A DNA stretch of 64,000 nt, from contig NC_019902.2 in the NCBI RefSeq assembly GCF_000321415.2, positions 3,410,001-3,474,000 on the forward strand, read 5' to 3'. The notes under the pieces were generated by a model. The model had not been told where the DNA came from, ran no database searches, and saw only the letters and a list, made by a program, of their open reading frames with translations. Below, piece after piece: positions 1-64,000 of this stretch. Within the stretch, counting starts at the first letter, position 1. Every line of letters begins with the position of its first letter. Made by a program: the position numbers and the translations under genes. This DNA is from Thioalkalivibrio nitratireducens DSM 14787. Lineage in GTDB: Bacteria > Pseudomonadota > Gammaproteobacteria > Ectothiorhodospirales > Ectothiorhodospiraceae.

Positions 1-1
1 G

Positions 2-808
2 CGTGTAATGAGCCTGCGCGACGGGCTTACCCGAACGTTCACCGAGTACCGTTCCGGAGACCCGTTTGCGCTGCGTGCGTTCAGCGAACGTTTGCATCAG
101 CTTATTCAAAATGAGTTTGCACAGAAGCCAGAACTTTTCCCCCAAAGCAACCGGCTGAACAACGCGTACCGCGAACTGATCTCCAAACATATTTTCGGCG
201 GATTCGGCTTGGAAAGCGGGTCGGAGAAATTCCAGCGGCGGGTGACCCTGAAGGCACCGGGAAACGGCAGCGCGCTGCCCTATCTCGTCTGGTCGGCCGG
301 GCAGCGGGAGTTCGTTCCCCTGCTGCTGGGGTTCTACTGGCTGATGCCGCCGAGCAAGGTCTCCCGGCGCGACAAGCTGGAGTGGGTCGTGATCGAGGAA
401 CTCGAGATGGGACTGCACCCGAACGCGATCTCGGCGACGATGGCGCTGGTCCTGGAGCTTCTCTGCCGCGGCTATCGGGTCTGTCTGTCCACACACTCGA
501 CCCATGTCCTCGACGTGGTCTGGGCCCTGGGTTTTCTCAAGAAGAACGGTGGGCAGGCCAAGGATGTGCTCCGCATGCTCGGGTTGAAGTCGACGGCTCG
601 CACGAAGCAGATCGCGGGCGACGCGTTGAGCAAGGACTGCCGGGTCTACTACTTCAGGCCGGACGGTGTGGTGAAAGATATTTCGGACTTGGATCCCGGG
701 GCGGCTGACGAGGCCGAATCCGGATGGGGTGGACTCAGCGGCTTCTCCGGGCACGTCGGGGATGTCGTGGCCGAGGTGGCAAATCGTGGTCCCTCGGAGA
801 AGCGCTGA
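2..808 (+). CDS. AAA/ABC-type ATPase of a defence locus, C-terminal part (5' end outside window)
   Basis: The frame is open to the window edge, so the ATG at 8 is probably internal and the Walker A half lies upstream. Numbering from that ATG, an ABC-like signature SAGQREF is at ~96-102, a Walker B IEELEMGLHPNA at ~129-140 with the paired acidic residues, and an H-switch LSTHS at ~160-164. This order (signature, Walker B/D-loop, His switch) is that of AAA15/AAA21 or OLD-like ATPases, which form sandwich dimers and commonly drive a partner nuclease. The stop overlaps the next start (TGATG at 806-810), so the two are translationally coupled. A defence role is inferred from the downstream Res nuclease. 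Confidence 0.75.
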   Translation, partial: RVMSLRDGLTRTFTEYRSGDPFALRAFSERLHQLIQNEFAQKPELFPQSNRLNNAYRELISKHIFGGFGLESGSEKFQRRVTLKAPGNGSALPYLVWSAGQREFVPLLLGFYWLMPPSKVSRRDKLEWVVIEELEMGLHPNAISATMALVLELLCRGYRVCLSTHSTHVLDVVWALGFLKKNGGQAKDVLRMLGLKSTARTKQIAGDALSKDCRVYYFRPDGVVKDISDLDPGAADEAESGWGGLSGFSGHVGDVVAEVANRGPSEKR

Positions 809-1287
809 TGAAATTCAAGGAGGCAGTGGAAGCCGCCGCGCACCCGTTGAACGACAGCTACAACCCCGGAAAGCAGGCCCTGAAGCGCGAGCACCGCGCT
901 CAGGTCCGGGGGCGCGACCGTGCGTTCACGGGGAGCGTCGACATCGATGGAGCGTTACAGGCGGACCCCCGATATCGTCATGATCCGCGCTGGGATTACG
1001 GCTTGGGTTATGAACATCGGTCGGGTCACGAACAGGCCGTGTGGATTGAAGTGCACCCTGCCTCGACCAGCGAAGTGCGTGCAGTCATCCAGAAGCTGCA
1101 ATGGCTGAAGCGATACCTGAGCGACCGCGCACCAGCGCTGAATCGTATAACCGTGATGATGGGTAAGCAGAAACCCTTCGTGTGGCTGGCGACGTCCGCG
1201 GTAAAAATTCCACCGAACACGCCGCAAGCCCGTCTGTTGCGGGCGCACGGTCTGGACCTGCCACGCCAACAGATCACACTTCCATGA
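808..1287 (+). CDS. Unknown 159-aa protein coupled to ATPase and Res nuclease
   Basis: The ATG at 808 overlaps the stop of the ATPase gene and the stop overlaps the ATG of the Res gene at 1284 (ATGA). It therefore belongs to a three-gene coupled unit. I recognise no named family. The segment WDYGLGYEH...VWIEVHPA, followed by a long helix, resembles the layout of small nuclease-like partners of AAA ATPases (acidic residue, then a strand with Glu). The usual E-x-K lysine is replaced (EVH), so a nuclease assignment is only a guess. No signal peptide or membrane segment is visible; it should be cytosolic. Confidence 0.6.
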   Translation: MKFKEAVEAAAHPLNDSYNPGKQALKREHRAQVRGRDRAFTGSVDIDGALQADPRYRHDPRWDYGLGYEHRSGHEQAVWIEVHPASTSEVRAVIQKLQWLKRYLSDRAPALNRITVMMGKQKPFVWLATSAVKIPPNTPQARLLRAHGLDLPRQQITLP

Positions 1288-4106
1288 ACACTCCGACCTC
1301 GCTGATCCTGAACTCGCCGTACGATCCCCCGGCCCGCCATTGGGAGCAGGACGCGAATGGCAAGGTGCTGCAGGTGGTGGATGGTCGCCGACGGGCTGCC
1401 TACGAGCTGTACGACACCCGGAACAACACCCGGCGCATCGAAGATCTGGAGACGGTGAACCGGATTCGCGAGCGTGTGGACCAGTGGCGCGCGCACGGCT
1501 GGCCCGGAGTCACCAGCGTCACGCGGCAGTTGCTGGAGCACTGGCACGCGCGCGGCGAGTGGGTGCCGGGTTCCAGGAGCTGGATCGGCGGGCCGCGGCC
1601 ATTTCCGTTCTACTTCTGCCAGTTGGAGGCGATCGAATCCCTGATCTGGTGGCTGGAGGCGCCGGACCCGTACCGGCAGGGCATCTACCTGCAGGGCGAT
1701 GGTGGGCCGTGGGAACGCGTCTGCAACAAGATGGCTACGGGCTCCGGAAAAACCCCGGTCATGGCCCTGATCATCACCTGGCAGGCTTTGAACGCGATCC
1801 AGTACCCGAAGGATCGCCGCTTTTCGCGCGCTGTTCTGGTGATCGCCCCGGGGATTACCGTGAAGAACCGCCTGCAAGTCTTGTACCCCGGCGACCCGCG
1901 CAACGTCTACGACGAGTTTCACCTCTGCCCGAACGAATCCCTGCGGCAGCGGCTGAACCAGGTCGAGGTGCGCGTGGAGAATTGGCACACGTTGATGCCG
2001 CTGAAACCACCCGACCGCTCGGTGGTGAAGAAAGGCACAGAGAGTGACGAGGCGTTCACGCGGCGGGTACTCGGCAGCCTCGCCACGCAGCGGGACCTGA
2101 TCGTGATCAACGATGAAGCGCACCATGCGTACCGGCAGCGTGCCGAAGTGAAAGTGAGTCGCAAGGAAGCGCAGGAACTGGGGATCGATCTCGACGAGGC
2201 GACCCGCTGGATCGAGGGGCTGGATCGCATCCACAAGACGCGTCGGATCCGCCGTTGCTTCGATCTCACGGCAACGCCGTTCGCACCCACGGGCAAGAGC
2301 AACACCGAGCGCGGCCTTTTCGAATGGATCATCTCCGACTTTGGCTTGAACGACGCGATCGAAGCCGGCCTGGTCAAGACTCCCCGCATCGTGGTGCGTG
2401 ATGATGCACTGCCGAACGCGACCACCTACGCTAGCAAGCTGTACCACCTGTATCGGGAAAGCGAGGTTCGCGACGACCTGAATCGCCGAGCCGGGCCGCA
2501 TGAACCGTTGCCGGACCTCGTCCAGAAGGCATACACCATCCTGGCTTACGACTGGCGTGAGACCGCAGCGGCCTGGCGGGAGAACGGACATACGATCCCA
2601 CCGGTGTTGCTCACGGTCTGCAACCGGACCGAAACGGCTTCGCGCATCGAACATTTCTTCAACAGCGGCGATTGCCTGATCCCCGAAACGCAGATCCCCG
2701 AAGCGACGCTGCGGGTCGACTCACGGGTACTGGAAAAAGCGGAGCGCGGCGAGTCGGTCACCAAGGACAAGGCCTATGCCGAACGCCTCGAAGCCATTCT
2801 GCGGCATGCCGGTCTCGCCGACGACCGGCTCGAGGACCTGCTCGCACTGAAGCAGGAGGAGCAGTTGCGGGCATTGGTGGATACGGTGGGCAAGCGTGGC
2901 CAGCCGGGACAGCATCTGCAGAACGTCATATCCGTGGCGATGCTCTCCGAAGGCTGGGACGCCGCCAATGTCACGCACATCATGGGGTTGCGGGCCTTCA
3001 CCAGCCAGTTGTTGTGCGAGCAGGTGATCGGCCGCGGCCTGCGCCGGGTCGCGCATGACATGGATGCCGATGGCCTGCTGCTGCCGGAGTACGTCAACGT
3101 GTTCGGCGTGCCCCTTTCCGTGTTTCAGGACATCGGCGGGGGCGAGCCACCGCCACCCCCGCGCCCAAGCGTGCGCGTGGAGGTGGAACCCGGGCGCAAC
3201 CACCTGGAAATCCGTTGGCCGAACGTCGAGCGCATTCAGTCCGTGTTGCGGCCCGTGCTGCAAATGGACTGGAATTCTGTCGAATCGTTGGCCCTCGACC
3301 CGATGCAGACGCCCCTGAATGCCGAGATCGCACCGTCGCTGACTGGGGTGCCGAATCTGGCGCAGGTCTCGGCAATCGACCTCGAGGCTGCCGTCGATGA
3401 TTTTCGACTCCAGCACCTGATGTTCCGGGCAGCACGGAAGCTGTTTCTTGCGAACACGGGCGGATTCTCGGGTGACAGGCAGTACCTTGCAGTACAGTTG
3501 ATCCACATCGTCGAGTCGTTCCTGGAATCCGGCAAACTCGAGATCCCGAGTCTGTGGCACCAGGACCCGCTGCGCCGACGGCTGCTGTTCGCGTTGAACA
3601 TGGATCGGGTCGTGGCCCACGTGAACCGTTATGTCCGTCAACAAAACCTGGAACGACTCGAGCCGCTATTCGACGAACACCAGCCGATCGGGTCCACCGC
3701 GCGGATGCGACCCTGGCTCACCACAAAGCCGTGCCGGGCAACCACACGCTCACAGATCAGTCACGTGGTCTACGACAGTACCTGGGAGAAGGTCGTCGCG
3801 GATATCTGTGAGCAGGATCCGCAAATCCACGCTTGGGCCAAGAACGATCACCTGGGATTTCGGATTCGCTATCTCTGGAACGGATCGTCCCGGAATTTCG
3901 TCCCCGACTACCTGATCCGCCTGGCGAACGGAAAAACCCTGGTACTTGAAGTGAAGGGCACCGACTCCGAACAGAACCGCGCAAAACGTGCGGCTTTACG
4001 GGAATGGACCGATACCGTCAATCAGCACGGCGGCTTCGGCGAATGGTGCTCGGATGTCGTATTCGACCCAGCCCAGACCCGGGATACCCTTTACCGCCAT
4101 TGCTGA
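1284..4106 (+). CDS. Type III restriction-like helicase/endonuclease (Res subunit family)
   Basis: 940 aa from the ATG at 1284, which overlaps the upstream stop; an upstream in-frame start at 1182 would read far into the previous gene and is less likely. SF2 helicase motifs are clear: Walker A ATGSGKT (151-157), DEAH box INDEAHH (from ~276), TATP (~329) and motif VI GRGLRR (~583-588). The C-terminus carries a PD-(D/E)XK nuclease signature: VPDYLIRL with Asp ~875, then LVLEVKG with Glu ~889 and Lys ~891. This matches ATP-dependent restriction endonucleases of type III Res style; I think of the BPTD_3080 group but cannot confirm it. No methyltransferase is in the window, so a Mod partner, if any, lies upstream. 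Confidence 0.88.
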   Translation: MNTPTSLILNSPYDPPARHWEQDANGKVLQVVDGRRRAAYELYDTRNNTRRIEDLETVNRIRERVDQWRAHGWPGVTSVTRQLLEHWHARGEWVPGSRSWIGGPRPFPFYFCQLEAIESLIWWLEAPDPYRQGIYLQGDGGPWERVCNKMATGSGKTPVMALIITWQALNAIQYPKDRRFSRAVLVIAPGITVKNRLQVLYPGDPRNVYDEFHLCPNESLRQRLNQVEVRVENWHTLMPLKPPDRSVVKKGTESDEAFTRRVLGSLATQRDLIVINDEAHHAYRQRAEVKVSRKEAQELGIDLDEATRWIEGLDRIHKTRRIRRCFDLTATPFAPTGKSNTERGLFEWIISDFGLNDAIEAGLVKTPRIVVRDDALPNATTYASKLYHLYRESEVRDDLNRRAGPHEPLPDLVQKAYTILAYDWRETAAAWRENGHTIPPVLLTVCNRTETASRIEHFFNSGDCLIPETQIPEATLRVDSRVLEKAERGESVTKDKAYAERLEAILRHAGLADDRLEDLLALKQEEQLRALVDTVGKRGQPGQHLQNVISVAMLSEGWDAANVTHIMGLRAFTSQLLCEQVIGRGLRRVAHDMDADGLLLPEYVNVFGVPLSVFQDIGGGEPPPPPRPSVRVEVEPGRNHLEIRWPNVERIQSVLRPVLQMDWNSVESLALDPMQTPLNAEIAPSLTGVPNLAQVSAIDLEAAVDDFRLQHLMFRAARKLFLANTGGFSGDRQYLAVQLIHIVESFLESGKLEIPSLWHQDPLRRRLLFALNMDRVVAHVNRYVRQQNLERLEPLFDEHQPIGSTARMRPWLTTKPCRATTRSQISHVVYDSTWEKVVADICEQDPQIHAWAKNDHLGFRIRYLWNGSSRNFVPDYLIRLANGKTLVLEVKGTDSEQNRAKRAALREWTDTVNQHGGFGEWCSDVVFDPAQTRDTLYRHC

Positions 4107-4130
4107 GCCGTGTGGGTCGCTCGGTTCTGA

Positions 4131-4544
4131 GTAGTCGCAGTCTACGACGAGTTCCGCAAACTTTCCGGGGCCGTACTGCCCCTGGAAAACGCGCTCGATC
4201 AGGCCCGCGGCATATGTCCGCATTTTCCAGCCAGCGCCTGCACTAAGGATGAAGCGCAGGCGCTGCTGCGCTCGCCTTGTGTGCTCCACGGCGATGATCC
4301 GGCGCCTTTGTACAGGCGAATCTTCTTGTCCGCCGCCGGACACGTTCTGGACAACCACACCTGGGATACGATCGCGTTCCCGAATGTGGAACTTGCGCTT
4401 GACTTCCGCTCCTGGCCCAAGTATTTTTGTTCCCAATTCGGGAACCGAGACATATGCGACTGCTCGGACGCAAAAAGCTGGAAGACCTTTGGGGCGTCGA
4501 TCCCGAGACGGATCGGTGGCTTACGGGGTGGGTGGCGGAGATAG
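4131..4544 (+). pseudogene. Possible gene remnant without a start codon
   Basis: After the Res gene, a frame opens at 4131 (preceding TGA at 4128) and runs to TAG at 4544 with protein-like composition, for example VYDEFRKLSG, FPNVELALDF and SWPKYFCSQF. It has no ATG; the first plausible start is an internal GTG at 4281. Its last 90 bases overlap the HigB-like gene in another frame. I do not recognise the family. It may be the tail of a gene damaged when the neighbouring modules were joined, or a short gene with an unusual start. Confidence 0.3.
4233..4264. repeat. Inverted repeat, 9-bp perfect arms
   Basis: AGCGCCTGC at 4233-4241 and its exact complement GCAGGCGCT at 4256-4264 flank a 14-base loop, between the Res gene and the HigBA-like module. 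No T-run follows, so a rho-independent terminator is not supported. It lies inside the possible remnant frame and may be an operator or chance structure. Confidence 0.35.
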
Positions 4545-4714
4545 CTCACGCTCGGTGGCGTGAGCCATCCGAGCTACTGACGCAGTTTCCGGGCGCACGT
4601 GTCGGTAGCAGCCAGGGGCAGTTCCTGTTTCCGGTTTGCGGAGGTGGAACGATGATCGAGACGCTGTTCCTGTTTCACCAGCAGGTCGCGCTAATTCAGG
4701 CGCTTAAGCAATAG
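4454..4714 (+). CDS. HigB-like toxin of a type II toxin-antitoxin pair
   Basis: 86 aa from the ATG at 4454. The N-terminal pattern (GRKKLEDLWGVDPET, then a helix with WVAEIAHARWREPSEL) is that of HigB-family mRNA interferases, which cleave ribosome-associated mRNA. The C-terminal core strands (GQFLFPVCGGGTMIETLFLF) are less typical: the basic and tyrosine residues expected around the last strands are mostly missing, so activity is uncertain. Its stop overlaps the next gene's GTG (TAGTG at 4712-4716), and that gene encodes a HigA-type domain. This toxin-first order is characteristic of higBA loci and strengthens the call. Confidence 0.62.
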   Translation: MRLLGRKKLEDLWGVDPETDRWLTGWVAEIAHARWREPSELLTQFPGARVGSSQGQFLFPVCGGGTMIETLFLFHQQVALIQALKQ

Positions 4715-5937
4715 TGGGCATGCCGATGGAAGCAAAGGTCATTCGTACTGAACAGCAGTACCACGCATACTTGGACGAGGTACAGATGCTGATGGCTCAG
4801 ATGCCTCCCCGCGGAACTCCAGAGAGCGAGCGGCTGGAGTTGCTCACAGTGCTCATTGAGGCATATGAGAATCAGAAGTACCCGATTGAGGCGCCCGACC
4901 CCGTGGACGCAATCCTTTTCCGAATGCAGGAGAAGGGTTTGAAGCAAATCGACCTCGTGCCCTACTTCGGGACGCGAAGCCGGGTGTCAGAAGTTTTGTC
5001 ACGAAAGCGCCCACTCACTGTGCAGATGATCCGAGCCCTGTCCGTGGGGCTTGGGATCTCAACCGAAACACTAGTTGGCATCTCGGATGCGGAACAGTCG
5101 AAAAGGGAGGCGGTCGACTGGCGCAAGTTCCCGCTGAAGGAGATGGTTGCGCGAGGCTGGCTTCGCAAGATGACGGGCAAGGCGCCCGCATCGGCAGAAG
5201 AAACGGTCAAGGATTTTGTCTCCAGCCTTGATTGGGGATTTGGCGTGTCGTCTTTCCGTCGGACGCTGGGGGGCGAAGCTTACTCGCCCACAACGAAGTA
5301 TGCTCTTTACGCTTGGCTCGCAAGGGTGGTCCAGCGCGCGCGCGAGAAGAGGGAAACACTGGGTCCTTTCGAGAGGTCGGCCCTATCCGCAAGCTTCCTG
5401 CGCGAGGTGGCGCAGCTGAGTTGGTCCGAGCGCGGCCCTTTGATCGCCGTCGAGTTTCTTGAGAAGCACGGGATCGCTGTTGTGATAGAACCGCACCTGA
5501 AGGGAACGATGCTGGACGGGGCTGCCTTAAAGGACGCTGACGGTACGCCGGTCATCGGCATGACCTTACGGCATGACAGGATTGATAACTTCTGGTTCAC
5601 CCTGATTCACGAGATTGCTCACCTGTGGAAGCACGTTGACACCGATGAGGCGTTTCTTGACGACCTCGATGCTCCTTCTGAAGACAGGCGCGAGGCAGAG
5701 GCGAACAGGCTGGCCCGTGAAGCACTTATTCCGCGCGTCATGTGGAAACGCAGTGACGCGTACTTGTCACCCAGTCGCGAGACGATAGACAGATTGGCTC
5801 GTGATCTAAAGGTCCATCCGGCGGTGATCGCCGGACGTCTACGCCGCGAGAGCGGCAACTATCAACAGTTCTCCGAACTGGTGGGCCAGGGTGAAGTCAG
5901 GCATCTATTCGCTTCCAACGCAGAGGAGCTCGGCTGA
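4714..5937 (+). CDS. HigA-type HTH regulator fused to ImmA/IrrE metalloprotease
   Basis: 407 aa from GTG 4714; in-frame ATGs at 4720 and 4726 are alternative starts. Residues ~1-125 match HigA antitoxins: a helical dimer region, then an XRE-type HTH around 74-105 (QIDLVPYFGTRSRVSEVLS). The C-terminal half carries the zinc protease motif HEIAH (~299-303) in LIHEIAHLWKH, with a downstream helix rich in Glu (DRREAEANRLAREALIP) as in ImmA/IrrE families. Those proteases cleave a repressor or regulator in response to DNA damage or phage cues. The fusion suggests an antitoxin-repressor with built-in proteolytic switching. It is coupled to the HigB-like gene upstream and to the Beta gene 2 bases downstream. 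Confidence 0.85.
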   Translation: MGMPMEAKVIRTEQQYHAYLDEVQMLMAQMPPRGTPESERLELLTVLIEAYENQKYPIEAPDPVDAILFRMQEKGLKQIDLVPYFGTRSRVSEVLSRKRPLTVQMIRALSVGLGISTETLVGISDAEQSKREAVDWRKFPLKEMVARGWLRKMTGKAPASAEETVKDFVSSLDWGFGVSSFRRTLGGEAYSPTTKYALYAWLARVVQRAREKRETLGPFERSALSASFLREVAQLSWSERGPLIAVEFLEKHGIAVVIEPHLKGTMLDGAALKDADGTPVIGMTLRHDRIDNFWFTLIHEIAHLWKHVDTDEAFLDDLDAPSEDRREAEANRLAREALIPRVMWKRSDAYLSPSRETIDRLARDLKVHPAVIAGRLRRESGNYQQFSELVGQGEVRHLFASNAEELG

Positions 5938-5939
5938 GA

Positions 5940-7079
5940 ATGAGGCCCACTTACATCCCGATACTAAAAGCAAAGAAAGGTGAATTCGATGCGCTGTCTC
6001 ACCTGCACTCGACTCACGCTGAACGAATTCAACCGCTGTTTGAGCTGCCGAAGCTCGGACATAGCGTCCGTAGGGCCAAGAGGTTCGAGAACAGTACGGC
6101 GATCACGGAGGCCTACTTGGATGAGGTCGCGCAGCACGTTGCGCGGGTTCGGAAAGGGATGCCCGTTTTTCTGGACATGTTCCATTGGGCCCCGAACGCT
6201 CGGACGGAAGGCGGGGAGCATGTGCTCAGCTATGCCAGCAATGCACTCGAGTCGCTCGGCGTCGCGGTCAGCCCAGTAATCGGATACGACCGCTGGGACG
6301 ACCTCGAGTACCAACAGGCCCTGCGACAGATGCGGCCAACCCAGGGCCGCTACTATTGCCTGAGGCTCGATTCGTCCGCGATCGAGGAAGACTTCCTGGA
6401 CCCACCCTTCTTCGAGGGTCGGCTCGTAGAGATCATGACCACGATTGGGATCAGCGCCTCGGAGTGTGCCGTTCTGGTCGACTTTGGGGATGTCACGGGC
6501 AAGCCAATTCCTCATCTCCAAGACGGTCTAGAGCGTGCGCTGGAACTTCTGTTTTCCAAGGGGTTTATGTACTTTGCACTCGCCGGTTGCTCGCTGCCAC
6601 CGGTTATCAACCAAATCGTCAAAGATCAGGACTCCGAGCGCATGGTCCTCCGTCGTGAACTGGTCGCCTGGCGGTCTATCCGCACCATCCATCCGTCCGT
6701 TCCCCTAGTGTTCGGGGACTATGGCGTCCGTGGTCCGAATAGCAACGACGAGGTCATAGCCCCTCATAGGAATGGAAAGATCCGCTACACTACGGATCAG
6801 CATTACTTCGTGGCTCGCGGGCACTCTATGCAGCAGCGCGACAAGGGCAAGCAGTATCACCGTCTCGCCGCCATCGTCGCCACTTCAGGCTACTACTGTG
6901 GGGAGCGATTCAGCTGGGGAGACGGCGAGCTTCTCCGTTGCAGTCTTGGCGAGTTCCCGGGTAACGCTACAACATGGATCGGTATCGACACGAACCATCA
7001 CATCGTCAGTGTTCTCAGCGAGATACTCGAGTTCGAACGGCAACTGGTGCCAGCTACCAATGCACTCGCGAACTCATAA
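5940..7079 (+). CDS. Beta family protein (T4 beta-like)
   Basis: 379 aa, starting 2 bases after the HigA/ImmA-IrrE stop. The opening RPTYIPILKAKKGEFDAL followed by HAERIQPLFELP is the signature of the Beta_protein family (named after a T4 protein), of unknown biochemical role but often found in defence islands. The length is typical and no membrane segment is seen. The tight spacing to a regulator-protease and a toxin-like gene makes it the likely effector or accessory of that operon. Its last ~80 bases are overlapped on the other strand by the run-on tail of the PIN gene. Confidence 0.75.
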   Translation: MRPTYIPILKAKKGEFDALSHLHSTHAERIQPLFELPKLGHSVRRAKRFENSTAITEAYLDEVAQHVARVRKGMPVFLDMFHWAPNARTEGGEHVLSYASNALESLGVAVSPVIGYDRWDDLEYQQALRQMRPTQGRYYCLRLDSSAIEEDFLDPPFFEGRLVEIMTTIGISASECAVLVDFGDVTGKPIPHLQDGLERALELLFSKGFMYFALAGCSLPPVINQIVKDQDSERMVLRRELVAWRSIRTIHPSVPLVFGDYGVRGPNSNDEVIAPHRNGKIRYTTDQHYFVARGHSMQQRDKGKQYHRLAAIVATSGYYCGERFSWGDGELLRCSLGEFPGNATTWIGIDTNHHIVSVLSEILEFERQLVPATNALANS

Positions 7080-7888
7080 AGGCGGCGCGGATAGCGTTGG
7101 CAGTGATGGACAACAGAACCACGCGCGGGTAGCGATTCTCCCCGCGTTTTACGCCGAATCCGGCCATCTGGATTTTCCGTTTTCCGGGGACAACGCACGC
7201 CATTTCTTGCCCCATACCCTGAGTGGGGTGATCCCTGACATCGGCCCGAGGTGAAGAAAGCTGCGCGATGGGCGGGTCGACTCGTGCCACTGCCCGCGTG
7301 CCCTGTTGAGATCAGTTCGGCAGCCTCGATAATCCGGCGGCCCGTGGCAGGTAGACCGCACCGTTCGAGGGCCTCGGCGAACTGCTCGGCTGTGGCGCCG
7401 GGTCTCGTCCAGCGTCTGCGCATGAATTTGAACGCGGTCATGGCTACAAGCGGATTCAAGTCCCACTGAGCGGTGATGAATCGATCCGGGTCCATCGCCT
7501 CCAGCCCGAACGAGGACAGAGTCTCAGGTGGAAAGTCGCGCGTGTTCGATGTGACGATGCAGTCCGCATGACCGGCAATGGCGGTAGCGAGCACGTGCAC
7601 ATCATCGGGATCTGGAAGGGTCACGCCCACGGCGACAGACGCCCAGGCGGCTTCTGGAATCTCCCAGTCCGGAACCGCCTCACGCATGCTGTCTCGCCTG
7701 ACCTCGAGGCGCCCGGCAAGATCCGGCCGTATCCGGATCAGGGCATTCTGCCACTCCATCTCTATGCGGGTGGTCCACTTCGCCGCAAACAGCCCTGCGG
7801 TGGCCAGACTCATCAGCGCATCGGTCATCGCGATCGGAACCAGCACGCAGGCATCGAGCACCGCGGTGTACCGGGCGTTTCCCGCCAC
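6998..7888 (-). CDS. PIN-domain ribonuclease toxin with run-on C-terminus
   Basis: GTG start at 7888, 3 bases after the antitoxin stop. The PIN core is in residues ~1-195: LDACVL with the first Asp, PDPDDVHVLATAI, then TSNTRDFP, supplying the acidic metal site of VapC-like RNases. The following C-terminal helices (FKFMRRR...TAEQFAEALE) are usual in this subgroup, which normally ends near AAELI (about position 7310). Here no stop occurs and ~100 unrelated residues follow, reading through decayed DNA and antisense to the end of the Beta gene. I infer a lost stop codon; whether the extended toxin is active is unknown. Confidence 0.75.
   Translation of the reverse strand: MAGNARYTAVLDACVLVPIAMTDALMSLATAGLFAAKWTTRIEMEWQNALIRIRPDLAGRLEVRRDSMREAVPDWEIPEAAWASVAVGVTLPDPDDVHVLATAIAGHADCIVTSNTRDFPPETLSSFGLEAMDPDRFITAQWDLNPLVAMTAFKFMRRRWTRPGATAEQFAEALERCGLPATGRRIIEAAELISTGHAGSGTSRPAHRAAFFTSGRCQGSPHSGYGARNGVRCPRKTENPDGRIRRKTRGESLPARGSVVHHCQRYPRRLYEFASALVAGTSCRSNSSISLRTLTM
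7082..7150 (-). pseudogene. Decayed fragment of the DUF2283-partner gene
   Basis: About 65 bases resemble the 3' half of the DUF2283-partner gene seen intact-in-frame at 13788-13907: the stretch ending in ACCACGCGCGGGTAGCGATT matches ACCACGCGCAGGTAGCGATT there. On the minus strand it still reads ENRYPRVVLLS against ENRYLRVVLLS, then loses similarity. It is non-functional and shows that this module was once more widespread in the island. Confidence 0.4.
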
Positions 7889-7891
7889 GGG

Positions 7892-8362
7892 TCAGTAGTC
7901 CAAACCGAGTTCGCGCGCGTTCTCCGCCACGCGCTCCAGCGCAGCGCTCTGCTTGGCGCGCATCTCGCGCGCATAAGCCAGCAGATCCTCGAAGGCGATC
8001 CGGCGGTGCGTCCCGACCATCCGGTGGGGAAGTCTGCCGGCGTCGATCTCCTTGACGACGAAGGGACGGGACACGTTCAGAAATTGGGCCGCTTCCACGG
8101 TCGTGAATTCCTGTTTCGCCGGCATCAGCACAATCGGGCGTCCCTCGCTCATCGCACCTAGAACTTGTCCGAACAACTTGAGCGCCGCTGGCGGCACATC
8201 CACCGTCGGGTGCTCGCCCGTCTCGGTGGTCAGCGTGATGGCCGCGGCCCTGGAATGGTCCAGTGCCGACATGATGCAGCGCTGGGCGACGCGCGCCAGT
8301 TCCCTGTCCTGTTCGGACAGCGGTGGCGGCGAAAGCTCGCGTACCCGATCAACCACCGTCAT
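7892..8362 (-). CDS. Excisionase-type HTH antitoxin partner of PIN toxin
   Basis: 156 aa. The C-terminal half has an excisionase/MerR-like HTH: FTTVEAAQFLNVSRPFVVKE followed by LPHRMVGTHRRIAFEDLLAY (roughly residues 88-128). The N-terminal helical part probably mediates dimerisation or toxin binding. Its stop is 3 bases from the PIN start, as in other HTH/PIN pairs, and it should neutralise the toxin and repress the operon. A decayed copy of its 3' end lies at 9478-9645 and a related pair is at 15601-16617. Confidence 0.8.
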   Translation of the reverse strand: MTVVDRVRELSPPPLSEQDRELARVAQRCIMSALDHSRAAAITLTTETGEHPTVDVPPAALKLFGQVLGAMSEGRPIVLMPAKQEFTTVEAAQFLNVSRPFVVKEIDAGRLPHRMVGTHRRIAFEDLLAYAREMRAKQSAALERVAENARELGLDY

Positions 8363-8547
8363 CGTCGCTACCTCGTCGAAGTTACCTGCACGGAAAGCGG
8401 CGTAACCACTGCCCTGTTTCCCGAGAAAACGAGCATCGTCGATAAACGGAACAAGCGCGTCAAATGCAGCACAAAGAAGGGCGCGGGTCAGGCTCGCTCG
8501 GTACCACCGCCCCCAGCGTGCGAAATCTGATCACGGGGTTTTTCGCG
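8363..8547. other. Short non-coding gap
   Basis: This gap separates the HTH antitoxin start from the end of the DUF5131 fragment. It presumably holds the minus-strand promoter of the HTH/PIN pair, but I cannot pick convincing -35/-10 boxes, repeats or an RNA gene. Confidence 0.35.
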
Positions 8548-9055
8548 TCAGCTTCCAACCCAACGACCCGGAGTCTCGTCCCAAGTCCTCCCGTTCAGCA
8601 CACGACCATTCGCCTTCTTCGCCCGCCTGCGGCCGTCGGCACCCCAGGCACCCCACTGCTTGAAGAAGAAGGCCGCGCCGCTGGCCTCGGTCTGGCGGCG
8701 CACGTTGTCGACCCACTCGGGCCGCATGGGCCTGGCTCGCGGGCCGGATTCACCACCGACGATGACCCAGTGGATTCCGGTCAGGTCCAAGGTGCCGAGG
8801 TCCTCCAGCAACGGCTCCACGGAGCCGAAGCGGATCCGTGCCTGCACTTCGCGCAACCGATCGATGCGCGGCAGACCGTACTGCCGGTCCTCCACCGACA
8901 CCCCAGCCACACGTTCGGCGGGCAACTGCGATGGCGGAAGTACCCAGGCAGGCGCTCGGCGCGCTTGGTCAGGATCTGGTAGGTGTGTTGCGGCGTCTGC
9001 GCAATCACCGCCATCACGCGATCGATGGTCTCGGCGTAGCAGTGCTTGCAGGTCC
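8548..9055 (-). pseudogene. DUF5131 (phage Gp37/Gp68-like) gene, frameshifted and internally deleted
   Basis: The C-terminal half is intact in one frame: SVEDRQYGLPRIDRL, then HWVIVGGESGPRARPM and AAFFFKQWGAWG, the hallmark of DUF5131 proteins. The preceding part continues in another frame (TPQHTYQILTKRAERL...NVWLG), so a frameshift lies near 8925. Before that, CKHCYAET, part of the family's cysteine motif, jumps directly to IDRVMAVIAQ, indicating an internal deletion. The 5' end is fused to a HepT fragment. It is non-functional as read. Confidence 0.75.
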
Positions 9056-9130
9056 CTCGACGAACGCGCAGGCATTGGCGGCCGCCTGCCGCATGTGGTC
9101 GAGGTAGTCGGAAGGGCGGTTCTCGGTCAA
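9056..9130 (-). pseudogene. HepT-like HEPN toxin, N-terminal fragment only
   Basis: The minus-strand TTG at 9130 overlaps the stop of the nucleotidyltransferase gene and opens TENRPSDYLDHMRQAAANAC, the usual N-terminus of HepT-like HEPN RNases. After ~25 residues the frame enters the DUF5131 remnant. The catalytic R-x4-6-H motif is missing, so the toxin has been removed and its antitoxin is left alone. A recombination between two genes is the simplest cause. Confidence 0.6.
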
Positions 9131-9417
9131 ACCGGTCGAGCCTCGCTCAGCACCCTGGCGCGGACCTTGGCGGGCAGGTCCCCCGGTGTCAGGAGATCGA
9201 CATGCACACCGAGCAACTCCTCCAACTCGACCTGCAAGCCTCCGAGGTCGAAGAGGGTCGCGCCGGGAAGTGCGTCCACGAGAAGGTCCAGGTCGCTTCC
9301 CTCTTCGTCGGTGCCATGGAGAGCCGACCCGAACACCCGAGGGTTTGTGGCCGGGTACCGCCTGATTCTCTCGCGAACGGCATTCCGGTTGAGCGCAAGG
9401 GCCATGGAGGGTTTCAT
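9127..9417 (-). CDS. MntA-type nucleotidyltransferase antitoxin (orphaned)
   Basis: 96 aa with the minimal nucleotidyltransferase motif: FGSALHGTDEEGSDLDLLVD, giving G-S and the D-x-D metal pair. MntA proteins polyadenylylate a tyrosine of the HepT toxin and inactivate it. The downstream hepT is reduced to 25 codons, so this gene is probably an orphan. A divergent second MNT/HEPN pair lies at 9651-10426. The start at ATG 9417 gives MKPSMALALN, normal for the family. Confidence 0.75.
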   Translation of the reverse strand: MKPSMALALNRNAVRERIRRYPATNPRVFGSALHGTDEEGSDLDLLVDALPGATLFDLGGLQVELEELLGVHVDLLTPGDLPAKVRARVLSEARPV

Positions 9418-9477
9418 GTGTTGGCCATGAATGGGATTGGTTCTGTCATCGTAAGACAGGGGAGTGCATCACGTCAT

Positions 9478-9645
9478 TCATCCGGACCGAGTTCGCGCGC
9501 GTTCTCGGCCATGCGTTCCAGAGCAGCCCCCTGCCTGGGGCGCATCTCACCCCCGTATGCCAACAGGTCCTCGAAGGCGATCCGGCGGTGGGCCCCGACC
9601 ATCCGGTGTGAAAGTCTGTCCGCGTCGATTTCCGTGACCAGCTGC
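9478..9645 (-). pseudogene. 3' fragment of a second HTH antitoxin gene
   Basis: The sequence is homologous to the C-terminal third of the antitoxin at 7892-8362. It reads RMVGAHRRIAFEDLLAYG, then ALERMAENARELG and a stop at 9478-9480. There is no start and no HTH N-terminus. It indicates a duplication of the HTH/PIN module followed by loss. Confidence 0.6.
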
Positions 9646-9650
9646 CGCCG

Positions 9651-10124
9651 TCAGATTGGTGGCAGGGCCATTTTCTGCTCGATTCGCTTCAGGATGGCCA
9701 TGACATCGTCTACCGACCGAAACGCCACATTGAGGAGCGCGGCGTTCTTGTCGGGGTCTTCAGGGTAGTCCTGGGAACAGCGGTTCCGAATCGCTCGGAG
9801 GCGCTGCCACCGTTCGCTGCTTTGGAGAAAACCCAGCTTCTCCAGGCGGTTCAGCTTGTCGATCACCGGCCTGTCCTCGAAAGGCTCCTGAAGAACGCGC
9901 AGAACGGCCGGCAGCAGCCGAGCACCGATGGCATCCTGTAGCCGGCCGAAGCGGAGCACGAACTGATCGAGATCCTGAACGGCTTCGTCGTCCAGAGTGG
10001 CGAGCTGGCTGCCCGACAGTGGAAGCTTGTCCTCCAGGGAGGCCATGGCATGCCTCAGGTGATGAGCGTGCCTCTGGCACTGTCGCCAGGCATCTGCCAG
10101 CTGCTGTGCTGCTGCGTCGGTCAC
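9651..10124 (-). CDS. HEPN-domain protein paired with MNT, catalytic His replaced
   Basis: 157 aa, all helical. It starts by ATGA overlap with the nucleotidyltransferase gene, the arrangement of MNT/HEPN toxin-antitoxin loci. The HEPN RNase motif R-N-x3-H appears as IRNRCSQDYPED (residues 112-123): Gln118 (CAG) stands where His is expected. If the alignment is right, the RNase would be inactive and the protein may act as a decoy, scaffold or evolved partner. The frame is intact and not obviously decayed. Confidence 0.65.
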   Translation of the reverse strand: MTDAAAQQLADAWRQCQRHAHHLRHAMASLEDKLPLSGSQLATLDDEAVQDLDQFVLRFGRLQDAIGARLLPAVLRVLQEPFEDRPVIDKLNRLEKLGFLQSSERWQRLRAIRNRCSQDYPEDPDKNAALLNVAFRSVDDVMAILKRIEQKMALPPI

Positions 10125-10426
10125 AGCCTGACCCCGGTTCGTTCGGCGATGGCAAAGATCGGCGGGTGTTCGCGACGCCCAGGATAGTTCACGAGCAGGT
10201 CGATCTTCTGTTCGCCGATCGCCTGCTGAACCTGCACCTGAAAGCGGATTTCCGCGTTGACGATCTCTTGCGGGTCGGTGATCCGCGTTTCGATCAGCAG
10301 GTCGATATCGCCGCCACGCGCCGTGTCGTCAGCACGCGACCCGAACAGGGTGACACGCGCCTCCGGCCCGAAGCAGTCGAGGGCGGCCCGCCTGATGACC
10401 CGGCGCTGCTGTGCTGTCAGGCGCAT
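10121..10426 (-). CDS. MNT-domain nucleotidyltransferase, partner of HEPN protein
   Basis: 101 aa. The motif TLFGSRADDTARGGDIDLLI (residues ~26-45) supplies the G-S and D-x-D of the minimal nucleotidyltransferase fold. A family antitoxin would modify the HEPN partner, here the next gene, coupled by a 4-base overlap. It is longer on the C-terminal side than MntA at 9127 and only distantly similar, so the two MNT genes are independent acquisitions rather than a recent duplication. Confidence 0.78.
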   Translation of the reverse strand: MRLTAQQRRVIRRAALDCFGPEARVTLFGSRADDTARGGDIDLLIETRITDPQEIVNAEIRFQVQVQQAIGEQKIDLLVNYPGRREHPPIFAIAERTGVRL

Positions 10427-10517
10427 CGCACTTTCCTGAACGGTGTGGCATAACAGCAGCTTAGCACAGGCCCGGAACGCCTCGACTTCAACCGAAGGCT
10501 CGGCTGCAGTTTCCTGG

Positions 10518-10690
10518 CCCCAGCGCCTTTGCCCAGGATGGCCGGTACTCGAATGCTCTGGGCATCCCGGCTCCCGACCCCGAAACGGGGTCGCCGTGGG
10601 CGGTTCTGAGATTACGCCGCGATTCCCTCGACGACGAGATGTTTCACGTCCGTGCGCTGGCTGGCGTGCTCGAAGGTCATCGCGCAGATA
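10518..10690. repeat. Direct repeat D, copy 1 (divergent)
   Basis: It shares a patchy ~170-base similarity with 12548-12733 and 13497-13679, running from a GCGCCT-TGCC core through GGTTCTGAGAT and into the 3' end of the DUF2283 gene (ends near CATCGCGCAGATATG). The repeat is the downstream half of a DUF2283 module, so it probably spread with that module rather than as a transposon. Confidence 0.55.
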
Positions 10691-10809
10691 TGTCCACCGG
10701 CATCCATGTCAAGCACGGTGTTTTCGTCAAGATCCCGAGTCTCGACAACGTCGCCTGCCCGAAACTCGATGTAGAGCGTATCCGTGTCTTCGAAGTAGCT
10801 GACCTTCAT
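10612..10809 (-). CDS. DUF2283 protein, copy A
   Basis: 65 aa from the ATG at 10809, opening MKVSYFEDTDTLYIEF and containing TRDLDENTVLDMD and the C-terminal AMTFEHASQ. These are DUF2283 hallmarks; the family has no established function and often sits behind a small basic partner gene. Here the partner (10806-11041) overlaps the start by four bases but carries a frameshift. The paralogue at 13594-13791 is nearly identical. Toxin-antitoxin membership is only suspected from context. Confidence 0.75.
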   Translation of the reverse strand: MKVSYFEDTDTLYIEFRAGDVVETRDLDENTVLDMDAGGHICAMTFEHASQRTDVKHLVVEGIAA

Positions 10810-11041
10810 GGCTTGAATCCTCGATCGAAAAACGCGTTGTGCACGGTTTCGCATCCGGTAACAACACCACAGGCAGGTAACAATTTTCCATCTCGGCGAT
10901 CCTCGCCCACCGCCGGATATGTCCATCCATCTGCCGGCGCTCTTTCTCCGGATACTGCGGGACTCGCCGAATCCAGTCGTCCCTGATTCCCACGCGGTCC
11001 GGTCTGATGCGGGTCGCGTCGAAGTACGCTGTCGTCTTCAT
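10806..11041 (-). pseudogene. DUF2283-partner gene with 1-base deletion
   Basis: From ATG 11041 (Shine-Dalgarno AAGGGA about 9 bases upstream) it reads MKTTAYFDATRIRPDRVG...RWARIAEMENCYL, then leaves frame near 10847. The correct ending ETVHNAFFDRGFKP is found one frame over. Comparison with the copy at 13788 shows one missing base in the GGTTTCGCATCCGG stretch. The product should be ~77 aa, small and basic; family unknown to me. It is either a pseudogene or, less likely, subject to frameshifting. Confidence 0.6.
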
Positions 11042-11075
11042 CGACATCATTCCCTTGGGAAACGCTGATTAATCC

Positions 11076-11164
11076 GTCATCGCGAGGAGCGAAGCGACGT
11101 GGCGATCCATAAAGCACTGATTTCGTGTTCACCCCCTGGATTGCCGCGCTTCGCTCGCAATGAC
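11076..11164. repeat. MITE-like element, short core copy (R1)
   Basis: GTCATCGCGAGGAGCGAAGC at the left and its near inverse GCTTCGCTCGCAATGAC at the right enclose an 89-base unit similar to the inner arms of the longer copies at 14847, 22585 and 23161. The CCTGATTATCACG ends are absent or eroded (only CTGATTAATC is seen at 11065). It lies upstream of the DUF2283 module. Confidence 0.6.
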
Positions 11165-11373
11165 AGGACCCTTTTTTCTGCGTTTCCCTTGGTGTCGAGC
11201 CCTTCAGAGGTCTGCGCTGGTCCGTCAGGGGAAACCGCCATCCGGTCGCCCACGCACCCCAGCGCCGCCGGCTTGCGCACCTGCACGGCGCCACCCTGTC
11301 CGAGAATCCACTTACAGGAAATGGGACGGAGGGATTTATTTCTTCTCCCTCCGTCTCCTTCTTGGGCCGAAGC

Positions 11374-11402
11374 TTGACCTCTTTCACAGTCGCCGATACC
11401 TT
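11374..11402 (+). promoter_or_regulatory. Possible sigma-70 promoter of hipB
   Basis: TTGACC at 11374-11379, a 17-base spacer, then TACCTT at 11397-11402, upstream of the HipB-like start at 11447. The following 40 bases are strongly A/T-rich against the local background (another -10 candidate TATTAT lies near 11420) and could hold the operator for autorepression. The -10 match is imperfect. Confidence 0.35.
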
Positions 11403-11446
11403 ATTCGACATCGAATTATATTATTGATGCAGTATTAAACATCGAC

Positions 11447-11782
11447 ATGGCTTATGGGACGGAGGAGATAGCGGAACGGCTCCGGGCCGCACGCGCAGCC
11501 AGCGGGCTGAGCCAGCGCGAGTTGAGCGCGTTGGCGGGTATCCCGCAGGCGCAGATTTCCCGCATCGAGGCGGGAACCGTCGATCTGCGCGTCTCCAGCC
11601 TCGTTGCGCTGGCGCATGCGCTGGACCTCGAGCTTGCGCTCGTCCCGCGCAAGGCGGTTCCCGCTGTCCGGGCTCTGACCAAGGAGGCGCTTCGCAACAA
11701 GGCCGTTCACGATGCCGATCCTGAAGCCGACGAGGGCGGCGCCCCCCCCGCGTACTCGTTGGACGACGACCAAGATGCCTGA
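11447..11782 (+). CDS. HipB-like XRE antitoxin
   Basis: 111 aa with an XRE HTH at ~7-62: IAERLRAARAASGLSQRELS, then AGIPQAQISRIEAG. The acidic C-terminal tail (DADPEADEGG) is common in HipB proteins. It overlaps the next gene, which encodes a HipA N-terminal segment, exactly as in hipBA loci. It should repress its own promoter. With the kinase gene truncated, it may now be a stand-alone regulator. Confidence 0.78.
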   Translation: MAYGTEEIAERLRAARAASGLSQRELSALAGIPQAQISRIEAGTVDLRVSSLVALAHALDLELALVPRKAVPAVRALTKEALRNKAVHDADPEADEGGAPPAYSLDDDQDA

Positions 11783-12020
11783 TGTCGCCGTCCTTACGGT
11801 CCACCTTCACGGCGAGCCGATCGGCACCCTGACCCATCTCGGCGGCGAGCGATCACTCTTCTCGTTCAACGACGCCTATATCGAAAGCGAGGACCGGCCG
11901 ACTCTGAGCCTGAATTTCAAGGATCGCTACGGTGATCTGATCACCGAGTTCCCCCCAATCAAGCGCAAGCTCACGCCATTCTTCCACACCGAGCAACTCC
12001 TCCCAATGCAGCACGGCTAA
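11775..12020 (+). CDS. HipA N-terminal fragment (HipS-like)
   Basis: 81 aa. The sequence DVAVLTVHLHGEPIGTLTHL...PTLSLNFKDRYGDLI is the N-terminal subdomain 1 of HipA kinases (normally ~400+ aa). Similarity stops at KLTPFFHTEQLLP, where family members continue PFFSNLLPEG. No kinase domain follows; the next gene is RelE on the other strand. It is probably truncated, but tripartite HipBST systems have a free-standing subdomain-1 protein (HipS) as antitoxin, so a retained function cannot be excluded. Confidence 0.65.
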   Translation: MPDVAVLTVHLHGEPIGTLTHLGGERSLFSFNDAYIESEDRPTLSLNFKDRYGDLITEFPPIKRKLTPFFHTEQLLPMQHG

Positions 12021-12289
12021 CGCTTCCGATAGACCTCGCGCCGATGCCCAATGGTCACCACGAGGACGATCAGGTGGTTGTCCTGTAGCTCGCAGAGGAT
12101 GCGGTAATCCCCAACGCGATAGCGCCAAAGCCCCTTTCTGTCGCCTACGAGCGGCTTGCCGCGACTGCGCGGATCGTCAAGGGGTGCGATCTCGTCTTCG
12201 AGGTAATCGAGGATGGCGGCCTGCCACTTCCTGTCGAGCCTGGCCAGTTGACGCCTGGCCGTATCGATGAACTCAACGTTCCAGGCCAA
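12017..12289 (-). CDS. RelE-family mRNA interferase toxin
   Basis: 90 aa, normal RelE length. Typical features: VEFIDTARRQLARLDRKWQA at the N-terminus, GLWRYRVGDYRILCEL in the core strands and HRREVYRKR at the end, with the basic and Tyr residues used by RelE toxins to cut mRNA in the ribosomal A site. It overlaps the RelB-like gene by 17 bases and its stop overlaps the end of the HipA fragment. Confidence 0.88.
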   Translation of the reverse strand: MAWNVEFIDTARRQLARLDRKWQAAILDYLEDEIAPLDDPRSRGKPLVGDRKGLWRYRVGDYRILCELQDNHLIVLVVTIGHRREVYRKR

Positions 12290-12485
12290 GCTCGCGTCTC
12301 ACGTCCGCCAGGCTCGTGCGCGGTTCCTTCCGCTCCAGGGCGGCGAGCGCCAGCAGGTAGTCGGCGCGGTCCTCGAGGTACGCGGCAAGCGCCTCCTTCA
12401 CGTAGTAGCTCTTGCTGCGCCCTGTAGCGGCGGCGAGCTGTTCAAGCTCCTTCTCCATTTGCGGGTCGAGTCTCACAGCGAGCAT
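12273..12485 (-). CDS. RelB-like ribbon-helix-helix antitoxin
   Basis: 70 aa. The N-terminus MLAVRLDPQMEKELEQLA, then GRSKSYYVKEALAAYLED, is a ribbon-helix-helix DNA-binding unit followed by a toxin-binding helix. It overlaps the RelE gene and lies upstream of it, so it should be co-transcribed and autoregulatory. Its 5' region is part of the ~290-base repeat also present at 13390, where only the first 13 or so codons of this gene survive. Confidence 0.85.
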   Translation of the reverse strand: MLAVRLDPQMEKELEQLAAATGRSKSYYVKEALAAYLEDRADYLLALAALERKEPRTSLADVRRELGLER

Positions 12486-12733
12486 CGCAGTCGGCTCTTT
12501 GGCTGGTGGTGTCGTACAAGTATAACAGCGTCGGTCAACAACGTGATGGCCTCGGCCCGGCGCCTATGCCGCGGATGTCCGGTGCTCGTGTGCTCCGGGC
12601 ATCCAGACTCCTGGCCGAAGCAAGGTCGCCATGGGGAGGTTCTGAGATCAAGCCGCGATCCGCTCGACGACGCGATGCTTCACGTCCGTGCGCTGGCTGG
12701 CCTGCTCGAAGGTCATCGCGCAGATATGCCCAC
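12443..12733. repeat. Direct repeat D, copy 2
   Basis: About 290 bases highly similar to 13390-13679: it runs from the first codons of the RelB-like gene through the upstream region (GGCTCTTTGGCTGG, GCGTCGGTCA, GATGGCCTCGGCCCGGCGCC) to the last ~26 codons of a DUF2283 gene (12656-12733, minus strand). The two copies flank parDE directly. The DUF2283 part is a fragment without a start. Confidence 0.7.
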
Positions 12734-12752
12734 ACGCGCGGACTCGGGATCA

Positions 12753-13079
12753 TCACCCGTCCGACTCCTGCATCCACGACGGGATGTCTTGCTCACCGTG
12801 CAGAATGCGCCAGACGTCGATGTGGTCGGCGCGTTCGACGTAAAAGACGAGGTGGGGGTAATGCGGGAGGTGCCAATGACGCAGGCCCGGCAAGTTGAGT
12901 TCGTGGGCGTAGCGGGGTGAGCCGGTGGCGGGATGGCGGCTGATGTGGGCGTAGGCCTTCTGCAAGCCGTCGATGAAGCCGAATGCGGCCGCTTCGGCAT
13001 CCTCGGCGAGGTAGAAATCGACTGCGGCTTCGACGTCCCGTTGGGCCTGCTCGCGCGGGACCACGGGCTTGACGCTCAT
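12753..13079 (-). CDS. ParE/RelE-family toxin
   Basis: 108 aa. Family features: REQAQRDVEAAVDFYL, FIDGLQKAYAHISRHPATGS, then HLVFYVERADHIDVWRILHG. ParE toxins poison DNA gyrase, whereas close relatives cut mRNA; sequence alone does not decide. It lies 8 bases after the ParD-like gene. The module is bracketed by the two ~290-base repeats. Confidence 0.87.
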   Translation of the reverse strand: MSVKPVVPREQAQRDVEAAVDFYLAEDAEAAAFGFIDGLQKAYAHISRHPATGSPRYAHELNLPGLRHWHLPHYPHLVFYVERADHIDVWRILHGEQDIPSWMQESDG

Positions 13080-13087
13080 TCTGCCTG

Positions 13088-13351
13088 TCAGGCCTTGCGG
13101 CTGGGCTTGCCACCCGCCCGGGCGGTACTGCGTACATGCTCACGCAAGCCGTCGAAGTACGCCTCGTTCACCGGTGCAGAGGGCGCCGACGATGCGCCGG
13201 TGAGCAACAGGTTGCGCAGCCGCAGGCGATCCTGGTCACGCCGGATGAGTTCGCGCACGTACTCGCTGCTGGTACCGTAGCCGCGGTGGCGAACCTGCTC
13301 ATCAACGAAGGCCTTGAGGCTTTCGGGCAGGGAGATGTTCATCGTGGTCAT
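13088..13351 (-). CDS. ParD-like antitoxin
   Basis: 87 aa. MNISLPESLKAFVDEQV, then GYGTSSEYVRELIRRDQD is a canonical ParD ribbon-helix-helix, followed by the C-terminal toxin-binding part (APVNEAYFDGLREHV). It is upstream of and nearly abutting the toxin gene, and should autorepress the pair. An internal start at the Met before NISL (13342) is an alternative to 13351. Confidence 0.87.
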   Translation of the reverse strand: MTTMNISLPESLKAFVDEQVRHRGYGTSSEYVRELIRRDQDRLRLRNLLLTGASSAPSAPVNEAYFDGLREHVRSTARAGGKPSRKA

Positions 13352-13389
13352 GGCCCGAGTTTAGATGGCCTTGGCAAAATTTGGCAATA

Positions 13390-13679
13390 CAAGCTCCTTC
13401 TCCATTTGCCGGTCGAGTCTCACAGCGAGCATCGCAGGCGGCTCTTTGGCTGGTTGTGTCGTACAAGTACGACAGCGTCGGTCATCAAGATGATGGCCTC
13501 GGCCCGGCGCCTTTGCCGCGGATGTCCGGTGCTCGTAAGCTCTGGGCAGCCAGACTCCTGGCCGAAACAAGACCCCCCCGGGGGGTTCTGAGATCAGGCC
13601 GCGATCCCCTCGACGACGAGATGCTTCACGTCCGTGCGCTGACTGGCGTGCTCGAAAGTCATCGCGCAGATATGCCCAC
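13390..13679. repeat. Direct repeat D, copy 3
   Basis: The partner of 12443-12733 in the same orientation. It contains the first codons of a lost RelB-like gene (MLAVRLDRQMEKEL), an intergenic stretch with a run of nine C followed by six G near 13573, and the 3' end of the complete DUF2283 gene copy C. Confidence 0.7.
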
Positions 13680-13791
13680 CGGCATCCAGGTCGAGCACGG
13701 TGTTCTCGTCCAGATCACGCGTCTCGGCCACATCTCCCGCGTGCAACTCGATGTAGAGGGTGTCGGTGTCCTCGAAGTAGCTGACCTTCAT
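13594..13791 (-). CDS. DUF2283 protein, copy C
   Basis: 65 aa from the ATG at 13791, differing from copy A (10612-10809) at only a few positions (IELHAGDVAE against IEFRAGDVVE). The start overlaps the end of its partner gene by four bases. Function unknown; the conservation of both copies against the surrounding decay suggests selection or recent duplication. Confidence 0.75.
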   Translation of the reverse strand: MKVSYFEDTDTLYIELHAGDVAETRDLDENTVLDLDAGGHICAMTFEHASQRTDVKHLVVEGIAA

Positions 13792-13907
13792 GGGTTGAAT
13801 CCTCGATCGAAAAATGCGTTGTGCACGGTCTCGCCGTCGGACAACAAGACCACGCGCAGGTAGCGATTCTCTATCTCGGTGATCCGCGCCCACCGGCAGA
13901 TGACGAA
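13788..13907 (-). pseudogene. DUF2283-partner gene, 5'-truncated copy
   Basis: The C-terminal 40 codons are intact (RWARITEIENRYLRVVLLSD ... ETVHNAFFDRGFNP, stop at 13788) but the first ~38 codons are missing; the frame enters the 3' end of the pRiA4b gene with no start. Unlike copy A, the frame here is uninterrupted, which identifies the 1-base deletion in copy A. Confidence 0.65.
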
Positions 13908-13908
13908 A

Positions 13909-14574
13909 TCATGCCTCTCCGAAAACGAGCTTCCACCGCCGCTTGGGATTGTCGAAACGCACATCGGAAGCCTTGAAGATCTCCGGCCCCCAACCATTTG
14001 GAACCCAGTTACGGAGGTCCTCGTGATCCGGGTGCTTCGGATCCAGGAGGGCCTCGACCAGGTTCTCGTACCCCCAAACCCCTCCGCAGTCTTCCGGTGG
14101 GCAGGCGCGGGCACCCGCCAGGCACTGTGGATAGCGCTGTCCCTTGATGCGTGGCTCGACGCCGACGAGTGTGATGCGGTGCTTCCAGCCATCACCGAAG
14201 TCGTAGTCGTAGTCGAAGGTCTGGCCCGCCTCCTCGATCCATTCGATCACGCCGACGGTCCAGCCGGGAAGCGTCACCGTGCCCGTACCGAACCCTTCGT
14301 CGTCCGGTAAGCCGATGCGCAGCAGCTCCCCGCTCTCCGGTTCGGGGACCTGGAATTCGTGCAGGTGATAATCCTCCCAGCCCATCGCGTCCTGGATCGC
14401 GACGTGCAGATCCCAGAACGAATAACTGGCCGGGACCAGGATCTCCCGCCAGATCGGGGGCTGAATGTCGAGAAGCTCGATCCGGAAGCGGAACACGTCA
14501 CGTCGCTGATTGGCCACTGCTCGACCTCGTACCTTGTCGGAAAAGTGGACGGTGCCGTCACTGCCTTGCGGCAA
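13909..14574 (-). CDS. Plasmid pRiA4b ORF-3 family protein
   Basis: 221 aa. Recognisable family features: FRFRIELLDIQPPIWREI, SFWDLHVAIQDAMGWEDYHL, FDYDYDFGDGWKH and ACPPEDCGGVWGYENL near the C-terminus. The function is unknown; members occur on plasmids and in mobile regions. The stop abuts the truncated DUF2283 partner. A short fragment of a relative's C-terminus is found near 17380-17420. Confidence 0.85.
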   Translation of the reverse strand: MPQGSDGTVHFSDKVRGRAVANQRRDVFRFRIELLDIQPPIWREILVPASYSFWDLHVAIQDAMGWEDYHLHEFQVPEPESGELLRIGLPDDEGFGTGTVTLPGWTVGVIEWIEEAGQTFDYDYDFGDGWKHRITLVGVEPRIKGQRYPQCLAGARACPPEDCGGVWGYENLVEALLDPKHPDHEDLRNWVPNGWGPEIFKASDVRFDNPKRRWKLVFGEA

Positions 14575-14632
14575 TCAATCGCGCTGTGTGGGCATGGACA
14601 CAGCGCCGGGGTCGCTTTTCGCGCCAGACAAA

Positions 14633-14846
14633 TCAGACATGGATGGCATCCCTTTCCACATACGGGCGCAGCTCCGGGCGTAGCGCCTTGTCGGTGACGA
14701 AATCCACTGGACACGTCAACAGGTCCTCCAGGTAGAACTGAACACCGAAATACCGCTTCGAGCTGGCCGGGCCATCAAAGGTCACCAGAATATCGATATC
14801 GCTTCCCTCCTCAGCGGCATCTCTCGCCGTCGAGCCAAACAGGGCA
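14633..14846 (-). pseudogene. MNT nucleotidyltransferase gene cut by a MITE
   Basis: It begins abruptly at ALFGSTARDAAEEGSDIDIL, the active-site loop, and continues in frame through FYLEDLLTCPVDFVTDKALR to the stop at 14633. The preceding codons are replaced exactly at CCTGATTATCACG, the end of the MITE copy at 14847. The gene is therefore disrupted just before its G-S-x-A motif. The missing N-terminal part is not on the far side of the insertion. Confidence 0.7.
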
Positions 14847-15090
14847 CCTGATTATCACGGAAGCTCCGCAAGCTGGACTGGGCCATCTTCGAAACCAGCG
14901 TCATCGCGAGGAGCGAAGCCTTCAGCCGCGAGCGCAGCGTGGCGGACTTAGCCGCGAGCGCAGCGTGGCGGGACGTGGCGATCCAGACGGCGATGGTCCT
15001 CCCCGCGCCGCCTGGATTGCCGCGCTTCGCTCGCAATGACGACCACGCGGAGAGGTGTCGCACTGGCTGAGGAGGTTTCGTGATAATCAG
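14847..15090 (-). mobile_element. MITE-like element copy R2 (in nucleotidyltransferase gene)
   Basis: 244 bases with inverted ends CCTGATTATCACGGAAGC and GGTTTCGTGATAATCAG. Inner arms contain GTCATCGCGAGGAGCGAAGC and CGCTTCGCTCGCAATGACGA. It carries an internal tandem duplication of AGCCGCGAGCGCAGCGTGGCGG (14932-14973 region) and lacks a ~40-base stretch present in R3 and R4. No coding capacity of its own. It is inverted relative to R3/R4 and joined directly to structured element S1. Confidence 0.72.
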
Positions 15091-15213
15091 CCTCCCAACC
15101 CCCGTCCGTACCGGGGCAGGCGTTCGTCGAGAAACGGGACTGCGGCGCAGCACTATCGGCATCCCGGTAACCCACTGATTTCAGTGCAGCGTGGCAGTTT
15201 GTTTCTCAAGAGG
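15091..15213 (-). repeat. Structured element S1 joined to MITE R2
   Basis: Read on the minus strand it matches 23035-23160: both start CCTCTTGAGAAACAAACTGC, share GGGTTACC and a long GTTTCTC/GAACGCCTGCCCCGGTA core, and both end directly at a MITE terminus. Hairpin CACTGA-AA-TCAGTG (15173-15186) corresponds to ACATGA-AA-TCATGT in S2; a second GC hairpin is at 15100-15116. Paired changes point to a conserved RNA or DNA structure. Confidence 0.6.
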
Positions 15214-15285
15214 TCATTTGATGCCTGTCATCGTGCAGAGTACGGCATCGCGTTCCAGGCAGTCTGCATCGGCCCCTTGGGCGTG

Positions 15286-15497
15286 CCGAGCGCTACGCAA
15301 TCCTCGAGGGGATGGGTTGCGCCGAGGTGGCTGCGGCGGCGCCGCTGGAAGTCGGTCCGGAGGACGTGGTCGTGGTGCCGCCGGGTGCGTCGAAGCGAAT
15401 CCGCAACGTCGGTGCTTGCGATCTGGACTTCCTCGCCGTCTGCACCCCGCGGTTCACCCGTGATGCGCACGTGGACATCGATCCGGAACCGATGTGA
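15286..15497 (+). pseudogene. Cupin gene, 5'-truncated duplicate
   Basis: It reads ERYAILEGMGCAEVAA, then VVVVPPGASKRIRNVG and ends DIDPEPM, nearly matching the second half of the intact cupin at 21498-21866. The first ~54 codons are missing and replaced by unrelated sequence. Downstream DNA also matches the region following the intact cupin, so this is part of a larger segmental duplication. Confidence 0.72.
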
Positions 15498-15600
15498 CGT
15501 GACGCCCCAGCGGCGGGGCCAAGTCATTCGCTTCTGGTCGATCACGGAACCGTCAGCCGCAGCCGTTGAACCTCAGCCTCCAGCCAGAACCAGCAGGTTC

Positions 15601-16165
15601 CTACAGCAATTGCTCGAAGTCACGAAGGCGGTCGGCAGTCACCACGAGGCCCTGAGCAGCCAGCGTGTCCAGATACTCTGCTACGGATTTCGGTGGGTTC
15701 CGCAAGGCCCCGCGATGGCTCTTTGCCGCGCCGATGACCAGTCCTTGATGCAGGTCGAACTGATGTTCGATGAACCGGTCAGGGTGAAGTGCCTCGATGC
15801 CATAAGGCTCGAGCGCCGATTGGGGGGAAATCCTTCAGGTTGAACGTGATGATCGCCTGCGCGTGGCAGTGGATAGCCGCCGCGAGAACATGCCGGTCGT
15901 CGGAGTCGGGAAGGTTGAGGCTATCGACCAAGGCGTCGTACCCCCCGACCATACTGTCGGCGACGGCGTCATTCATGAGCCTGCGGGTTCGATCCAGTTG
16001 CGCCGCCAACTCCGGCCGCTTCTCCAGAAGGTTGCGGCTCCATTCGTCGTGGATGCGCTCAGTCCAACGCGCCGCGAAGAGACCGGTCGTGGCCAGTCGC
16101 AACAGAAAATCTCTCAGGGGTGCCGGGTAGAGAACACAGGCATCCAGCAGGGCGATAAACCGCAT
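15601..16165 (-). pseudogene. PIN-domain toxin gene with frameshift in a poly-C tract
   Basis: From ATG 16165 it reads FIALLDACVLYPAPL, then NLPDSDDRHVLAAAI and TFNLKDFP, a PIN RNase with its acidic residues. The frame then breaks at a run of six C (15822-15827 on the minus strand) and stops at 15779. One C fewer restores SALEPYGIEALHPDRFIEHQ and carries on to a stop at 15601, giving a normal ~188-aa toxin. Causes could be mutation, a sequencing error or slippage-based switching. It overlaps the HTH gene as ATGA. Confidence 0.7.
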
Positions 16166-16617
16166 CAGTAGCCCAGGCCGAGTTCCTGGGCCTGGCGTGC
16201 GAGCTCATCCAGGGCAGCCTGTGACCGCTGATCCTGCTCCTGCTTGTATGCAAGCAAATCCTGGTAGCAAACGCGCCGGTGGGTGCCGACGCGGGTGTGG
16301 GGCAACCTGCCCTCTTCCAACAGTTTCACGAGGTACGGTCGCGAAACGTTCAGGAGATTGGCCGCCTCCTGCGTAGTGAGTTCAGCGTGGGTCGGCACGA
16401 CGGTGACGGCATTTCCCTGCGCCATTTCCGCCAGCAGATCACGTAGGAGTGTCAGCGCCTGACGGGGAAGCACGAGGTCGTGCCCATCCATTCGTATGTG
16501 CGCCCGGTCCGCCTGTGGCTTCGCCGCCAGTAACCGGCTCAGTTCCCCGGCACTGGCATGGGCCAAGCGTGCCGATTCGGAATCGGGCAATGCTTGGGGC
16601 AGGCTCACGGCATTCAT
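16165..16617 (-). CDS. Excisionase-type HTH antitoxin partner of PIN toxin
   Basis: 150 aa from ATG 16617. The HTH is in the C-terminal half: LTTQEAANLLNVSRPYLVKL, then LPHTRVGTHRRVCYQDLLAY, close to the antitoxin at 7892 but clearly diverged. The stop overlaps the PIN start. A degraded duplicate with an in-frame stop is at 22053-22515. With the toxin frameshifted, this antitoxin may persist to counter other PIN toxins. Confidence 0.78.
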   Translation of the reverse strand: MNAVSLPQALPDSESARLAHASAGELSRLLAAKPQADRAHIRMDGHDLVLPRQALTLLRDLLAEMAQGNAVTVVPTHAELTTQEAANLLNVSRPYLVKLLEEGRLPHTRVGTHRRVCYQDLLAYKQEQDQRSQAALDELARQAQELGLGY

Positions 16618-16792
16618 GTTTGGGGTCCTTTTGGAGGATGACCTGAGTCGACAGTATTCGAAACAAACGAAACGCGCAATATCCGCAAGGCTGGAACCCA
16701 CGGTAGCAACATCTCGAGCCCACCCGCCCCGACACCGCAAGTACACGCTGTATCCCTCTGGGTCCCGCACAGAACACAGTCGTCACCTGCAT

Positions 16793-16822
16793 CGTGCCAC
16801 CGGGTGCGTCGCAGCGAATCCG
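16793..16822 (+). pseudogene. 30-base fragment of a cupin gene
   Basis: The bases encoding VPPGASQRIR match the intact cupin at 21498-21866 (positions ~21745-21774) with a single change, in isolation. It is the third trace of this gene in the island, marking repeated rearrangement. Confidence 0.4.
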
Positions 16823-16841
16823 CCCTTCGCTGTGCAAGCCC

Positions 16842-17288
16842 TCAGGCCAACCGTTTTCCGGGGAAGCTTCCATCCACGTAGAACCACTGGCCATCCACGC
16901 GCCGGAATCGGCTGCGCTCGTGCAGTCGCAGTCCGCGGCCACCGACCCGGGATCGGGCGACGAACTCCACTTCGCCGACATCGTCGGCCACCCCGCCCGC
17001 GGAGGTGGCGCGAATGCTGAGACCGAGCCAGCGCTGTCCCGGATCGAGTTCCAGCACGTCCGGACGCGTCTCCTCGGCCCATGTCCGCAACAGGTACTCC
17101 CGGCGCCCCTCCACGAACGCCGAGTACCGCGAACGCATCAGCGCCTCGGCGGTGGGCGCGGCGGCCTCCCCGTCCAGATAGCGCCCGCAACAGGCTTCAC
17201 GCGCCGTGCCGGACCCGCAAGGGCAGGCTTCGCCCGCTCCACCACCGTGCTTCTCACGCTTGCTCATGGCGCGCACGTCTACAGACAT
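16842..17288 (-). CDS. ychJ: YchJ-family SEC-C/NTF2-like protein
   Basis: 148 aa. An N-terminal SEC-C zinc motif CPCGSGTAREACCGRYLDGE, then MRSRYSAFVEGRREYLLRTW and the NTF2-like remainder (WLGLSIRATS, FVARSR, LHERSRF) identify YchJ. The role in cells is unclear; SEC-C motifs bind zinc and often protein partners. An internal Met at 17267 (SKREKHGG) is an alternative start. It seems an ordinary chromosomal gene inside the island. Confidence 0.85.
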   Translation of the reverse strand: MSVDVRAMSKREKHGGGAGEACPCGSGTAREACCGRYLDGEAAAPTAEALMRSRYSAFVEGRREYLLRTWAEETRPDVLELDPGQRWLGLSIRATSAGGVADDVGEVEFVARSRVGGRGLRLHERSRFRRVDGQWFYVDGSFPGKRLA

Positions 17289-17369
17289 GGGCTGACCGGG
17301 TCAACGGATTGCCAGGGTAAGGGGTCCGGTATCACCTGCCCGCCTTGGACGAATGCGGGTCAGCGGTCA

Positions 17370-17425
17370 CTTCCGAACGCGAGCTGCCACCGCCGTTCGG
17401 GATTGTAGAAACGCCTTGTCCGGGA
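17370..17425 (-). pseudogene. Fragment of a pRiA4b ORF-3 gene end
   Basis: On the minus strand a short stretch reads RFYNPERRWQLAF against RFDNPKRRWKLVF at the C-terminus of the protein encoded at 13909-14574. Only about 50 bases are recognisable. It is a remnant left next to the SWIM gene. Confidence 0.4.
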
Positions 17426-17453
17426 TCGGTATTGCCTCTCCGCATAGGGCCCG

Positions 17454-18575
17454 TCAGCTGGAAGCTTCATTCAGCCGGCGCAGCCGGTTCAGGCTCCGGG
17501 TCTGGAGCCTCAGGGTCCCGGCCCGATTCTCCCAATTGGCGACGGTCTGAGCAGAAACGCCAAGTTCTGCCGCAAAGGCGGCCCTGGAGAGGCCGAGGCG
17601 CTCGCGCAGGGCACGAATGCCGGCGGGCGTGGCTCCGATCCCGGTCTCGGTCTCGGTCTCGGTCTCGGTTTCGGGCGGTTTCCGCGCGGTTCGCCTGGCA
17701 GCCCGCCGCGTCGGGCCGACGCCGGCCTCCCGAGCGGTTCTGGCCCCGCCGGCAGTTCCGGCCTTGCGAGCAGTTCCAGTGTCCCGAGTCACCGCGGCAT
17801 CGTCTGTGGCCCGTGCATCCGGGACCTTGGGTGCGGGGACCGGCAGGTCGGCCGGTGGATCGTCGGCGTCGATGTCGATGCCGAAGACATCGCTCAGGGC
17901 GGACGCTGGCAGCGTCTGCCGTGAGGACCGTTTTCCCGCACCGGAGAGCGCAGTCGCATCGCCCTGGATCAGTTCGGCCTGATCCACACCGCGCAGGGTG
18001 AACAGAAGCTCGGGAGCGGAGTCCAGCCGGGCGCCGACGCCGTAAAGAATCGCCGCGAGGTGTTTGCAGAGGTCTGCCCAGTCGGGACAGTCGCAGCCCA
18101 GGTGGATCTCCTCGGGACGGGGGAACAGGCCGGTGTCGCGATCGGTCACGACGGCCATGATCTCGCCCGAAATCCTGCCCTGCAGCAACTCGATCAGGGA
18201 ACCGATCCGGCCCTGGCAGCGTTGTTTCAGCGCCTCCCATTGCGCGGCGGGAAGCGGGTCGATGCGGATGCTCTGCCGGTACAGCTCGGAGCCCATCACC
18301 AGCGCCTCGATCGTCCCCGGCCGCATGCCGAGATGCAGCACCGAACCGTTGCGCAGGTAGGTGCGGCCACGGGGCAGGCGGTTCGCGAAATCGCTGTAGG
18401 ATTCGAGGTGTTCGCACCATGCCTGGCCCCAGAAGCTCACGGCGATCCGGCCCCGGGGGGTGGCGGCCGCCACCGGTTCGACGATTTCCCCCCGCTTTTT
18501 CATCGCGGCAACGTGCCGGAGCCCCTTGGCCCTGCGTCGGGCCACGGGTACATAGGGTTTGTAGTTCCAGCTCAT
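17454..18575 (-). CDS. SWIM zinc-finger protein with C-terminal XRE HTH
   Basis: 373 aa. A SWIM zinc finger is seen as CDCPDWADLCKHLAA with Cys161, Cys163, Cys170 and His172. The C-terminus (~320-360) holds an HTH: IRALRERLGLSRAAFAAELG, then VSAQTVANWENRAG. A low-complexity linker contains the run ETETETETET. The start overlaps the SNF2 helicase stop by ATGA, so the two are co-translated; SWIM proteins are frequent partners of bacterial SNF2 ATPases. A DNA-bound helicase cofactor is the likely role. The HTH tail is not usual in this pairing. Confidence 0.85.
   Translation of the reverse strand: MSWNYKPYVPVARRRAKGLRHVAAMKKRGEIVEPVAAATPRGRIAVSFWGQAWCEHLESYSDFANRLPRGRTYLRNGSVLHLGMRPGTIEALVMGSELYRQSIRIDPLPAAQWEALKQRCQGRIGSLIELLQGRISGEIMAVVTDRDTGLFPRPEEIHLGCDCPDWADLCKHLAAILYGVGARLDSAPELLFTLRGVDQAELIQGDATALSGAGKRSSRQTLPASALSDVFGIDIDADDPPADLPVPAPKVPDARATDDAAVTRDTGTARKAGTAGGARTAREAGVGPTRRAARRTARKPPETETETETETGIGATPAGIRALRERLGLSRAAFAAELGVSAQTVANWENRAGTLRLQTRSLNRLRRLNEASS
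17643..17675. repeat. Hexamer microsatellite within SWIM gene
   Basis: Five tandem hexamers (GGTCTC four times, then GGTTTC) encode the ETETETETET linker on the minus strand. The unit length keeps frame, so copy-number changes would alter linker length, not truncate the protein. Confidence 0.7.
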
Positions 18576-21229
18576 AGCGAGGTTTCAGCCTGGTTCAGGT
18601 CGAGGCGGATGAACTCGAGCAGTTCGCGATCATCCATCTCGGTGAGGGCCTTTTCCGCACCATCAGCGAGAATCGCGTCGGCCGTATTTTGCTTCTCGTC
18701 CATCAGCGCATCGATTTTTTCCTCCAGCGTGCCCGAAGTGATGAACTTGTGCACGAGGACGTTACGCCGCTGGCCGATGCGAAAGGCGCGGTCGGTGGCC
18801 TGGTTTTCGATCGCGGGGTTCCACCAGCGGTCGAAGTGGATTACGTGAGACGCCGCGGTCAGGTTCAGCCCGGTGCCGCCGGCTTTCAGGGAGAGCACGA
18901 AGAATGGCGGGCCTTCCTCGCGCTGGAAGCGCTCGACCATTCGGGAGCGTTCCTTCACCGGAGTGCCGCCATGCAACACCAGCCCGTTGCGTCCGAAGAC
19001 ACCCGCGAGGCTGCGCTCCAGCGGCTCGGTCATTTCCCGAAACTGGGTGAACACCAGGGCCTTCTCGCCCCGCGAGGCAATCTCCTCGCAAAGCCCCGCG
19101 AGGCGCTGAAACTTGGCGCTGTCGCTGTTGGCGTAATCGCCCGACCGGGTCAACTGGTCCGGGTGGTTGCAGATCTGCTTGAAGCGCATCAGGTAGGCCA
19201 GCACGAGCCCCCGGCGCTGCATCCCGTCACTGTGTTCGAGTTCTTTCTCCATGCGGCCGGCGGTCTGCCGGTAGAGCCTGGCCTGGACCGCAGTCAGCCC
19301 GCAGTACACCTTCATCTCGGTCTTGTCCGGAAGATCCGCGATGATGCTTCGGTCGGTCTTGAGGCGGCGCAGGATATACGGAGCGATCAGGCGGCGCAGG
19401 GGGCCGAAATGGGCGTTGTGATCCTTGCGCAGGGTCTTGGCGAACTCCCGGAACTGCGAGGCGGTGCCGAGCAGCCCGGGGTTGATGAAGTCGAACAGCG
19501 ACCAGAGATCGCCCAGGTGATTTTCCACCGGGGTTCCGGTAAGGGCCATGCGCGCCTCGGCATCGAGCTTGCGCACCGCCCTGCTCTGGCGGGTGCCGTG
19601 GTTCTTGATCGCCTGCGCCTCGTCGAGGATGACCCAGCTCCACCGGACCCGGGCGGGCCAGTCGAGCCGGGTGAGCATCCCGTAGGTGGTGATGACCAGA
19701 TCGGCGCCGGACAGGGTTTCCGGGGGCGGTGCTGCCAGATCCGCTTCGGCCGTCTCGGAGCGGTGGGCGATGAACAGGCGCAGGGTCGGCGCGAAACGCG
19801 CGGCCTCCTGTTTCCAGTTGCCGATCAGCGAGGCGGGAACGACCAGCAGGGCGGGCGGGCTCTCCGGCAGTTCCGCCTGTTTGCGCAGCAGCGCCGCCAG
19901 CACCTGGACGGTCTTGCCCAGGCCCATGTCGTCGGCCAGGCAGGCTCCGAGACCGGTTCGGGCGCAGAACCAGAGCCATTCCATCCCCCTGGCCTGATAC
20001 GGTCGTAGCGTCGCTCGCAGCCCCGATGGCGGGCCGGACGCCGTCGGGTCGGACAGTTGCCGCAGGGTGTCCGCGAGCCACGCGCCCGGTTGTGCGAAGG
20101 CCCACTCGCGCTGCTCTTCCAGTTCCTCCTTGTCTTTCAGGTCCCCGGGCGCGCCGGCGAGCAGGCGCATGCCCTCGATGAACGACAAACCGCCCTCGGC
20201 CTCGACCGCCTTCCAGTGGTCGAGCGCCTGTTGCAGCCGCTCGCGGTCCACCTCGATCCACTGGCCCCGGAAGAACACCAGTCCGTCGTCGCCCTGCAGC
20301 AGCGTCTGCACCTCCTGCGCACTCAGCGTCTCGCCATCGATCACCACATCGAGCCGGAAGTCGAGCAGGGCATCGAGACCCAGTGCTCCCGCCTTGGCAT
20401 CACCGATGGTCGCCGTCACTGTTGGCCTGCGACCGCGTTTCTGCCACCAGTTCGGCAGGCGGACCAGAAGCCCCGCATCCTCGTACGCGGGAATGCTCTG
20501 CAGGAAGGTATGCGCCTCCTGAGGTGTCCACGCGATCGGGTGGTAGATGTCGCCGCTCTCGATCAGCTCCGCCATGAAGGGGCAGGTCTGCCCAGCGCGG
20601 TGCAGGGGCTGAAGCAGCTTGAGCAGAACGGCCTTGTTGCCCGCCCCGGCGTATTCCTGCAGGGCCTTGCCCAGGGGCAGTTGGCGCAGGCGTCCGGAGG
20701 CGGCGAGTCCCGACGCGTAGGAGGCCATGAAGGCGAAGGGCCGGGTGTCATCGCCCTTGTTTTCGGCGAGGTGCACGGTCACCTTGCCGACCCGCGACCA
20801 CAATGGCGCGTGCTCCTCCAGAAAGCCGGCGACACCGCCCAGCTCGACCACACGGTCCTGGGTCCAGGCCTGCAAACGGCTCCAGACAGCTTCCAGCACC
20901 GCCGCCGAGAGATACTCCGCTCCCCGCATCGGAGGCGCGTTCAGGATCCATTCTGTCAGTTGGGTGGCTCCGGGGGGAGGCACGCTTGGGGCATCGTCCG
21001 ACCCCTCCGGCAGATGGCATATCGCCCGCAGGAATTCCTCGGCGATGCTCCGCCAAAAGAGCAATGTGGCATCCGCAGCCCCGTGTGCGGCCTTCCGGCC
21101 CGCGAGGTGCGCCAGACCCGCCGCTTCGCTCTCGGCAAAAACCGCACACAGAGGGCTCTCCGGATCCCCGCACACGACCCGGCCACCGGGGGTCAATCCG
21201 AGCAGGCCCGTCTCCGTAACGTCCATCAT
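18572..21229 (-). CDS. SNF2-family DEAD/DEAH helicase
   Basis: 885 aa from ATG 21229 (a longer frame to 21628 covers the cupin promoter and is rejected). SNF2 core motifs: LADDMGLGKT (~431-440), ILDEAQAIKN (~535), LTGTPVENHL (~560), and in the second lobe GTGLNLTAAS and NQATDRAFRIGQ. The N-terminal ~400 residues are helical and typical of the bacterial HepA-like SNF2 proteins that pair with SWIM partners. It should translocate on double-stranded DNA, with roles in repair or chromatin-like remodelling suspected, not known. It forms an operon with the SWIM gene. Confidence 0.9.
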   Translation of the reverse strand: MMDVTETGLLGLTPGGRVVCGDPESPLCAVFAESEAAGLAHLAGRKAAHGAADATLLFWRSIAEEFLRAICHLPEGSDDAPSVPPPGATQLTEWILNAPPMRGAEYLSAAVLEAVWSRLQAWTQDRVVELGGVAGFLEEHAPLWSRVGKVTVHLAENKGDDTRPFAFMASYASGLAASGRLRQLPLGKALQEYAGAGNKAVLLKLLQPLHRAGQTCPFMAELIESGDIYHPIAWTPQEAHTFLQSIPAYEDAGLLVRLPNWWQKRGRRPTVTATIGDAKAGALGLDALLDFRLDVVIDGETLSAQEVQTLLQGDDGLVFFRGQWIEVDRERLQQALDHWKAVEAEGGLSFIEGMRLLAGAPGDLKDKEELEEQREWAFAQPGAWLADTLRQLSDPTASGPPSGLRATLRPYQARGMEWLWFCARTGLGACLADDMGLGKTVQVLAALLRKQAELPESPPALLVVPASLIGNWKQEAARFAPTLRLFIAHRSETAEADLAAPPPETLSGADLVITTYGMLTRLDWPARVRWSWVILDEAQAIKNHGTRQSRAVRKLDAEARMALTGTPVENHLGDLWSLFDFINPGLLGTASQFREFAKTLRKDHNAHFGPLRRLIAPYILRRLKTDRSIIADLPDKTEMKVYCGLTAVQARLYRQTAGRMEKELEHSDGMQRRGLVLAYLMRFKQICNHPDQLTRSGDYANSDSAKFQRLAGLCEEIASRGEKALVFTQFREMTEPLERSLAGVFGRNGLVLHGGTPVKERSRMVERFQREEGPPFFVLSLKAGGTGLNLTAASHVIHFDRWWNPAIENQATDRAFRIGQRRNVLVHKFITSGTLEEKIDALMDEKQNTADAILADGAEKALTEMDDRELLEFIRLDLNQAETSL

Positions 21230-21497
21230 GCGCTTCCTGTCAGGAATCAACGGTCCGAAGCGTAACGGCCCTGACGGACCGGCTCCAACCGCAGTGCGCG
21301 CCCGCACGGGGACAGCACACGCGTCGCTCCACTGGCACACTCCGGGATGGCGCACCGTGCAGTGTTGAATCGCAAGACCCCGCCCAGCCGGCGAGGTTAG
21401 ACTGAAATCGAGCAGCGACGATGAACAACCTGGGAGCCGCGAACATGTACCGCGCAACGATACAGACCAAGGCACCAACGGCATCAGGGACCGTCGG
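21230..21497. other. Divergent promoter region between snf2 and cupin
   Basis: 268 bases between divergent genes. An inverted repeat CGGTCCG (21251-21257) / CGGACCG (21275-21281) lies about 25 bases before the helicase start and could be an operator. I see no clear -35/-10 pair. Confidence 0.35.
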
Positions 21498-21866
21498 GTG
21501 ACGCGGACTGTCCAAACCCCGACGGAGTACTGGTTCGAGGAGCGTTGCCACATCACCGAGTGGTGGAATACGCCGGACGACGCCGCGGTGTCGGTGGCGC
21601 GCGCCCGCGTGGAACCCGGCGTGACCACACGGCTTCACCGCCTGAACGGCGTGACCGAGCGCTACGTGATCCTCGAGGGAAAGGGCTGCGCCGAGGTGGC
21701 CGGGGCGGGGCTGCTGAAAGTCGGCGCGGGCGACGTGGTCGTGGTGCCGCCGGGTGCGTCGCAGCGAATCCGCAACGTCGGCACTGGCGATCTGGTCTTT
21801 CTCGCCGTCTGCACCCCGCGGTTCACCCGCGATGCCTACGAGGACATCGATCCGGAACCGATGTGA
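21498..21866 (+). CDS. Cupin-domain protein
   Basis: 122 aa from a GTG start. It has the cupin pattern: ARARVEPGVTTRLHRLNGVT (motif 1, with His and Glu metal ligands partly present), ERYVILEGKG, VGAGDVVVVPPGASQRIRNV (motif 2 start) and FLAVCTPRFT. Single-cupin proteins of this size bind metal and often small ligands; the substrate is unknown. Two partial duplicates (15286 and 16793) show that this gene was copied with the PIN/HTH module. Confidence 0.82.
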   Translation: MTRTVQTPTEYWFEERCHITEWWNTPDDAAVSVARARVEPGVTTRLHRLNGVTERYVILEGKGCAEVAGAGLLKVGAGDVVVVPPGASQRIRNVGTGDLVFLAVCTPRFTRDAYEDIDPEPM

Positions 21867-21974
21867 CATGAGGCCCAGCAGCGGGGCCAAGTCATTCATT
21901 TCCAATCGATCACGGAACCGCCAGCCGGGCGCGGCTGCACCCGGGCATCCGCGCGGCAACGGGCCACGCACTCG

Positions 21975-22055
21975 GGACCGCCAGTCGCAACAGGATATCT
22001 CTCAGGGGTGCGGGCTAGAGAACACAGGCATCCAGCAGGGCGACAAACCGCATCA
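21975..22055 (-). pseudogene. PIN toxin gene remnant (first ~27 codons)
   Basis: It reads FVALLDACVL, then an in-frame TAG, then PAPLRDILLRLA, matching the N-terminus of the PIN gene at 16165. All later PIN sequence has been deleted. Dead toxin. Confidence 0.65.
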
Positions 22056-22515
22056 GTAGCCCAAGCCGAGTTCCGGGGCCTGGCGTGCAAGCTCATCCAG
22101 CGCAGCCTGTGACCGCTGCTCCTGCTCCTGCTTCTACTTGTGTGCAAGCAAATCCTGGTAGCGAACGCGCCGGTGGGCGCCGACGCGCGTGTAGGGCAAC
22201 CTGCCCTCTTCCAACAGTTTCACGAGATACGGTCGCGAAACATTCAGGAGCTTGGCCGCCTCCTGCGCAGTGAGTTCAGCGTGCGTCGGCACGACGGTCA
22301 CGGCGTTTCCCTGCGCCATTTCCGCCAGCAGATCACGCAAGAGTGCCAGCGCCTGACGGGGAAGGACGAGGTCGTGCCCATCCATTCGTATCTGCGCCCG
22401 GTCCGTCTGTGGCTTCGCCGCCAGTAACCGGCTCAGTTCCCCGGCACTGGCATGGACCAGGCGTGCCGTTTTTGGAATCGGGCAATGCTTGGGGCTGGGT
22501 CACGGGTACTCATGT
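22053..22515 (-). pseudogene. HTH antitoxin gene, degraded duplicate
   Basis: The central part is intact (LTAQEAAKLLNVSRPYLVKL, LPYTRVGAHRRVRYQDLLAH) but a TAG at 22134-22136 cuts the last ~27 codons, which are still readable beyond it. The N-terminal region has lost frame. It is the duplicate of 16165-16617. Confidence 0.7.
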
Positions 22516-22584
22516 TCGGAGTCCTGTTGGCGGATGGCCTGAGTCGACAGCATTCGAAATAAACGAAACTCGCAATATCCGAAC

Positions 22585-22862
22585 CTGATTATCACGAAAC
22601 CTCCTCAGCCAGTGCGATACCTCTCCGCGTCGGTCGTCATTGCGAGCGAAGCGCGGCACTAATGCGCATAGCGCATTGAACAGCCGCAGGCTGGCCCGAA
22701 GGGCGAGCGCAGCGAGTAATCCAGGCGGCGCGGGGGGACCATCGCCCTCTGGATCGCCACGTCCCGCCACGCTGCGCTCGCGGCTAAAGGCTTCGCTCCT
22801 CGCGATGACGCTGGTTTCGAAGATGGCCCAGTCCAGCTTGCGGAGCTTCCGTGATAATCAGG
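22585..22862 (+). mobile_element. MITE-like element copy R3 with 8-bp target duplication
   Basis: 278 bases, ends CCTGATTATCACGAAA and CGTGATAATCAGG as inverted repeats, flanked on both sides by TATCCGAA (22577-22584 and 22863-22870). The paralogous, uninterrupted sequence at ~16683-16700 has CAATATCCGCAAGGCTGG, so the empty site is present in the same window. No transposase frame. It must have been moved in trans. Confidence 0.82.
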
Positions 22863-23034
22863 TATCCGAAAGGCTGGAACCCACGGAAACAGCAGCTCGA
22901 GGAGAATGTCGATCAGCTCACGTACCAAGAATAACCGTTCCCTGCTGACAAGGATGTGATCACACGGGGCTTGATAGCAAATGACACGCACCATTGGTTG
23001 CTTTCAAGGACACCCTACGGCATCGAAAATCGAT

Positions 23035-23160
23035 CCTCTTGAGAAACAAACTGCTAGGACAACATGAAATCATGTGGGTTACCAGAGTGCCGATGGTGCC
23101 CCACTGCAGTCCCGGTTTCTCCGCGAACGCCTGCCCCGGTATGGACCCGGGGATGGGATG
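23035..23160 (+). repeat. Structured element S2 joined to MITE R4
   Basis: A 126-base homologue of S1. Hairpin ACATGA-AA-TCATGT is at 23062-23075, GC hairpin CCCCGG...CCGGGG at 23134-23152. Compared with S1 the first three base pairs of the first hairpin are all changed yet still paired. No reading frame is evident; a small structured RNA or a recombination signal are the main options. Confidence 0.6.
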
Positions 23161-23441
23161 CTGATTATCACGAAACCTCCGCAGCGAGTGCGACGCCGTT
23201 CTGCGTCGGTCGCTCGTCATTGCGAGCGTAGCGCGGCACTAATGCGCGCAGCGCATTGAACAGCCGAAGACTGGCCCGCAGGGTGAGCGCAGCGAATAAT
23301 CCAGGCGGCGTGGGGACGACTCACGCCGTTTGGATCGCCCGTCCCGCCACGCTGCGCTCGCGGCTAAAGGCTTCGCTCCTCGCGATGACGGTGGTTTCGA
23401 TGACGGCCCGTTCCAATTTGCGGAGCTTCCGGGATAATTAG
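23161..23441 (+). mobile_element. MITE-like element copy R4
   Basis: 281 bases from CTGATTATCACGAAACC to TTCCGGGATAATTAG (right end partly degraded). The inner sequence closely matches R3, including GCACTAATGCGC-AGCGCATTG and CTCGCGGCTAAAGGCTTCGC. It follows S2 directly and lies ~230 bases upstream of the GMC operon. No target duplication is visible. Confidence 0.72.
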
Positions 23442-23670
23442 GAAATCGATTATATAACGATGATCCGGATTTATCGGGAGCCATTTTTTCGCGATGGCAC
23501 CCCATATGCCTTGACTAATAGGAATATGCCCGTCTACACAACAGGCATAGTCGTTTTGGACGTTCTTACCCCGATGCCAATACCAGAATCTCCCTCGGCA
23601 GATTCACAAGCCGCCGAGGGCGACACAGCACCGGGGCACATCACGTACGGACTGCCTGGAGTCGAGGCGC
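23442..23670. other. Leader region of the GMC operon
   Basis: 229 bases between the MITE and the first operon gene. The A/T-rich stretch ATCGATTATATAACGATG (23445-23462) may contain a -10 region. A 75-codon frame at 23460 has no family resemblance and no good ribosome site, and I do not call it. Confidence 0.4.
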
Positions 23671-25536
23671 ATGAACTGTCAAGTTGATCACACAACAGCA
23701 GCGAACACGACCTACGATGCCGTGATCGTCGGCTCCGGCGTGAGCGGATCCATCATCGCCAAGGAACTGAGCGACAATGGGTTTCACGTCCTCGTGCTGG
23801 AGGCAGGACCCGGCCACGAGTTCACGGTCCCGGCTTACCAGCAATACCTGGAACGGTTCTACGCTGCCCCGACGAAGGACAACAACTCCCCGTACCCGGA
23901 GAATTCCAATGCCCCGATGCCCAGGAGTCCGGATACGCGCAAGCTACAGCCTGGCGAGACCGACGGGAGCAGCTACCTGGTGCAGAAGGGTCCGCTGGCA
24001 ATCGACAGCACGTATACCCGGGTCGTCGGCGGCACGACCATGCACTGGGAAGCAAAGGCACTGCGCATGCTGCCCCAGGATTTCGAGATGCGCAGCCGCT
24101 TCGGCGTCGGGCTGGACTGGCCCCTGGGGTATCAACAACTTGCCCCCTATTACCGCAAGGCGGAGTTCGAGCTCGGCGTCTCTGCCGATGTCGAGGATCA
24201 GAACTATCTCGGTATGGACTTCGGCGACGACTACGTCTTTCCCATGCGCAGGATGCCCCCGTCGTATCTCGACAAGATGCTCGCCCGGAACCTGGACGGT
24301 ACCGAGGTGGTGCTCGACGGCGAAACCTACTCGCTCGCAATTCGCAGTACACCACAAGCCCGCAACGGAATTCCCAACCCCGGGTACGACAACGGGAGGG
24401 GCTATACCCCCGTTGGCGCGGTAAGCGTTCACCCGGCCGAGGAGGGGGGGCGCTGCCAGGGAAACATCAACTGCACTCCCATCTGTCCGGTCCAGGCAAA
24501 GTACAGCGCCAAGAAAACCCTGGCCAAGGCCCTGGCCACCGGGCGGGTCGATCTGCTGGCGCAGACGGTGGCATCGCGGGTTCACGTGGGGCCGGATGGC
24601 CGCGTGAGCCACATCGAGTACAAGGCCTACCGCGATCCGTCGTCGTCCGAACACACGACCGGGACGGTGCGCGGGCGCATCTTCGTGCTCGCGGCCAACG
24701 CGGTCGAGAATGCCCGGCTGATGCTGGCCTCGGGGTTGCCGGGGCGCAGCGGCCTGATCGGGCGCAACCTGATGGACCACGCCTATCTCCTCACCTGGGG
24801 TCTGACGCCGGAGATCGCCGGCTCGCTGCGCGGGACGCAGTGCACCTCCGGCATCGAGGACCTCCGCGGCGGCCCATTCCGGCGCCGGCAGGCGGCCTTC
24901 CGCGTCGGCGTGCACAACGACGGCTGGGGGTGGGCAACGGGATCGCCGTATACCGACCTGGACGAGTTCGTGGACAAGCAGAACGCGTTCGGAGCGGCCC
25001 TGCGGCACAAGCTTGTGGACCGGCTTTCCCGCCAGGTCCTGCTGGCCTGCATGGTCGAGGCCCTCCCGGAGCCGAGCAACCGGATCACGGTCGAAGGCGG
25101 CTACAAGGATTCTCTCGGCAACCTCCGCCCGATCGTGTCCTACGGTATTTCCGACTACACCATGGCCGGCGTCTCCTGCGCTCGGCAGCTCTCGCGCAGG
25201 CTCTACCAGCGGCTGGGCGCGGAGGACTGTACCACCTACTCCCCGATCGATTACGGCTACGTCAGTTACCAGGGCGATGGCTACGTGATCCGGGGCGGCA
25301 ACCACTGGGCCGGAACGCACGTGATGGGGGATGCCCGGAATCACTCTGTGGTGGACTGGAGGCAGCGCTCCTGGGATCACGAAAACCTGTACCTGGTCGG
25401 TGCCGGCAGCATGCCGACCATCGGCACTGCCAACACGACCCTCACCCTGTCGGCGCTGTCGTTCCTGAGCGCCAAGCACATGGTGCGGGAACTCAAGCAG
25501 CACCAAGCGACCACCACCGCCGCAGCCAACTCCTAG
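23671..25536 (+). CDS. GMC-family FAD-dependent oxidoreductase (sugar/alcohol dehydrogenase type)
   Basis: 621 aa. Rossmann motif VIVGSGVSGSIIAKEL (~18-33) binds FAD; VVGGTTMHWEAKALRM is the second GMC region; the catalytic His is in GGNHWAGTHVMG (~545) and GTANTTLTLSALS near 588 supplies the second active-site residue (Asn). CNINCTPICPVQ-like cysteines are seen around residues 266-276 (INCTPICPVQAKYSAKK), as in membrane sugar dehydrogenases. No Tat or Sec signal, so it is probably cytosolic. The gene two downstream encodes the small-subunit fold that usually accompanies such enzymes. Confidence 0.88.
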   Translation: MNCQVDHTTAANTTYDAVIVGSGVSGSIIAKELSDNGFHVLVLEAGPGHEFTVPAYQQYLERFYAAPTKDNNSPYPENSNAPMPRSPDTRKLQPGETDGSSYLVQKGPLAIDSTYTRVVGGTTMHWEAKALRMLPQDFEMRSRFGVGLDWPLGYQQLAPYYRKAEFELGVSADVEDQNYLGMDFGDDYVFPMRRMPPSYLDKMLARNLDGTEVVLDGETYSLAIRSTPQARNGIPNPGYDNGRGYTPVGAVSVHPAEEGGRCQGNINCTPICPVQAKYSAKKTLAKALATGRVDLLAQTVASRVHVGPDGRVSHIEYKAYRDPSSSEHTTGTVRGRIFVLAANAVENARLMLASGLPGRSGLIGRNLMDHAYLLTWGLTPEIAGSLRGTQCTSGIEDLRGGPFRRRQAAFRVGVHNDGWGWATGSPYTDLDEFVDKQNAFGAALRHKLVDRLSRQVLLACMVEALPEPSNRITVEGGYKDSLGNLRPIVSYGISDYTMAGVSCARQLSRRLYQRLGAEDCTTYSPIDYGYVSYQGDGYVIRGGNHWAGTHVMGDARNHSVVDWRQRSWDHENLYLVGAGSMPTIGTANTTLTLSALSFLSAKHMVRELKQHQATTTAAANS

Positions 25537-25549
25537 AGGGTCAGAGGGT

Positions 25550-26638
25550 ATGAGCCTCCGAAAAATCACGAGCATCGCAGAGCTGCACAAGTACCTGCAC
25601 GCTGCGCTTCAACTGGAACACGCCACGATTCCGCCCTACCTGACGGCGCTGTACTCCCTCTCTCCGGGAACCAACTCGGACGCAGCCCGCGTCCTGCGGG
25701 TGGTCATCGTGGAGGAAATGCTGCACCTCACACTCGCGGCGAACATGCTCAACGCGGTAGGTGGTTCACCCGAACTTACGAGGCCGGGCTTCGTGCCGCA
25801 ATATCCGACACGGCTTCCGGACGGAGAGACCGACTTCGAGGTCGGTATCCAGGCGTTCTCCAGGGAAGCGCTGGAGACCTTTCTAAAGATCGAGCGCCCC
25901 GCCCGTTCGCCCGAAGAAGGCTCCGGGTTCGTGCGCCGCCCTCGCTCCGAAGGTGCGGTGCTGCCGACGTTCATGCACGACGACGACACCGAGATGCATT
26001 TCTATAGTATCGGCGAGTTCTATCACGAGATCGGCCGCGGGCTGAAATCCCTTCACGAGGAGATGAGCGCACGGGGCGAGAACCTGTTCTCCGGCGACCC
26101 CAGCCGGCAGATCACACCCGATTTCTACTACTCGGGCGGCGGAGAGATCATCCCGGTGGTGGACCTCGACTCGGCCCTCGAGGCGATCCGCCTGATCTCC
26201 GAACAGGGAGAGGGCATCGGCGGCGCGATTTACGACTACGAAGGCGAGATCTCGCATTACTACCGCTTTCAACAGCTCGTGCTCGGGCGCTACTACCAGA
26301 AGGGGGACGAGGCCGACCAGCCGAGCGGCGAGCCCATCGCCGTCGACTGGGGATCCGCCTACCCGGTCAAGCGCAATGCCCGTCTGGACGACTACCCCAG
26401 GAACTCCGAGCTGCATGCCGCCGCGGTGCGCTTCGGCACGGACTACCAGGCTCTTCTCGGAACGCTGACACAAGCGTTCAACGGCGAACCGGGGCTCCTC
26501 GAGGCCGCAGTGGGCGAAATGTTCCGCATCAAGGAATCCGCACTACAGTTGATCCGGAACCCGATTCCGGGGATGGACGGCGTCAACGCTGCACCCGTCT
26601 TCGACGTCCGGAGTTCGGAAGGGGGAGACCATGAGTAA
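25550..26638 (+). CDS. Ferritin-like protein (VioB/RebD iminophenylpyruvate-dimer-synthase-like domain)
   Basis: 362 aa starting 13 bases after the GMC gene. The first ~230 residues match the ferritin-like domain found in VioB/RebD-type proteins: LHAALQLEHATIPPYLTALY, then VVIVEEMLHLTLAANMLNAV, giving the Glu and E-x-x-H metal ligands. Later SIGEFYHEIGRGLKSLHEE and SHYYRFQQLVLGR continue the fold. A di-iron or haem oxidative role is likely; the substrate is unknown. Pairing with a GMC oxidase suggests joint processing of an oxidised product. It overlaps the next gene by 8 bases. Confidence 0.8.
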   Translation: MSLRKITSIAELHKYLHAALQLEHATIPPYLTALYSLSPGTNSDAARVLRVVIVEEMLHLTLAANMLNAVGGSPELTRPGFVPQYPTRLPDGETDFEVGIQAFSREALETFLKIERPARSPEEGSGFVRRPRSEGAVLPTFMHDDDTEMHFYSIGEFYHEIGRGLKSLHEEMSARGENLFSGDPSRQITPDFYYSGGGEIIPVVDLDSALEAIRLISEQGEGIGGAIYDYEGEISHYYRFQQLVLGRYYQKGDEADQPSGEPIAVDWGSAYPVKRNARLDDYPRNSELHAAAVRFGTDYQALLGTLTQAFNGEPGLLEAAVGEMFRIKESALQLIRNPIPGMDGVNAAPVFDVRSSEGGDHE

Positions 26639-27113
26639 CGGCGCGGAGAACCTGCAGGACTTCCTTGCCTTCTCCTCTTTCGTGACCGGCTTCCCGCTGT
26701 TTCGACTCCGGGGAACCGGGCAGGCGGAGCCCTACCTGTCCACCGTCGTCAAAGTGGTGGGAGACGGCACTACCCGCGAACTGCTCAGCCGGTTCCGTGC
26801 CATTCAGACGGAGTCCGGCGACGATGTCACCGCGATGGAGGCGTCGTTGCGGGCCCGCATTCTCAGCGACGAACGGCTGGGGCCCATCGCACGCAACATC
26901 ATCAAGCTCTGGTACATCGGCACCTGGTACCAGCTCCCTGCCGCGTGGCGGGATGCCTTCGGAGTGCTGGAGCACGACTCGACGTTCGTGGTCTCGCCGG
27001 CCGCGTACACCGAAGGGCTTCTCTGGCCCGCGGTCGGCGCGAATCCGCCGGGGGCAAAGGGTCCGGGATACGGGACCTGGGCCGAGCCGCCACGCTTTCC
27101 CGATGTCCCGTAA
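26631..27113 (+). CDS. D-sorbitol dehydrogenase small-subunit-like protein (FAD-SLDH family)
   Basis: 160 aa. Residues ARNIIKLWYIGTWYQLP and YTEGLLWPAVGANPPGAKGP followed by GYGTWAEPP are the signature of the small subunit of FAD-dependent sorbitol/fructose dehydrogenases, which stabilises the GMC large subunit. Family members normally begin with a Tat signal; here the N-terminus SNGAENLQDFLAFSSFVTGF has none, consistent with the unsignalled GMC partner. A complex with the GMC protein is inferred. Confidence 0.75.
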   Translation: MSNGAENLQDFLAFSSFVTGFPLFRLRGTGQAEPYLSTVVKVVGDGTTRELLSRFRAIQTESGDDVTAMEASLRARILSDERLGPIARNIIKLWYIGTWYQLPAAWRDAFGVLEHDSTFVVSPAAYTEGLLWPAVGANPPGAKGPGYGTWAEPPRFPDVP

Positions 27114-27131
27114 CCAGGAAAAGGGCGTCCT

Positions 27132-28403
27132 ATGAGCAACGAACCCGGAAATCTCCTTGAGTTCATGAACGATGGCACCCTCGGCGCGCCATTCTTCGAG
27201 AAGGTGACTCTCGCCAACCAACAGGACGACGGTTACTGGATCCAGGCCGTGGACATCAACGGCAATGGCAAGCTGGATCTGGTCACTTCGGGCCTGGCCG
27301 TGGGCCGGGTCGTCTGGTACGAGAACCCGACATGGAAGCGGCGGACCATCGCCGATTTCCCGTTGCCGGTCGCCATCGATACCGGCGACATCGCCGGCAA
27401 CGGGCGCAACGATCTGGTGATCTCCCACAATTACGGCAACTGCATGTTCTGGTGCCGGCCGGAAGACGGCAAGATCTCCTGGCTCGAGAACCCCGGGCAT
27501 TACGATGACGATGAGCTCTGGAAGGTGCACTTCGTCAGCGACCTGATGGCGGCGCATCGCCTGCAACTCGGGCATTTCACGCAAACCGAGCGGCTGGAGT
27601 TGATGGCCTTGCCGGTGGTCGGCTGCCAGCCCTATGGCAAGGGGGTCCATGAGCCGGTCGCGGTCACGATCTTCGACCGCCCGGATGACGTCCACTCCGC
27701 CCCCTCCTGGCGCGGCCGCATCATCGACAACGAGAGCTTTCGCATCATCCATGGCGTGGTCCGCGAGAAATTTGGCGGACGCTCCGGCGTCGGGCTCGAC
27801 TCCGTGCTGCTGGCCAGCGAAGAGGGCATCAGCTGGTTTTACTACGACGTCGAACAGTCCCGATGGCAGACGATACCGTTCGGTGCGGGTGATCAGACCG
27901 GACAGGCGGGCACGTTCCGGGGGTGCGGGAACGTCGCCTATGGCCGCGTGGGGAACGATCCCTATGCCTACATCGCGACGATCGACCCCTTTCACGGCAA
28001 CATCGTCACCGTCTACACGCGCAAACCCGGCCAGGCGCTGACCGATCATCCCTGGCGCCGAACCATCCTCGACACCTTCGGACCCTTCGACCCCGAGACT
28101 CAAGGGCCCGGCCACCACGTCGTGGCCGGCGACTTCGATGGCGACGGCGACGACGAGTTCCTGGTGGCGCTTCGGGGTCCGCTGCCCCATCAGGGTGTCT
28201 ACTACTACAAGGCCATCGACGTCGAGCAAGGTCTGTTCGAGCGCTGGCGCGTCTCGTCCGCATCGGCTGCCCGCATCGCGGTCGGCGATTTCGACGGCGA
28301 CGGACGTCTGGACTTCGCCACCACCGGCTATTACACCCCCGGCTACTACCTCTGCGACAACTCGCAGGTCAACATCTACCTGAACCGGTTCGCGAGCCTT
28401 TAG
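27132..28403 (+). CDS. FG-GAP/VCBS-repeat beta-propeller protein
   Basis: 423 aa with recurrent FG-GAP-type repeats: AVDINGNGKLDLVTSGLA, DTGDIAGNGRNDLVISHN, AGDFDGDGDDEFLVALRG and VGDFDGDGRLDFATTGYY. Such blades form a seven-bladed propeller with calcium-binding D-x-D/N-x-D loops. Most such proteins are exported, but no signal peptide is seen. It lies inside the sugar-oxidation operon and may bind sugar or act as a scaffold; its activity is unknown. Confidence 0.82.
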   Translation: MSNEPGNLLEFMNDGTLGAPFFEKVTLANQQDDGYWIQAVDINGNGKLDLVTSGLAVGRVVWYENPTWKRRTIADFPLPVAIDTGDIAGNGRNDLVISHNYGNCMFWCRPEDGKISWLENPGHYDDDELWKVHFVSDLMAAHRLQLGHFTQTERLELMALPVVGCQPYGKGVHEPVAVTIFDRPDDVHSAPSWRGRIIDNESFRIIHGVVREKFGGRSGVGLDSVLLASEEGISWFYYDVEQSRWQTIPFGAGDQTGQAGTFRGCGNVAYGRVGNDPYAYIATIDPFHGNIVTVYTRKPGQALTDHPWRRTILDTFGPFDPETQGPGHHVVAGDFDGDGDDEFLVALRGPLPHQGVYYYKAIDVEQGLFERWRVSSASAARIAVGDFDGDGRLDFATTGYYTPGYYLCDNSQVNIYLNRFASL

Positions 28404-28406
28404 GCG

Positions 28407-30437
28407 ATGCCCATCCGCTTCGGCCGCGAAGTCACCGGCAACCTGGGCACTGCCGAGTCGCGGGAGTGGCTGGTAACCAACGGCACGGGCGGCTACGCCT
28501 CGGGCACTGTGGCGGGATCGCTCACCCGTTCGTATCACGGCCTGCTGGTCGCGGCCGTGCGCCCCCCCGTGGACCGGCGCCTGATGCTGGTGAAGTTCGA
28601 AGAGACCGTAACCTATCGCGGCGGCACCCATGCTCTGAGCAGCAACCGGTGGGCGAGCGGCGACATCGCGCCGCACGGCTACCGGAACATGCAGTCCTTC
28701 GATCTTGAGGGCTCGGTCCCACGGTGGTGCTTCGCCTGCGCCGATGCCCTGATCGAAAAGCGCGTGTGGATGGAGCACGGAGCCAACACCACCTACGTGG
28801 CGTACACCGTGGTGGCGGCCGTGGAACCGGTACGACTGAGCACCGCGGCAATCGTGGACAACCGGGTGTTTCACAATACCGGGCAGGTCGCCTGGCCGGT
28901 CTCGGTCGAGGTCCTCGGCGATCGCGTGTGCGTGGTTTCGGGCGGACCCGACGCGCTGGCGCTGACGCTTGCAACGAACTCGGGGGCGATATCGGCCGCT
29001 TGCGAGATGTACCACGATTTCGCGCTCCCAGCAGAAGCGCTGCGCGGCCTGCGCGACTGCGACGACCACGTGCACGCCGCCACCTTCGAGGCCAGCATCG
29101 CCCCGGGCGAGACGCTCGTGTTGCTGGCCAGCGCCGAAGAATCGCCCACGCTCGACACTGGGGCCCTGGAGCGGCGCCGGGAACGCGATCGAATGCTACT
29201 GCAACGGTGGCGGAACGCCCGCGCCGGTGGCGCAGGCGAACCTGAACCGTGGGTCGAGCAGCTGGTGCTCGCCGCCGACCAGTTCGTCGTGGACCGGCCC
29301 TCTCCCGGGCGGCCCAACGGCAAGAGCGTGATCGCCGGGTATCACTGGTTCGGTGACTGGGGACGCGACACGATGATCAGCCTGCCGGGCCTGACGCTCG
29401 CGGCCGGACGTCCGGAGATCGCCGCTCCGATCCTCGAGACCTTCGCGCAGTTCGTCAGCGACGGCATGCTCCCCAACCGTTTCCCCGACGCAGGCGAACA
29501 GCCGGAGTACAACACGGTCGACGCGACGCTCTGGTACTTCGAGGCGGTACGTGCCTATCACGAGGCTACCGGCGACGATGCGCTGCTGCGCAGACTGTTG
29601 CCCACGCTGCGGGACATCGTCGACTGGCATGTGAAGGGTACGCGCTACGGCATCCGGGTGGACCCCGCCGACGGCCTGCTGCGCTGGCAGCACGATGGCG
29701 TGCAGCTGACGTGGATGGATGCGAAGGTCGGCGACCATGTGATCACGCCGCGCAGCGGAAAACCCGTTGAAGTCAACGCGCTCTGGTACAACGCCCTGTG
29801 TGCGATGGCCGATTTTGCCGAGCGGCTTGGCGAGGACGGCGCGGCCTACCGGGAGCGGGCCCGTGTGGCACTGGCCGGCTTCGATCGCTTCTGGAATCCC
29901 GATACGGGCCATTGTTTCGATGTACTCGATGGACCCGATGGGCACGAAGCCTGCCTGCGCCCCAATCAGATCCTGGCGGTGGCGCTCCACGCGTCCCCGC
30001 TACCGCCGGAGCGGCAGGGCCTGGTACTCGATGCCTGTGCCCGCACCCTGCTGACTTCGCATGGCCTGCGCTCCCTGGCAGTGTCGGAAACCGCCTACCA
30101 GGGAATCTATCAGGGCGACCAGTTCCATCGAGACGGCGCCTACCATCAGGGCACGGTCTGGGCCTGGCTGATCGGGCCTTTTGTCGATGCACACCTGCGG
30201 GTTCGCAAGGATCCCGCTGCGGCTCGGCGCCTGTTGCAGCCCTTCGGCGACCACCTGGGCAATGCCGGACTGGGCACCATCAGCGAGATTTTCGACGGGG
30301 ACGCCCCGTTCGAGCCCAGAGGTTGCATCGCTCAGGCATGGAGTGTCGGCGAGGTTCTGCGCGCCCTGGTGCGCATCGAGCGCTTCGAGACGGCGCATGA
30401 CCCGGTTTCCCAGCCACCACCGAAGGTCGACGCATGA
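28407..30437 (+). CDS. Glycogen-debranching enzyme, amylo-alpha-1,6-glucosidase (GH133)
   Basis: 676 aa. The N-terminal domain starts GNLGTAESREWLVTNGTGGY and SYHGLLVAAV, typical of archaeal-type debranching enzymes; the C-terminal (alpha/alpha)6 GH133 domain contains YHWFGDWGRDTMISLPGL and DATLWYFEAVRAY. It should remove alpha-1,6 branches of glycogen-like glucans. It starts 3 bases after the propeller gene and overlaps the next start (ATGA at 30434). Confidence 0.9.
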   Translation: MPIRFGREVTGNLGTAESREWLVTNGTGGYASGTVAGSLTRSYHGLLVAAVRPPVDRRLMLVKFEETVTYRGGTHALSSNRWASGDIAPHGYRNMQSFDLEGSVPRWCFACADALIEKRVWMEHGANTTYVAYTVVAAVEPVRLSTAAIVDNRVFHNTGQVAWPVSVEVLGDRVCVVSGGPDALALTLATNSGAISAACEMYHDFALPAEALRGLRDCDDHVHAATFEASIAPGETLVLLASAEESPTLDTGALERRRERDRMLLQRWRNARAGGAGEPEPWVEQLVLAADQFVVDRPSPGRPNGKSVIAGYHWFGDWGRDTMISLPGLTLAAGRPEIAAPILETFAQFVSDGMLPNRFPDAGEQPEYNTVDATLWYFEAVRAYHEATGDDALLRRLLPTLRDIVDWHVKGTRYGIRVDPADGLLRWQHDGVQLTWMDAKVGDHVITPRSGKPVEVNALWYNALCAMADFAERLGEDGAAYRERARVALAGFDRFWNPDTGHCFDVLDGPDGHEACLRPNQILAVALHASPLPPERQGLVLDACARTLLTSHGLRSLAVSETAYQGIYQGDQFHRDGAYHQGTVWAWLIGPFVDAHLRVRKDPAAARRLLQPFGDHLGNAGLGTISEIFDGDAPFEPRGCIAQAWSVGEVLRALVRIERFETAHDPVSQPPPKVDA

Positions 30438-33148
30438 TGATGAAAGGGAAGGAAGCAGACCGTCTCCGCAGCAGCTATGCGGCCCGGCACCCCGAGAGCT
30501 GGCTGCGCTGGGGGCCGTATCTCTCCGAGCGCCAATGGGGCACGGTGCGCGAGGACTACAGCCCCGGTGGCAATGCCTGGGATTATTTCCCGCACGACCA
30601 CGCGCGATCGCGCGCTTATCGCTGGGGCGAGGACGGTCTCGCCGGCATCTCGGACGATCAGCAGCGGCTGTGTTTTGCCCTGGCGCTCTGGAACGGCCGC
30701 GACCTTATCTTGAAGGAACGGCTGTTCGGCCTGACCAACTCCGAGGGCAACCACGGCGAAGACGTCAAGGAATACTATTTCTACCTCGACAATACGCCGA
30801 CCCACAGCTACATGAAGTGGCTGTACAAGTACCCCCAGCAGGCGTTTCCCTACGAATGGCTGGTCGCAGAGAACGCACGACGCAAGCAGACCGACCCGGG
30901 AGCGATGGAGTTCGAGCTCATCGATACCGGGGTTTTCGCCGACGATCGGTACTTCGACGTCGAGGTCGAGTATGCCAAGGGAGCGGTCCAGGACATCCTG
31001 GTCAGGATCCGCGCAACCAATCGCGGCCCTGACCCCGCCACCCTGTACCTGCTGCCGACGTTGTGGTTCCGGAACACCTGGTCGTGGTATCTCGAGTCCA
31101 TGCCGCCAAATCTCGCGGGGAAGAAGCCCGTCGATGGCGCTGGGATCTCCACAGTGCTCGCGACGCCTGCCCCCGGCGACGACAGCCTCGACCCGATGGC
31201 GCTCTATTGCCAGGGGACCGACGATCTCCTGTTCGCAAACAACGAGAGCAATGCCGCGCGGCTATGGGGCATGGCCGACAGTCCTCCCTATCCCAAGGAC
31301 GGCATCAACGATCACATCGTGAACGGCAGTCCCACGGTCGATCCCACCCTGACCGGCACCAAGGCAGCGGCCGTGTACCGCCTGGAGATCGCGCCCGGTG
31401 CCACGCAGGAGATCCGGCTGCGCCTGTGCGATGACCTCGCAATGGCCGACCCGTTCGGTCCCGACTTCGACACCGTGCTGCGGACACGCTCGGCCGAAGC
31501 CGACGAGTTCCACACTGCCCTGCAGCCGCAGGACCTGAGCGAGGAACGCCGCGCCATTCAGCGCCAGGCGTACGCCGGCATGCTGTGGAGCAAGCAGTAC
31601 TACCACTACATCGTCAAGGATTGGCTCAAGGGCGACCCGGCGGGCCCCGCGCCACCCGCGTCGCGCGAACGCAACCGCGAATGGGTCCACTTCCACGCCG
31701 ACCATATCCTGTCGATGCCGGACAAGTGGGAGTATCCCTGGTTCGCTTCCTGGGACCTGTGCTTTCAGGCTGTGGTGTTTGCACGCCTCGACGCCGAGTT
31801 CGCCAAGGAGCAGCTGCTGATCCTTGCACGTGAATTCTTCATGTCCCCGAACGGCGCCATTCCAGCCTACGAGTGGTCGTTCAACGACGTCAATCCGCCG
31901 CTGCACGCCTGGGCGGCGCTGCGCATCTTCCACATCGACAAGCAGCAACGCGGCGGAGACGGCGACACCCGCTTTCTTGCCGACGTCTTCCGCTACTGCC
32001 TGATGTATTTCACCTGGTGGACGAATCGCAAGGATCCTTCCAACAGGAACCTGTTCGAGGGAGGGTTTCTGGGCCTTGACAACATCTCCGTGATCGATCG
32101 AAGCCACTTGGGCGAGCTGGAAGGGCAGCTGGGAAGACCGCTGGATCTCTATCAGTCCGATGGCACCAGCTGGATGGGCATGTTCAGCCTGAACGTGATG
32201 GAGATGGCCTTGATTCTGGCTGAACACGGCGCAACCGAATATGCCCGACTCGCGAGCAAGTTCTTCCAGCATTTCGTTTTCATCGCCGACGCGATGAACA
32301 GCATCGAGCGCCGTTCGCAAGGCCAGGTGTCGGTGTGGGACGACGAGGACGGCTTCTTCTATGATGTCCTGAAGGTCGGCGGAAACCCCGAGCAGTACCA
32401 TACCCTGCGCCTGCGATCGCTGGTGGGGATCGTGGCGCTGTTCCCGGTGGCCGTCCTGGATCTCGATGCGATCGAGCCGACCAGCGCGAAGGGGCTCAAG
32501 GGGCGCATCGAGTGGTTCGTTGCGCAGCATCCCGAACTGCTCGACCAGGCGCTGACGACGCATGACTCGGGTGCCGAGCGCCATCTGCTCACCTTCGTCA
32601 AACCGGAACAGCTCCGGCGCGTGCTCACCCGCGTGTTCGACGAACTCGAGTTCCTCAGCCCTCACGGCATCCGGGGCATCTCGCGGGCCTATCGGGACAA
32701 ACCGTTCAGCATGCAAATCGATGGGGTGACGCTCAGTGAGCGCTATGAACCGGCAGAGTCGTCGGTCGGTCTTTTTGGCGGCAATTCCAACTGGCGCGGA
32801 CCAGTATGGTTCCCGATCAACTTTCTGCTGATCGACGCGCTACGGCGCTATCACGCGTTCTTCGGTGACAGCTTCCAGATCGAGTATCCCGCCCGCTCCG
32901 GCCGCAGATGCGACCTTCGGGAGATCGCCGACGATCTGGCCGAACGCCTGGTCGGAATCTTCGAACGGGGCACCGCTGGAAGACGTCCCGTCCACGGGGG
33001 CAACGAGATCTTCCAGGACGATCCCAACTGGCGCGACCTGTTCCTGTTCTACGAGTACTTTCATGGCGACAACGGGGCCGGCATTGGCGCCTCCCATCAG
33101 ACCGGGTGGACGGGGCTGGCCGCAGAACTCCTCAGCAGCAAGGGCTGA
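30434..33148 (+). CDS. GH63-like glucosidase (MGH1-type catalytic domain)
   Basis: 904 aa. Features of the bacterial glucosidase branch related to GH63 and mannosylglycerate hydrolase: YFPHDHARSRAYRWGEDGLA, LTNSEGNHGEDVKEYYFYLD, then WEYPWFASWDLCFQAVVFA and FLGLDNISVIDRS, and a C-terminal FGGNSNWRGPVWFPINFLL. No signal peptide. It probably releases glucose from alpha-glucosides made available by the debranching enzyme upstream. Tight packing (4-base overlap before, 3 bases after) marks one operon. Confidence 0.87.
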   Translation: MMMKGKEADRLRSSYAARHPESWLRWGPYLSERQWGTVREDYSPGGNAWDYFPHDHARSRAYRWGEDGLAGISDDQQRLCFALALWNGRDLILKERLFGLTNSEGNHGEDVKEYYFYLDNTPTHSYMKWLYKYPQQAFPYEWLVAENARRKQTDPGAMEFELIDTGVFADDRYFDVEVEYAKGAVQDILVRIRATNRGPDPATLYLLPTLWFRNTWSWYLESMPPNLAGKKPVDGAGISTVLATPAPGDDSLDPMALYCQGTDDLLFANNESNAARLWGMADSPPYPKDGINDHIVNGSPTVDPTLTGTKAAAVYRLEIAPGATQEIRLRLCDDLAMADPFGPDFDTVLRTRSAEADEFHTALQPQDLSEERRAIQRQAYAGMLWSKQYYHYIVKDWLKGDPAGPAPPASRERNREWVHFHADHILSMPDKWEYPWFASWDLCFQAVVFARLDAEFAKEQLLILAREFFMSPNGAIPAYEWSFNDVNPPLHAWAALRIFHIDKQQRGGDGDTRFLADVFRYCLMYFTWWTNRKDPSNRNLFEGGFLGLDNISVIDRSHLGELEGQLGRPLDLYQSDGTSWMGMFSLNVMEMALILAEHGATEYARLASKFFQHFVFIADAMNSIERRSQGQVSVWDDEDGFFYDVLKVGGNPEQYHTLRLRSLVGIVALFPVAVLDLDAIEPTSAKGLKGRIEWFVAQHPELLDQALTTHDSGAERHLLTFVKPEQLRRVLTRVFDELEFLSPHGIRGISRAYRDKPFSMQIDGVTLSERYEPAESSVGLFGGNSNWRGPVWFPINFLLIDALRRYHAFFGDSFQIEYPARSGRRCDLREIADDLAERLVGIFERGTAGRRPVHGGNEIFQDDPNWRDLFLFYEYFHGDNGAGIGASHQTGWTGLAAELLSSKG

Positions 33149-33151
33149 AAC

Positions 33152-34069
33152 ATGGCAAACGACGCGAAGCTGGACCGGAACAAGATTTCATTCGGTGTCA
33201 CCCCCACCCTGTGGTGGAACGACGATTTTCTGGATATCGATATCGGGATCCCGTTCGGCCAGTGCGTGAGCGAAATGGCGCTGGCGGGGTTCGAAGGCTG
33301 CAGTGTCGGCCACAAGTTCCCGACCGACGTCGAGGAACTCACGCGTGAGCTCGGCCTCCGGGGCCTGCGCGTTTCCGAACCCTGGACGAGCCTCTTCTTC
33401 ACCTGCGAGGCCATGTATGAGCGGACGGTCGCGGAGTTCCGGCAGTCACTCGAGTTCATCAAGTCCGTGAACGGCAGCGCCATGGTCGTCGCCGAACTAG
33501 GGCACTCGGTGCACCAGCGCCCGGTGGCGCTGTTCGCCAACCGTCCCGTGTTCGACGACCGCCAGTGGGATACGCTCGCGTCGGGGCTCAACGAACTGGG
33601 CCGAATCGCCAGCACCGAGGGGATCCGGCTTTGCTACCACCATCACATGGGCACCGGTGTCCAGACGCGAGCCGAGGTGGACCGGTTGCTGGCGTCGACC
33701 GACCCGGAGCATGTCCATCTGCTTTTGGACACCGCGCACCTGCTGTTCTCGGGCGATGATCCGCTGAGTCTGGCCCGGGACCATGCGTCACGGATCGGAC
33801 ACCTGCACTTCAAGAATCTCAGGCAGCCCGTGCGGGACCGGGTGATCAGGGACCACCTCTCGTTCAAGGAGGCGATCCAGGAAGGCATCTTCACCGTCCC
33901 GGGCGATCCCAGTGGCTGCATCGACTTCCGACCCATCGTGCAGGTGCTTGCGGAGAACGACTACCAGGGCTGGCTGGTGGTCGAGGCCGAACAGGATCCC
34001 GCCAGGGCCGCGCCTCTGGAATACGCAAAGATGGCACGCGAGTACCTGCGCGAGGTGACGGGGCTGTGA
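33152..34069 (+). CDS. IolE-like TIM-barrel isomerase/dehydratase
   Basis: 305 aa in the AP endonuclease 2-type TIM barrel fold. The sequence opens SFGVTPTLWWNDDFLDIDIG and contains LCYHHHMGTGVQT, LLLDTAHLLFSG and GHLHFKNLRQ, close to myo-inosose-2 dehydratase (IolE). No other inositol genes are nearby, so the true substrate may be another keto-sugar made by the GMC enzyme, for example a 3-keto or 2-keto sugar. Divalent metal is expected from the His/Asp/Glu set. Confidence 0.8.
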   Translation: MANDAKLDRNKISFGVTPTLWWNDDFLDIDIGIPFGQCVSEMALAGFEGCSVGHKFPTDVEELTRELGLRGLRVSEPWTSLFFTCEAMYERTVAEFRQSLEFIKSVNGSAMVVAELGHSVHQRPVALFANRPVFDDRQWDTLASGLNELGRIASTEGIRLCYHHHMGTGVQTRAEVDRLLASTDPEHVHLLLDTAHLLFSGDDPLSLARDHASRIGHLHFKNLRQPVRDRVIRDHLSFKEAIQEGIFTVPGDPSGCIDFRPIVQVLAENDYQGWLVVEAEQDPARAAPLEYAKMAREYLREVTGL

Positions 34070-34172
34070 ACCTTTTCGCATTGCGCGACTCCGGGTGGTC
34101 GACATGCGCTGAGGCGACCGCCGTTCACGACCCGCTGCGATCGGTTCACGAAATCCCACCCGAGGAGGCGTC

Positions 34173-34601
34173 ATGGCGCTGGTAACGAAGGATCTGTCGC
34201 TCGATCAGGCCCAATCGGCTATCGCGGCAGCAATCGGGAAGGCCACGGAACTCGGATGTCTGTCCGACATCGCCCTGGTCGACGCAGGGGCCAACCTGAA
34301 GGCCTTCGTGCGCATGGACGGCGCGCTGCTGGGCTCGATCGACGTCGCCCTGAAGAAAGCACGCACCGCGCGGCTGTTCAACCTGCCGTCAGGCACCATC
34401 GGCGAGCTTTCCAGGCCGGAGGGCCCGTTGTACGGCATCGAGCACTCCAATGGCGGGTTGGTCAGCTTTGGGGGCGGCATCCCGATCGCGGACGGCGACA
34501 CCGTGATCGGCGCCATCGGTGTGTCGGGAGACTCGGTCGAGAATGACCAGGCCATCGCGCAAGCGGGCGCAGAAGCCATTCAGCGCCCCCCGCCTCGCTG
34601 A
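34173..34601 (+). CDS. GlcG/HbpS-family protein
   Basis: 142 aa with a good ribosome site (GAGGAGG) before ATG 34173. [20 protein letters not shown], then [20 protein letters not shown] and [20 protein letters not shown] are the family's signature. Members bind haem or act as adducts in redox and glycolate operons; some are exported, this one not. It is 103 bases after the IolE-like gene and may be the last gene of the operon. Confidence 0.82.
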
Positions 34602-34931
34602 CAACCCGTTCTCCGGTATGCCCGGCCGCCGCCTTTCTTGCCACGAGGCTGGGTTCCCAGATGCAGACTGCACCACGTGTGGGTGCCGCCCAAGACCCGC
34701 GTGCATTTGCCGCGGACCCGATTCCGCGATCGGCGCATGGGGTTGAGCGCATCACCGCCATTCGGACCCTGATCAACCCGGGGGATCGCGTGGACCCACC
34801 ACCCCGCCCAGCACCTGTCCGTATACAGGCGTCGCGCGCGCCTGGCGCAGGGAATGCCGTTCGGCGTGCGGAGGCCGGGTTATCATTCGCTTCGCGCCAC
34901 TGCGACTGCGGAACCGCTGGGAAGCCAGGAA
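34602..34931. other. 330-base intergenic region
   Basis: No gene, tRNA or strong terminator is seen. A weak -10-like TTATCAT at ~34880 precedes the membrane protein start at 34932. Otherwise empty. Confidence 0.4.
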
Positions 34932-35708
34932 ATGCAAACACCAAGTTCAATCGATGTCGCGACCTCCCTGGCCGTGGAGCACGGCGAGGTTACATACACG
35001 ACCATTGCCGGTCACCCGTACACCCTCGCGGCCGCCATGGCGTTTGCCGCCATCCACCTGCTTGCCCCGCATTGCCGCCGGCTGTTCGCCTCTTACGACC
35101 GGCATGCCTACTCATTGGCCGGCGGCATGGCGGTAGCGTATGCGATCCTGATCCTGCTGCCGGAGTTCGAATACATCCACGGTCAGGTCGGCAATATCGT
35201 CTACCCCATGGTGCTGGCGGGCCTGGTGGGCTTCTACGCCCTGGAGCTCTACCTGCTGCAGCGGCGCCCATCGGAGTCCCGGGGTTCTGATGCGTTCCGT
35301 ATGGCATCCCTGCACATCGGGACGGTCTGGCTTTACACCTGGGGCATCATCTACGCGATGCCCGACCAGGTGCTGCAACACGGCGCCATGGTCTACTTTT
35401 CCGTGGCGGCAATCGGAATGCACCTGGTGTACAAGGACTACCTGATGAGCGTTCACCACGACGAGGCCTACCTGCACTGGGGGCGCTATCTACTCGCGAG
35501 TGCTCCTCTGATCGCCTGGGGCATGGGGCTGATGCTCGAACCGTCCGAGTTCGTCTCCGACCTGATCGTGGCCCTGCTGGCGGGCTACTTGCTGCAGAAC
35601 GTGTTTCGTAACGAGATTCCCGACGACCGCGCTTCCTGCGTGCCGAGCTTCGTCCTGGGGGCAGTGCTATTCGGTGTTCCCGTTGCGTACGTACTTCACC
35701 TGCTGTGA
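34932..35708 (+). CDS. Eight-helix membrane protein of unknown function
   Basis: 258 aa from ATG 34932 (AAGCCAGGA just before it); the longer frame from 34854 starts in non-coding sequence. Eight hydrophobic segments are visible, for instance AAAMAFAAIHLLA, GMAVAYAILILLPEF, MVLAGLVGFYALELYLL, VWLYTWGIIYAMP and VLGAVLFGVPVAYVLHLL. I cannot assign it to a transporter family; the pattern of short loops recalls ZIP-like membrane proteins but no conserved metal motif is seen. Confidence 0.7.
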   Translation: MQTPSSIDVATSLAVEHGEVTYTTIAGHPYTLAAAMAFAAIHLLAPHCRRLFASYDRHAYSLAGGMAVAYAILILLPEFEYIHGQVGNIVYPMVLAGLVGFYALELYLLQRRPSESRGSDAFRMASLHIGTVWLYTWGIIYAMPDQVLQHGAMVYFSVAAIGMHLVYKDYLMSVHHDEAYLHWGRYLLASAPLIAWGMGLMLEPSEFVSDLIVALLAGYLLQNVFRNEIPDDRASCVPSFVLGAVLFGVPVAYVLHLL

Positions 35709-35876
35709 GGCCGCGCCGCATTTCGGGGTGGTTCGGGCCGCTGCCGAGTCCGGACCCGGATAACCGTTCGATTCAATACGATACTGACCCTGGTCTCACG
35801 ACGATTCCGGCGTTGAAGGGCCATTACCAGGCACTCGAAAAGCGCCGCGGCAAGACCTGGCGCAGCGCGTAGCTCA

Positions 35877-37115
35877 TCAGTCCGTTCCTGTGGACGGCTC
35901 TTCGAGCGTTTCGTCGAGCCAGTCGTACACGACCGCATTGGACAGGGGATAGTTGCCCATCTGGCAATGCATGTCGGCCCCCTCCCGCGTTGCGAAGATT
36001 CGCGTGGTGACGGAACCCGACACCGATGCCGCAAACGCCTCGATCTGCCGCAGCGTTTCATCGCCCTCGCCCGCACCTCCGAGGGCCAGTGACGGGCAGG
36101 TGATGCGACTCAGATCCTCGACGCGGTACGCCTCCAGCGCGGCCATCCACTCGCTGAAACTGGCGACGCCGTAGCGGCGGCACACCGCCTTGAACGCGAG
36201 CTTGGTGGTGGTCGGCATGATGTCGTCCGGCACCTGGTCGATCTCCTCCAGGCGGAGGTCTCCGCCACCCTTGTCCATCCCGAACCCCGCTGACGCAAGG
36301 CCGGACAGGTAGGCGTGCATGTCGCTGATGGGCGCGTTGGCGATCAAGGCCTTGATGCGCCGGTCGTACGTGGCTGTACGGGTCACGAAGTAGCCGCCAA
36401 AACTGATTCCGTACAGTGCAAGGCGATCCGGGGCGATTTCGCGGCATGACAGGGCGAAATCGACGACGGCGCGGAGCGGCACTTCATAATCCGGCCTGAA
36501 GGTAAGATCGGGATACCGGCGCATGGTGCCGACCTGCCCGGGGCCTTCCGCAATCAGCACCGTGAACCCCCGCTGAACCGCGTCAAAGGCAGTCTCGAAA
36601 TAAAGCTCCTCGGCCGTCCCGTCGAAGCCGGTCATACAGATCACCGCCTTGTTCGATCCGGAAACGCCGGGTGGCACAACGAGGTAGCCAGGCAGATCCG
36701 CACCCTCGAACGGGATATCCACGGCCTTGACGACGAATGGCAGATGCCGGGTTGCAGCAACGAAGGCATCCCTGCTCGCCAACCCCAGTCGCTGTGCTTC
36801 GGCGCCAAAGGGGTCCGAGAAATACTCCGCCGAGCGATAATAGTTCGCCGCCCGCAGCAGATGGTCGCGCGCTGACACGACGTGCCCCCTGGCCATCGCA
36901 AGATCCGCCTTTTCCATCAGATCGTCGGCAGTTGCCGCAAATGCCCCCGGCCACCGCGCGGGATCGTCATCGTCCATGCGGCTTCGCGCAGCCATGATCT
37001 CGCCGGGGCTGCCACCGCCGGAACTGCAAGCGCCAAGCACCCGCATCAACTGGAAATCCAATTCTCCTGAATGAAACCCGTGGATTCGCGTGGCGCCACG
37101 TTCAACGTTGCCCAT
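35877..37115 (-). CDS. Alpha/beta hydrolase (peptidase/esterase-like)
   Basis: 412 aa from ATG 37115, preceded by GGAGGA at the right distance; the longer frame from 37238 is not needed. The nucleophile elbow is YGISFGGYFVTR with Ser, the oxyanion region is ICMTGFDGTAEELYFE, and the acid/His part is TRIFATREGADMHCQMGN. The N-terminal helical region (DHLLRAANYYRSAEYFSDP) resembles FrsA-like and pseudooxynicotine-hydrolase-like proteins. The substrate is unknown. It is divergent from the exbB operon. Confidence 0.82.
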   Translation of the reverse strand: MGNVERGATRIHGFHSGELDFQLMRVLGACSSGGGSPGEIMAARSRMDDDDPARWPGAFAATADDLMEKADLAMARGHVVSARDHLLRAANYYRSAEYFSDPFGAEAQRLGLASRDAFVAATRHLPFVVKAVDIPFEGADLPGYLVVPPGVSGSNKAVICMTGFDGTAEELYFETAFDAVQRGFTVLIAEGPGQVGTMRRYPDLTFRPDYEVPLRAVVDFALSCREIAPDRLALYGISFGGYFVTRTATYDRRIKALIANAPISDMHAYLSGLASAGFGMDKGGGDLRLEEIDQVPDDIMPTTTKLAFKAVCRRYGVASFSEWMAALEAYRVEDLSRITCPSLALGGAGEGDETLRQIEAFAASVSGSVTTRIFATREGADMHCQMGNYPLSNAVVYDWLDETLEEPSTGTD

Positions 37116-37493
37116 ATCCGTGTCTCCTCCGCCGATAACGACCCGGGATCCCCCGGCGCACTGCCCCCTCTTGATGGAACGAGACAGCCCGATTCCCGGG
37201 CCGCTCCGACACAACGGGCGCACCGCGACACGTTGCATCGGAGCCGGGAAATCGGACGATGGCCGAGCATGCTACGCCAACCCGGCCACGGCTCCAACAG
37301 TTGCGCTGAGTCGATCCGCGATCGTGAACCCCGCGCCCCACTGTACCTCTGCCGGTCCAATACCCGACCCCATGGATTCGTCGTGGCCCGGGGGCCAGCG
37401 CGCCATTTGTCGGTGCAACGGTGTGCTCATACACTTGTCTTCTTCCTTAACCCTTTGCTGACCGGCGCGCGCTGCTGCCGGATGAGGTTCGCG
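37116..37493. other. Divergent intergenic region before the exbB operon
   Basis: 378 bases. A TonB system would normally carry a Fur box here; I find no 19-base palindrome of GATAATGATAATCATTATC type. No gene is supported; a longer in-frame extension of ExbB to 37071 lacks protein-like content. Confidence 0.4.
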
Positions 37494-38216
37494 ATGCTCG
37501 ACCAATTGAGCGCCCTGGGCTGGGACCAAGATCAGTTCCTGCGCTTTCTCGACCTGGGAGGACCCGTGGTGGTAATCCTGCTCGGGATGTCGGCGTTCGC
37601 GCTGGCTGTCATCCTGACCAAGCTCGCGCATTTCTCCGGCCTGCGCATCGGGCAACAGCGCGGGGTCGAAAAGGCCCTGTCGCTGTACCGTGCCGGCCGC
37701 ACCCGCGATGCGATCCGCCGCGCCGAACGCTCGCCCAACCCCGCCGCGCAGATGCTCGCGCGCGGCCTGAACGGCGTGCAGCGGGGCCTGCCGCAGGACA
37801 CGATCCGGGAAGAGATGATTCGCTACGGCAACGCGGCACTGCAGGATTTGCGCAGCGGTCTGCGCCCGCTGGAAGTGATTGGCTCGTTGGCACCGCTGCT
37901 CGGGCTGTTCGGCACCGTGGTCGGGATGATCAAGGCCTTCCAGGCGCTGGAAAAGGCCGGCGCCCAGGTCGACGTCACCGTGCTCTCCGGCGGCATCTGG
38001 GAAGCCCTGCTGACAACCGCGGTCGGACTCGCTGTCGCGATCCCCGTCGTGGCGGTGCTGAACTGGCTGGAGGGCCGCGTCGAGCGCATCGGCCATCGGA
38101 TGGACGACCTGGTTACCCGGCTGTTCACCGAGGAGTTGTTCACGGGGTCGGTACGCGCGAACGCCGATGACGACGATGCGCCGAGGCTCGGCAGCGATGC
38201 CCGCGCTCCAGGTTAG
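37494..38216 (+). CDS. exbB: ExbB/TolQ-family proton-channel protein
   Basis: 240 aa from ATG 37494 (GGATGAGG upstream); ATG 37482 is an alternative. Three membrane segments: VVVILLGMSAFALAVILTKL, then PLEVIGSLAPLLGLFGTVVG and ALLTTAVGLAVAIPVVAVL, in the MotA/TolQ/ExbB layout with a large cytoplasmic loop between the first two. It powers TonB by inner-membrane proton flow. It overlaps or abuts the first exbD, depending on the start chosen there. Confidence 0.87.
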   Translation: MLDQLSALGWDQDQFLRFLDLGGPVVVILLGMSAFALAVILTKLAHFSGLRIGQQRGVEKALSLYRAGRTRDAIRRAERSPNPAAQMLARGLNGVQRGLPQDTIREEMIRYGNAALQDLRSGLRPLEVIGSLAPLLGLFGTVVGMIKAFQALEKAGAQVDVTVLSGGIWEALLTTAVGLAVAIPVVAVLNWLEGRVERIGHRMDDLVTRLFTEELFTGSVRANADDDDAPRLGSDARAPG

Positions 38217-38601
38217 GCGCACGCGCCGCAGGGGGCTGATCAGCCTGACTCCGCTGATCGACGTCGTCTTCATCCTGCTGGTGTTCTTCATGCTCGCCTC
38301 GAGTTTCACGGACTGGCGCGCGATCGGGCTGACGGCGCCGACGACCGGGGCCGCGGGCGGATCGGTCGAGGGAGCGCTACTGGTCGAGATTCGTCCCGAC
38401 GGGCTGCGCTTCGCCGGAGAGTTTCTGCCGCTGGACACGGTGGCCGAGCGCGTCGGCACGCGTGTCGCGCGGGCGCCGGAGACCACGGTGCTGGTGCGAC
38501 CCACCCCCGGGGTCGATCTGCAACGCACGGTGACGGTGCTGGACCGGCTGGTGGCCGTGGGGACAGTGAACGTCTCGGTGATCCGGGATCCGGCGCGATG
38601 A
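38197..38601 (+). CDS. exbD: ExbD-family protein 1 (conserved Asp present)
   Basis: 134 aa from ATG 38197 (alternative start 38167). Single TM with the essential proton-handling aspartate: TPLIDVVFILLVFFMLAS, Asp22. The periplasmic domain follows (LLVEIRPDGLRFAGEFLPLD). It overlaps exbB by 20 bases and the next exbD by ATGA at 38598. Confidence 0.87.
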   Translation: MPALQVRRTRRRGLISLTPLIDVVFILLVFFMLASSFTDWRAIGLTAPTTGAAGGSVEGALLVEIRPDGLRFAGEFLPLDTVAERVGTRVARAPETTVLVRPTPGVDLQRTVTVLDRLVAVGTVNVSVIRDPAR

Positions 38602-39023
38602 TCGGCGAGGGTCGATTCCTGAAGCTGCAGCGGCCCACCCCGGACCACGACGCCCGGGTGCTCCCGCTGATCAACATCGTGTTCCTGCTGCTGATCTTCT
38701 TCGTGGTCACCGGGCACATGAGCGCCTCGAGCCCGTTCGAGATGGAACCGGCGCAGTCGGCAGGCGCCGGCACGCCGCAGGCCGAAGACCTGACCGTGTT
38801 CATCGCGCGGGACGGCCGGCTCGCGGTAGCGGGCGGGCTGGTCGAACTGGGGGAACTGGAGACACGCATCCGCACCCGCATCGACGCGCAGGACACCGGC
38901 GAGCTGCGCGTCCATCTGCAGGCGGACGGCAGAACCGAGGCGACACGGGTGGTCGCGGTGATGGAGGCGCTGCGCGCGGCCGGGGTCGAACGCCTGGAAC
39001 TGCTGACGCTGCCGCGGCGATGA
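38598..39023 (+). CDS. exbD: ExbD-family protein 2 with Asn replacing the conserved Asp
   Basis: 141 aa. The TM segment reads VLPLINIVFLLLIFFVVTG: at the position of the channel aspartate there is Asn26 (codon AAC). Otherwise the ExbD fold is normal (DLTVFIARDGRLAVAGGLVE). It is coupled to exbD1 and to tonB (4-base overlaps). It is likely a second, non-conducting subunit that forms a heterodimer with ExbD1. Confidence 0.85.
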   Translation: MIGEGRFLKLQRPTPDHDARVLPLINIVFLLLIFFVVTGHMSASSPFEMEPAQSAGAGTPQAEDLTVFIARDGRLAVAGGLVELGELETRIRTRIDAQDTGELRVHLQADGRTEATRVVAVMEALRAAGVERLELLTLPRR

Positions 39024-40861
39024 TGCGCCCGACCCGCGGACAGTGGGTGACAGGGGTTGCCGGGGCGCTGCTCCTGCACTTCGTGCTGGCGCTGTACCTG
39101 ATGTCCTGGGGCAAACGGCCGGAACCGACCGCGGCACCCGCCGGCGCCCCTGCGGGCGTCGAGATCGCGCTGTTCCCGGGGTTCGGAAGCGCGGTGCAGG
39201 AGGTATCCCCCGCGGCCCCGGACCCGGTATCACCCGGGGCCGCGCCTGCCGGGGTATCCGACCTTCCAGCAGAACCCCTGCCCGCGCTGCCTGCCGAAAC
39301 CGTCGCAGCGCTGCCGGCGCCGGCAGACCCCGCGGGCACCGCTGCCCCTGAGACCGCCGAACCGGTCGGCACCGAGAGCGTGGCCGCACTCGTCCCCGCG
39401 GAAATAGCCGCATCGCCCGACGCGGTCATCACCGCCGAAGCACTCGACGGGGTGCCCCCGGCCGAACCGCTGCCGGCCGTCGCGGCGACATCGCGGGCGG
39501 TGCCCGAACCGGTCGCGGCCCCGGTGGTCGCCCCCCTGCGCGCGACCGAACCGGCTGTGGAGGTGGGGCCTGCCGTGGAGGTGGGGCCTGCCGTGGAGGT
39601 CGAGACCGTTGGTCCAGCAGACACCGCTGTGCCGGACCGGCCCGCTGACGCGGTGGATCCGCTGCCGCCGGAGGCGGCGCCGGGAGCCGCGGATGCGATT
39701 CCCGTGGCCGAGGCAGTCGCAGCCGCGGAGCCCGTGGCCGCGATCGATCCGCTCGATGCCGTGGATCCCGTGGCTGCCGCCGAACCCGCGGCCGGCCCGG
39801 AGGTACCGGTGCCGGAGGCCGATCTGGAGGCGATCGCGCCCGCCACCGTGGCGGCTGCAACGCCGGGCGCCCCGCTGGAGGCGCCCGCCGGGCCGATCAC
39901 CGTGGAAGCGGATGCTCCGGCGGTCGTGTTTGCCACTCCGGCTACGGTTGCGGACCTGTTGACCGATCCCGACACGGTCGTCGTGGCCGTGGATCCGGTG
40001 GCCGTGGATCCGGTGGCCGTGGCGCCGGTCGCCCCCGCCCCAACCGCGGCGGCAGAGGGCCCGGAACTGGTCAGTGCCGTCGGGCCCGAGGCTCTACCTT
40101 CGCCCGGCCCGCTGTCGGCTCCGGCCCCGGTGAACCTCGCCGAAGCGGATCCCGTGGCAGTGGCCCCCGGTGAGTTCGTTCCGGCCGTTGCGGCCCGGGT
40201 GCCAGCCACCGGGGCAGCCGTCCCGGTCCCGGACGTGGCGCCGGAGGCCGCGCTACCCCGGGAGGCAGAGGAGATCCCGGCGCCACGCGAGCCGGAACCC
40301 GTCCGCGTGACCGAGGTTCCGCCGATGCAGGTGGTCCAGGCGCGCGAGCCGGCCCCCGAACCGGCCCGGGAGCCCAGGACAGCCGTCACTCCGGATCCCG
40401 ATCCGCCCGCCGCACCGCAAGCACCCGTGGCCGGGGCACAGCCCGGGCACCGGGAGCCGACACCGGAACGGGAGGAGGATCCTGGCCTGGCGCGCCCGGA
40501 CCGCAACGACCTGCAGGAACGGACCGAGCCCGGGATCGTGGCCCGCGCCCCGGGAACTCCGGCGCCGGGAATCGAGGCGCGCTACCTTGCCGCGCTGCAC
40601 GCGGCGCTGGAACGACACAAGGATTACCCCCGGATCGCGCAGCGACGGCGCGAGGAGGGCACCGTGCTGCTGCTGTTCACGGTGGACCGGCAAGGCTTTG
40701 TGCTGGATCATGCGATCATGCAAAGCTCGGGCCACAGGTCGCTGGACAACACGGTGGAGCACATGATTCGCCGCGCACAGCCGCTGCCGTGGATCCCTCC
40801 GGAAATGGGCGCGGACTGGGTGCGGGTGATCCTTCCGGTCCATTTCCAGCTGGAACGCTGA
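39020..40861 (+). CDS. tonB: TonB-family protein with very long Pro/Ala/Val/Glu linker
   Basis: 613 aa, about twice or more the usual length. The N-terminal TM is GVAGALLLHFVLALYLMSW with His20, the position of the functional His in E. coli TonB. A ~480-residue linker rich in Pro, Ala, Val, Glu with internal repeats (PAVEVGPAVEVG, VDPVAVDPVAV) spans to a C-terminal TonB domain: ALHAALERHKDYPRIAQRRR, GTVLLLFTVDRQGFVLDHAI and SSGHRSLDNTVEHMIRRAQP. It reaches the outer-membrane receptors. The linker length implies a wide periplasm or stretchable reach. Confidence 0.88.
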   Translation: MMRPTRGQWVTGVAGALLLHFVLALYLMSWGKRPEPTAAPAGAPAGVEIALFPGFGSAVQEVSPAAPDPVSPGAAPAGVSDLPAEPLPALPAETVAALPAPADPAGTAAPETAEPVGTESVAALVPAEIAASPDAVITAEALDGVPPAEPLPAVAATSRAVPEPVAAPVVAPLRATEPAVEVGPAVEVGPAVEVETVGPADTAVPDRPADAVDPLPPEAAPGAADAIPVAEAVAAAEPVAAIDPLDAVDPVAAAEPAAGPEVPVPEADLEAIAPATVAAATPGAPLEAPAGPITVEADAPAVVFATPATVADLLTDPDTVVVAVDPVAVDPVAVAPVAPAPTAAAEGPELVSAVGPEALPSPGPLSAPAPVNLAEADPVAVAPGEFVPAVAARVPATGAAVPVPDVAPEAALPREAEEIPAPREPEPVRVTEVPPMQVVQAREPAPEPAREPRTAVTPDPDPPAAPQAPVAGAQPGHREPTPEREEDPGLARPDRNDLQERTEPGIVARAPGTPAPGIEARYLAALHAALERHKDYPRIAQRRREEGTVLLLFTVDRQGFVLDHAIMQSSGHRSLDNTVEHMIRRAQPLPWIPPEMGADWVRVILPVHFQLER

Positions 40862-41069
40862 TGCTGCCCCTGGAAGCGAGGATGCGCGGAATGACGCCGG
40901 ACACCTTGCGCAGCGAGCCTGCAGTCGCCGGCTGCGCTCACCCGGGTCGAGCCCGGGCAACTCGGGGCAGACCGGCGTTGCCATCGCTTCGCAGGATCCC
41001 GCCACGAGCGCCGGCACGAGATCAAGCCATTCCCGTTCGTCAACTTCCATCGATCCCCAGGAGACCGTG

Positions 41070-41531
41070 ATGCACCCTGCCCTTTCCTTGTTCCCGAACC
41101 GCGCCGGCACCGGCGTCGTGGCATTGCTGTTCCTCGCCACACTCTGGATGCTGCCGCTGTCGACTTCCCTGGCCGAGACCGGCCAGGCCGTGTCGGTGCA
41201 GTTGAACAAGCTCGAAACCGACAACGATTCCTGCCGCGCCTACTTGGTACTGGAGAACCGCAGCCCCGCTGCGTTCGAGAGCCTGCGCCTGGACGTGGTG
41301 ATCTTCGACGGCGACGGTGTGATCGCGCGCCGGCTGGCGGTCGACGCGGCCCCGCTGCCCACGGGCAAGACCAGCGTCCGCGTGTTTCCGATCGCCGGGC
41401 TGGCCTGCGCCGACATCGGCCGCCTGCTGCTGAACGACGTCATCGCCTGTCAGGACGCCAGCGGTGAACGCCGTGACTGCCTGGAGCAGATGGAAACCGA
41501 CAGCATTGCGGGCGTGCCGTTCATCAAGTGA
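41070..41531 (+). CDS. Small exported protein downstream of tonB
   Basis: 153 aa from ATG 41070 (CAGGAGA before it; GTG 41067 alternative). A Sec signal ends near STSLAETG ([17 protein letters not shown] core). The mature part is beta-rich, with [20 protein letters not shown] and [20 protein letters not shown] and four Cys, probably two disulfides. Proteins like this often follow TonB/ExbD sets in proteobacteria; the role is unknown. Confidence 0.7.
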
Positions 41532-41890
41532 CCGACCTGGAGTCGGGCCGGCCGTTGCACGGCATGCGGACGCGACCTCCGAAGCCGGCCGGTTCGTTCC
41601 GGATCCGGCTCCGCGGGCGTGCCGCAGGCGCTTCCGACAGCCCCAGCGGCGCGGATCTTCCGGAACCCGCGCTGCCCGTTCCTGGCGCCGGTGGGCGATC
41701 GCGCATTTCGGCACAACCTGCGCAGCCGGCTCCAATGGCCAACGCCGTTCTGTCTGTCAACGCAAACTACGAAACCCGCGTCGGGGGCGACTCGCCCGGG
41801 GGAACGGGGGAATCGCGTATATCAGGTTCCGCCTTGCGATGGCACCGTGCATCATCGGAACCTCGGAAGCACGGGCACGGGAGAACGCGG
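41532..41890. other. 359-base intergenic region before prpB
   Basis: No ORF with protein character and no regulatory site I can name. A prpR-type regulator is not present; the promoter for prpBCD must lie here or be upstream. Confidence 0.4.
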
Positions 41891-42802
41891 ATGAACGATA
41901 CGGGACCGGCGGCTGCCACCCCCGGCGCACGCCTGCGCGCCGCGCTGGACCAGGAGCGGCCGCTGCAGGTGATGGGCGCGGTCAACGCCTACCACGCGTT
42001 GCTCGCGGAGCAGACTGGCTACCGGGCACTCTACCTTTCCGGGGGCGGCGTCGCGGCTGGCTCGCTCGGGCTGCCAGACCTCGGCATGAGCACGCTCCAC
42101 GACGTGCTGGAGGATGTGCGCCGCATCACCTACGCGACGGACCGGCCGCTGCTGGTCGACGCCGACACCGGCTTCGGTTCCAGCACCTTCAGTATCGCCC
42201 GCACGGTACGTGAACTGGTCCGGGCCGACGCCGCCGGCTGCCATATCGAAGACCAGGTGCAGGCGAAGCGCTGCGGGCACCGCCCCGGCAAGGCGATCGT
42301 CACGCAACGGGAAATGGCCGACCGCATCAAGGCTTGCGCCGATGCCCGGGATCGCGACTTCGTGATCATGGCCCGCACCGACGCACTGGCCGTCGAGGGT
42401 ATCGACGCCGCGATCGAACGTGCCATCGCCTGCGTCGAGGTCGGCGCGGACATGATCTTTCCCGAGGCGGTGTACGAACTCGAGCAGTACCGGCGCTTCG
42501 TGGATGCGGTCGGGGTGCCGGTGCTCGCGAACGTCACCGAGTTCGGCAGGACGCCGCTGTTCACCACTCGGGAACTCGGGAATGCCGGTGTCCGCCTGGT
42601 GCTCTACCCGCTGTCCGCGTTCCGGGCGATGAACCAGGCGGCGCTGCGGGTCTACGAGGCGATCCGCCGCGACGGCACGCAGCGGGGCGTGCTGGAGCTG
42701 ATGCAGACGCGCGAACAGCTTTACGTGCACCTGGGCTATCACTCCTACGAGGCGCAACTGGACCGGCTCTTTCGCCGGCAGGAGGGGGAGGCAGATGACT
42801 GA
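41891..42802 (+). CDS. prpB: 2-methylisocitrate lyase
   Basis: 303 aa from ATG 41891; the frame is open to 41528 but that part is non-coding. The active-site loop KRCGHRPGK with Cys and the DADTGFG segment ([12 protein letters not shown]) are diagnostic for isocitrate lyase/PEP mutase enzymes of the PrpB type. It splits 2-methylisocitrate to pyruvate and succinate. The start of prpC overlaps its end by 8 bases. Confidence 0.92.
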
Positions 42803-43952
42803 CACGGGAAATGCGGGAGGCGCACTGCGGGCGAAGAAGTCGGTGGCGTTGTCCGGCGCCGTCGCCGGCAATACCGCGATCTGCACCGTCGGCCGCACCG
42901 GCAACGACCTGCACTACCGCGGCTACGACATCCTCGATTTCGCCGACGAAGCGCAGTTCGAGGAGATCGCGCACCTGCTGATCCACGGCAGCCTGCCGAA
43001 CCGGGCGGAACTGGCTGCCTACAAGGAGCGCCTGCACGGCCTGCGCGGCCTGCCCGCCGCGATGCGCGTCGTGCTGGAGCGGATCCCGGCGTCCACCCAC
43101 CCGATGGACGTGATGCGCACCGCGGTGTCGATGCTCGGCACGCTCGAACCCGAGAAGGAGGACAGGAACGCGGCCGGCGCCCGCGCGATCGGCGACCGGC
43201 TGCTCGCCTGCCTCGGCCCGGCGCTGCTCTACTGGTACCACTACGCCCACAACGGCCGGCGCATCGATGTGGCGACCGACGCCGACAGCGTCGGCGGTCA
43301 TTTTCTGCGCCTGTCACACGCCCGCGCACCATCGGCGATCCAGGTACGGGCGATGCACACCTCGCTGAACCTGTACGCGGAACACGAGTTCAACGCGTCC
43401 ACGTTCACCGCGCGGGTGGTTGCGGGCACGCACTCCGACATCTACTCGGCGATCACCGGTGCGATCGGCGCGCTGCGGGGGCCCAGGCACGGCGGCGCGA
43501 ACGAGGCGGCATGCGCGATCCAATTGCGCTACCGGAGCGCGGACGAGGCCGAGGCCGACATCCGCGAGCGCGTAGCGCGCAAGGAGATCATCTTCGGCTT
43601 TGGCCATCCGGTGTACACGATCGGCGATCCGCGCAACGCGGTGATCAAGGCGGTGGCGCGCCGCCTTTCCGAGGCGCGGGGGCTGAACAGCATGTACTCG
43701 GTTGCCGACCGGATCGAGTCCGTGATGTGGGACCTGAAAAAGATGTTCCCGAATCTCGACTGGTTCTCGGCGGTGGCCTACCACATGCTGGGCATCCCAA
43801 CCGCGCTTTTCACGCCGCTCTTCGTGATCGCCCGCACCACCGGCTGGGTCGCCCATGTGATCGAACAGCGCGAGGACGGCAAGATCATTCGGCCCGGCGC
43901 GAACTACACCGGACCGGAAGACCTGCGATGGGTACCCATCGACCAGCGCTGA
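42795..43952 (+). CDS. prpC: 2-methylcitrate synthase
   Basis: 385 aa. Citrate synthase family with [13 protein letters not shown]-type N-terminus ([20 protein letters not shown]), [13 protein letters not shown], the His motif [20 protein letters not shown] and [14 protein letters not shown]. It condenses propionyl-CoA with oxaloacetate. Order prpB-prpC-prpD is the standard methylcitrate cluster and assigns it over a plain citrate synthase. Confidence 0.92.
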
Positions 43953-44100
43953 CCCGGAAACCACGGTCCATGACATCCGCCCCGCCTACCGAACGCTGCG
44001 TACCGGGATCCGCTGCATGGACAGCGGATGTCGTGCCTGCGGCACAACCTACGGCTACCGCGGCCGTGGCAATCCCAGCCTTGGCACCAGGAGTAGATGC

Positions 44101-45549
44101 GTGAGCCAGCACATCGCCGACGCAAACGTCCGTCCGGACGCCGACCCGGAACTGCAGGCCGTCGCCGACTACGTGCACGGCTACCATGTCGATTCCCCCG
44201 AGGCGCTGGACACCGCGCGCCATTGCCTGATGGATTCCCTCGGCTGCGCACTGCTGGCGCTGCAGCACCCGGAGTGCACCCGGCACCTCGGCCCGGTGGT
44301 GCCCGGTACCGTCGTCCCGAACGGCGCGCGCGTGCCGGGGACGCAGTTCCAGCTCGACCCGATCCAGGCGGCCTTCGACCTCGGCGCGATGGTGCGCTGG
44401 CTCGATTTCAACGACACCTGGCTCGCCGCCGAGTGGGGACATCCGTCGGACAACCTCGGGACCATCCTGGCGCTGGCCGACCACCTCGGCCGCCAGGCAG
44501 CGGCAGCGGGCCAGGCGGCGATGACCGCGGGTGACGTGCTGCGCTACATGGTCAAGGCCTACGAAATCCAGGGCGTGCTGGCGCTGGAAAACAGCTTCAA
44601 CCGGGTGGGGCTGGACCACGTGGTGCTGGTCAAGGTCGCCTCCGCCGCCGTAGCTGCGCACATGCTCGGAGGCACCCGCGAGCAGGTGCTCGACGCGGTT
44701 TCGCAAAGCTGGGTGGACGGCCAGGCACTGCGCACCTACCGCCACGCGCCGAACACCGGATCGCGCAAGTCCTGGGCGGCCGGCGACGCTTGTGCCCGCG
44801 CGGTGCGGCTGGCGCTGATGGTGATGAACGGCGAGATGGGGCTGCAGAGCGTACTCACGGCGCCGCGCTGGGGCTTCTACGACGTGCTGTTCAATGGCGA
44901 GCGGTTCCACTTCCAGCGCGAATACGGCAGCTACGTGATCGAAAACATCCTGTTCAAAATCCGTTTTCCGGCCGAGTTCCACGCGCAGACGGCGGTGGAA
45001 TGCGCGCTGCAACTGCACCCGCAGGTGAAGCAACGGATCGACGCGATCGAGCGCGTCGAGCTGACCACCCAGGAATCGGCGCTGCGCATCATCAGCAAGG
45101 ACGGGCCGTTGCACAACCCGGCGGACCGCGACCACTGCCTGCAGTACATGGTCGCGGTGCCGCTGATCTACGGCGAGCTGACCGCGCACCACTATCAGGA
45201 TGAAGTCGCCGCCGACCCGCGCATCGACGCGCTGCGGGAGAAGATGCGCGTGACCGAGGATCCGCGCTACTCGAGCGAGTACCACGACCCCGACCGGCGT
45301 TCGATTGCCAACGCGGTGCAGGTCTTCTTCGCGGACGGATCGTGTACGGAAAAGGTCGAGATCGAATACCCGATCGGCCACCGGCGGCGAAGAACCGAAG
45401 GAATCCCGATGCTGGAACGGAAGTTTCGGGACGCGCTGCACACGCGCTTTCCGGCGAACCGGTCCCAGCGGATATTCGATTTGTGCAAGGACGCGGATCG
45501 ACTGGCAGCAACGCCGGTACACGAGTTCATGGACCTGTTCGTCATCTGA
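44101..45549 (+). CDS. prpD: 2-methylcitrate dehydratase
   Basis: 482 aa from GTG 44101; earlier codons to 44017 belong to a Cys-rich non-coding extension. MmgE/PrpD fold: DYVHGYHVDSPEALDTARHC, LDFNDTWLAAEWGHPSDNLG, TYRHAPNTGSRKSWAAGDAC and the C-terminal KFRDALHTRFPANRSQ. It dehydrates 2-methylcitrate to 2-methyl-cis-aconitate. The 148-base gap after prpC is larger than between B and C. Confidence 0.9.
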   Translation: MSQHIADANVRPDADPELQAVADYVHGYHVDSPEALDTARHCLMDSLGCALLALQHPECTRHLGPVVPGTVVPNGARVPGTQFQLDPIQAAFDLGAMVRWLDFNDTWLAAEWGHPSDNLGTILALADHLGRQAAAAGQAAMTAGDVLRYMVKAYEIQGVLALENSFNRVGLDHVVLVKVASAAVAAHMLGGTREQVLDAVSQSWVDGQALRTYRHAPNTGSRKSWAAGDACARAVRLALMVMNGEMGLQSVLTAPRWGFYDVLFNGERFHFQREYGSYVIENILFKIRFPAEFHAQTAVECALQLHPQVKQRIDAIERVELTTQESALRIISKDGPLHNPADRDHCLQYMVAVPLIYGELTAHHYQDEVAADPRIDALREKMRVTEDPRYSSEYHDPDRRSIANAVQVFFADGSCTEKVEIEYPIGHRRRRTEGIPMLERKFRDALHTRFPANRSQRIFDLCKDADRLAATPVHEFMDLFVI

Positions 45550-45866
45550 TTGCCATGCCGCGCGCCCGCCATCCCCCACCGTGAAGGATTCTCGTGGGTT
45601 GTGCCGATGCAGGACGCACAACGACCCACGCCAGCCCAGCCTCACTCAGACCGCATGTCATCGCCAGCGCCCGCGACATTGTGCCTGCGGCACGACGTAC
45701 AGCAGCGGGCTGATCCTCCGGTCGAGGGCGGGTGCAGGCGCGAGCGCACCCGAACCGGGCCCCCAGTGTACGTGCCTGGGTCCAGGTGCCTGCGGTGCGG
45801 GTCGATGGATTTTTTCGCGGCGCGGCGCGTCCTACTGAGTTACGTACTTGGGTTTCGGGAACCGGG
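45550..45866. other. 317-base intergenic region
   Basis: It contains GTGCCTGCGGCAC (also near 44033 before prpD), a perfect 13-base palindrome-like motif that could be an operator shared by the two promoters. No gene is supported. Confidence 0.35.
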
Positions 45867-46817
45867 ATGAACGACGTGTATTACGAGGATCTGGACCGGG
45901 GCATCACCATGATCGACGCCCAGCTCTTTCGACAGGGCCAGGTGTCCACCTACCTGATCGTCGAGGACGGGCGCGCCGCCTTCGTCGAAACGGGTACCGC
46001 GCACTCGGTGCCGGCGCTGCTGTGGGTGCTGGAACGCAAGGGGGTCCCGCGCGAACACGTCGACTTCGTGATCCCGACCCATGTGCACCTGGACCATGCG
46101 GGCGGCGCCGGCGCGTTGCTGCGCCAGCTGCCGAACGCCCGCCTGGTGATCCACCCGCGCGGTGCCCGGCACATGATCGACCCGGCGAAACTTAACGCGG
46201 GTGCGGCAGCGGTCTACGGAGAGGGGGAGATGAACCGGCTGTTCGGACAGGTCGTGCCGGTGCCGGCCGAGCGCGTGATCGAGGCGGCCGACGGCGACGA
46301 GGTGGATCTCAACGGCCGAAGGCTGCGTTTCCTGGACACTCCCGGGCACGCCCGGCACCATTTCTGCGTGGTCGACGAGACCGGCGACGGCATTTTCACC
46401 GGCGATACCTTCGGCCTGTCGTACCGGTGGTTCGATACCGGACGCGGCCCGTTCGTGTTGCCCACCACCACCCCGGTGCAGTTCGATCCCGAGGCGCTGC
46501 ACGCTTCGGTGGGCCGCCTCGTGGCCCAGGGCCTGAATTACATGTACCTGACCCATTACAGCCGCGTCGGCGACCTGCACCGCCTGCAGCGCGATCTGCA
46601 CGAGCTGATCGATCGCTACGTCGAGATGGCCCGCGCCCATGCCGATGCCGGCCCGTCCCGGCACCAGCGGTTGTGCGACGACATGATGCAGATGCTGCTT
46701 GTGCGCCTGCGCGATCACGGCTGCACCCTTCCCGAAGCGCGGATCCGCGAACTGCTCGGCCCGGACGTCGATCTGAATGTCCAGGGTCTGGAGGTCTGGC
46801 TCGACAGTGGCGCATGA
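45867..46817 (+). CDS. MBL-fold metallohydrolase
   Basis: 316 aa. The zinc motif PTHVHLDHAGGAGALL (H-x-H-x-D-H) is complete, with further ligands in DTPGHARHHFCVVDE and FTGDTF. It belongs to the beta-lactamase-like hydrolases; nearest in style are glyoxalase II-like or thioesterase-like members. Between prpD and acuI, it may hydrolyse a CoA or glutathione thioester of the C3 pathway, but this is inference. Confidence 0.82.
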   Translation: MNDVYYEDLDRGITMIDAQLFRQGQVSTYLIVEDGRAAFVETGTAHSVPALLWVLERKGVPREHVDFVIPTHVHLDHAGGAGALLRQLPNARLVIHPRGARHMIDPAKLNAGAAAVYGEGEMNRLFGQVVPVPAERVIEAADGDEVDLNGRRLRFLDTPGHARHHFCVVDETGDGIFTGDTFGLSYRWFDTGRGPFVLPTTTPVQFDPEALHASVGRLVAQGLNYMYLTHYSRVGDLHRLQRDLHELIDRYVEMARAHADAGPSRHQRLCDDMMQMLLVRLRDHGCTLPEARIRELLGPDVDLNVQGLEVWLDSGA

Positions 46818-46887
46818 CCCACCGACTACGCATCATCAATGGGGCGGGTGGCATCCCGGCACCTGAGCCACGCTGCGGGGGGATCGA

Positions 46888-47880
46888 ATGACGAACGGCG
46901 ATTTCGACGCGCTGGTGCTCGAGGAGGGTCCGGAAGGCCTGGTGGCTTCGGTACGGCGGCTCCGGCCCGCGGACCTTCCCGCAGGCGACGTGCTGGTGCG
47001 GGTCTCGCATTCCGGACTGAACTACAAGGACGCGATGATCCTGAAGGGCCTGGGGCGCCTCGTGCGGCGCTATCCCCATGTAGCCGGGGTCGACCTCGCC
47101 GGCACCGTGGTCGAATCGGGCGATACACGCTTTCGGCCCGGAGACGCGGTACTGCTGACCGGGTGGCGCGTCGGCGAGACCCACTGGGGCGGCTATGCGC
47201 AGATGGCGCGGGTACGGGCTGACTGGCTGGTTCCTCTCCCCGAGGATCTGACGCCCCGCGGGGCGATGGCGATCGGCACGGCGGGATTCACCGCGATGCT
47301 CGCAGTACAGGCACTCGAGGACCACGGCCTCGCGCCCGGCAACGGCGAGGTGCTGGTCACCGGCGCCTCCGGAGGCCTGGGCGGCATCGCGGTCGCCCTG
47401 CTCGCCCGCCTGGGCCATACCGTGGCTGCAGTGACTGGCCGGCCCGAGAACGCCGGATACCTGGAGGCACTCGGCGCCAGCCGGGTCGTCGACCGGTCGG
47501 AATTCGCCGAACCGCCGGCAAAACCACTGCTGAGCGAGCGCTGGGCCGGATGCATCGACGCGGTCGGCGGTGACCCGCTGGCCCACCTGCTCGCGGAGAT
47601 GCGCTACGGAAGTTCGGTCGCCGCCTGCGGTCTCGCGGCCGGCACGGCGCTGCGAACCACGATGTTGCCGTTCCTGCTGCGCGGCGTGAAGCTGCTCGGC
47701 ATCGATTCGGTGATGTGCCCACGCGACACGCGGCTCGCGACCTGGAACCGCCTGACGTCGTTGCTGCCTTCCGAGTTGCTGGACGCCATCACCACCGAGA
47801 TCGGGCTCGACGGACTCGTGGACCATGCCAACCGCCTGCTCGAAGGAAAGGTGCGGGGGCGCGTGGTCGTGACGCTTTGA
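46888..47880 (+). CDS. acuI: Acrylyl-CoA reductase AcuI/YhdH-type MDR oxidoreductase
   Basis: 330 aa. YhdH/AcuI signature: VRVSHSGLNYKDAMILKGLG, HVAGVDLAGTVVESG, GWRVGETHWGGYAQMARVRA and AIGTAGFTAMLAVQALEDHG, with NADPH motif VTGASGGLGG. These zinc-free medium-chain reductases turn acrylyl-CoA into propionyl-CoA in DMSP/acrylate or 3-hydroxypropionate metabolism. Placement beside prpBCD, which consumes propionyl-CoA, supports that role. Confidence 0.86.
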   Translation: MTNGDFDALVLEEGPEGLVASVRRLRPADLPAGDVLVRVSHSGLNYKDAMILKGLGRLVRRYPHVAGVDLAGTVVESGDTRFRPGDAVLLTGWRVGETHWGGYAQMARVRADWLVPLPEDLTPRGAMAIGTAGFTAMLAVQALEDHGLAPGNGEVLVTGASGGLGGIAVALLARLGHTVAAVTGRPENAGYLEALGASRVVDRSEFAEPPAKPLLSERWAGCIDAVGGDPLAHLLAEMRYGSSVAACGLAAGTALRTTMLPFLLRGVKLLGIDSVMCPRDTRLATWNRLTSLLPSELLDAITTEIGLDGLVDHANRLLEGKVRGRVVVTL

Positions 47881-48220
47881 CCCCACGCGGCGGGCTTTGC
47901 GGATCACCGGCACTTGGTCTAGGTTCGTCTGGACCGGGACGAGTAGACCGGCACGGGGTTCGGGCCGACCGGTCCACCCGTACCGACAGCACCATCGGGG
48001 CTGCGCCCTGCCTGGATCCCGCGTCGGCCAGACGACGGGGTACACGGGCGGACGGCGAACCCCTGTCACCGGGATCCGTGTCCAGTGGGACCGGTCCCCA
48101 TGACCAGAACAAGCGGCAGCCGGACCCGGCCGCCGTCGACGGCGGAACCGGGATGAACAGGCGCGCAGCCAGAACGGATGCCACTGCATGCCCGGTGCCC
48201 TTACACCAGGAGGAAATGCA
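47881..48220. other. 340-base intergenic region before the TRAP genes
   Basis: It has GC-rich short repeats (ACCGG/CCGGT stretches) but no gene. A strong ribosome site AGGAGGA at 48208-48214 sets the start of the following gene at GTG 48221. Confidence 0.4.
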
Positions 48221-49261
48221 GTGAGACGACCCTTCATCACAGCGTTCACGGGACTGGCCCTGGTCCTTGGCATTGGGCTCGGCGGGGTTCAGGAAGCACG
48301 GTCCGAGCAGGCGCAGGAACTGCGCTGGGCGACGTCGGCGGTCGGCTCGGCGGGGCATCGCGCGAAGGTCGCGCTGATGGCGATGCTGAATCGCGAGATG
48401 CCGGATTACTCGATCACCGTGCTGCCGACCCCAGGTGCGCTGGCAACGGTGCGGGGCTATGCGGTCGGGCAGTTCGACGGCTATTACGGCGCCGACATCG
48501 CGTTCGGCGAACTCGCTGCGAACGAGGGACGCTTCCGCGGTTTCCGCGACCAGGTGCAGCGCGAGCCGGTGCAGTCGTTCTGGGCCTACACGATGGAGGT
48601 CGGACTCGGCGTGCGCACCGCCGATCGCGACCGGTTCGGCGGCTGGGGGGATCTGGAAGACCGCCCGGTGTTCACCGGCCCGGCCCCGTGGGACGTGCGG
48701 GCCACGCTGGAACGCGCGATGAACGCGCTGGACGTCGGCCACCGCTACGTCGAGGTGGATCTCGGGCTGGTGGCCTCGTCGCTTTCCGGCGGCGCGATCG
48801 ACGCCTTCGTGATCTACAGCACCGGCGAGGCCAGCCCGGCGCCCTGGGTGATCGAGGCACTGCTCTCGACCGACGTCGCGGCACTGAACCCCAGCGACGA
48901 CGAGATCGCGCGCCTGGAGGCCGCCGGGCTCGAGGTGGTGCGAGTCGATGCCGAAGCTTTCCAGGCCGACCTGGGCGTGGACGAGGTCGTGCTGGCACCG
49001 TTCTTCTACGGCTTCCACGTCGGCCTGGAGGTACCCGAGGACGACGTCTACCGCATGCTGACCGTGATCGAGGCCCATGCCGACGAACTGGCACGCTCGG
49101 ACGCGGCCTTCCGCCAGATCCGCGACGACATGGTCGAGATCCAGCGCCGAGGCGTCGCCGCGTCGGTGGATTCGGTGAGGGTGCACCCGGGGCTCGCGCG
49201 CTATCTGCGCGAGCACGATGCCTGGAACGAAGACTGGGACGACCGTATCGCCGGTTCATGA
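48221..49261 (+). CDS. TAXI-family TRAP transporter solute-binding protein
   Basis: 346 aa from GTG 48221. Sec signal RRPFITAFTGLALVLGIGLG, cleavage near EARSEQAQ. The mature part has the TAXI pattern ELRWATSAVGSAGHRAKVAL, then VLPTPGALATVRGYAVGQFD. It delivers a small organic acid or amino acid to the permease encoded next. The ligand could be a C3/C4 or sulfonate compound given neighbours, which is inference. Confidence 0.86.
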   Translation: MRRPFITAFTGLALVLGIGLGGVQEARSEQAQELRWATSAVGSAGHRAKVALMAMLNREMPDYSITVLPTPGALATVRGYAVGQFDGYYGADIAFGELAANEGRFRGFRDQVQREPVQSFWAYTMEVGLGVRTADRDRFGGWGDLEDRPVFTGPAPWDVRATLERAMNALDVGHRYVEVDLGLVASSLSGGAIDAFVIYSTGEASPAPWVIEALLSTDVAALNPSDDEIARLEAAGLEVVRVDAEAFQADLGVDEVVLAPFFYGFHVGLEVPEDDVYRMLTVIEAHADELARSDAAFRQIRDDMVEIQRRGVAASVDSVRVHPGLARYLREHDAWNEDWDDRIAGS

Positions 49262-49321
49262 CCGCGGGCGGCCGGAGCGGCCTGCCTGGGCCCCGCCACC
49301 TCTCAGCAGGGCCCGGCTCCG

Positions 49322-51286
49322 GTGGTTGAAGCGGGCCCGCCGGCCGCGCCGGATAGCCCGCCGGAGGCGCGCGTCGACCGCCTGCTCCGGGGCGCCGCGC
49401 AGGTTCTTTTCTTCCTCACCGGGATCGCGTTCTTCGGCTACCTGTCGCGGTATTACCTGACCGGGACGGGAGGCCCGACCCTGCTCGCGGTGACCGCAGT
49501 CCCGCTCACCGTCTGCCTGGTCTTCCTGAACGACCTGCGCCACGGGGCGCTCTACCCGCGGCTCGGCAGCGTCGCGCCGTTCGTGATCGCGCTGCTGTAC
49601 TGCGGGGTGGCGCTGTACGCGGCCTGGTACCTGTACCGGGAGTTCGACGAGATCCGGATCTACCGGCTCGGGATCTGGAGCGCGACCGACCTCGCGGTGG
49701 GTGGTGCGGTCGCGGCGCTGGTGCTGGAGTACACGCGCCGGCGCTATTTCGCGCTGTTCCTGCTGAACCTGGCGCTGATCCTGTACGCGGTCTACGGCAA
49801 CGTGGTTCCCGGGATGTTCCATCACCCCGGCATGGACTGGACGCGGATCGTCAGCGCGGTCAGCGTCGAGATGACGACCGGCGTGTTCGAGCGCCTGCCG
49901 CAGCTCGGCCTGACGCTGATCGGGTCGTTCATCCTGGTGCTCGCCGTGTTGCGCGCCTTCGGCTGCATCGACTCGATCCTGACCGGTTCGTCGCGGGTCG
50001 CCCTGCACTCGCCCCGGACCCTGCCGCAGGCCGCGGTGTTCGGCTCGTTCGCGGTGGCGGCGGTCTCGGGGTCGGGTGCCGCCAACGCTGCCACCACCGG
50101 CTCGGCGACGATCCCGGTGTTGATCAAGGCCGGATTCCCCAGGGTCACCGCCGCCGCGGTGGAGACGGCGTCGTCGCTGGGCGGCCAGTTGATGCCGCCG
50201 CTGATGGGCATCGCGGCCTTTCTGATGGCCGACTACATGGGGAAGAGCTATTTCGACGTGGTCGCCCGGGGTTTTGCGCCGGCGATCGTCTACTTTCTCG
50301 GCGTGGCGTTCGCGGTGTGGCTGCTCGCGGCGCGGCACTACACGCGCGCGGTCACCCCGGACGTGCGCCCGATGCGGTTCATGGACTGGACCAACATCCT
50401 GTCCTACCTGATCGCGGTCGGCGGCCTGATCTACTTGATGGGCGTCGAACGCCGGCCGGCGATGACCTCGGCGCAGACCGTGTTCGTATACCTGTTCGGG
50501 TTCCTGACCGTGGCCTTCGCGGTGCGTTCGGTGCGCGCGCGCGCCTGGTCTCTGCGCGAGCTGACACGGCCGTTCCTGCGCCTGATCGAGTCGTTCGCGA
50601 CCATCACCGGCGAGCTCACGATCCTGCTCGCGACGCTGGGCATCCTGACCGCGATGTTCACCATCACCGGCATCCCGACCAAGGTCGGCGTGCTGCTGAT
50701 GGAGGGTGCGGCGATCAACCTGTTCGTGATGGGGCTGGTCGCATTCGCGTTCGGCTACCTGATCGGAATGGGGCTGCCGGTTGCGCCGACCTACATCGTG
50801 ACCGCGATCGTCGTCGCACCGTTCATGATCCGCGCCGGCCTCGATCCCTGGGTGGTGCATTTCTTCATCTTCCTGGTCGCAGTGTTCGGCGAGCTTTCGC
50901 CGCCGACCTCGGTGACCGCCGCCGTGACCTCGCGCATCGCGGACGCGCCGTTCGTGCGCACAATGCTCGCGGCGCTGGTGTTGTGCATGCCGCTGCTGGT
51001 GATGATGGGCGCGGTGTTCAGTCGCCCGGACCTGGTCGTCGAGCCTGGCTGGGCTCAGCTGCCGGCGTTTGCGCTGGTGCTGACCGGAACGCTGGCGCTC
51101 AGCTTTGCATTGCAGGGCCGATTCCATACCAGGCGCGCGCTGGACCTGCCCATGCGGATCGGCCTCGCCGGAATCGCCGGCGCAACGATCTTCCACCCCG
51201 ACCCGTCGGTGGCCGCGTTGTTCGCCGCCCCCACGCTGCTGCTGACACTGGCTGGCGCGTGGCGTTTCCGAAGGCTGCCCGGCTGA
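49322..51286 (+). CDS. TRAP transporter fused permease (4TM-12TM)
   Basis: 654 aa from GTG 49322. Fused DctQ/DctM type typical of TAXI systems: SGSGAANAATTGSATIPVLI and ETASSLGGQLMPPLMGIAAF are the diagnostic DctM signature; many further helices follow, including FGYLIGMGLPVAPTYIVTAI and FGELSPPTSVTAAVTSRIA. It uses Na+ or H+ gradient together with the binding protein. 60 bases separate the genes. Confidence 0.9.
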   Translation: MVEAGPPAAPDSPPEARVDRLLRGAAQVLFFLTGIAFFGYLSRYYLTGTGGPTLLAVTAVPLTVCLVFLNDLRHGALYPRLGSVAPFVIALLYCGVALYAAWYLYREFDEIRIYRLGIWSATDLAVGGAVAALVLEYTRRRYFALFLLNLALILYAVYGNVVPGMFHHPGMDWTRIVSAVSVEMTTGVFERLPQLGLTLIGSFILVLAVLRAFGCIDSILTGSSRVALHSPRTLPQAAVFGSFAVAAVSGSGAANAATTGSATIPVLIKAGFPRVTAAAVETASSLGGQLMPPLMGIAAFLMADYMGKSYFDVVARGFAPAIVYFLGVAFAVWLLAARHYTRAVTPDVRPMRFMDWTNILSYLIAVGGLIYLMGVERRPAMTSAQTVFVYLFGFLTVAFAVRSVRARAWSLRELTRPFLRLIESFATITGELTILLATLGILTAMFTITGIPTKVGVLLMEGAAINLFVMGLVAFAFGYLIGMGLPVAPTYIVTAIVVAPFMIRAGLDPWVVHFFIFLVAVFGELSPPTSVTAAVTSRIADAPFVRTMLAALVLCMPLLVMMGAVFSRPDLVVEPGWAQLPAFALVLTGTLALSFALQGRFHTRRALDLPMRIGLAGIAGATIFHPDPSVAALFAAPTLLLTLAGAWRFRRLPG

Positions 51287-51287
51287 G

Positions 51288-52043
51288 ATGACGGCCCCCG
51301 AGGCGTTGCTGCTGCTGGCGGTGGGCGCGCTCGCCGGTTTCCTGAACGTGCTCTCGGCCGGTGGATCGATGCTGACGCTGCCGGTGCTGATGTTCATGGG
51401 GTTGGACGCGTCGAACGCGAATGGCACCAACCGCGTGAGCATCGTGCTGCAGAACATCACCGCGGTCTGGCGCTTCCGGCGAGCGGGTCACCGGTTCCGT
51501 GGGCTGGCATGGCTGCTATCGGTCCCGGCGGTGCTCGGGGCGCTGCTCGGTGCCTGGGGCGCGGTGCGGGTCGGCGACGACCTGTTCCGCTGGGTGCTGA
51601 TCCTGGTGATGATCGGGGCCAGCGCGATCATGTTGATGCCCGCCCCCGCGCAGGTCCGCACGCTGACGCTCGCCCCCGCTCAGTTGCGCTGGCCGGTGCT
51701 GGCGGCGATGTTCGTGATCGGCTTCTACGGCGGTTTCCTCCAGGTCGCGGTCGGCATCCTGTTCATCGTATTGCTGCACCGCGTGCTCGCGATCGACCTG
51801 GTGCAGGTGAATGCGCTGAAGGTGACAGTGGTGCTGATCTACATGATTCCGACGCTGCTGATTTTCGCCGCGACCGGGAACGTGAGCTGGTCCTATGGGC
51901 TGGTGCTTGCCGCCGGCAGCATGACCGGCGCCTGGGCGGCAGTCCACGTGACGCTGGGTCCGAGCGGCACGATATTGGTGCAGCGCTTCACGTTGGCGGT
52001 GATCGCGGTAATCATCGTCAAACTGCTGCTCGATCTGCTTTGA
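51288..52043 (+). CDS. TauE/SafE (TSUP) family exporter
   Basis: 251 aa, about eight membrane segments. ALAGFLNVLSAGGSMLTLPV and GLDASNANGTNRVSIVLQNI are hallmark TSUP sequence, repeated in the second half (MFVIGFYGGFLQVAVGILFI). These export sulfite, sulfoacetate or related anions. One base after the TRAP permease stop, so it may release the sulfur product of the imported compound. Confidence 0.88.
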   Translation: MTAPEALLLLAVGALAGFLNVLSAGGSMLTLPVLMFMGLDASNANGTNRVSIVLQNITAVWRFRRAGHRFRGLAWLLSVPAVLGALLGAWGAVRVGDDLFRWVLILVMIGASAIMLMPAPAQVRTLTLAPAQLRWPVLAAMFVIGFYGGFLQVAVGILFIVLLHRVLAIDLVQVNALKVTVVLIYMIPTLLIFAATGNVSWSYGLVLAAGSMTGAWAAVHVTLGPSGTILVQRFTLAVIAVIIVKLLLDLL

Positions 52044-52266
52044 CGATCATGGCGATACGCACCCCTGCCCGGGAACGTCGGGAGGCAACGGCCGCAGGCC
52101 GGCTGCCGCCGCCCCGGAGCCGGCCAGTGCTCCAGCGCCATTGCACCCTGGACGCCGCGGCGCATCACGCTGCGGTTTCGTGCTCTACGCGGTGCCCGGA
52201 AATGGATCCATTGCGAAGCTCAGATGGATCCCGGCCCATTCGCATACCAAGAGGAGTCATTTCACA

Positions 52267-53277
52267 GTGAAGGCCTTCGTGATCCACCGCTACGGCGGCC
52301 CAGAAGTGTTCGAACCGGCTACCCTGCCCGATCCGCAGGCAGAGCCCGGCCAGCTGCGCATCCGCGTGCACGCCTCGAGCGTGAATCCGCTCGAGATCAA
52401 AATCCGCAAGGGGCTGGTCCGTTCCGGTCCGGAGTTCCCGGCAATCCTGAACGGTGACGTTGCAGGTATCGTCGACCAGGTCGGTGAAGGCGTGGCGGGC
52501 TTCCAGGTCGGCGACGCCGTGGTCGGCTGCGCGGGAGGAGTACGCGGCCACCCGGGGGCACTCGCGGACTTCATGGTGGCCGACGCGAACCTGGTGACAC
52601 AGGCTCCGAAGCGGCTGCCGCTCGAGGAATGCGCGGTACTGCCGCTGGTATTCATGACCGCCTGGAGCGCGCTGGTCGACCGGGCCGACATCCAGCCGGG
52701 CGAACACGTGCTGGTGCATGCCGGTACCGGCGGTGTCGGTCACGTGGCGGTCCAGCTCGCCAAGGCCCGCGGGGCGCGTGTGGCGACCACGGTGTCCAGC
52801 GAACAAAAGGCCGCGATCGCCCGCGATCTCGGCGCCGACGACATCATCCTCTACCGACAGGAACCGGTCGCCGACTACGTCGGGCGCCTGACCGGCGGCG
52901 CCGGGTTTCCTCTGGTGTTCGATACCGTCGGCGGACCCAACCTCGATGCCAGCTTCGAGGCGGCCGCGGTGTCGGCCCGGGTCTGCTCGATCAACACGCG
53001 CTCGACCCACGACCTGTCGCCGCTGCACGCGAAAAACCTGACCCTGCACGTGATCTTCCGCTCGGTGCCGCTGCTCTACGGGCTGGAACTCAAACACCAG
53101 TCGTGGATCCTCAGCAACCTGGCCGAGATGGTGGAGGCAGGCACGTTACGCCCCCTGCTGGCCGAACGGCGGTTCACATTCGCGCAGATTGCCGACGCGC
53201 ACCGCTACCTCGAGTCGGGCGAGGCCGTGGGCAAGATCCTGCTGACCCGGAACGGGGACGAGGACCGGTACCCGTAA
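52267..53277 (+). CDS. Quinone oxidoreductase-like MDR enzyme
   Basis: 336 aa from GTG 52267 (AAGAGGAG upstream; the frame to 52141 is rejected). MDR features: VHASSVNPLEIKIRKGLVR, LNGDVAGIVDQVGEGVAGF and NADPH motif VLVHAGTGGVGHVAVQLAKA. No zinc ligands. It reduces quinones or enones. It differs clearly from AcuI and may act on an unsaturated intermediate. Confidence 0.86.
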   Translation: MKAFVIHRYGGPEVFEPATLPDPQAEPGQLRIRVHASSVNPLEIKIRKGLVRSGPEFPAILNGDVAGIVDQVGEGVAGFQVGDAVVGCAGGVRGHPGALADFMVADANLVTQAPKRLPLEECAVLPLVFMTAWSALVDRADIQPGEHVLVHAGTGGVGHVAVQLAKARGARVATTVSSEQKAAIARDLGADDIILYRQEPVADYVGRLTGGAGFPLVFDTVGGPNLDASFEAAAVSARVCSINTRSTHDLSPLHAKNLTLHVIFRSVPLLYGLELKHQSWILSNLAEMVEAGTLRPLLAERRFTFAQIADAHRYLESGEAVGKILLTRNGDEDRYP

Positions 53278-53374
53278 CCGGCTGCCGCCCTCGGCGCCGT
53301 CTATGCTCACGGTATTGTCGCACGGCTCGGCGCACCCGGAGCCGTACACGCCCCCGCCGGCAATGGAGGAAGGC

Positions 53375-54427
53375 ATGGCCGCGATCGCGTTCGAACACTT
53401 CGAGGACAGCCTCGAGCTGCTGAACCCGCTGAAGGACTTCGCACCCGAGCGCCAGCGCATCGAGGTCTACCGGGATCCGCTGCTGGGCCACACCAGCGTG
53501 TACAACCCGGCGATCGAGCAAGGGCTGAAGGTGTTCCTGAACGACGTCGACCGGGATCTCGTCGCCCGGCTCGCGCACGAAGGCCCCGCACACTGCGTGT
53601 TCTGCCCCGACCGCGTCGCTGGCGTGGCGCGCTTCCCGGACGACTGGATCCCGGGCGGAACGGTCCGCGTCGGCGAGGCGGTCGCGTTTCCCAACCTGAT
53701 CGCGATGGGCGGGCATCACTCGGTCGCGATCGTGTCGGAGGCCCATTTCCTGGAACTGCACGAGTTCTCGCCGGAACGGATCGGCAACGCCTGGGCAGCG
53801 CTGCGACGCGTGGCGCAGGCGGCACAGCGCCACGACCCGAATGCAGCCTGGCTCAGCATGCACGGGAACTACCTGTTTCCTGCCGGCGCCAGCCTGATGC
53901 ACCCGCATTTCCAGATGCTGATCGGCTCGGAACCCTATAGCCACCACGCCCGGCTGGCGCGGGGCTGCCGGGATTACCTCGCGCGCGAGGGAACCCCGTA
54001 TCACCGGGATCTGATCGAGCTGGAACGCGCCTCCGGCGACCGGTACATTGCCGCGACCGGCCGCTGGCACTGGCTCGCGGCGTTCTCGCCGCTGGGCAGC
54101 AACGAGATCGTCGCGGTGCACGAAACCGACGGAGATCTGCTGCGTCTCGACGAAGGGGAGCTGCGCGACCTCGCACGGGGCTTGTCGGCGACCCTGCGAT
54201 TCTACGAGGATCTCGGGCACCTGAGCTTCAACTACACGCTCTACGCGCGCCGGGAACCGGCCCGGCCGGACGGATTCCAGTGCCTGCTCCGGATCATCAC
54301 CCGGCAGAACCCGGCACCCGACTACCGGTGTGACGATTTCTACCTGCAGAAGGGCCTGCAGACCGAACTGATGCTGCACCGCCCGGAAACGCTCGCGGCT
54401 GGCGCCCGCCCCTTTTTCGGGAGCTGA
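53375..54427 (+). CDS. GalT-like nucleotidylyltransferase of the HIT superfamily
   Basis: 350 aa from ATG 53375 (GGAGGAAGG before it; alternative start 53303). Two-domain GalT layout: zinc site HCVFCPDRV near 70-78, LMHPHFQMLI as the catalytic H-P-H-x-Q loop and HYS-type elements in the second half. Substrate may be galactose-1-phosphate or another sugar phosphate; the context does not tell. I am sure of the superfamily, less of the substrate. Confidence 0.75.
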   Translation: MAAIAFEHFEDSLELLNPLKDFAPERQRIEVYRDPLLGHTSVYNPAIEQGLKVFLNDVDRDLVARLAHEGPAHCVFCPDRVAGVARFPDDWIPGGTVRVGEAVAFPNLIAMGGHHSVAIVSEAHFLELHEFSPERIGNAWAALRRVAQAAQRHDPNAAWLSMHGNYLFPAGASLMHPHFQMLIGSEPYSHHARLARGCRDYLAREGTPYHRDLIELERASGDRYIAATGRWHWLAAFSPLGSNEIVAVHETDGDLLRLDEGELRDLARGLSATLRFYEDLGHLSFNYTLYARREPARPDGFQCLLRIITRQNPAPDYRCDDFYLQKGLQTELMLHRPETLAAGARPFFGS

Positions 54428-54499
54428 CTGCGCGGGCATGTGCCGGCACGCTGGGAACCGACCGCGAGCCCGGAAACCAACGCGGGCGGCGCCAGATCG

Positions 54500-54958
54500 T
54501 CAGTCCGGAGGCCGGGTGTCCCGTTCCCGGATCTGCTCGCGCCGGATCAGACGGACGATGTCGCTGAACTCGTCGGCCAGGAATTTGAGCAGGTCGTCCA
54601 TCGTCAGTATCCCGGACAGGTTGCCGCCGGCGTTCACCACCGGCAGGCGCCGAACGCCCATCGCACGCATGCGCATGATGGTCTCCCAGATGCCGTCCGA
54701 CTCGCGGGCGGTCAGCAGCTCCGGCGCAATGATGTCGCCGGCGGTCAATACCTCCTCCGGCACCTCCTTCGCCATGATCTCCACCACCAGGTCGCGGTCG
54801 GTCACGATGCCGACCGGTTTCATCGGCGTGGTCGAGTTCTGATCGACGACCACCAGGCTGCCGACGTGGTGATTGCGCATCATGCGTGCCGCCTCGTACA
54901 CCGAGGCCTTGCGGTCGATGGAAACGACTTCTTTGTTGCAGATCTCCCCGACAGACAT
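54500..54958 (-). CDS. CBS-domain protein
   Basis: 152 aa from ATG 54958 (GGAGAAA before it; longer frame to 55048 rejected). Two CBS motifs: VSIDRKASVYEAARMMRNHH with VGIVTDRDLVVEIM, and LTARESDGIWETIMRMRAMG with LSGILTMDDLLKFLADEF. Such Bateman modules bind adenosine nucleotides and signal energy state. Single gene; partner unknown. Confidence 0.9.
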   Translation of the reverse strand: MSVGEICNKEVVSIDRKASVYEAARMMRNHHVGSLVVVDQNSTTPMKPVGIVTDRDLVVEIMAKEVPEEVLTAGDIIAPELLTARESDGIWETIMRMRAMGVRRLPVVNAGGNLSGILTMDDLLKFLADEFSDIVRLIRREQIRERDTRPPD

Positions 54959-55213
54959 ATCGTTTTCTCCGTTATGGTTCGTCGGTCCCGAGCGGCACCG
55001 CCAGATCGATCGCCGCTCCCCCCGCGGACGCGGACCTGGGCCGGACATCTCCGCGTCCTCTTGCCGACGAGTGTCCCGCCGCGGTCTTCACCCGTCAACC
55101 GGCAGTGCGCCGCGGCACGGGCCGATTCGGTGAAAAACCAATGCAGGGCGCGCAGGACATGCGAAAAAATCGTTGCCGGTTCGTTTTGCTAGCAGCCCAA
55201 GCCCGACAGACTG

Positions 55214-56845
55214 CTAGCGGCGATCCTCCACGGTCACCTCGTGCAGCGTCCATTCCCCGCCGCCGTTGATCAGCGAGAAGCCCTCGAAGTCCGACTCGAG
55301 ATTCCGGTCGACGACGTCGATCAGCATCTCGCCGTCGCTGGATACCCGCATCCGGCCATCGCCATCCCTCTCCCAGACCAGCCGGTGGGATCGACCGGAG
55401 GCCGCGTCTAAGCGAGCACTGGCGATCACCGACGTCCCGCTCTCGTCGACGAGCAGCAATTGCAGCGGTCGCGTCTGGCTGGCGCGGTAGCTCAGCCGGT
55501 AACCGTGGTTCAGGATGTCACTTGCATAGGGCCCCAGATCGATGTGGCCGAAAGATTCGGCGGATCCCGATACCACCGCGGTCACGCGGAACTCCTGGGT
55601 GATGCGGGTCGGCAGATAGGCGACCGCCGCGCTCTCCTGCCCCGGAATGGTGATACCGAGTTGCTGTTGCAGCAGCCCGCCCAGCAGTTGGCGCCCGATA
55701 TCCTCGGGACGCGCCGACGGCGGCACGATCACCGATGTCAGGCCACCGCCGCGGACCTCGAACTGTCCGGACGCGACGCGCCAGGCCGGATCGCGCGTGT
55801 AGTCGCCGTCGGCGAAGGCATCGTGGACCCGGACCCGGAACGGGCGGGGCTCGGCGACGGGCACCTCTGAAGCAACGTCGATTCCGAGCAGTTCCAGCGT
55901 ACGCGACGTCAGTTCGCCGGTCGGGGGCAGATCGTGGTCGGCCTGGAAGGTCCGGATTGCATCCCGGCTGCGCGGACCCAGTACACCGTCCGGCGGCCCC
56001 GCGCCGTAGCCCCGGGCGTTCAGGATCCGCTGGGCCGCGGCACGCTGGTCACGGGTCACGACCGGATCGGTGATCGGCTCGGCATCGGCCGCGCGCAGTT
56101 CTGCCAGCAGTGCGGGGCTGGGCTTACCGGTCACCGGCACGCCCCGCCCCTGCTGGTACTCGCGGATGGCCTCGCGGGTCTGCGTGTCCATCCGGCCGCT
56201 GACCACGGCGATCGCGTAACCGCGCCGGCGCAGTTCGGCCTGGATACCGGCGATCGTGTCGGCATCGACCGCTGGGGCGGGCTGCTGGTCAGCGATGCGA
56301 CGGCGCATGTGCTCCAGCAGCTCGGCACTCGGCTCACCGGACACCAACAGCCCACGGTCGGCCTCGTAGGCACGGATCGCGTCCCGCGTTGCCTCGGTGA
56401 GTCGACCGGACGGGGCTGGCGCGTCGTAGCCAAGGCTACGCAGCGCCTCCTGAATGTCCGCAACCAGCTGCGACACCGGCACGAATCCCGGCGGCAGCGG
56501 CACGGGGGCGGCAGGCGTCCGGGCCTGCGCGGTGGCGCGCACATGCGACAGCAGGGCCCCGGAGGCCCGGCCGTCGACCAGCAGGTCGTGTTCGCGCTGA
56601 TAGGCCTCGATCGCCTCGCGTGTTCTCGCGCCCATCAGCCCGTCCTCGGGTCCCGCGCCGTATCCAAGCCGATTCAGCTCGCGCTGGAGCTCCAGCACGG
56701 TACCCGACGTCTGCGCGATCAGAAGCCTCGGCTCGCCCGACGGGAAACCCGTCCCGGGCTGCGCCAGCACCGGCGAGCAAAACCCGAACGCGACCGCACA
56801 GCCAAGCAGTGCAGTTGACCAACAGATCGCACGAAACTCGGACAT
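55214..56845 (-). CDS. Exported protein with four peptidoglycan-binding repeats
   Basis: 543 aa. Sec signal STALLGCAVAFGFCSPVLAQ. Four PG_binding_1 repeats, at ~50-95, ~130-175, ~195-240 and ~268-312, each with the LGY/RGY-G-x-x-D/T-x-x-x-A-I-x-x-Y pattern (for example LNRLGYGAGPEDGLMGARTR). The C-terminal ~200 residues (DYTRDPAWRVASGQFEVRGG to FEGFSLINGGGEWTLHEV) look like a jelly-roll/concanavalin-like domain. It probably binds murein and a glycan at the envelope. Confidence 0.82.
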   Translation of the reverse strand: MSEFRAICWSTALLGCAVAFGFCSPVLAQPGTGFPSGEPRLLIAQTSGTVLELQRELNRLGYGAGPEDGLMGARTREAIEAYQREHDLLVDGRASGALLSHVRATAQARTPAAPVPLPPGFVPVSQLVADIQEALRSLGYDAPAPSGRLTEATRDAIRAYEADRGLLVSGEPSAELLEHMRRRIADQQPAPAVDADTIAGIQAELRRRGYAIAVVSGRMDTQTREAIREYQQGRGVPVTGKPSPALLAELRAADAEPITDPVVTRDQRAAAQRILNARGYGAGPPDGVLGPRSRDAIRTFQADHDLPPTGELTSRTLELLGIDVASEVPVAEPRPFRVRVHDAFADGDYTRDPAWRVASGQFEVRGGGLTSVIVPPSARPEDIGRQLLGGLLQQQLGITIPGQESAAVAYLPTRITQEFRVTAVVSGSAESFGHIDLGPYASDILNHGYRLSYRASQTRPLQLLLVDESGTSVIASARLDAASGRSHRLVWERDGDGRMRVSSDGEMLIDVVDRNLESDFEGFSLINGGGEWTLHEVTVEDRR

Positions 56846-57152
56846 GGCACAGCCCTCCCGTACAGAAATCGGGTACGCCCGCCGATCCGGGCGACCGGTG
56901 CGGCGTCGCGTCCGTAAACGCTCACCGCACTCGACTGGATTCTACACAATGGGAGTGCACGCAACCCGGTCCGAGGCGCATGCCGGCAGGCTGTGTCCTC
57001 GGGTGTGCACCATCGGATCGTGCAGCAGACGCCCACGTTTCGTGCCGCAATTGACCATGCTCTTCACAAGGTCTATAAGGTTTTACAGGATCTATGGAAA
57101 ACAGCATTGCCGACAGGCAATTGATCGGGACTGAAGCAGCAAGGAGCATTTG
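56846..57152. other. Divergent intergenic region, A/T-rich near 57050-57130
   Basis: 307 bases between the peptidoglycan-binding gene and the CARDB-like gene. It includes a good sigma-70 promoter (57051-57079) and little else; no gene is supported. Confidence 0.45.
57051..57079 (+). promoter_or_regulatory. Sigma-70 promoter before the CARDB-like gene
   Basis: TTGACC (57051-57056), a 17-base spacer, TATAAG (57074-57079). The transcript would start near 57087, about 65 bases before the ATG at 57153, which has AAGGAG at 57141-57146. Spacing and boxes are close to consensus. Confidence 0.6.
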
Positions 57153-57617
57153 ATGAAACCGCACACCTTCGGATTTATTCCCATCATCGCGATCGCGATC
57201 GCGCTGGCTACCGCTGCCCCGGCACAGTGGGGTGGCTCGGGCGCCACCATGGAACGGCCAGATGTGCAGATGCGCATCCCAGATGCCGCACGGCAGATCC
57301 TGCCCGACCTGGCCATCACCTCTACGGAAGGCGATGTCGTCGGTGACCGGATCCGCCTTCGGGTTACGGTCGTGAACAGAGGACTCGGGCCCTACACCCC
57401 CTCCAACCGCTGTTCCGCGTACCTGGCTGCATACTCGCGCATGCCCGTTGCCGACAATGCACGCCTTGCGATCCGCCCGATTCCGGCGCTGGCTCCGCGG
57501 GGGGGCAGTACCGTGATCGAGATGGAAGTCCGAAAGTTTGAGGGAACGGTCACCGTGCATATCCAGCCGGACATCAATATCGACAACAACACCGACCACG
57601 TGCACTTCGCGTTTTAG
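57153..57617 (+). CDS. Exported CARDB-like beta-sandwich protein
   Basis: 154 aa from ATG 57153. Signal peptide with TFGFIPIIAIAIALATAAPA and cleavage around PAQWG. The mature domain LPDLAITSTEGDVVGDRIRL...VTVVNRGLG...VIEMEVRKFEG...INIDNNTDHVHF is a CARDB-type Ig-like fold (adhesion or ligand contact). The next gene, 57664, encodes a similar beta-rich protein. Confidence 0.75.
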   Translation: MKPHTFGFIPIIAIAIALATAAPAQWGGSGATMERPDVQMRIPDAARQILPDLAITSTEGDVVGDRIRLRVTVVNRGLGPYTPSNRCSAYLAAYSRMPVADNARLAIRPIPALAPRGGSTVIEMEVRKFEGTVTVHIQPDINIDNNTDHVHFAF

Positions 57618-57663
57618 GAACCCGGCCGACTCCTCGCCCGCTTGATCAGGCCGGGTCATCGGG

Positions 57664-58032
57664 ATGGACGTCATGCCATCGGGGTGTTACCCCGCTGAAG
57701 CTTGCGGTCGGGCCCTGCGCGAGTCACGCCGGAACGGCTGGAGGGCCACGCTCAGAAACCACACGGACTTTACCGCGAAAATGGTCGTCCAGGGCTACCT
57801 CTGGCCGGAAGGACAGAACGTGGCCGTACCCGCTGGCGGCCAGAGACTCACCCTGGGTCCAGGGGAGGACGGAACGACGATACCGTTGCACGCGGCCAGC
57901 GCCAGTAGCGGCGACGTCCTGAAGGTGCATATCTGGGCCGACATGAACCCCCAGGCCTTTGGAGAAACCTGGAAGGACTGTGGGGGCCAGGTTTCCTGGA
58001 ATATCACCGTCCCGCACAGCAAGACCTTCTGA
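57664..58032 (+). CDS. Small beta-rich hypothetical protein
   Basis: 122 aa; start uncertain. Beta strands alternate (TAKMVVQGYLWPEGQNVAVP, RLTLGPGEDGTTIPLHAASA, LKVHIWADMNPQAFGETWKD), with three Cys. It lacks a clear signal, so the true gene may start elsewhere or the N-terminus be lost. It lies 46 bases after the CARDB-like gene and may be its partner. Family not recognised. Confidence 0.5.
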   Translation: MDVMPSGCYPAEACGRALRESRRNGWRATLRNHTDFTAKMVVQGYLWPEGQNVAVPAGGQRLTLGPGEDGTTIPLHAASASSGDVLKVHIWADMNPQAFGETWKDCGGQVSWNITVPHSKTF

Positions 58033-58438
58033 CGAAGCCCCGTCGCCGGCCATCGATTGGCCTGGTGACACCCCACGGTGCTCTGCTCCGGCGGCGCGTA
58101 GCCGGAGCAGCCACCCTGAAACCGGAGGCCTGCAGCAGCCAGTCGTTGCCGGCACGGCGGCCAGGCCGAGACCCCGGAGGCGTGTTCGATCATGGGGTCA
58201 TCCGTTCGCGGTCCTGCGCCGGTCGCGGTATCACCACGGACACCACCGCGTGCCGGCCGCGAGATGCCCTGGTGCCTGCACCCGCCCACCTGCCCGCCCA
58301 CGCGGGTTCGACGCTTTGCCGAGCACTCGACCCCGATTCGAGGAACTCGGTAGAGCTGCGTTCGTTCCAATGGCAGCGTCCATCGCTGATCTCGACCGCA
58401 GGGATGGCGCAGGACACATCCATCGGAGGCAACAGGAT

Positions 58439-59713
58439 ATGGCACATGTGGTGATTGTTGGGGCTGGGTTGGGCGGGATGCCTGCGGCCTATGAGGCACG
58501 CGAGACACTCGGGCCGGAGCACGAGATCACGGTGGTCAACGCCACCGACGTTTTCCAGTTCGTCCCGTCGAACCCTTGGGTCGCCGTCGGTTGGCGCAAG
58601 CGGGACGCGATCACCCTGCCGATTGCGCCGTACCTGGAGCGCAAGCGAATCGCGTTCGTCGCATCCAGCGTCGAGCAGATCCTGCCGGACGTCAGCCAGC
58701 TGCGCCTCGAGAACGGCGACACGCTCGATTACGACTACCTGATCCTCACCACCGGCCCGAAGTTGATGTTTTCCGAGGTCGAGGGCGCAGGACCCGAGGG
58801 CGGACACACCCAGTCCGTCTGCACCGTGGACCATGCCGAACGTGCCCACGAGGACTTCAAACGCCTGCTGGACAACCCCGGGCCCGTCATCATCGGCGCG
58901 TTCCCGGGCGCCAGCTGTTTTGGCCCGGCCTACGAGTACGCCTTCATCCTCGACCGCGCGCTGCGCAAGCGCAAGATGCGCAGCAAGGTGCCGATCACCT
59001 TCGTGACCTCCGAGCCGTGGATCGGACATCTGGGCCTCGCCGGGGTGGGCGATTCGCGCGGCATGCTCGAATCCGAGTTGCGTTCCCACGACATCCGGTG
59101 GATCACCAATGCGCGCACGACTCGTGTCGAGGCGGGCCGCATGTTCGTCGAGCAACTCGATGATCTCGGCAACGTGGTCCGGAATCACGAGCTTCCGTTT
59201 CATCATGCGATGATGCTGCCCGCTTTCGCGGGCGTCGACGCGGTGGCCCGGACCGAGGGGCTGTGCAACGCCAGGGGTCTGGTGGAAATCGACGACCACC
59301 AGCGCAACCCCACCTACCGCAACATCTTCGCCGCGGGCGTCTGCGTCGCGATTCCACCGGTGGAGGCGACCCCGGTACCCACCGGGGCTCCGAAGACGGG
59401 GTACATGATCGAGTCGATGGTCACCGCCATCGTGCACAACATCGCGGCCGACCTGGCCGGCAAGGAAGCCCACTACAAGGGCTCGTGGCACGCCATCTGC
59501 CTGGCCGACATGGGGGACCGCGGCGCGGCCTTCGTGGCGCTGCCGCAGATGCCGCCGCGCGACGTGAACTGGTTCGCTGCCGGCAAGTGGGTTCACCTGG
59601 CCAAGATCGCGTTCGAGAAGTATTTCATTCGAAAGATGAAGAAGGGAACGTCGGAGCCGCTGTACGAGAAGTACATGATGCGCGCCCTTGGCATCCGCCG
59701 GCTGGAGAACTAG
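58439..59713 (+). CDS. sqr: Sulfide:quinone oxidoreductase, type I
   Basis: 424 aa from ATG 58439 with CGGAGG 9 bases upstream; a longer frame from 57959 is non-coding. FAD motif VVIVGAGLGGMPAAYEA (4-20). The redox cysteines expected from the A. ferrooxidans enzyme are all present: Cys128 (QSVCTVDHAE), Cys160 (GASCFGPAYE) and Cys354 (HAICLADMGDRGAAF). TPVPTGAPKTGYMIESM and FEKYFIRKMKKG, the C-terminal membrane-binding helix, complete the match. It oxidises sulfide at the inner face of the membrane and reduces quinone. Confidence 0.93.
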   Translation: MAHVVIVGAGLGGMPAAYEARETLGPEHEITVVNATDVFQFVPSNPWVAVGWRKRDAITLPIAPYLERKRIAFVASSVEQILPDVSQLRLENGDTLDYDYLILTTGPKLMFSEVEGAGPEGGHTQSVCTVDHAERAHEDFKRLLDNPGPVIIGAFPGASCFGPAYEYAFILDRALRKRKMRSKVPITFVTSEPWIGHLGLAGVGDSRGMLESELRSHDIRWITNARTTRVEAGRMFVEQLDDLGNVVRNHELPFHHAMMLPAFAGVDAVARTEGLCNARGLVEIDDHQRNPTYRNIFAAGVCVAIPPVEATPVPTGAPKTGYMIESMVTAIVHNIAADLAGKEAHYKGSWHAICLADMGDRGAAFVALPQMPPRDVNWFAAGKWVHLAKIAFEKYFIRKMKKGTSEPLYEKYMMRALGIRRLEN

Positions 59714-60238
59714 CGCGAAGGGTCTGTGACATCCGGGGCGGCGATGACCGGTCGCCCCGGTGGTCTCCAACCATTGCGGGCGCATGCAGAACACGATCAT
59801 GAACAAGCGGGTCCCGGCCGTTCTCACCTGCGCGGGCGAGAGTACGGGGCCGGCCATCGACAATTTCGCACACCTGGAGACGCTGGGTCTCATCGAGCAG
59901 GCCGACGACTGGTCACAGATGCGCCATCGGCGCAGGCGTCCTGCGCGGAGCCTTCGAACCACGGGAACCTAGCGCCCGAGGGCGACGAGAGCGCGTTCGA
60001 GCAGCCGCAAGCGTGTGGTCAGGGAAACGCCGATGTTGCGGCGCAATAGAAGCGCCCCTCGCCGTCTATATTTCGGGTAAACTCGGAACAAAACCCACAC
60101 TGTCAGCAGAGCTATTGACGCAGGGACCAGATACTCGACACCACCCGGAAGGGCCTTTCCGGAAAACAGGCCCCCGCGCAGTCTCTGCGGATGCAACCCG
60201 AGCCGCGCTGGAGAGCGCTGCGAAAGGGCGCGAGAGCC
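59714..60238. other. Intergenic region after sqr
   Basis: 525 bases. A GC-rich hairpin at 59733-59760 may end sqr transcription. No further gene with protein character is seen; several short frames are ordinary GC-rich artefacts. Confidence 0.4.
59733..59760 (+). terminator. Hairpin after sqr
   Basis: CCGGGGCG (59733-59740) and CGCCCCGG (59753-59760) form a perfect 8-bp stem with a 12-base loop, 19 bases after the stop. No T-tract follows, so termination may be weak or rho-assisted. Confidence 0.45.
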
Positions 60239-63200
60239 ATGCCTTCTACCAAACCGCAACCGCACTACACGCGCCATTCCGTCGATGACGCCAATGCAGG
60301 CGCGCACGGGTCCTCGGCCCGTGGCTGGCAGAGCAAGCCGGATCGCCGTGGCGACCGCCCGCACTCCGGTCGTACCGGGCTTCGCGGCCTGCTGGCCTGC
60401 CTGCTCCTCTTGGCGGGTATGCTCGGCTCTGCCGCCGGGCAGGAGTCGGCCGATAAGATCTGGCGTGCCGCCACCGACCTGAGCGATCCGCACAACCAGG
60501 CGGTGCTGCTGAAGAACATCAACCATCTGCACACGCTGCGCGGCGTTTCGGAGCAGTACTGGGATCGCGTCCCCGGCATTGGCGATCTTACGCACCGCCA
60601 GTACCAGGAGGCGATGTTCTGGCATCAGCACGAGAATCTGCGGATCGCGCGCAAGGCGGTCGGCGGTCTGGGCGCCTACGAACTCGATCTGCAACGGCCG
60701 GCACCGGATGCCGGCGAGTGGCGCATCGGCTCGGATACCGATTTCCTGGTCCGGCGCAAGGACGGCCGGCCGGTCACGCTCGAGGACATCCAGCGGGTCG
60801 AGGCCGCGTATCGTCAGGCCGTCGCGCTCGAGGTGCGCCGGCGCAGCGGCGGCGCGGTGCGGATGGATCCCCGCGATTTCGACACCGGAACCGATTTCAT
60901 GGTCGCCCACGACGCGACCACCGATACCGAATTCAACCGCATCGCCGAGCACTTCGGCCGCCGCGACGCCGATACCTACAGCCGGGTCGAGGCGGCCCGG
61001 GTCGAGGCGCAGATGCGCACGCCGGGGGAATCGATCGACTACCGCGACGCCGGGATGTACGTCGCCGAGATGGTCGATCAGGCCCAACGCAAGCAGCGGC
61101 AGATCGACCGGCTGCTCCGCGAGCAGGCCGATGCGCCGGCGCGTCAGCGTGCGATCAACGAAGCCCGGATCAAGCAGCTCGAATATGAGCGAGACAAGTA
61201 TCTGCGGCGGATCAATTCGGTCAACCGCCATCTGCACACGCAGGCGCGCACCCAGTTCGGCCGCGGCCTCCGCACGCCGCCGCGCGACATCACGGACATG
61301 CAGAACCTCGCGCAGCAGGCGCGCGAGAACTACGCGCACACCCTCGGGAACGTTCTCCGGGTGATGCCCGAAGGTCCGCAGGCCCGCCAGGCCAATTTCA
61401 TCCTCGCGTTGCAACTGGTCGATCTGCCCGCGGCCCGGCGCAGCGAGGTGCTGTCCCGGCTCGATCAGCGGGTACAACAGAACGTGCTCCAGCAGCTCGA
61501 TGAATTTCGGGCCTGGCGCCGGGCCGAGCGCGAGCAGGTCGCGCGCGAAGACGTCGTCACCCTGCGCAACTTCCTGAACAAGACCGAATTCGGGCAGCAA
61601 TTGCTGCGCGTGTTCGGTACCGAGATCGAGGCGCTGACGACCCGCCCGACCGAGAGTTCTCGCTTTCTGGCCGATGTCTACCGCGACCTCGCCGCCACCG
61701 ACCGGGCGATTCAGAACCGGGCGCAGTCGCTGTCGATGTGGCTGGACCTGATGGTGCAGGTCCGCGACGCGCAATCCGATGCCGAACTGGCCATCGCACT
61801 CGGGCGCACGCTGGCGTCGAAGACCTACTACGGGATGATCGCCAGCCACCTTTACACCGGCCTGATCGAACGCGACGGCACCGCGCTGGCCAGGTCGCTG
61901 ATTCTGATGCTTTCGCCCAAGACCGCGCTGCCGCAGGTGGTGCAGTCGATCGGCGGTTCGGTAATCGACCTGACCACTGCGGTCATGTTCGACCACCAGT
62001 TCATGGTGCTGTACGTGACCGCGCGCTTCGACGACGACGGCAGATTCACGGGCCTGGACGGGTACCGGTCCGGATCGGATGCCGTCTGCCGCTTCTTCGA
62101 CGATGTGCTGCAGCCTGGCGGAGAATACTGGGTCGAAGGGGTGTTCACGCGGGCGCTGGCGTTGTCCGAGGAACGGAACTTCAGCCAGGAGGTGCTGAGC
62201 GGAATCAACGCCTTTGGTACCCGCGCCTTCGTGCGCGCGCTCGAGAGCACCGTGTACGGCGGGACCGCGAGCTTCATGGGGCGGCATCCCGCCGTTCAGC
62301 ATGCGCGCGCCGAGGTTGCCACACTGACCGGCACGATCGACGATTTTGCCGAGGCGCTGGGCGAGCGCGTCCCGGCGCAGGCAGAGCCGGGCTGGGCGGG
62401 GCTGTCGCGCTTCGAGCCCGCGGCCCAGCATGCGATGCGGCCATTGCTCGAGCAGCGGACCGCCGCCTGGAACGACGTCGAGGCGGCGCTGTGCGCGGCA
62501 GTGACGGAATCGCTCGAATCGCGGCATCGCGCCGAGCAGGGGCTCGAGGGCGGCGACGAGGCCGCGCTGGCGTTGCTCGCCGAAGTCGAGCGTCTGTTCC
62601 ACGAACTCGATATCCACGGCGTGGGGATGGCATGGTTGAACCACGAGGGCACGCGCAACGTGATCATGCGCTGGCTCGGGTCCGCCGAGGAGCAGCGGAT
62701 CGAGGCGATGCAGGCGTTGCAGCGCTACCACGATGCCTATTCGGCGGTGCACGAGATCCGCGATACCGTCGAGAGTCTGTATCGCACCGCGACCGGCGGT
62801 GCCGAATCGCTGCTTGCGCGGCCACTGACTGGTTCGCCGCCGCTGACCGCCGATCCGGCGTTTGATCACAGTCTGGCGGTGCGCCTGTTCCAGGAGACGA
62901 TGGACGACCTGGACCGCTACGAAACACAGATGCTGCGGATCAAGCGCGAAGCGCTGAACGACAACCGCGCCCAACTCGATGACCCGTTCGATCGCCGCAT
63001 ACAGACGGCGATCCACGCCGCGACGATCGCGTTGAACGACGCCGCAGCGACGATGCAGGGGGCAACGCATGCGCGGCAAAGGCTGTACCGGGTGCAATGG
63101 TGGGCCGCGCACGATCTGCATACCCGGCATTCGGCCGCTTTCGAGCATACGCGCGCGCAACGCGCGAAGATCGAGGAACTGCTCGACGAATTCCGTGCTC

Positions 63201-64000
63201 ACTATCAGCCAGTCGAACCCGCGCTGGCGATCCTGCCGCCACCGGCGGTGATCGAAGAACGCGCGGCGACCGATACACCCTACGCATTCGGACTCGACGC
63301 AACGGCGATTCCGTCGGAGACGGTGTACGTCTGGTTCGAGGATGGTACGGAAATCGGCCGCGGCGATACGCTGCTGCACATGTTCGAGGAGCCCGGGCCA
63401 CGGACCCTCGAGGTCCGGGCGCAATGGACCCGATCGGACCGGGTGTTGCGCGACGGCAGCGCGACCGCCGAACTGAGTGTCGATATCCGCGCCGATGCCC
63501 TGCTGCCCGAACTGGCGATTCGGCCGCCGCGCGATCTCGGCGCACTCGCCGAGCCGGACCGTGCCTACGAGTTCCACGCATTGCGCAGCAACATTCCGGA
63601 CGACGCGACGCTGAGCTGGCGGATCGACGGCCGGCCGTCGGGTATCGGTGCCGACGTCGAGCTGCGTTTCGGCGATCCCGGCCCGAATATCGTCGAGCTG
63701 TTCGCCGAGTGGGAGGTTCCCGGAAGCTGGACGGGGCAGGAGCAGGTGATCGCACCGGCACTGACCGTCGAAGTCAACGACCCGGGGCCGCTGCTGGCCG
63801 AACCGTGCCGTATCCTGCTTGCCGGCACTTTCGACGAAGCGGTGCCCGAGGTGGGCATCGAGCAGTTGCTGCGCCGGTTCCCGACTCCGGAGGAAGTCGA
63901 GGATTTCGTTGCCGACCGGGCGGCGGTTGCGGCGCGGCATGGCCTGCGCGCGAGCCCCGACGAACCCGATGCGGTCGATGCGGCCACCGGCCTGACGCAG
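60239..64000 (+). CDS. Giant unrecognised protein with N-terminal membrane anchor (3' end outside window)
   Basis: An open frame of 1254 codons from ATG 60239 to the window end (in-frame ATG 60191 also possible; upstream stop at 60116). A hydrophobic stretch LRGLLACLLLLAGMLGSAAG at ~50-69 is a signal or anchor. The next ~950 residues are mainly helical with charged, coiled-coil-like stretches (YVAEMVDQAQRKQRQIDRLL; INEARIKQLEYERDKYLRRI). From ~1020 the sequence becomes beta-rich with Ig/PKD-like pieces (VYVWFEDGTEIGRGD; LSWRIDGRPSGIGADV). I know no matching family. An envelope-located structural, adhesion or toxin-delivery role is possible, not shown. Confidence 0.72.
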   Translation, partial: MPSTKPQPHYTRHSVDDANAGAHGSSARGWQSKPDRRGDRPHSGRTGLRGLLACLLLLAGMLGSAAGQESADKIWRAATDLSDPHNQAVLLKNINHLHTLRGVSEQYWDRVPGIGDLTHRQYQEAMFWHQHENLRIARKAVGGLGAYELDLQRPAPDAGEWRIGSDTDFLVRRKDGRPVTLEDIQRVEAAYRQAVALEVRRRSGGAVRMDPRDFDTGTDFMVAHDATTDTEFNRIAEHFGRRDADTYSRVEAARVEAQMRTPGESIDYRDAGMYVAEMVDQAQRKQRQIDRLLREQADAPARQRAINEARIKQLEYERDKYLRRINSVNRHLHTQARTQFGRGLRTPPRDITDMQNLAQQARENYAHTLGNVLRVMPEGPQARQANFILALQLVDLPAARRSEVLSRLDQRVQQNVLQQLDEFRAWRRAEREQVAREDVVTLRNFLNKTEFGQQLLRVFGTEIEALTTRPTESSRFLADVYRDLAATDRAIQNRAQSLSMWLDLMVQVRDAQSDAELAIALGRTLASKTYYGMIASHLYTGLIERDGTALARSLILMLSPKTALPQVVQSIGGSVIDLTTAVMFDHQFMVLYVTARFDDDGRFTGLDGYRSGSDAVCRFFDDVLQPGGEYWVEGVFTRALALSEERNFSQEVLSGINAFGTRAFVRALESTVYGGTASFMGRHPAVQHARAEVATLTGTIDDFAEALGERVPAQAEPGWAGLSRFEPAAQHAMRPLLEQRTAAWNDVEAALCAAVTESLESRHRAEQGLEGGDEAALALLAEVERLFHELDIHGVGMAWLNHEGTRNVIMRWLGSAEEQRIEAMQALQRYHDAYSAVHEIRDTVESLYRTATGGAESLLARPLTGSPPLTADPAFDHSLAVRLFQETMDDLDRYETQMLRIKREALNDNRAQLDDPFDRRIQTAIHAATIALNDAAATMQGATHARQRLYRVQWWAAHDLHTRHSAAFEHTRAQRAKIEELLDEFRAHYQPVEPALAILPPPAVIEERAATDTPYAFGLDATAIPSETVYVWFEDGTEIGRGDTLLHMFEEPGPRTLEVRAQWTRSDRVLRDGSATAELSVDIRADALLPELAIRPPRDLGALAEPDRAYEFHALRSNIPDDATLSWRIDGRPSGIGADVELRFGDPGPNIVELFAEWEVPGSWTGQEQVIAPALTVEVNDPGPLLAEPCRILLAGTFDEAVPEVGIEQLLRRFPTPEEVEDFVADRAAVAARHGLRASPDEPDAVDAATGLTQ

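Follow-up and report, generated by a model that had tools for sequence, protein, structure and literature searches.

What is the repeat of about 125 bases that adjoins two miniature transposons in Thioalkalivibrio nitratireducens DSM 14787, a structured RNA or a part of the transposon itself? The window analysed here, a stretch of 64,000 nucleotides (positions 3410001-3474000 of a single-contig genome of 4,002,350 bases), contains two copies of this repeat, S1 and S2, on opposite strands, each adjoining a terminus of a MITE (M), as a preliminary description had correctly located them (Table 1). The outer edge that this description regarded as common to both copies is indeed shared, their first 20 bases being identical (CCTCTTGAGAAACAAACTGC). 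S is probably an alternative, extended terminus of the non-autonomous DNA transposon M, and not an RNA, with one transposase supplied in trans.

Table 1. Positions of M, S and associated features (numbers without prefix are window positions; L, locus; G000, own genome)
Feature	Position	Strand	Remarks
Left flank of the M-S1 unit	14839-14846	.	ACAGGGCA; 3/8 bases agree with the right flank, no target duplication
M part of the S1 unit	14847-15090	+	outer terminus CCTGATTATCACGG intact; inner terminus GATAATCAG continues into S1
S1, extended end	15091-15213	-	outer edge CTCAAGAGG at 15205-15213; 82% identity to S2
Right flank of the M-S1 unit	15214-15221		TCATTTGA
Solitary MITE, 279 bp	22584-22862	.	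duplication TATCCGAA at 22576-22583 and 22863-22870
Left target duplication of the S2-M unit (8 bp)	23027-23034	.	AAATCGAT
S2, extended end of the S2-M unit	23035-23160	+	
M part of the S2-M unit	23161-23442	+	inner junction GCTGATTATCACG; outer terminus CCGGGATAATTAGG
Right target duplication of the S2-M unit	23443-23450	.	AAATCGAT; same junction in G011
Unit L001 (S2 unit)			duplication AAATCGAT, exact
Unit L002			duplication AGCCGTTT, exact
Unit L006			duplication TGGTCGGT, exact
Unit L009			duplication TCGCGAGG, exact
Unit L075			duplication TTGCATTT, exact
Unit L023 (G011)			duplication TTGTCACT/TGGTCACT, 7/8
Abundant palindromic repeat	L002:1470-1500, L002:2040-2090, L006:1913-2016		CCACGGAAGAACACGGAAATCACGGAAG...TCCGTGTCTGTCCGTGCTTTCCGTGGC
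IS110-family gene in an S copy	L134:524-1849 = G000:641823-643148		
Second, truncated IS110-family copy	about L181:350-710		same S junction
CRISPR-like array	L181:724-1423 (about G000:2926723-2927422)		

Between the two S copies, the window also encodes a Snf2-type helicase (17454-21628), the best NCBIfam match of which is SCO1167-like and below the curated cut-off, with weaker matches to the ZorD and DISARM helicases, also below their cut-offs. The product of the adjoining gene carries an antitoxin-like HTH close to its C-terminus. Two long open frames, at 59969-63940 (1323 aa) and 30434-33148 (904 aa), had no NCBIfam match.

Base pairing within S

Seventeen S copies were aligned, 14 from the own genome and three from the relative G011; 13 of them reach the inner end and four (L011, L013, L017 and L027) are partial. 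The partial matches L012, L014, L016, L020, L021 and L025 were excluded, as were copies found later. The preliminary description had proposed compensatory changes in a hairpin reading CACTGA-AA-TCAGTG in S1 and ACATGA-AA-TCATGT in S2. These letters are correct, and the two copies, different in sequence there, both form the hairpin, a point in favour of a fold under selection, in a structured small RNA or an RNA regulator. The difference in S2 stems, however, from a one-base T insertion that, among the aligned copies, S2 shares with its sister L002 alone. Just four of the 17 copies, which make up two sister pairs (L001/L002 and L006/L007), have a perfect hairpin, and at least one pair is broken in each of the remaining 13. 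In a second, GC hairpin, said to vary in the same way, two-sided changes are absent from every pair, and one pair is broken in S1 and in its sister L006.

The four helices together pair in 82.5% of cells. Slid controls reach 33-50%, which speaks for the RNA reading, and shuffles reach 81.9% on average. Changes on both sides affect four pairs; 121 of 500 shuffles have as many, and four of six slid controls have more. RNAalifold retains a single stem of 7 bp, GAGAAAC/GTTTCTC, in which no change is compensatory; this stem pairs in 94-97% of cells, far above the slid controls, and also persists in the longer, right-type S (five copies), where one two-sided change in the adjacent stem is reached by 188 of 500 shuffles. 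When four S copies were folded on both strands against shuffled versions, S1 alone was clearly better (2 and 9 of 200 shuffles as good), the other three folding like their shuffles, and the window had no Rfam match at the gathering score. Thus, S carries a conserved inverted repeat, yet selection on RNA structure, as had been proposed, is not supported, covariation staying within the controls throughout, and on the sequence evidence a small RNA now seems very improbable. The GAGAAAC/GTTTCTC pairing may still serve some hairpin function, as DNA or as RNA.

Ends and target duplications of M and of S-bearing units

M alone behaves as a MITE. Its ends read CCTGATTATCACG(G/A)AA(G/C)CTCC at both sides, forming terminal inverted repeats, and the delimited units of the family (193-539 bp) are, by their size, too short to encode a transposase. 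From a selection of M places fetched from the own genome, 35 loci had no S; six were dropped for having fewer than two recognised ends, leaving 29 two-ended copies. An 8-bp duplication (at least 7/8 bases) flanks 25 of the 29, exactly in 21, and none was found at four shifted offsets (1-4). The insertion sites share a palindromic target, CAW-N6-WTG, with C at -10 in 18 of the 25, A at -9 in 20, T at +9 in 15, and G at +10 in 22.

The S-bearing units follow the same rule. The 8-bp duplication lies outside S, within the same CAW-N6-WTG target, in six of the eight delimited units, a result that bears out the earlier suggestion of a transposition signal travelling with the MITE. Seven of these units were delimited in a first set, with six duplications, five of them exact (L001, which is the S2 unit, L002, L006, L009 and L075); in these six the target has C at -10 in five, A at -9 in all, T at +9 in five and G at +10 in four. 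Among 21 further S-bearing loci, a recognisable M right end occurred only in L113 (G013), where 5/8 duplication bases match, the second miss. The other miss is the S1 unit; since both of its ends are intact, a later deletion or exchange beside the unit is likely, and in G011 the initial 25 bases of the flank on its right are found again beside different DNA.

S-M, M-S' and S-M-S' arrangements are each enclosed by the 8-bp duplications. S-M units have two unlike ends, and in L002, a 539-bp S-M-S' unit, S bounds both sides. The right-hand S of L002, L075, L113, L114 and L118 is the longer variant, in which the outer edge and inner blocks are retained. For S-S' units devoid of M, inspection by eye of L011 and L017 demonstrated no duplication.

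The inner junction between S and M reads GCTGATT and free M ends read CCTGATT; in the S2-M unit the changed base lies at 23160, with G in place of the C of free M ends. No duplication was found at this junction in any of seven units, which indicates that M did not insert next to S. In G013 and G027, S is joined to different M cores at the identical junction; this constancy, together with the lack of a junction duplication, identifies S-M as one unit.

Corresponding sites in relatives were also compared. G011, which lacks S2, shares the junction at the right end of the S2 unit. At G011:706500-706900 (L173), the right half of the M of the S2 unit occurs with the same right junction and without S2, and the sequence that flanks the solitary M on its left passes directly into the interior of M near CCGAA(A)GGCTGG, an arrangement that, judged from the sequence, suggests a deletion. 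The counterpart of the solitary MITE site in G011 has a single TATCCGAA and no MITE; it is not a clean empty site, since a deletion starts within a few bases. Searches for empty sites in relatives matched only the ilvD side of L003 and only the tRNA side of L075. The host sequence interrupted by L002 is a further, abundant repeat of palindromic type (CCACGGAAGAACACGGAAATCACGGAAG...TCCGTGTCTGTCCGTGCTTTCCGTGGC), matched many times in G011 and relatives; one G011 copy of it, not necessarily at the orthologous site, is unfilled.

The preferred reading of S as an extended end is as follows. Where a unit bears S, M reads GCTGATTATCACG at one terminus or at both and is lengthened outwards there by S, and the outer edge of S, CCTCTTGAGAAAC, would serve as the new transposon end. 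A single transposase acting in trans would cut both kinds of end. That M and S-M share one enzyme is very probable from the common duplication length and target motif, and the fixed length of the duplication points to a transposase probably of the DDE type. The conserved blocks of S, namely the outer 17 bases, GAGAAAC/GTTTCTC, GAACGCCTGCC and GGGAAGCTGA, are putative protein-binding sites in DNA rather than parts of an RNA.

Origin of S and the search for a transposase

S is a narrowly distributed element. In the own genome, an S2 query gave 17 matches at E<=0.001 and an M query 66 match pieces, and the outer edge occurred at 18 places with at most three mismatches versus one for a reversed control pattern. 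In 58 genomes, the own one included and 30 of them belonging to the genus, S is present in three of the 57 relatives, all of the same genus (four of 58 with the own genome), the matches in G013 and G027 being partial. M termini occur in 16 of the 30 genus genomes, the own included, with at least ten matches in seven. A class-wide scan for M ends (at most two mismatches) yielded, besides the own genome, a single match in one of 368 other genomes. Pattern scans gave four matches in genome contigs of unrelated lineages, about the number expected by chance on our own estimate, and none in viral contigs, plasmids and phages. The wider occurrence of M in the genus suggests that M is possibly the older form and that S was more likely added to M than the reverse.

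A transposase-bearing partner was sought in the own genome (G000) and in G011, G013, G016, G017, G023 and G027. No transposase-bearing element with M or S ends was present among the end positions listed (at most three mismatches, with pairs sought by eye); draft assemblies break at repeats. Ten open frames near unpaired ends matched no transposase family in Pfam, four of them having no match; the unpaired M ends in G000 and G017 adjoin host-like genes. A candidate 2.7-kb end pair in G023 encloses a release-factor-3 gene.

An IS110-family transposase gene (DEDD_Tnp_IS110, Transposase_20) is located within an S copy, directly behind GTGGTTACC, and a truncated second copy has the same S junction. 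S may be a preferred target for this IS, or both copies may descend from one. The truncated IS110 remnant and the S half are immediately followed by a CRISPR-like array with repeats CGGTTCATCCCCGCGCGGGCGGGGAACGC.

How S came to bound M admits other explanations. One is nested insertion, in which S would be a mobile repeat unrelated to M, with one preferred site that M has entered repeatedly. It would fit the constant junction position and the S copies that stand alone, without M or a duplication, in L003, L010 and L019, where the sequence stops at GCTGA, is followed by unrelated DNA, and an intact MITE beside S is thus missing. M inserted in this way should, however, have retained its terminal CC, against the GCTGATT observed, and should be flanked by duplications at the inner junction, where there are none, and not outside S, where there are six; S as a target of M insertion was rejected on these grounds, and nested insertion is accordingly rated improbable. 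A more serious competitor, though still an unlikely one, is that M captured neighbouring DNA by means of a surrogate outer end, in the manner of ISEcp1, and that S is now passive cargo. In its favour, M is present in more genomes than S, and S starts with CCT, as M does; on the other side stand the presence of S on both sides of M in L002 and the near-constancy of its outer 17 bases between species and between the left and right types of S, which suggests a function. A reading of the hairpins as IS200/IS605-like was rejected, since duplications of fixed length exist.

Two further proposals concern what S does. As a foldable spacer, S would extrude hairpins as DNA and so bring the CCTCTTGAG tip to a transposase bound at the inner M terminus; one transposase would then synapse two unlike ends differing by a 125-145-bp insert, and S would re-position the cut site as a modular end that could be added to a transposon. 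We consider this a slight chance. It is very unlikely that S is kept as a donor of a ribosome-binding site (CTCAAGAGG) to genes. ATG codons do follow AAGAG by 8-12 bases in L003, L006, L007, L009 and L019, the genes involved including ilvD (L003) and a cobW-type gene (L019). Yet an NTG at such spacing follows from the WTG of the target motif, which places it at the duplication end (NTG in 38 of 72 ends), and the frames are open in 15 of these 38 cases versus 123 of 303 for control NTG codons taken from the flanks, counted with a slightly different length cut. No special link with genes is thereby shown, and a mobile ribosome-binding site was rejected as the reason for the upkeep of S.

Comparison with known systems

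The open-licence literature contained no account of the M/S family among the matches listed. In the excerpts available of two papers (PMC10969869, PMC2229807), bacterial MITEs such as Correia/NEMIS, RUP and ERIC resemble M/S in being short and non-coding, with terminal inverted repeats, direct target duplications and a strong potential to form DNA hairpins. The M/S family differs from the elements described there by its two unlike termini, combined as M-M, S-M, M-S' and S-M-S'. Correia elements, according to the same partial source, also come in two sizes, which differ by a 50-bp internal sequence and not by their ends (PMC2229807).

The M core has a further, possible counterpart in the CGTC-tagged palindromic repeats. 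The marks of this REP superfamily are, in the sections available of its description, a CGTC tag, a stem of 8-9 bp starting with AT, a CCA tail and an arrangement as inverted dimers, apparently with no dedicated transposase (PMC3733652). The M core has two inverted units, CGTCATTGCGAGCG...GGCAATCCA or a variant, with a CGTC tag, a stem starting with AT that has one mismatch when aligned by eye, and a CCA tail. Units of this kind are present in the M cores at window positions 14847-15090, 22584-22862 and 23161-23442. Unlike the repeats in that portion of the literature (PMC3733652), these units sit inside transposon ends and a target duplication. Termini of this kind surround another palindrome (GTGGGAGGC...GCCTCCCAC) in the M core to which S is joined in G013 and G027; palindrome pairs appear as the cargo of one set of transposon ends.

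Palindromes of the CGTC type, reported without a transposase of their own, are now placed inside units with clear transposon ends. An element presumed to be an RNA becomes instead a natural experiment on transposon ends, with one family, one target rule and two termini that can replace each other. Should one enzyme accept both ends, the family would show how miniature transposons swap their ends and acquire flanking DNA.

In ISEcp1-type elements, one constant and one alternative end can also bound a mobile unit; the alternative end is situated in flanking DNA that varies, and the duplication is of 5 bp. In the M/S family, in contrast, the alternative end is one conserved repeat, S, which occurs on either side of M, and the duplication is of 8 bp.
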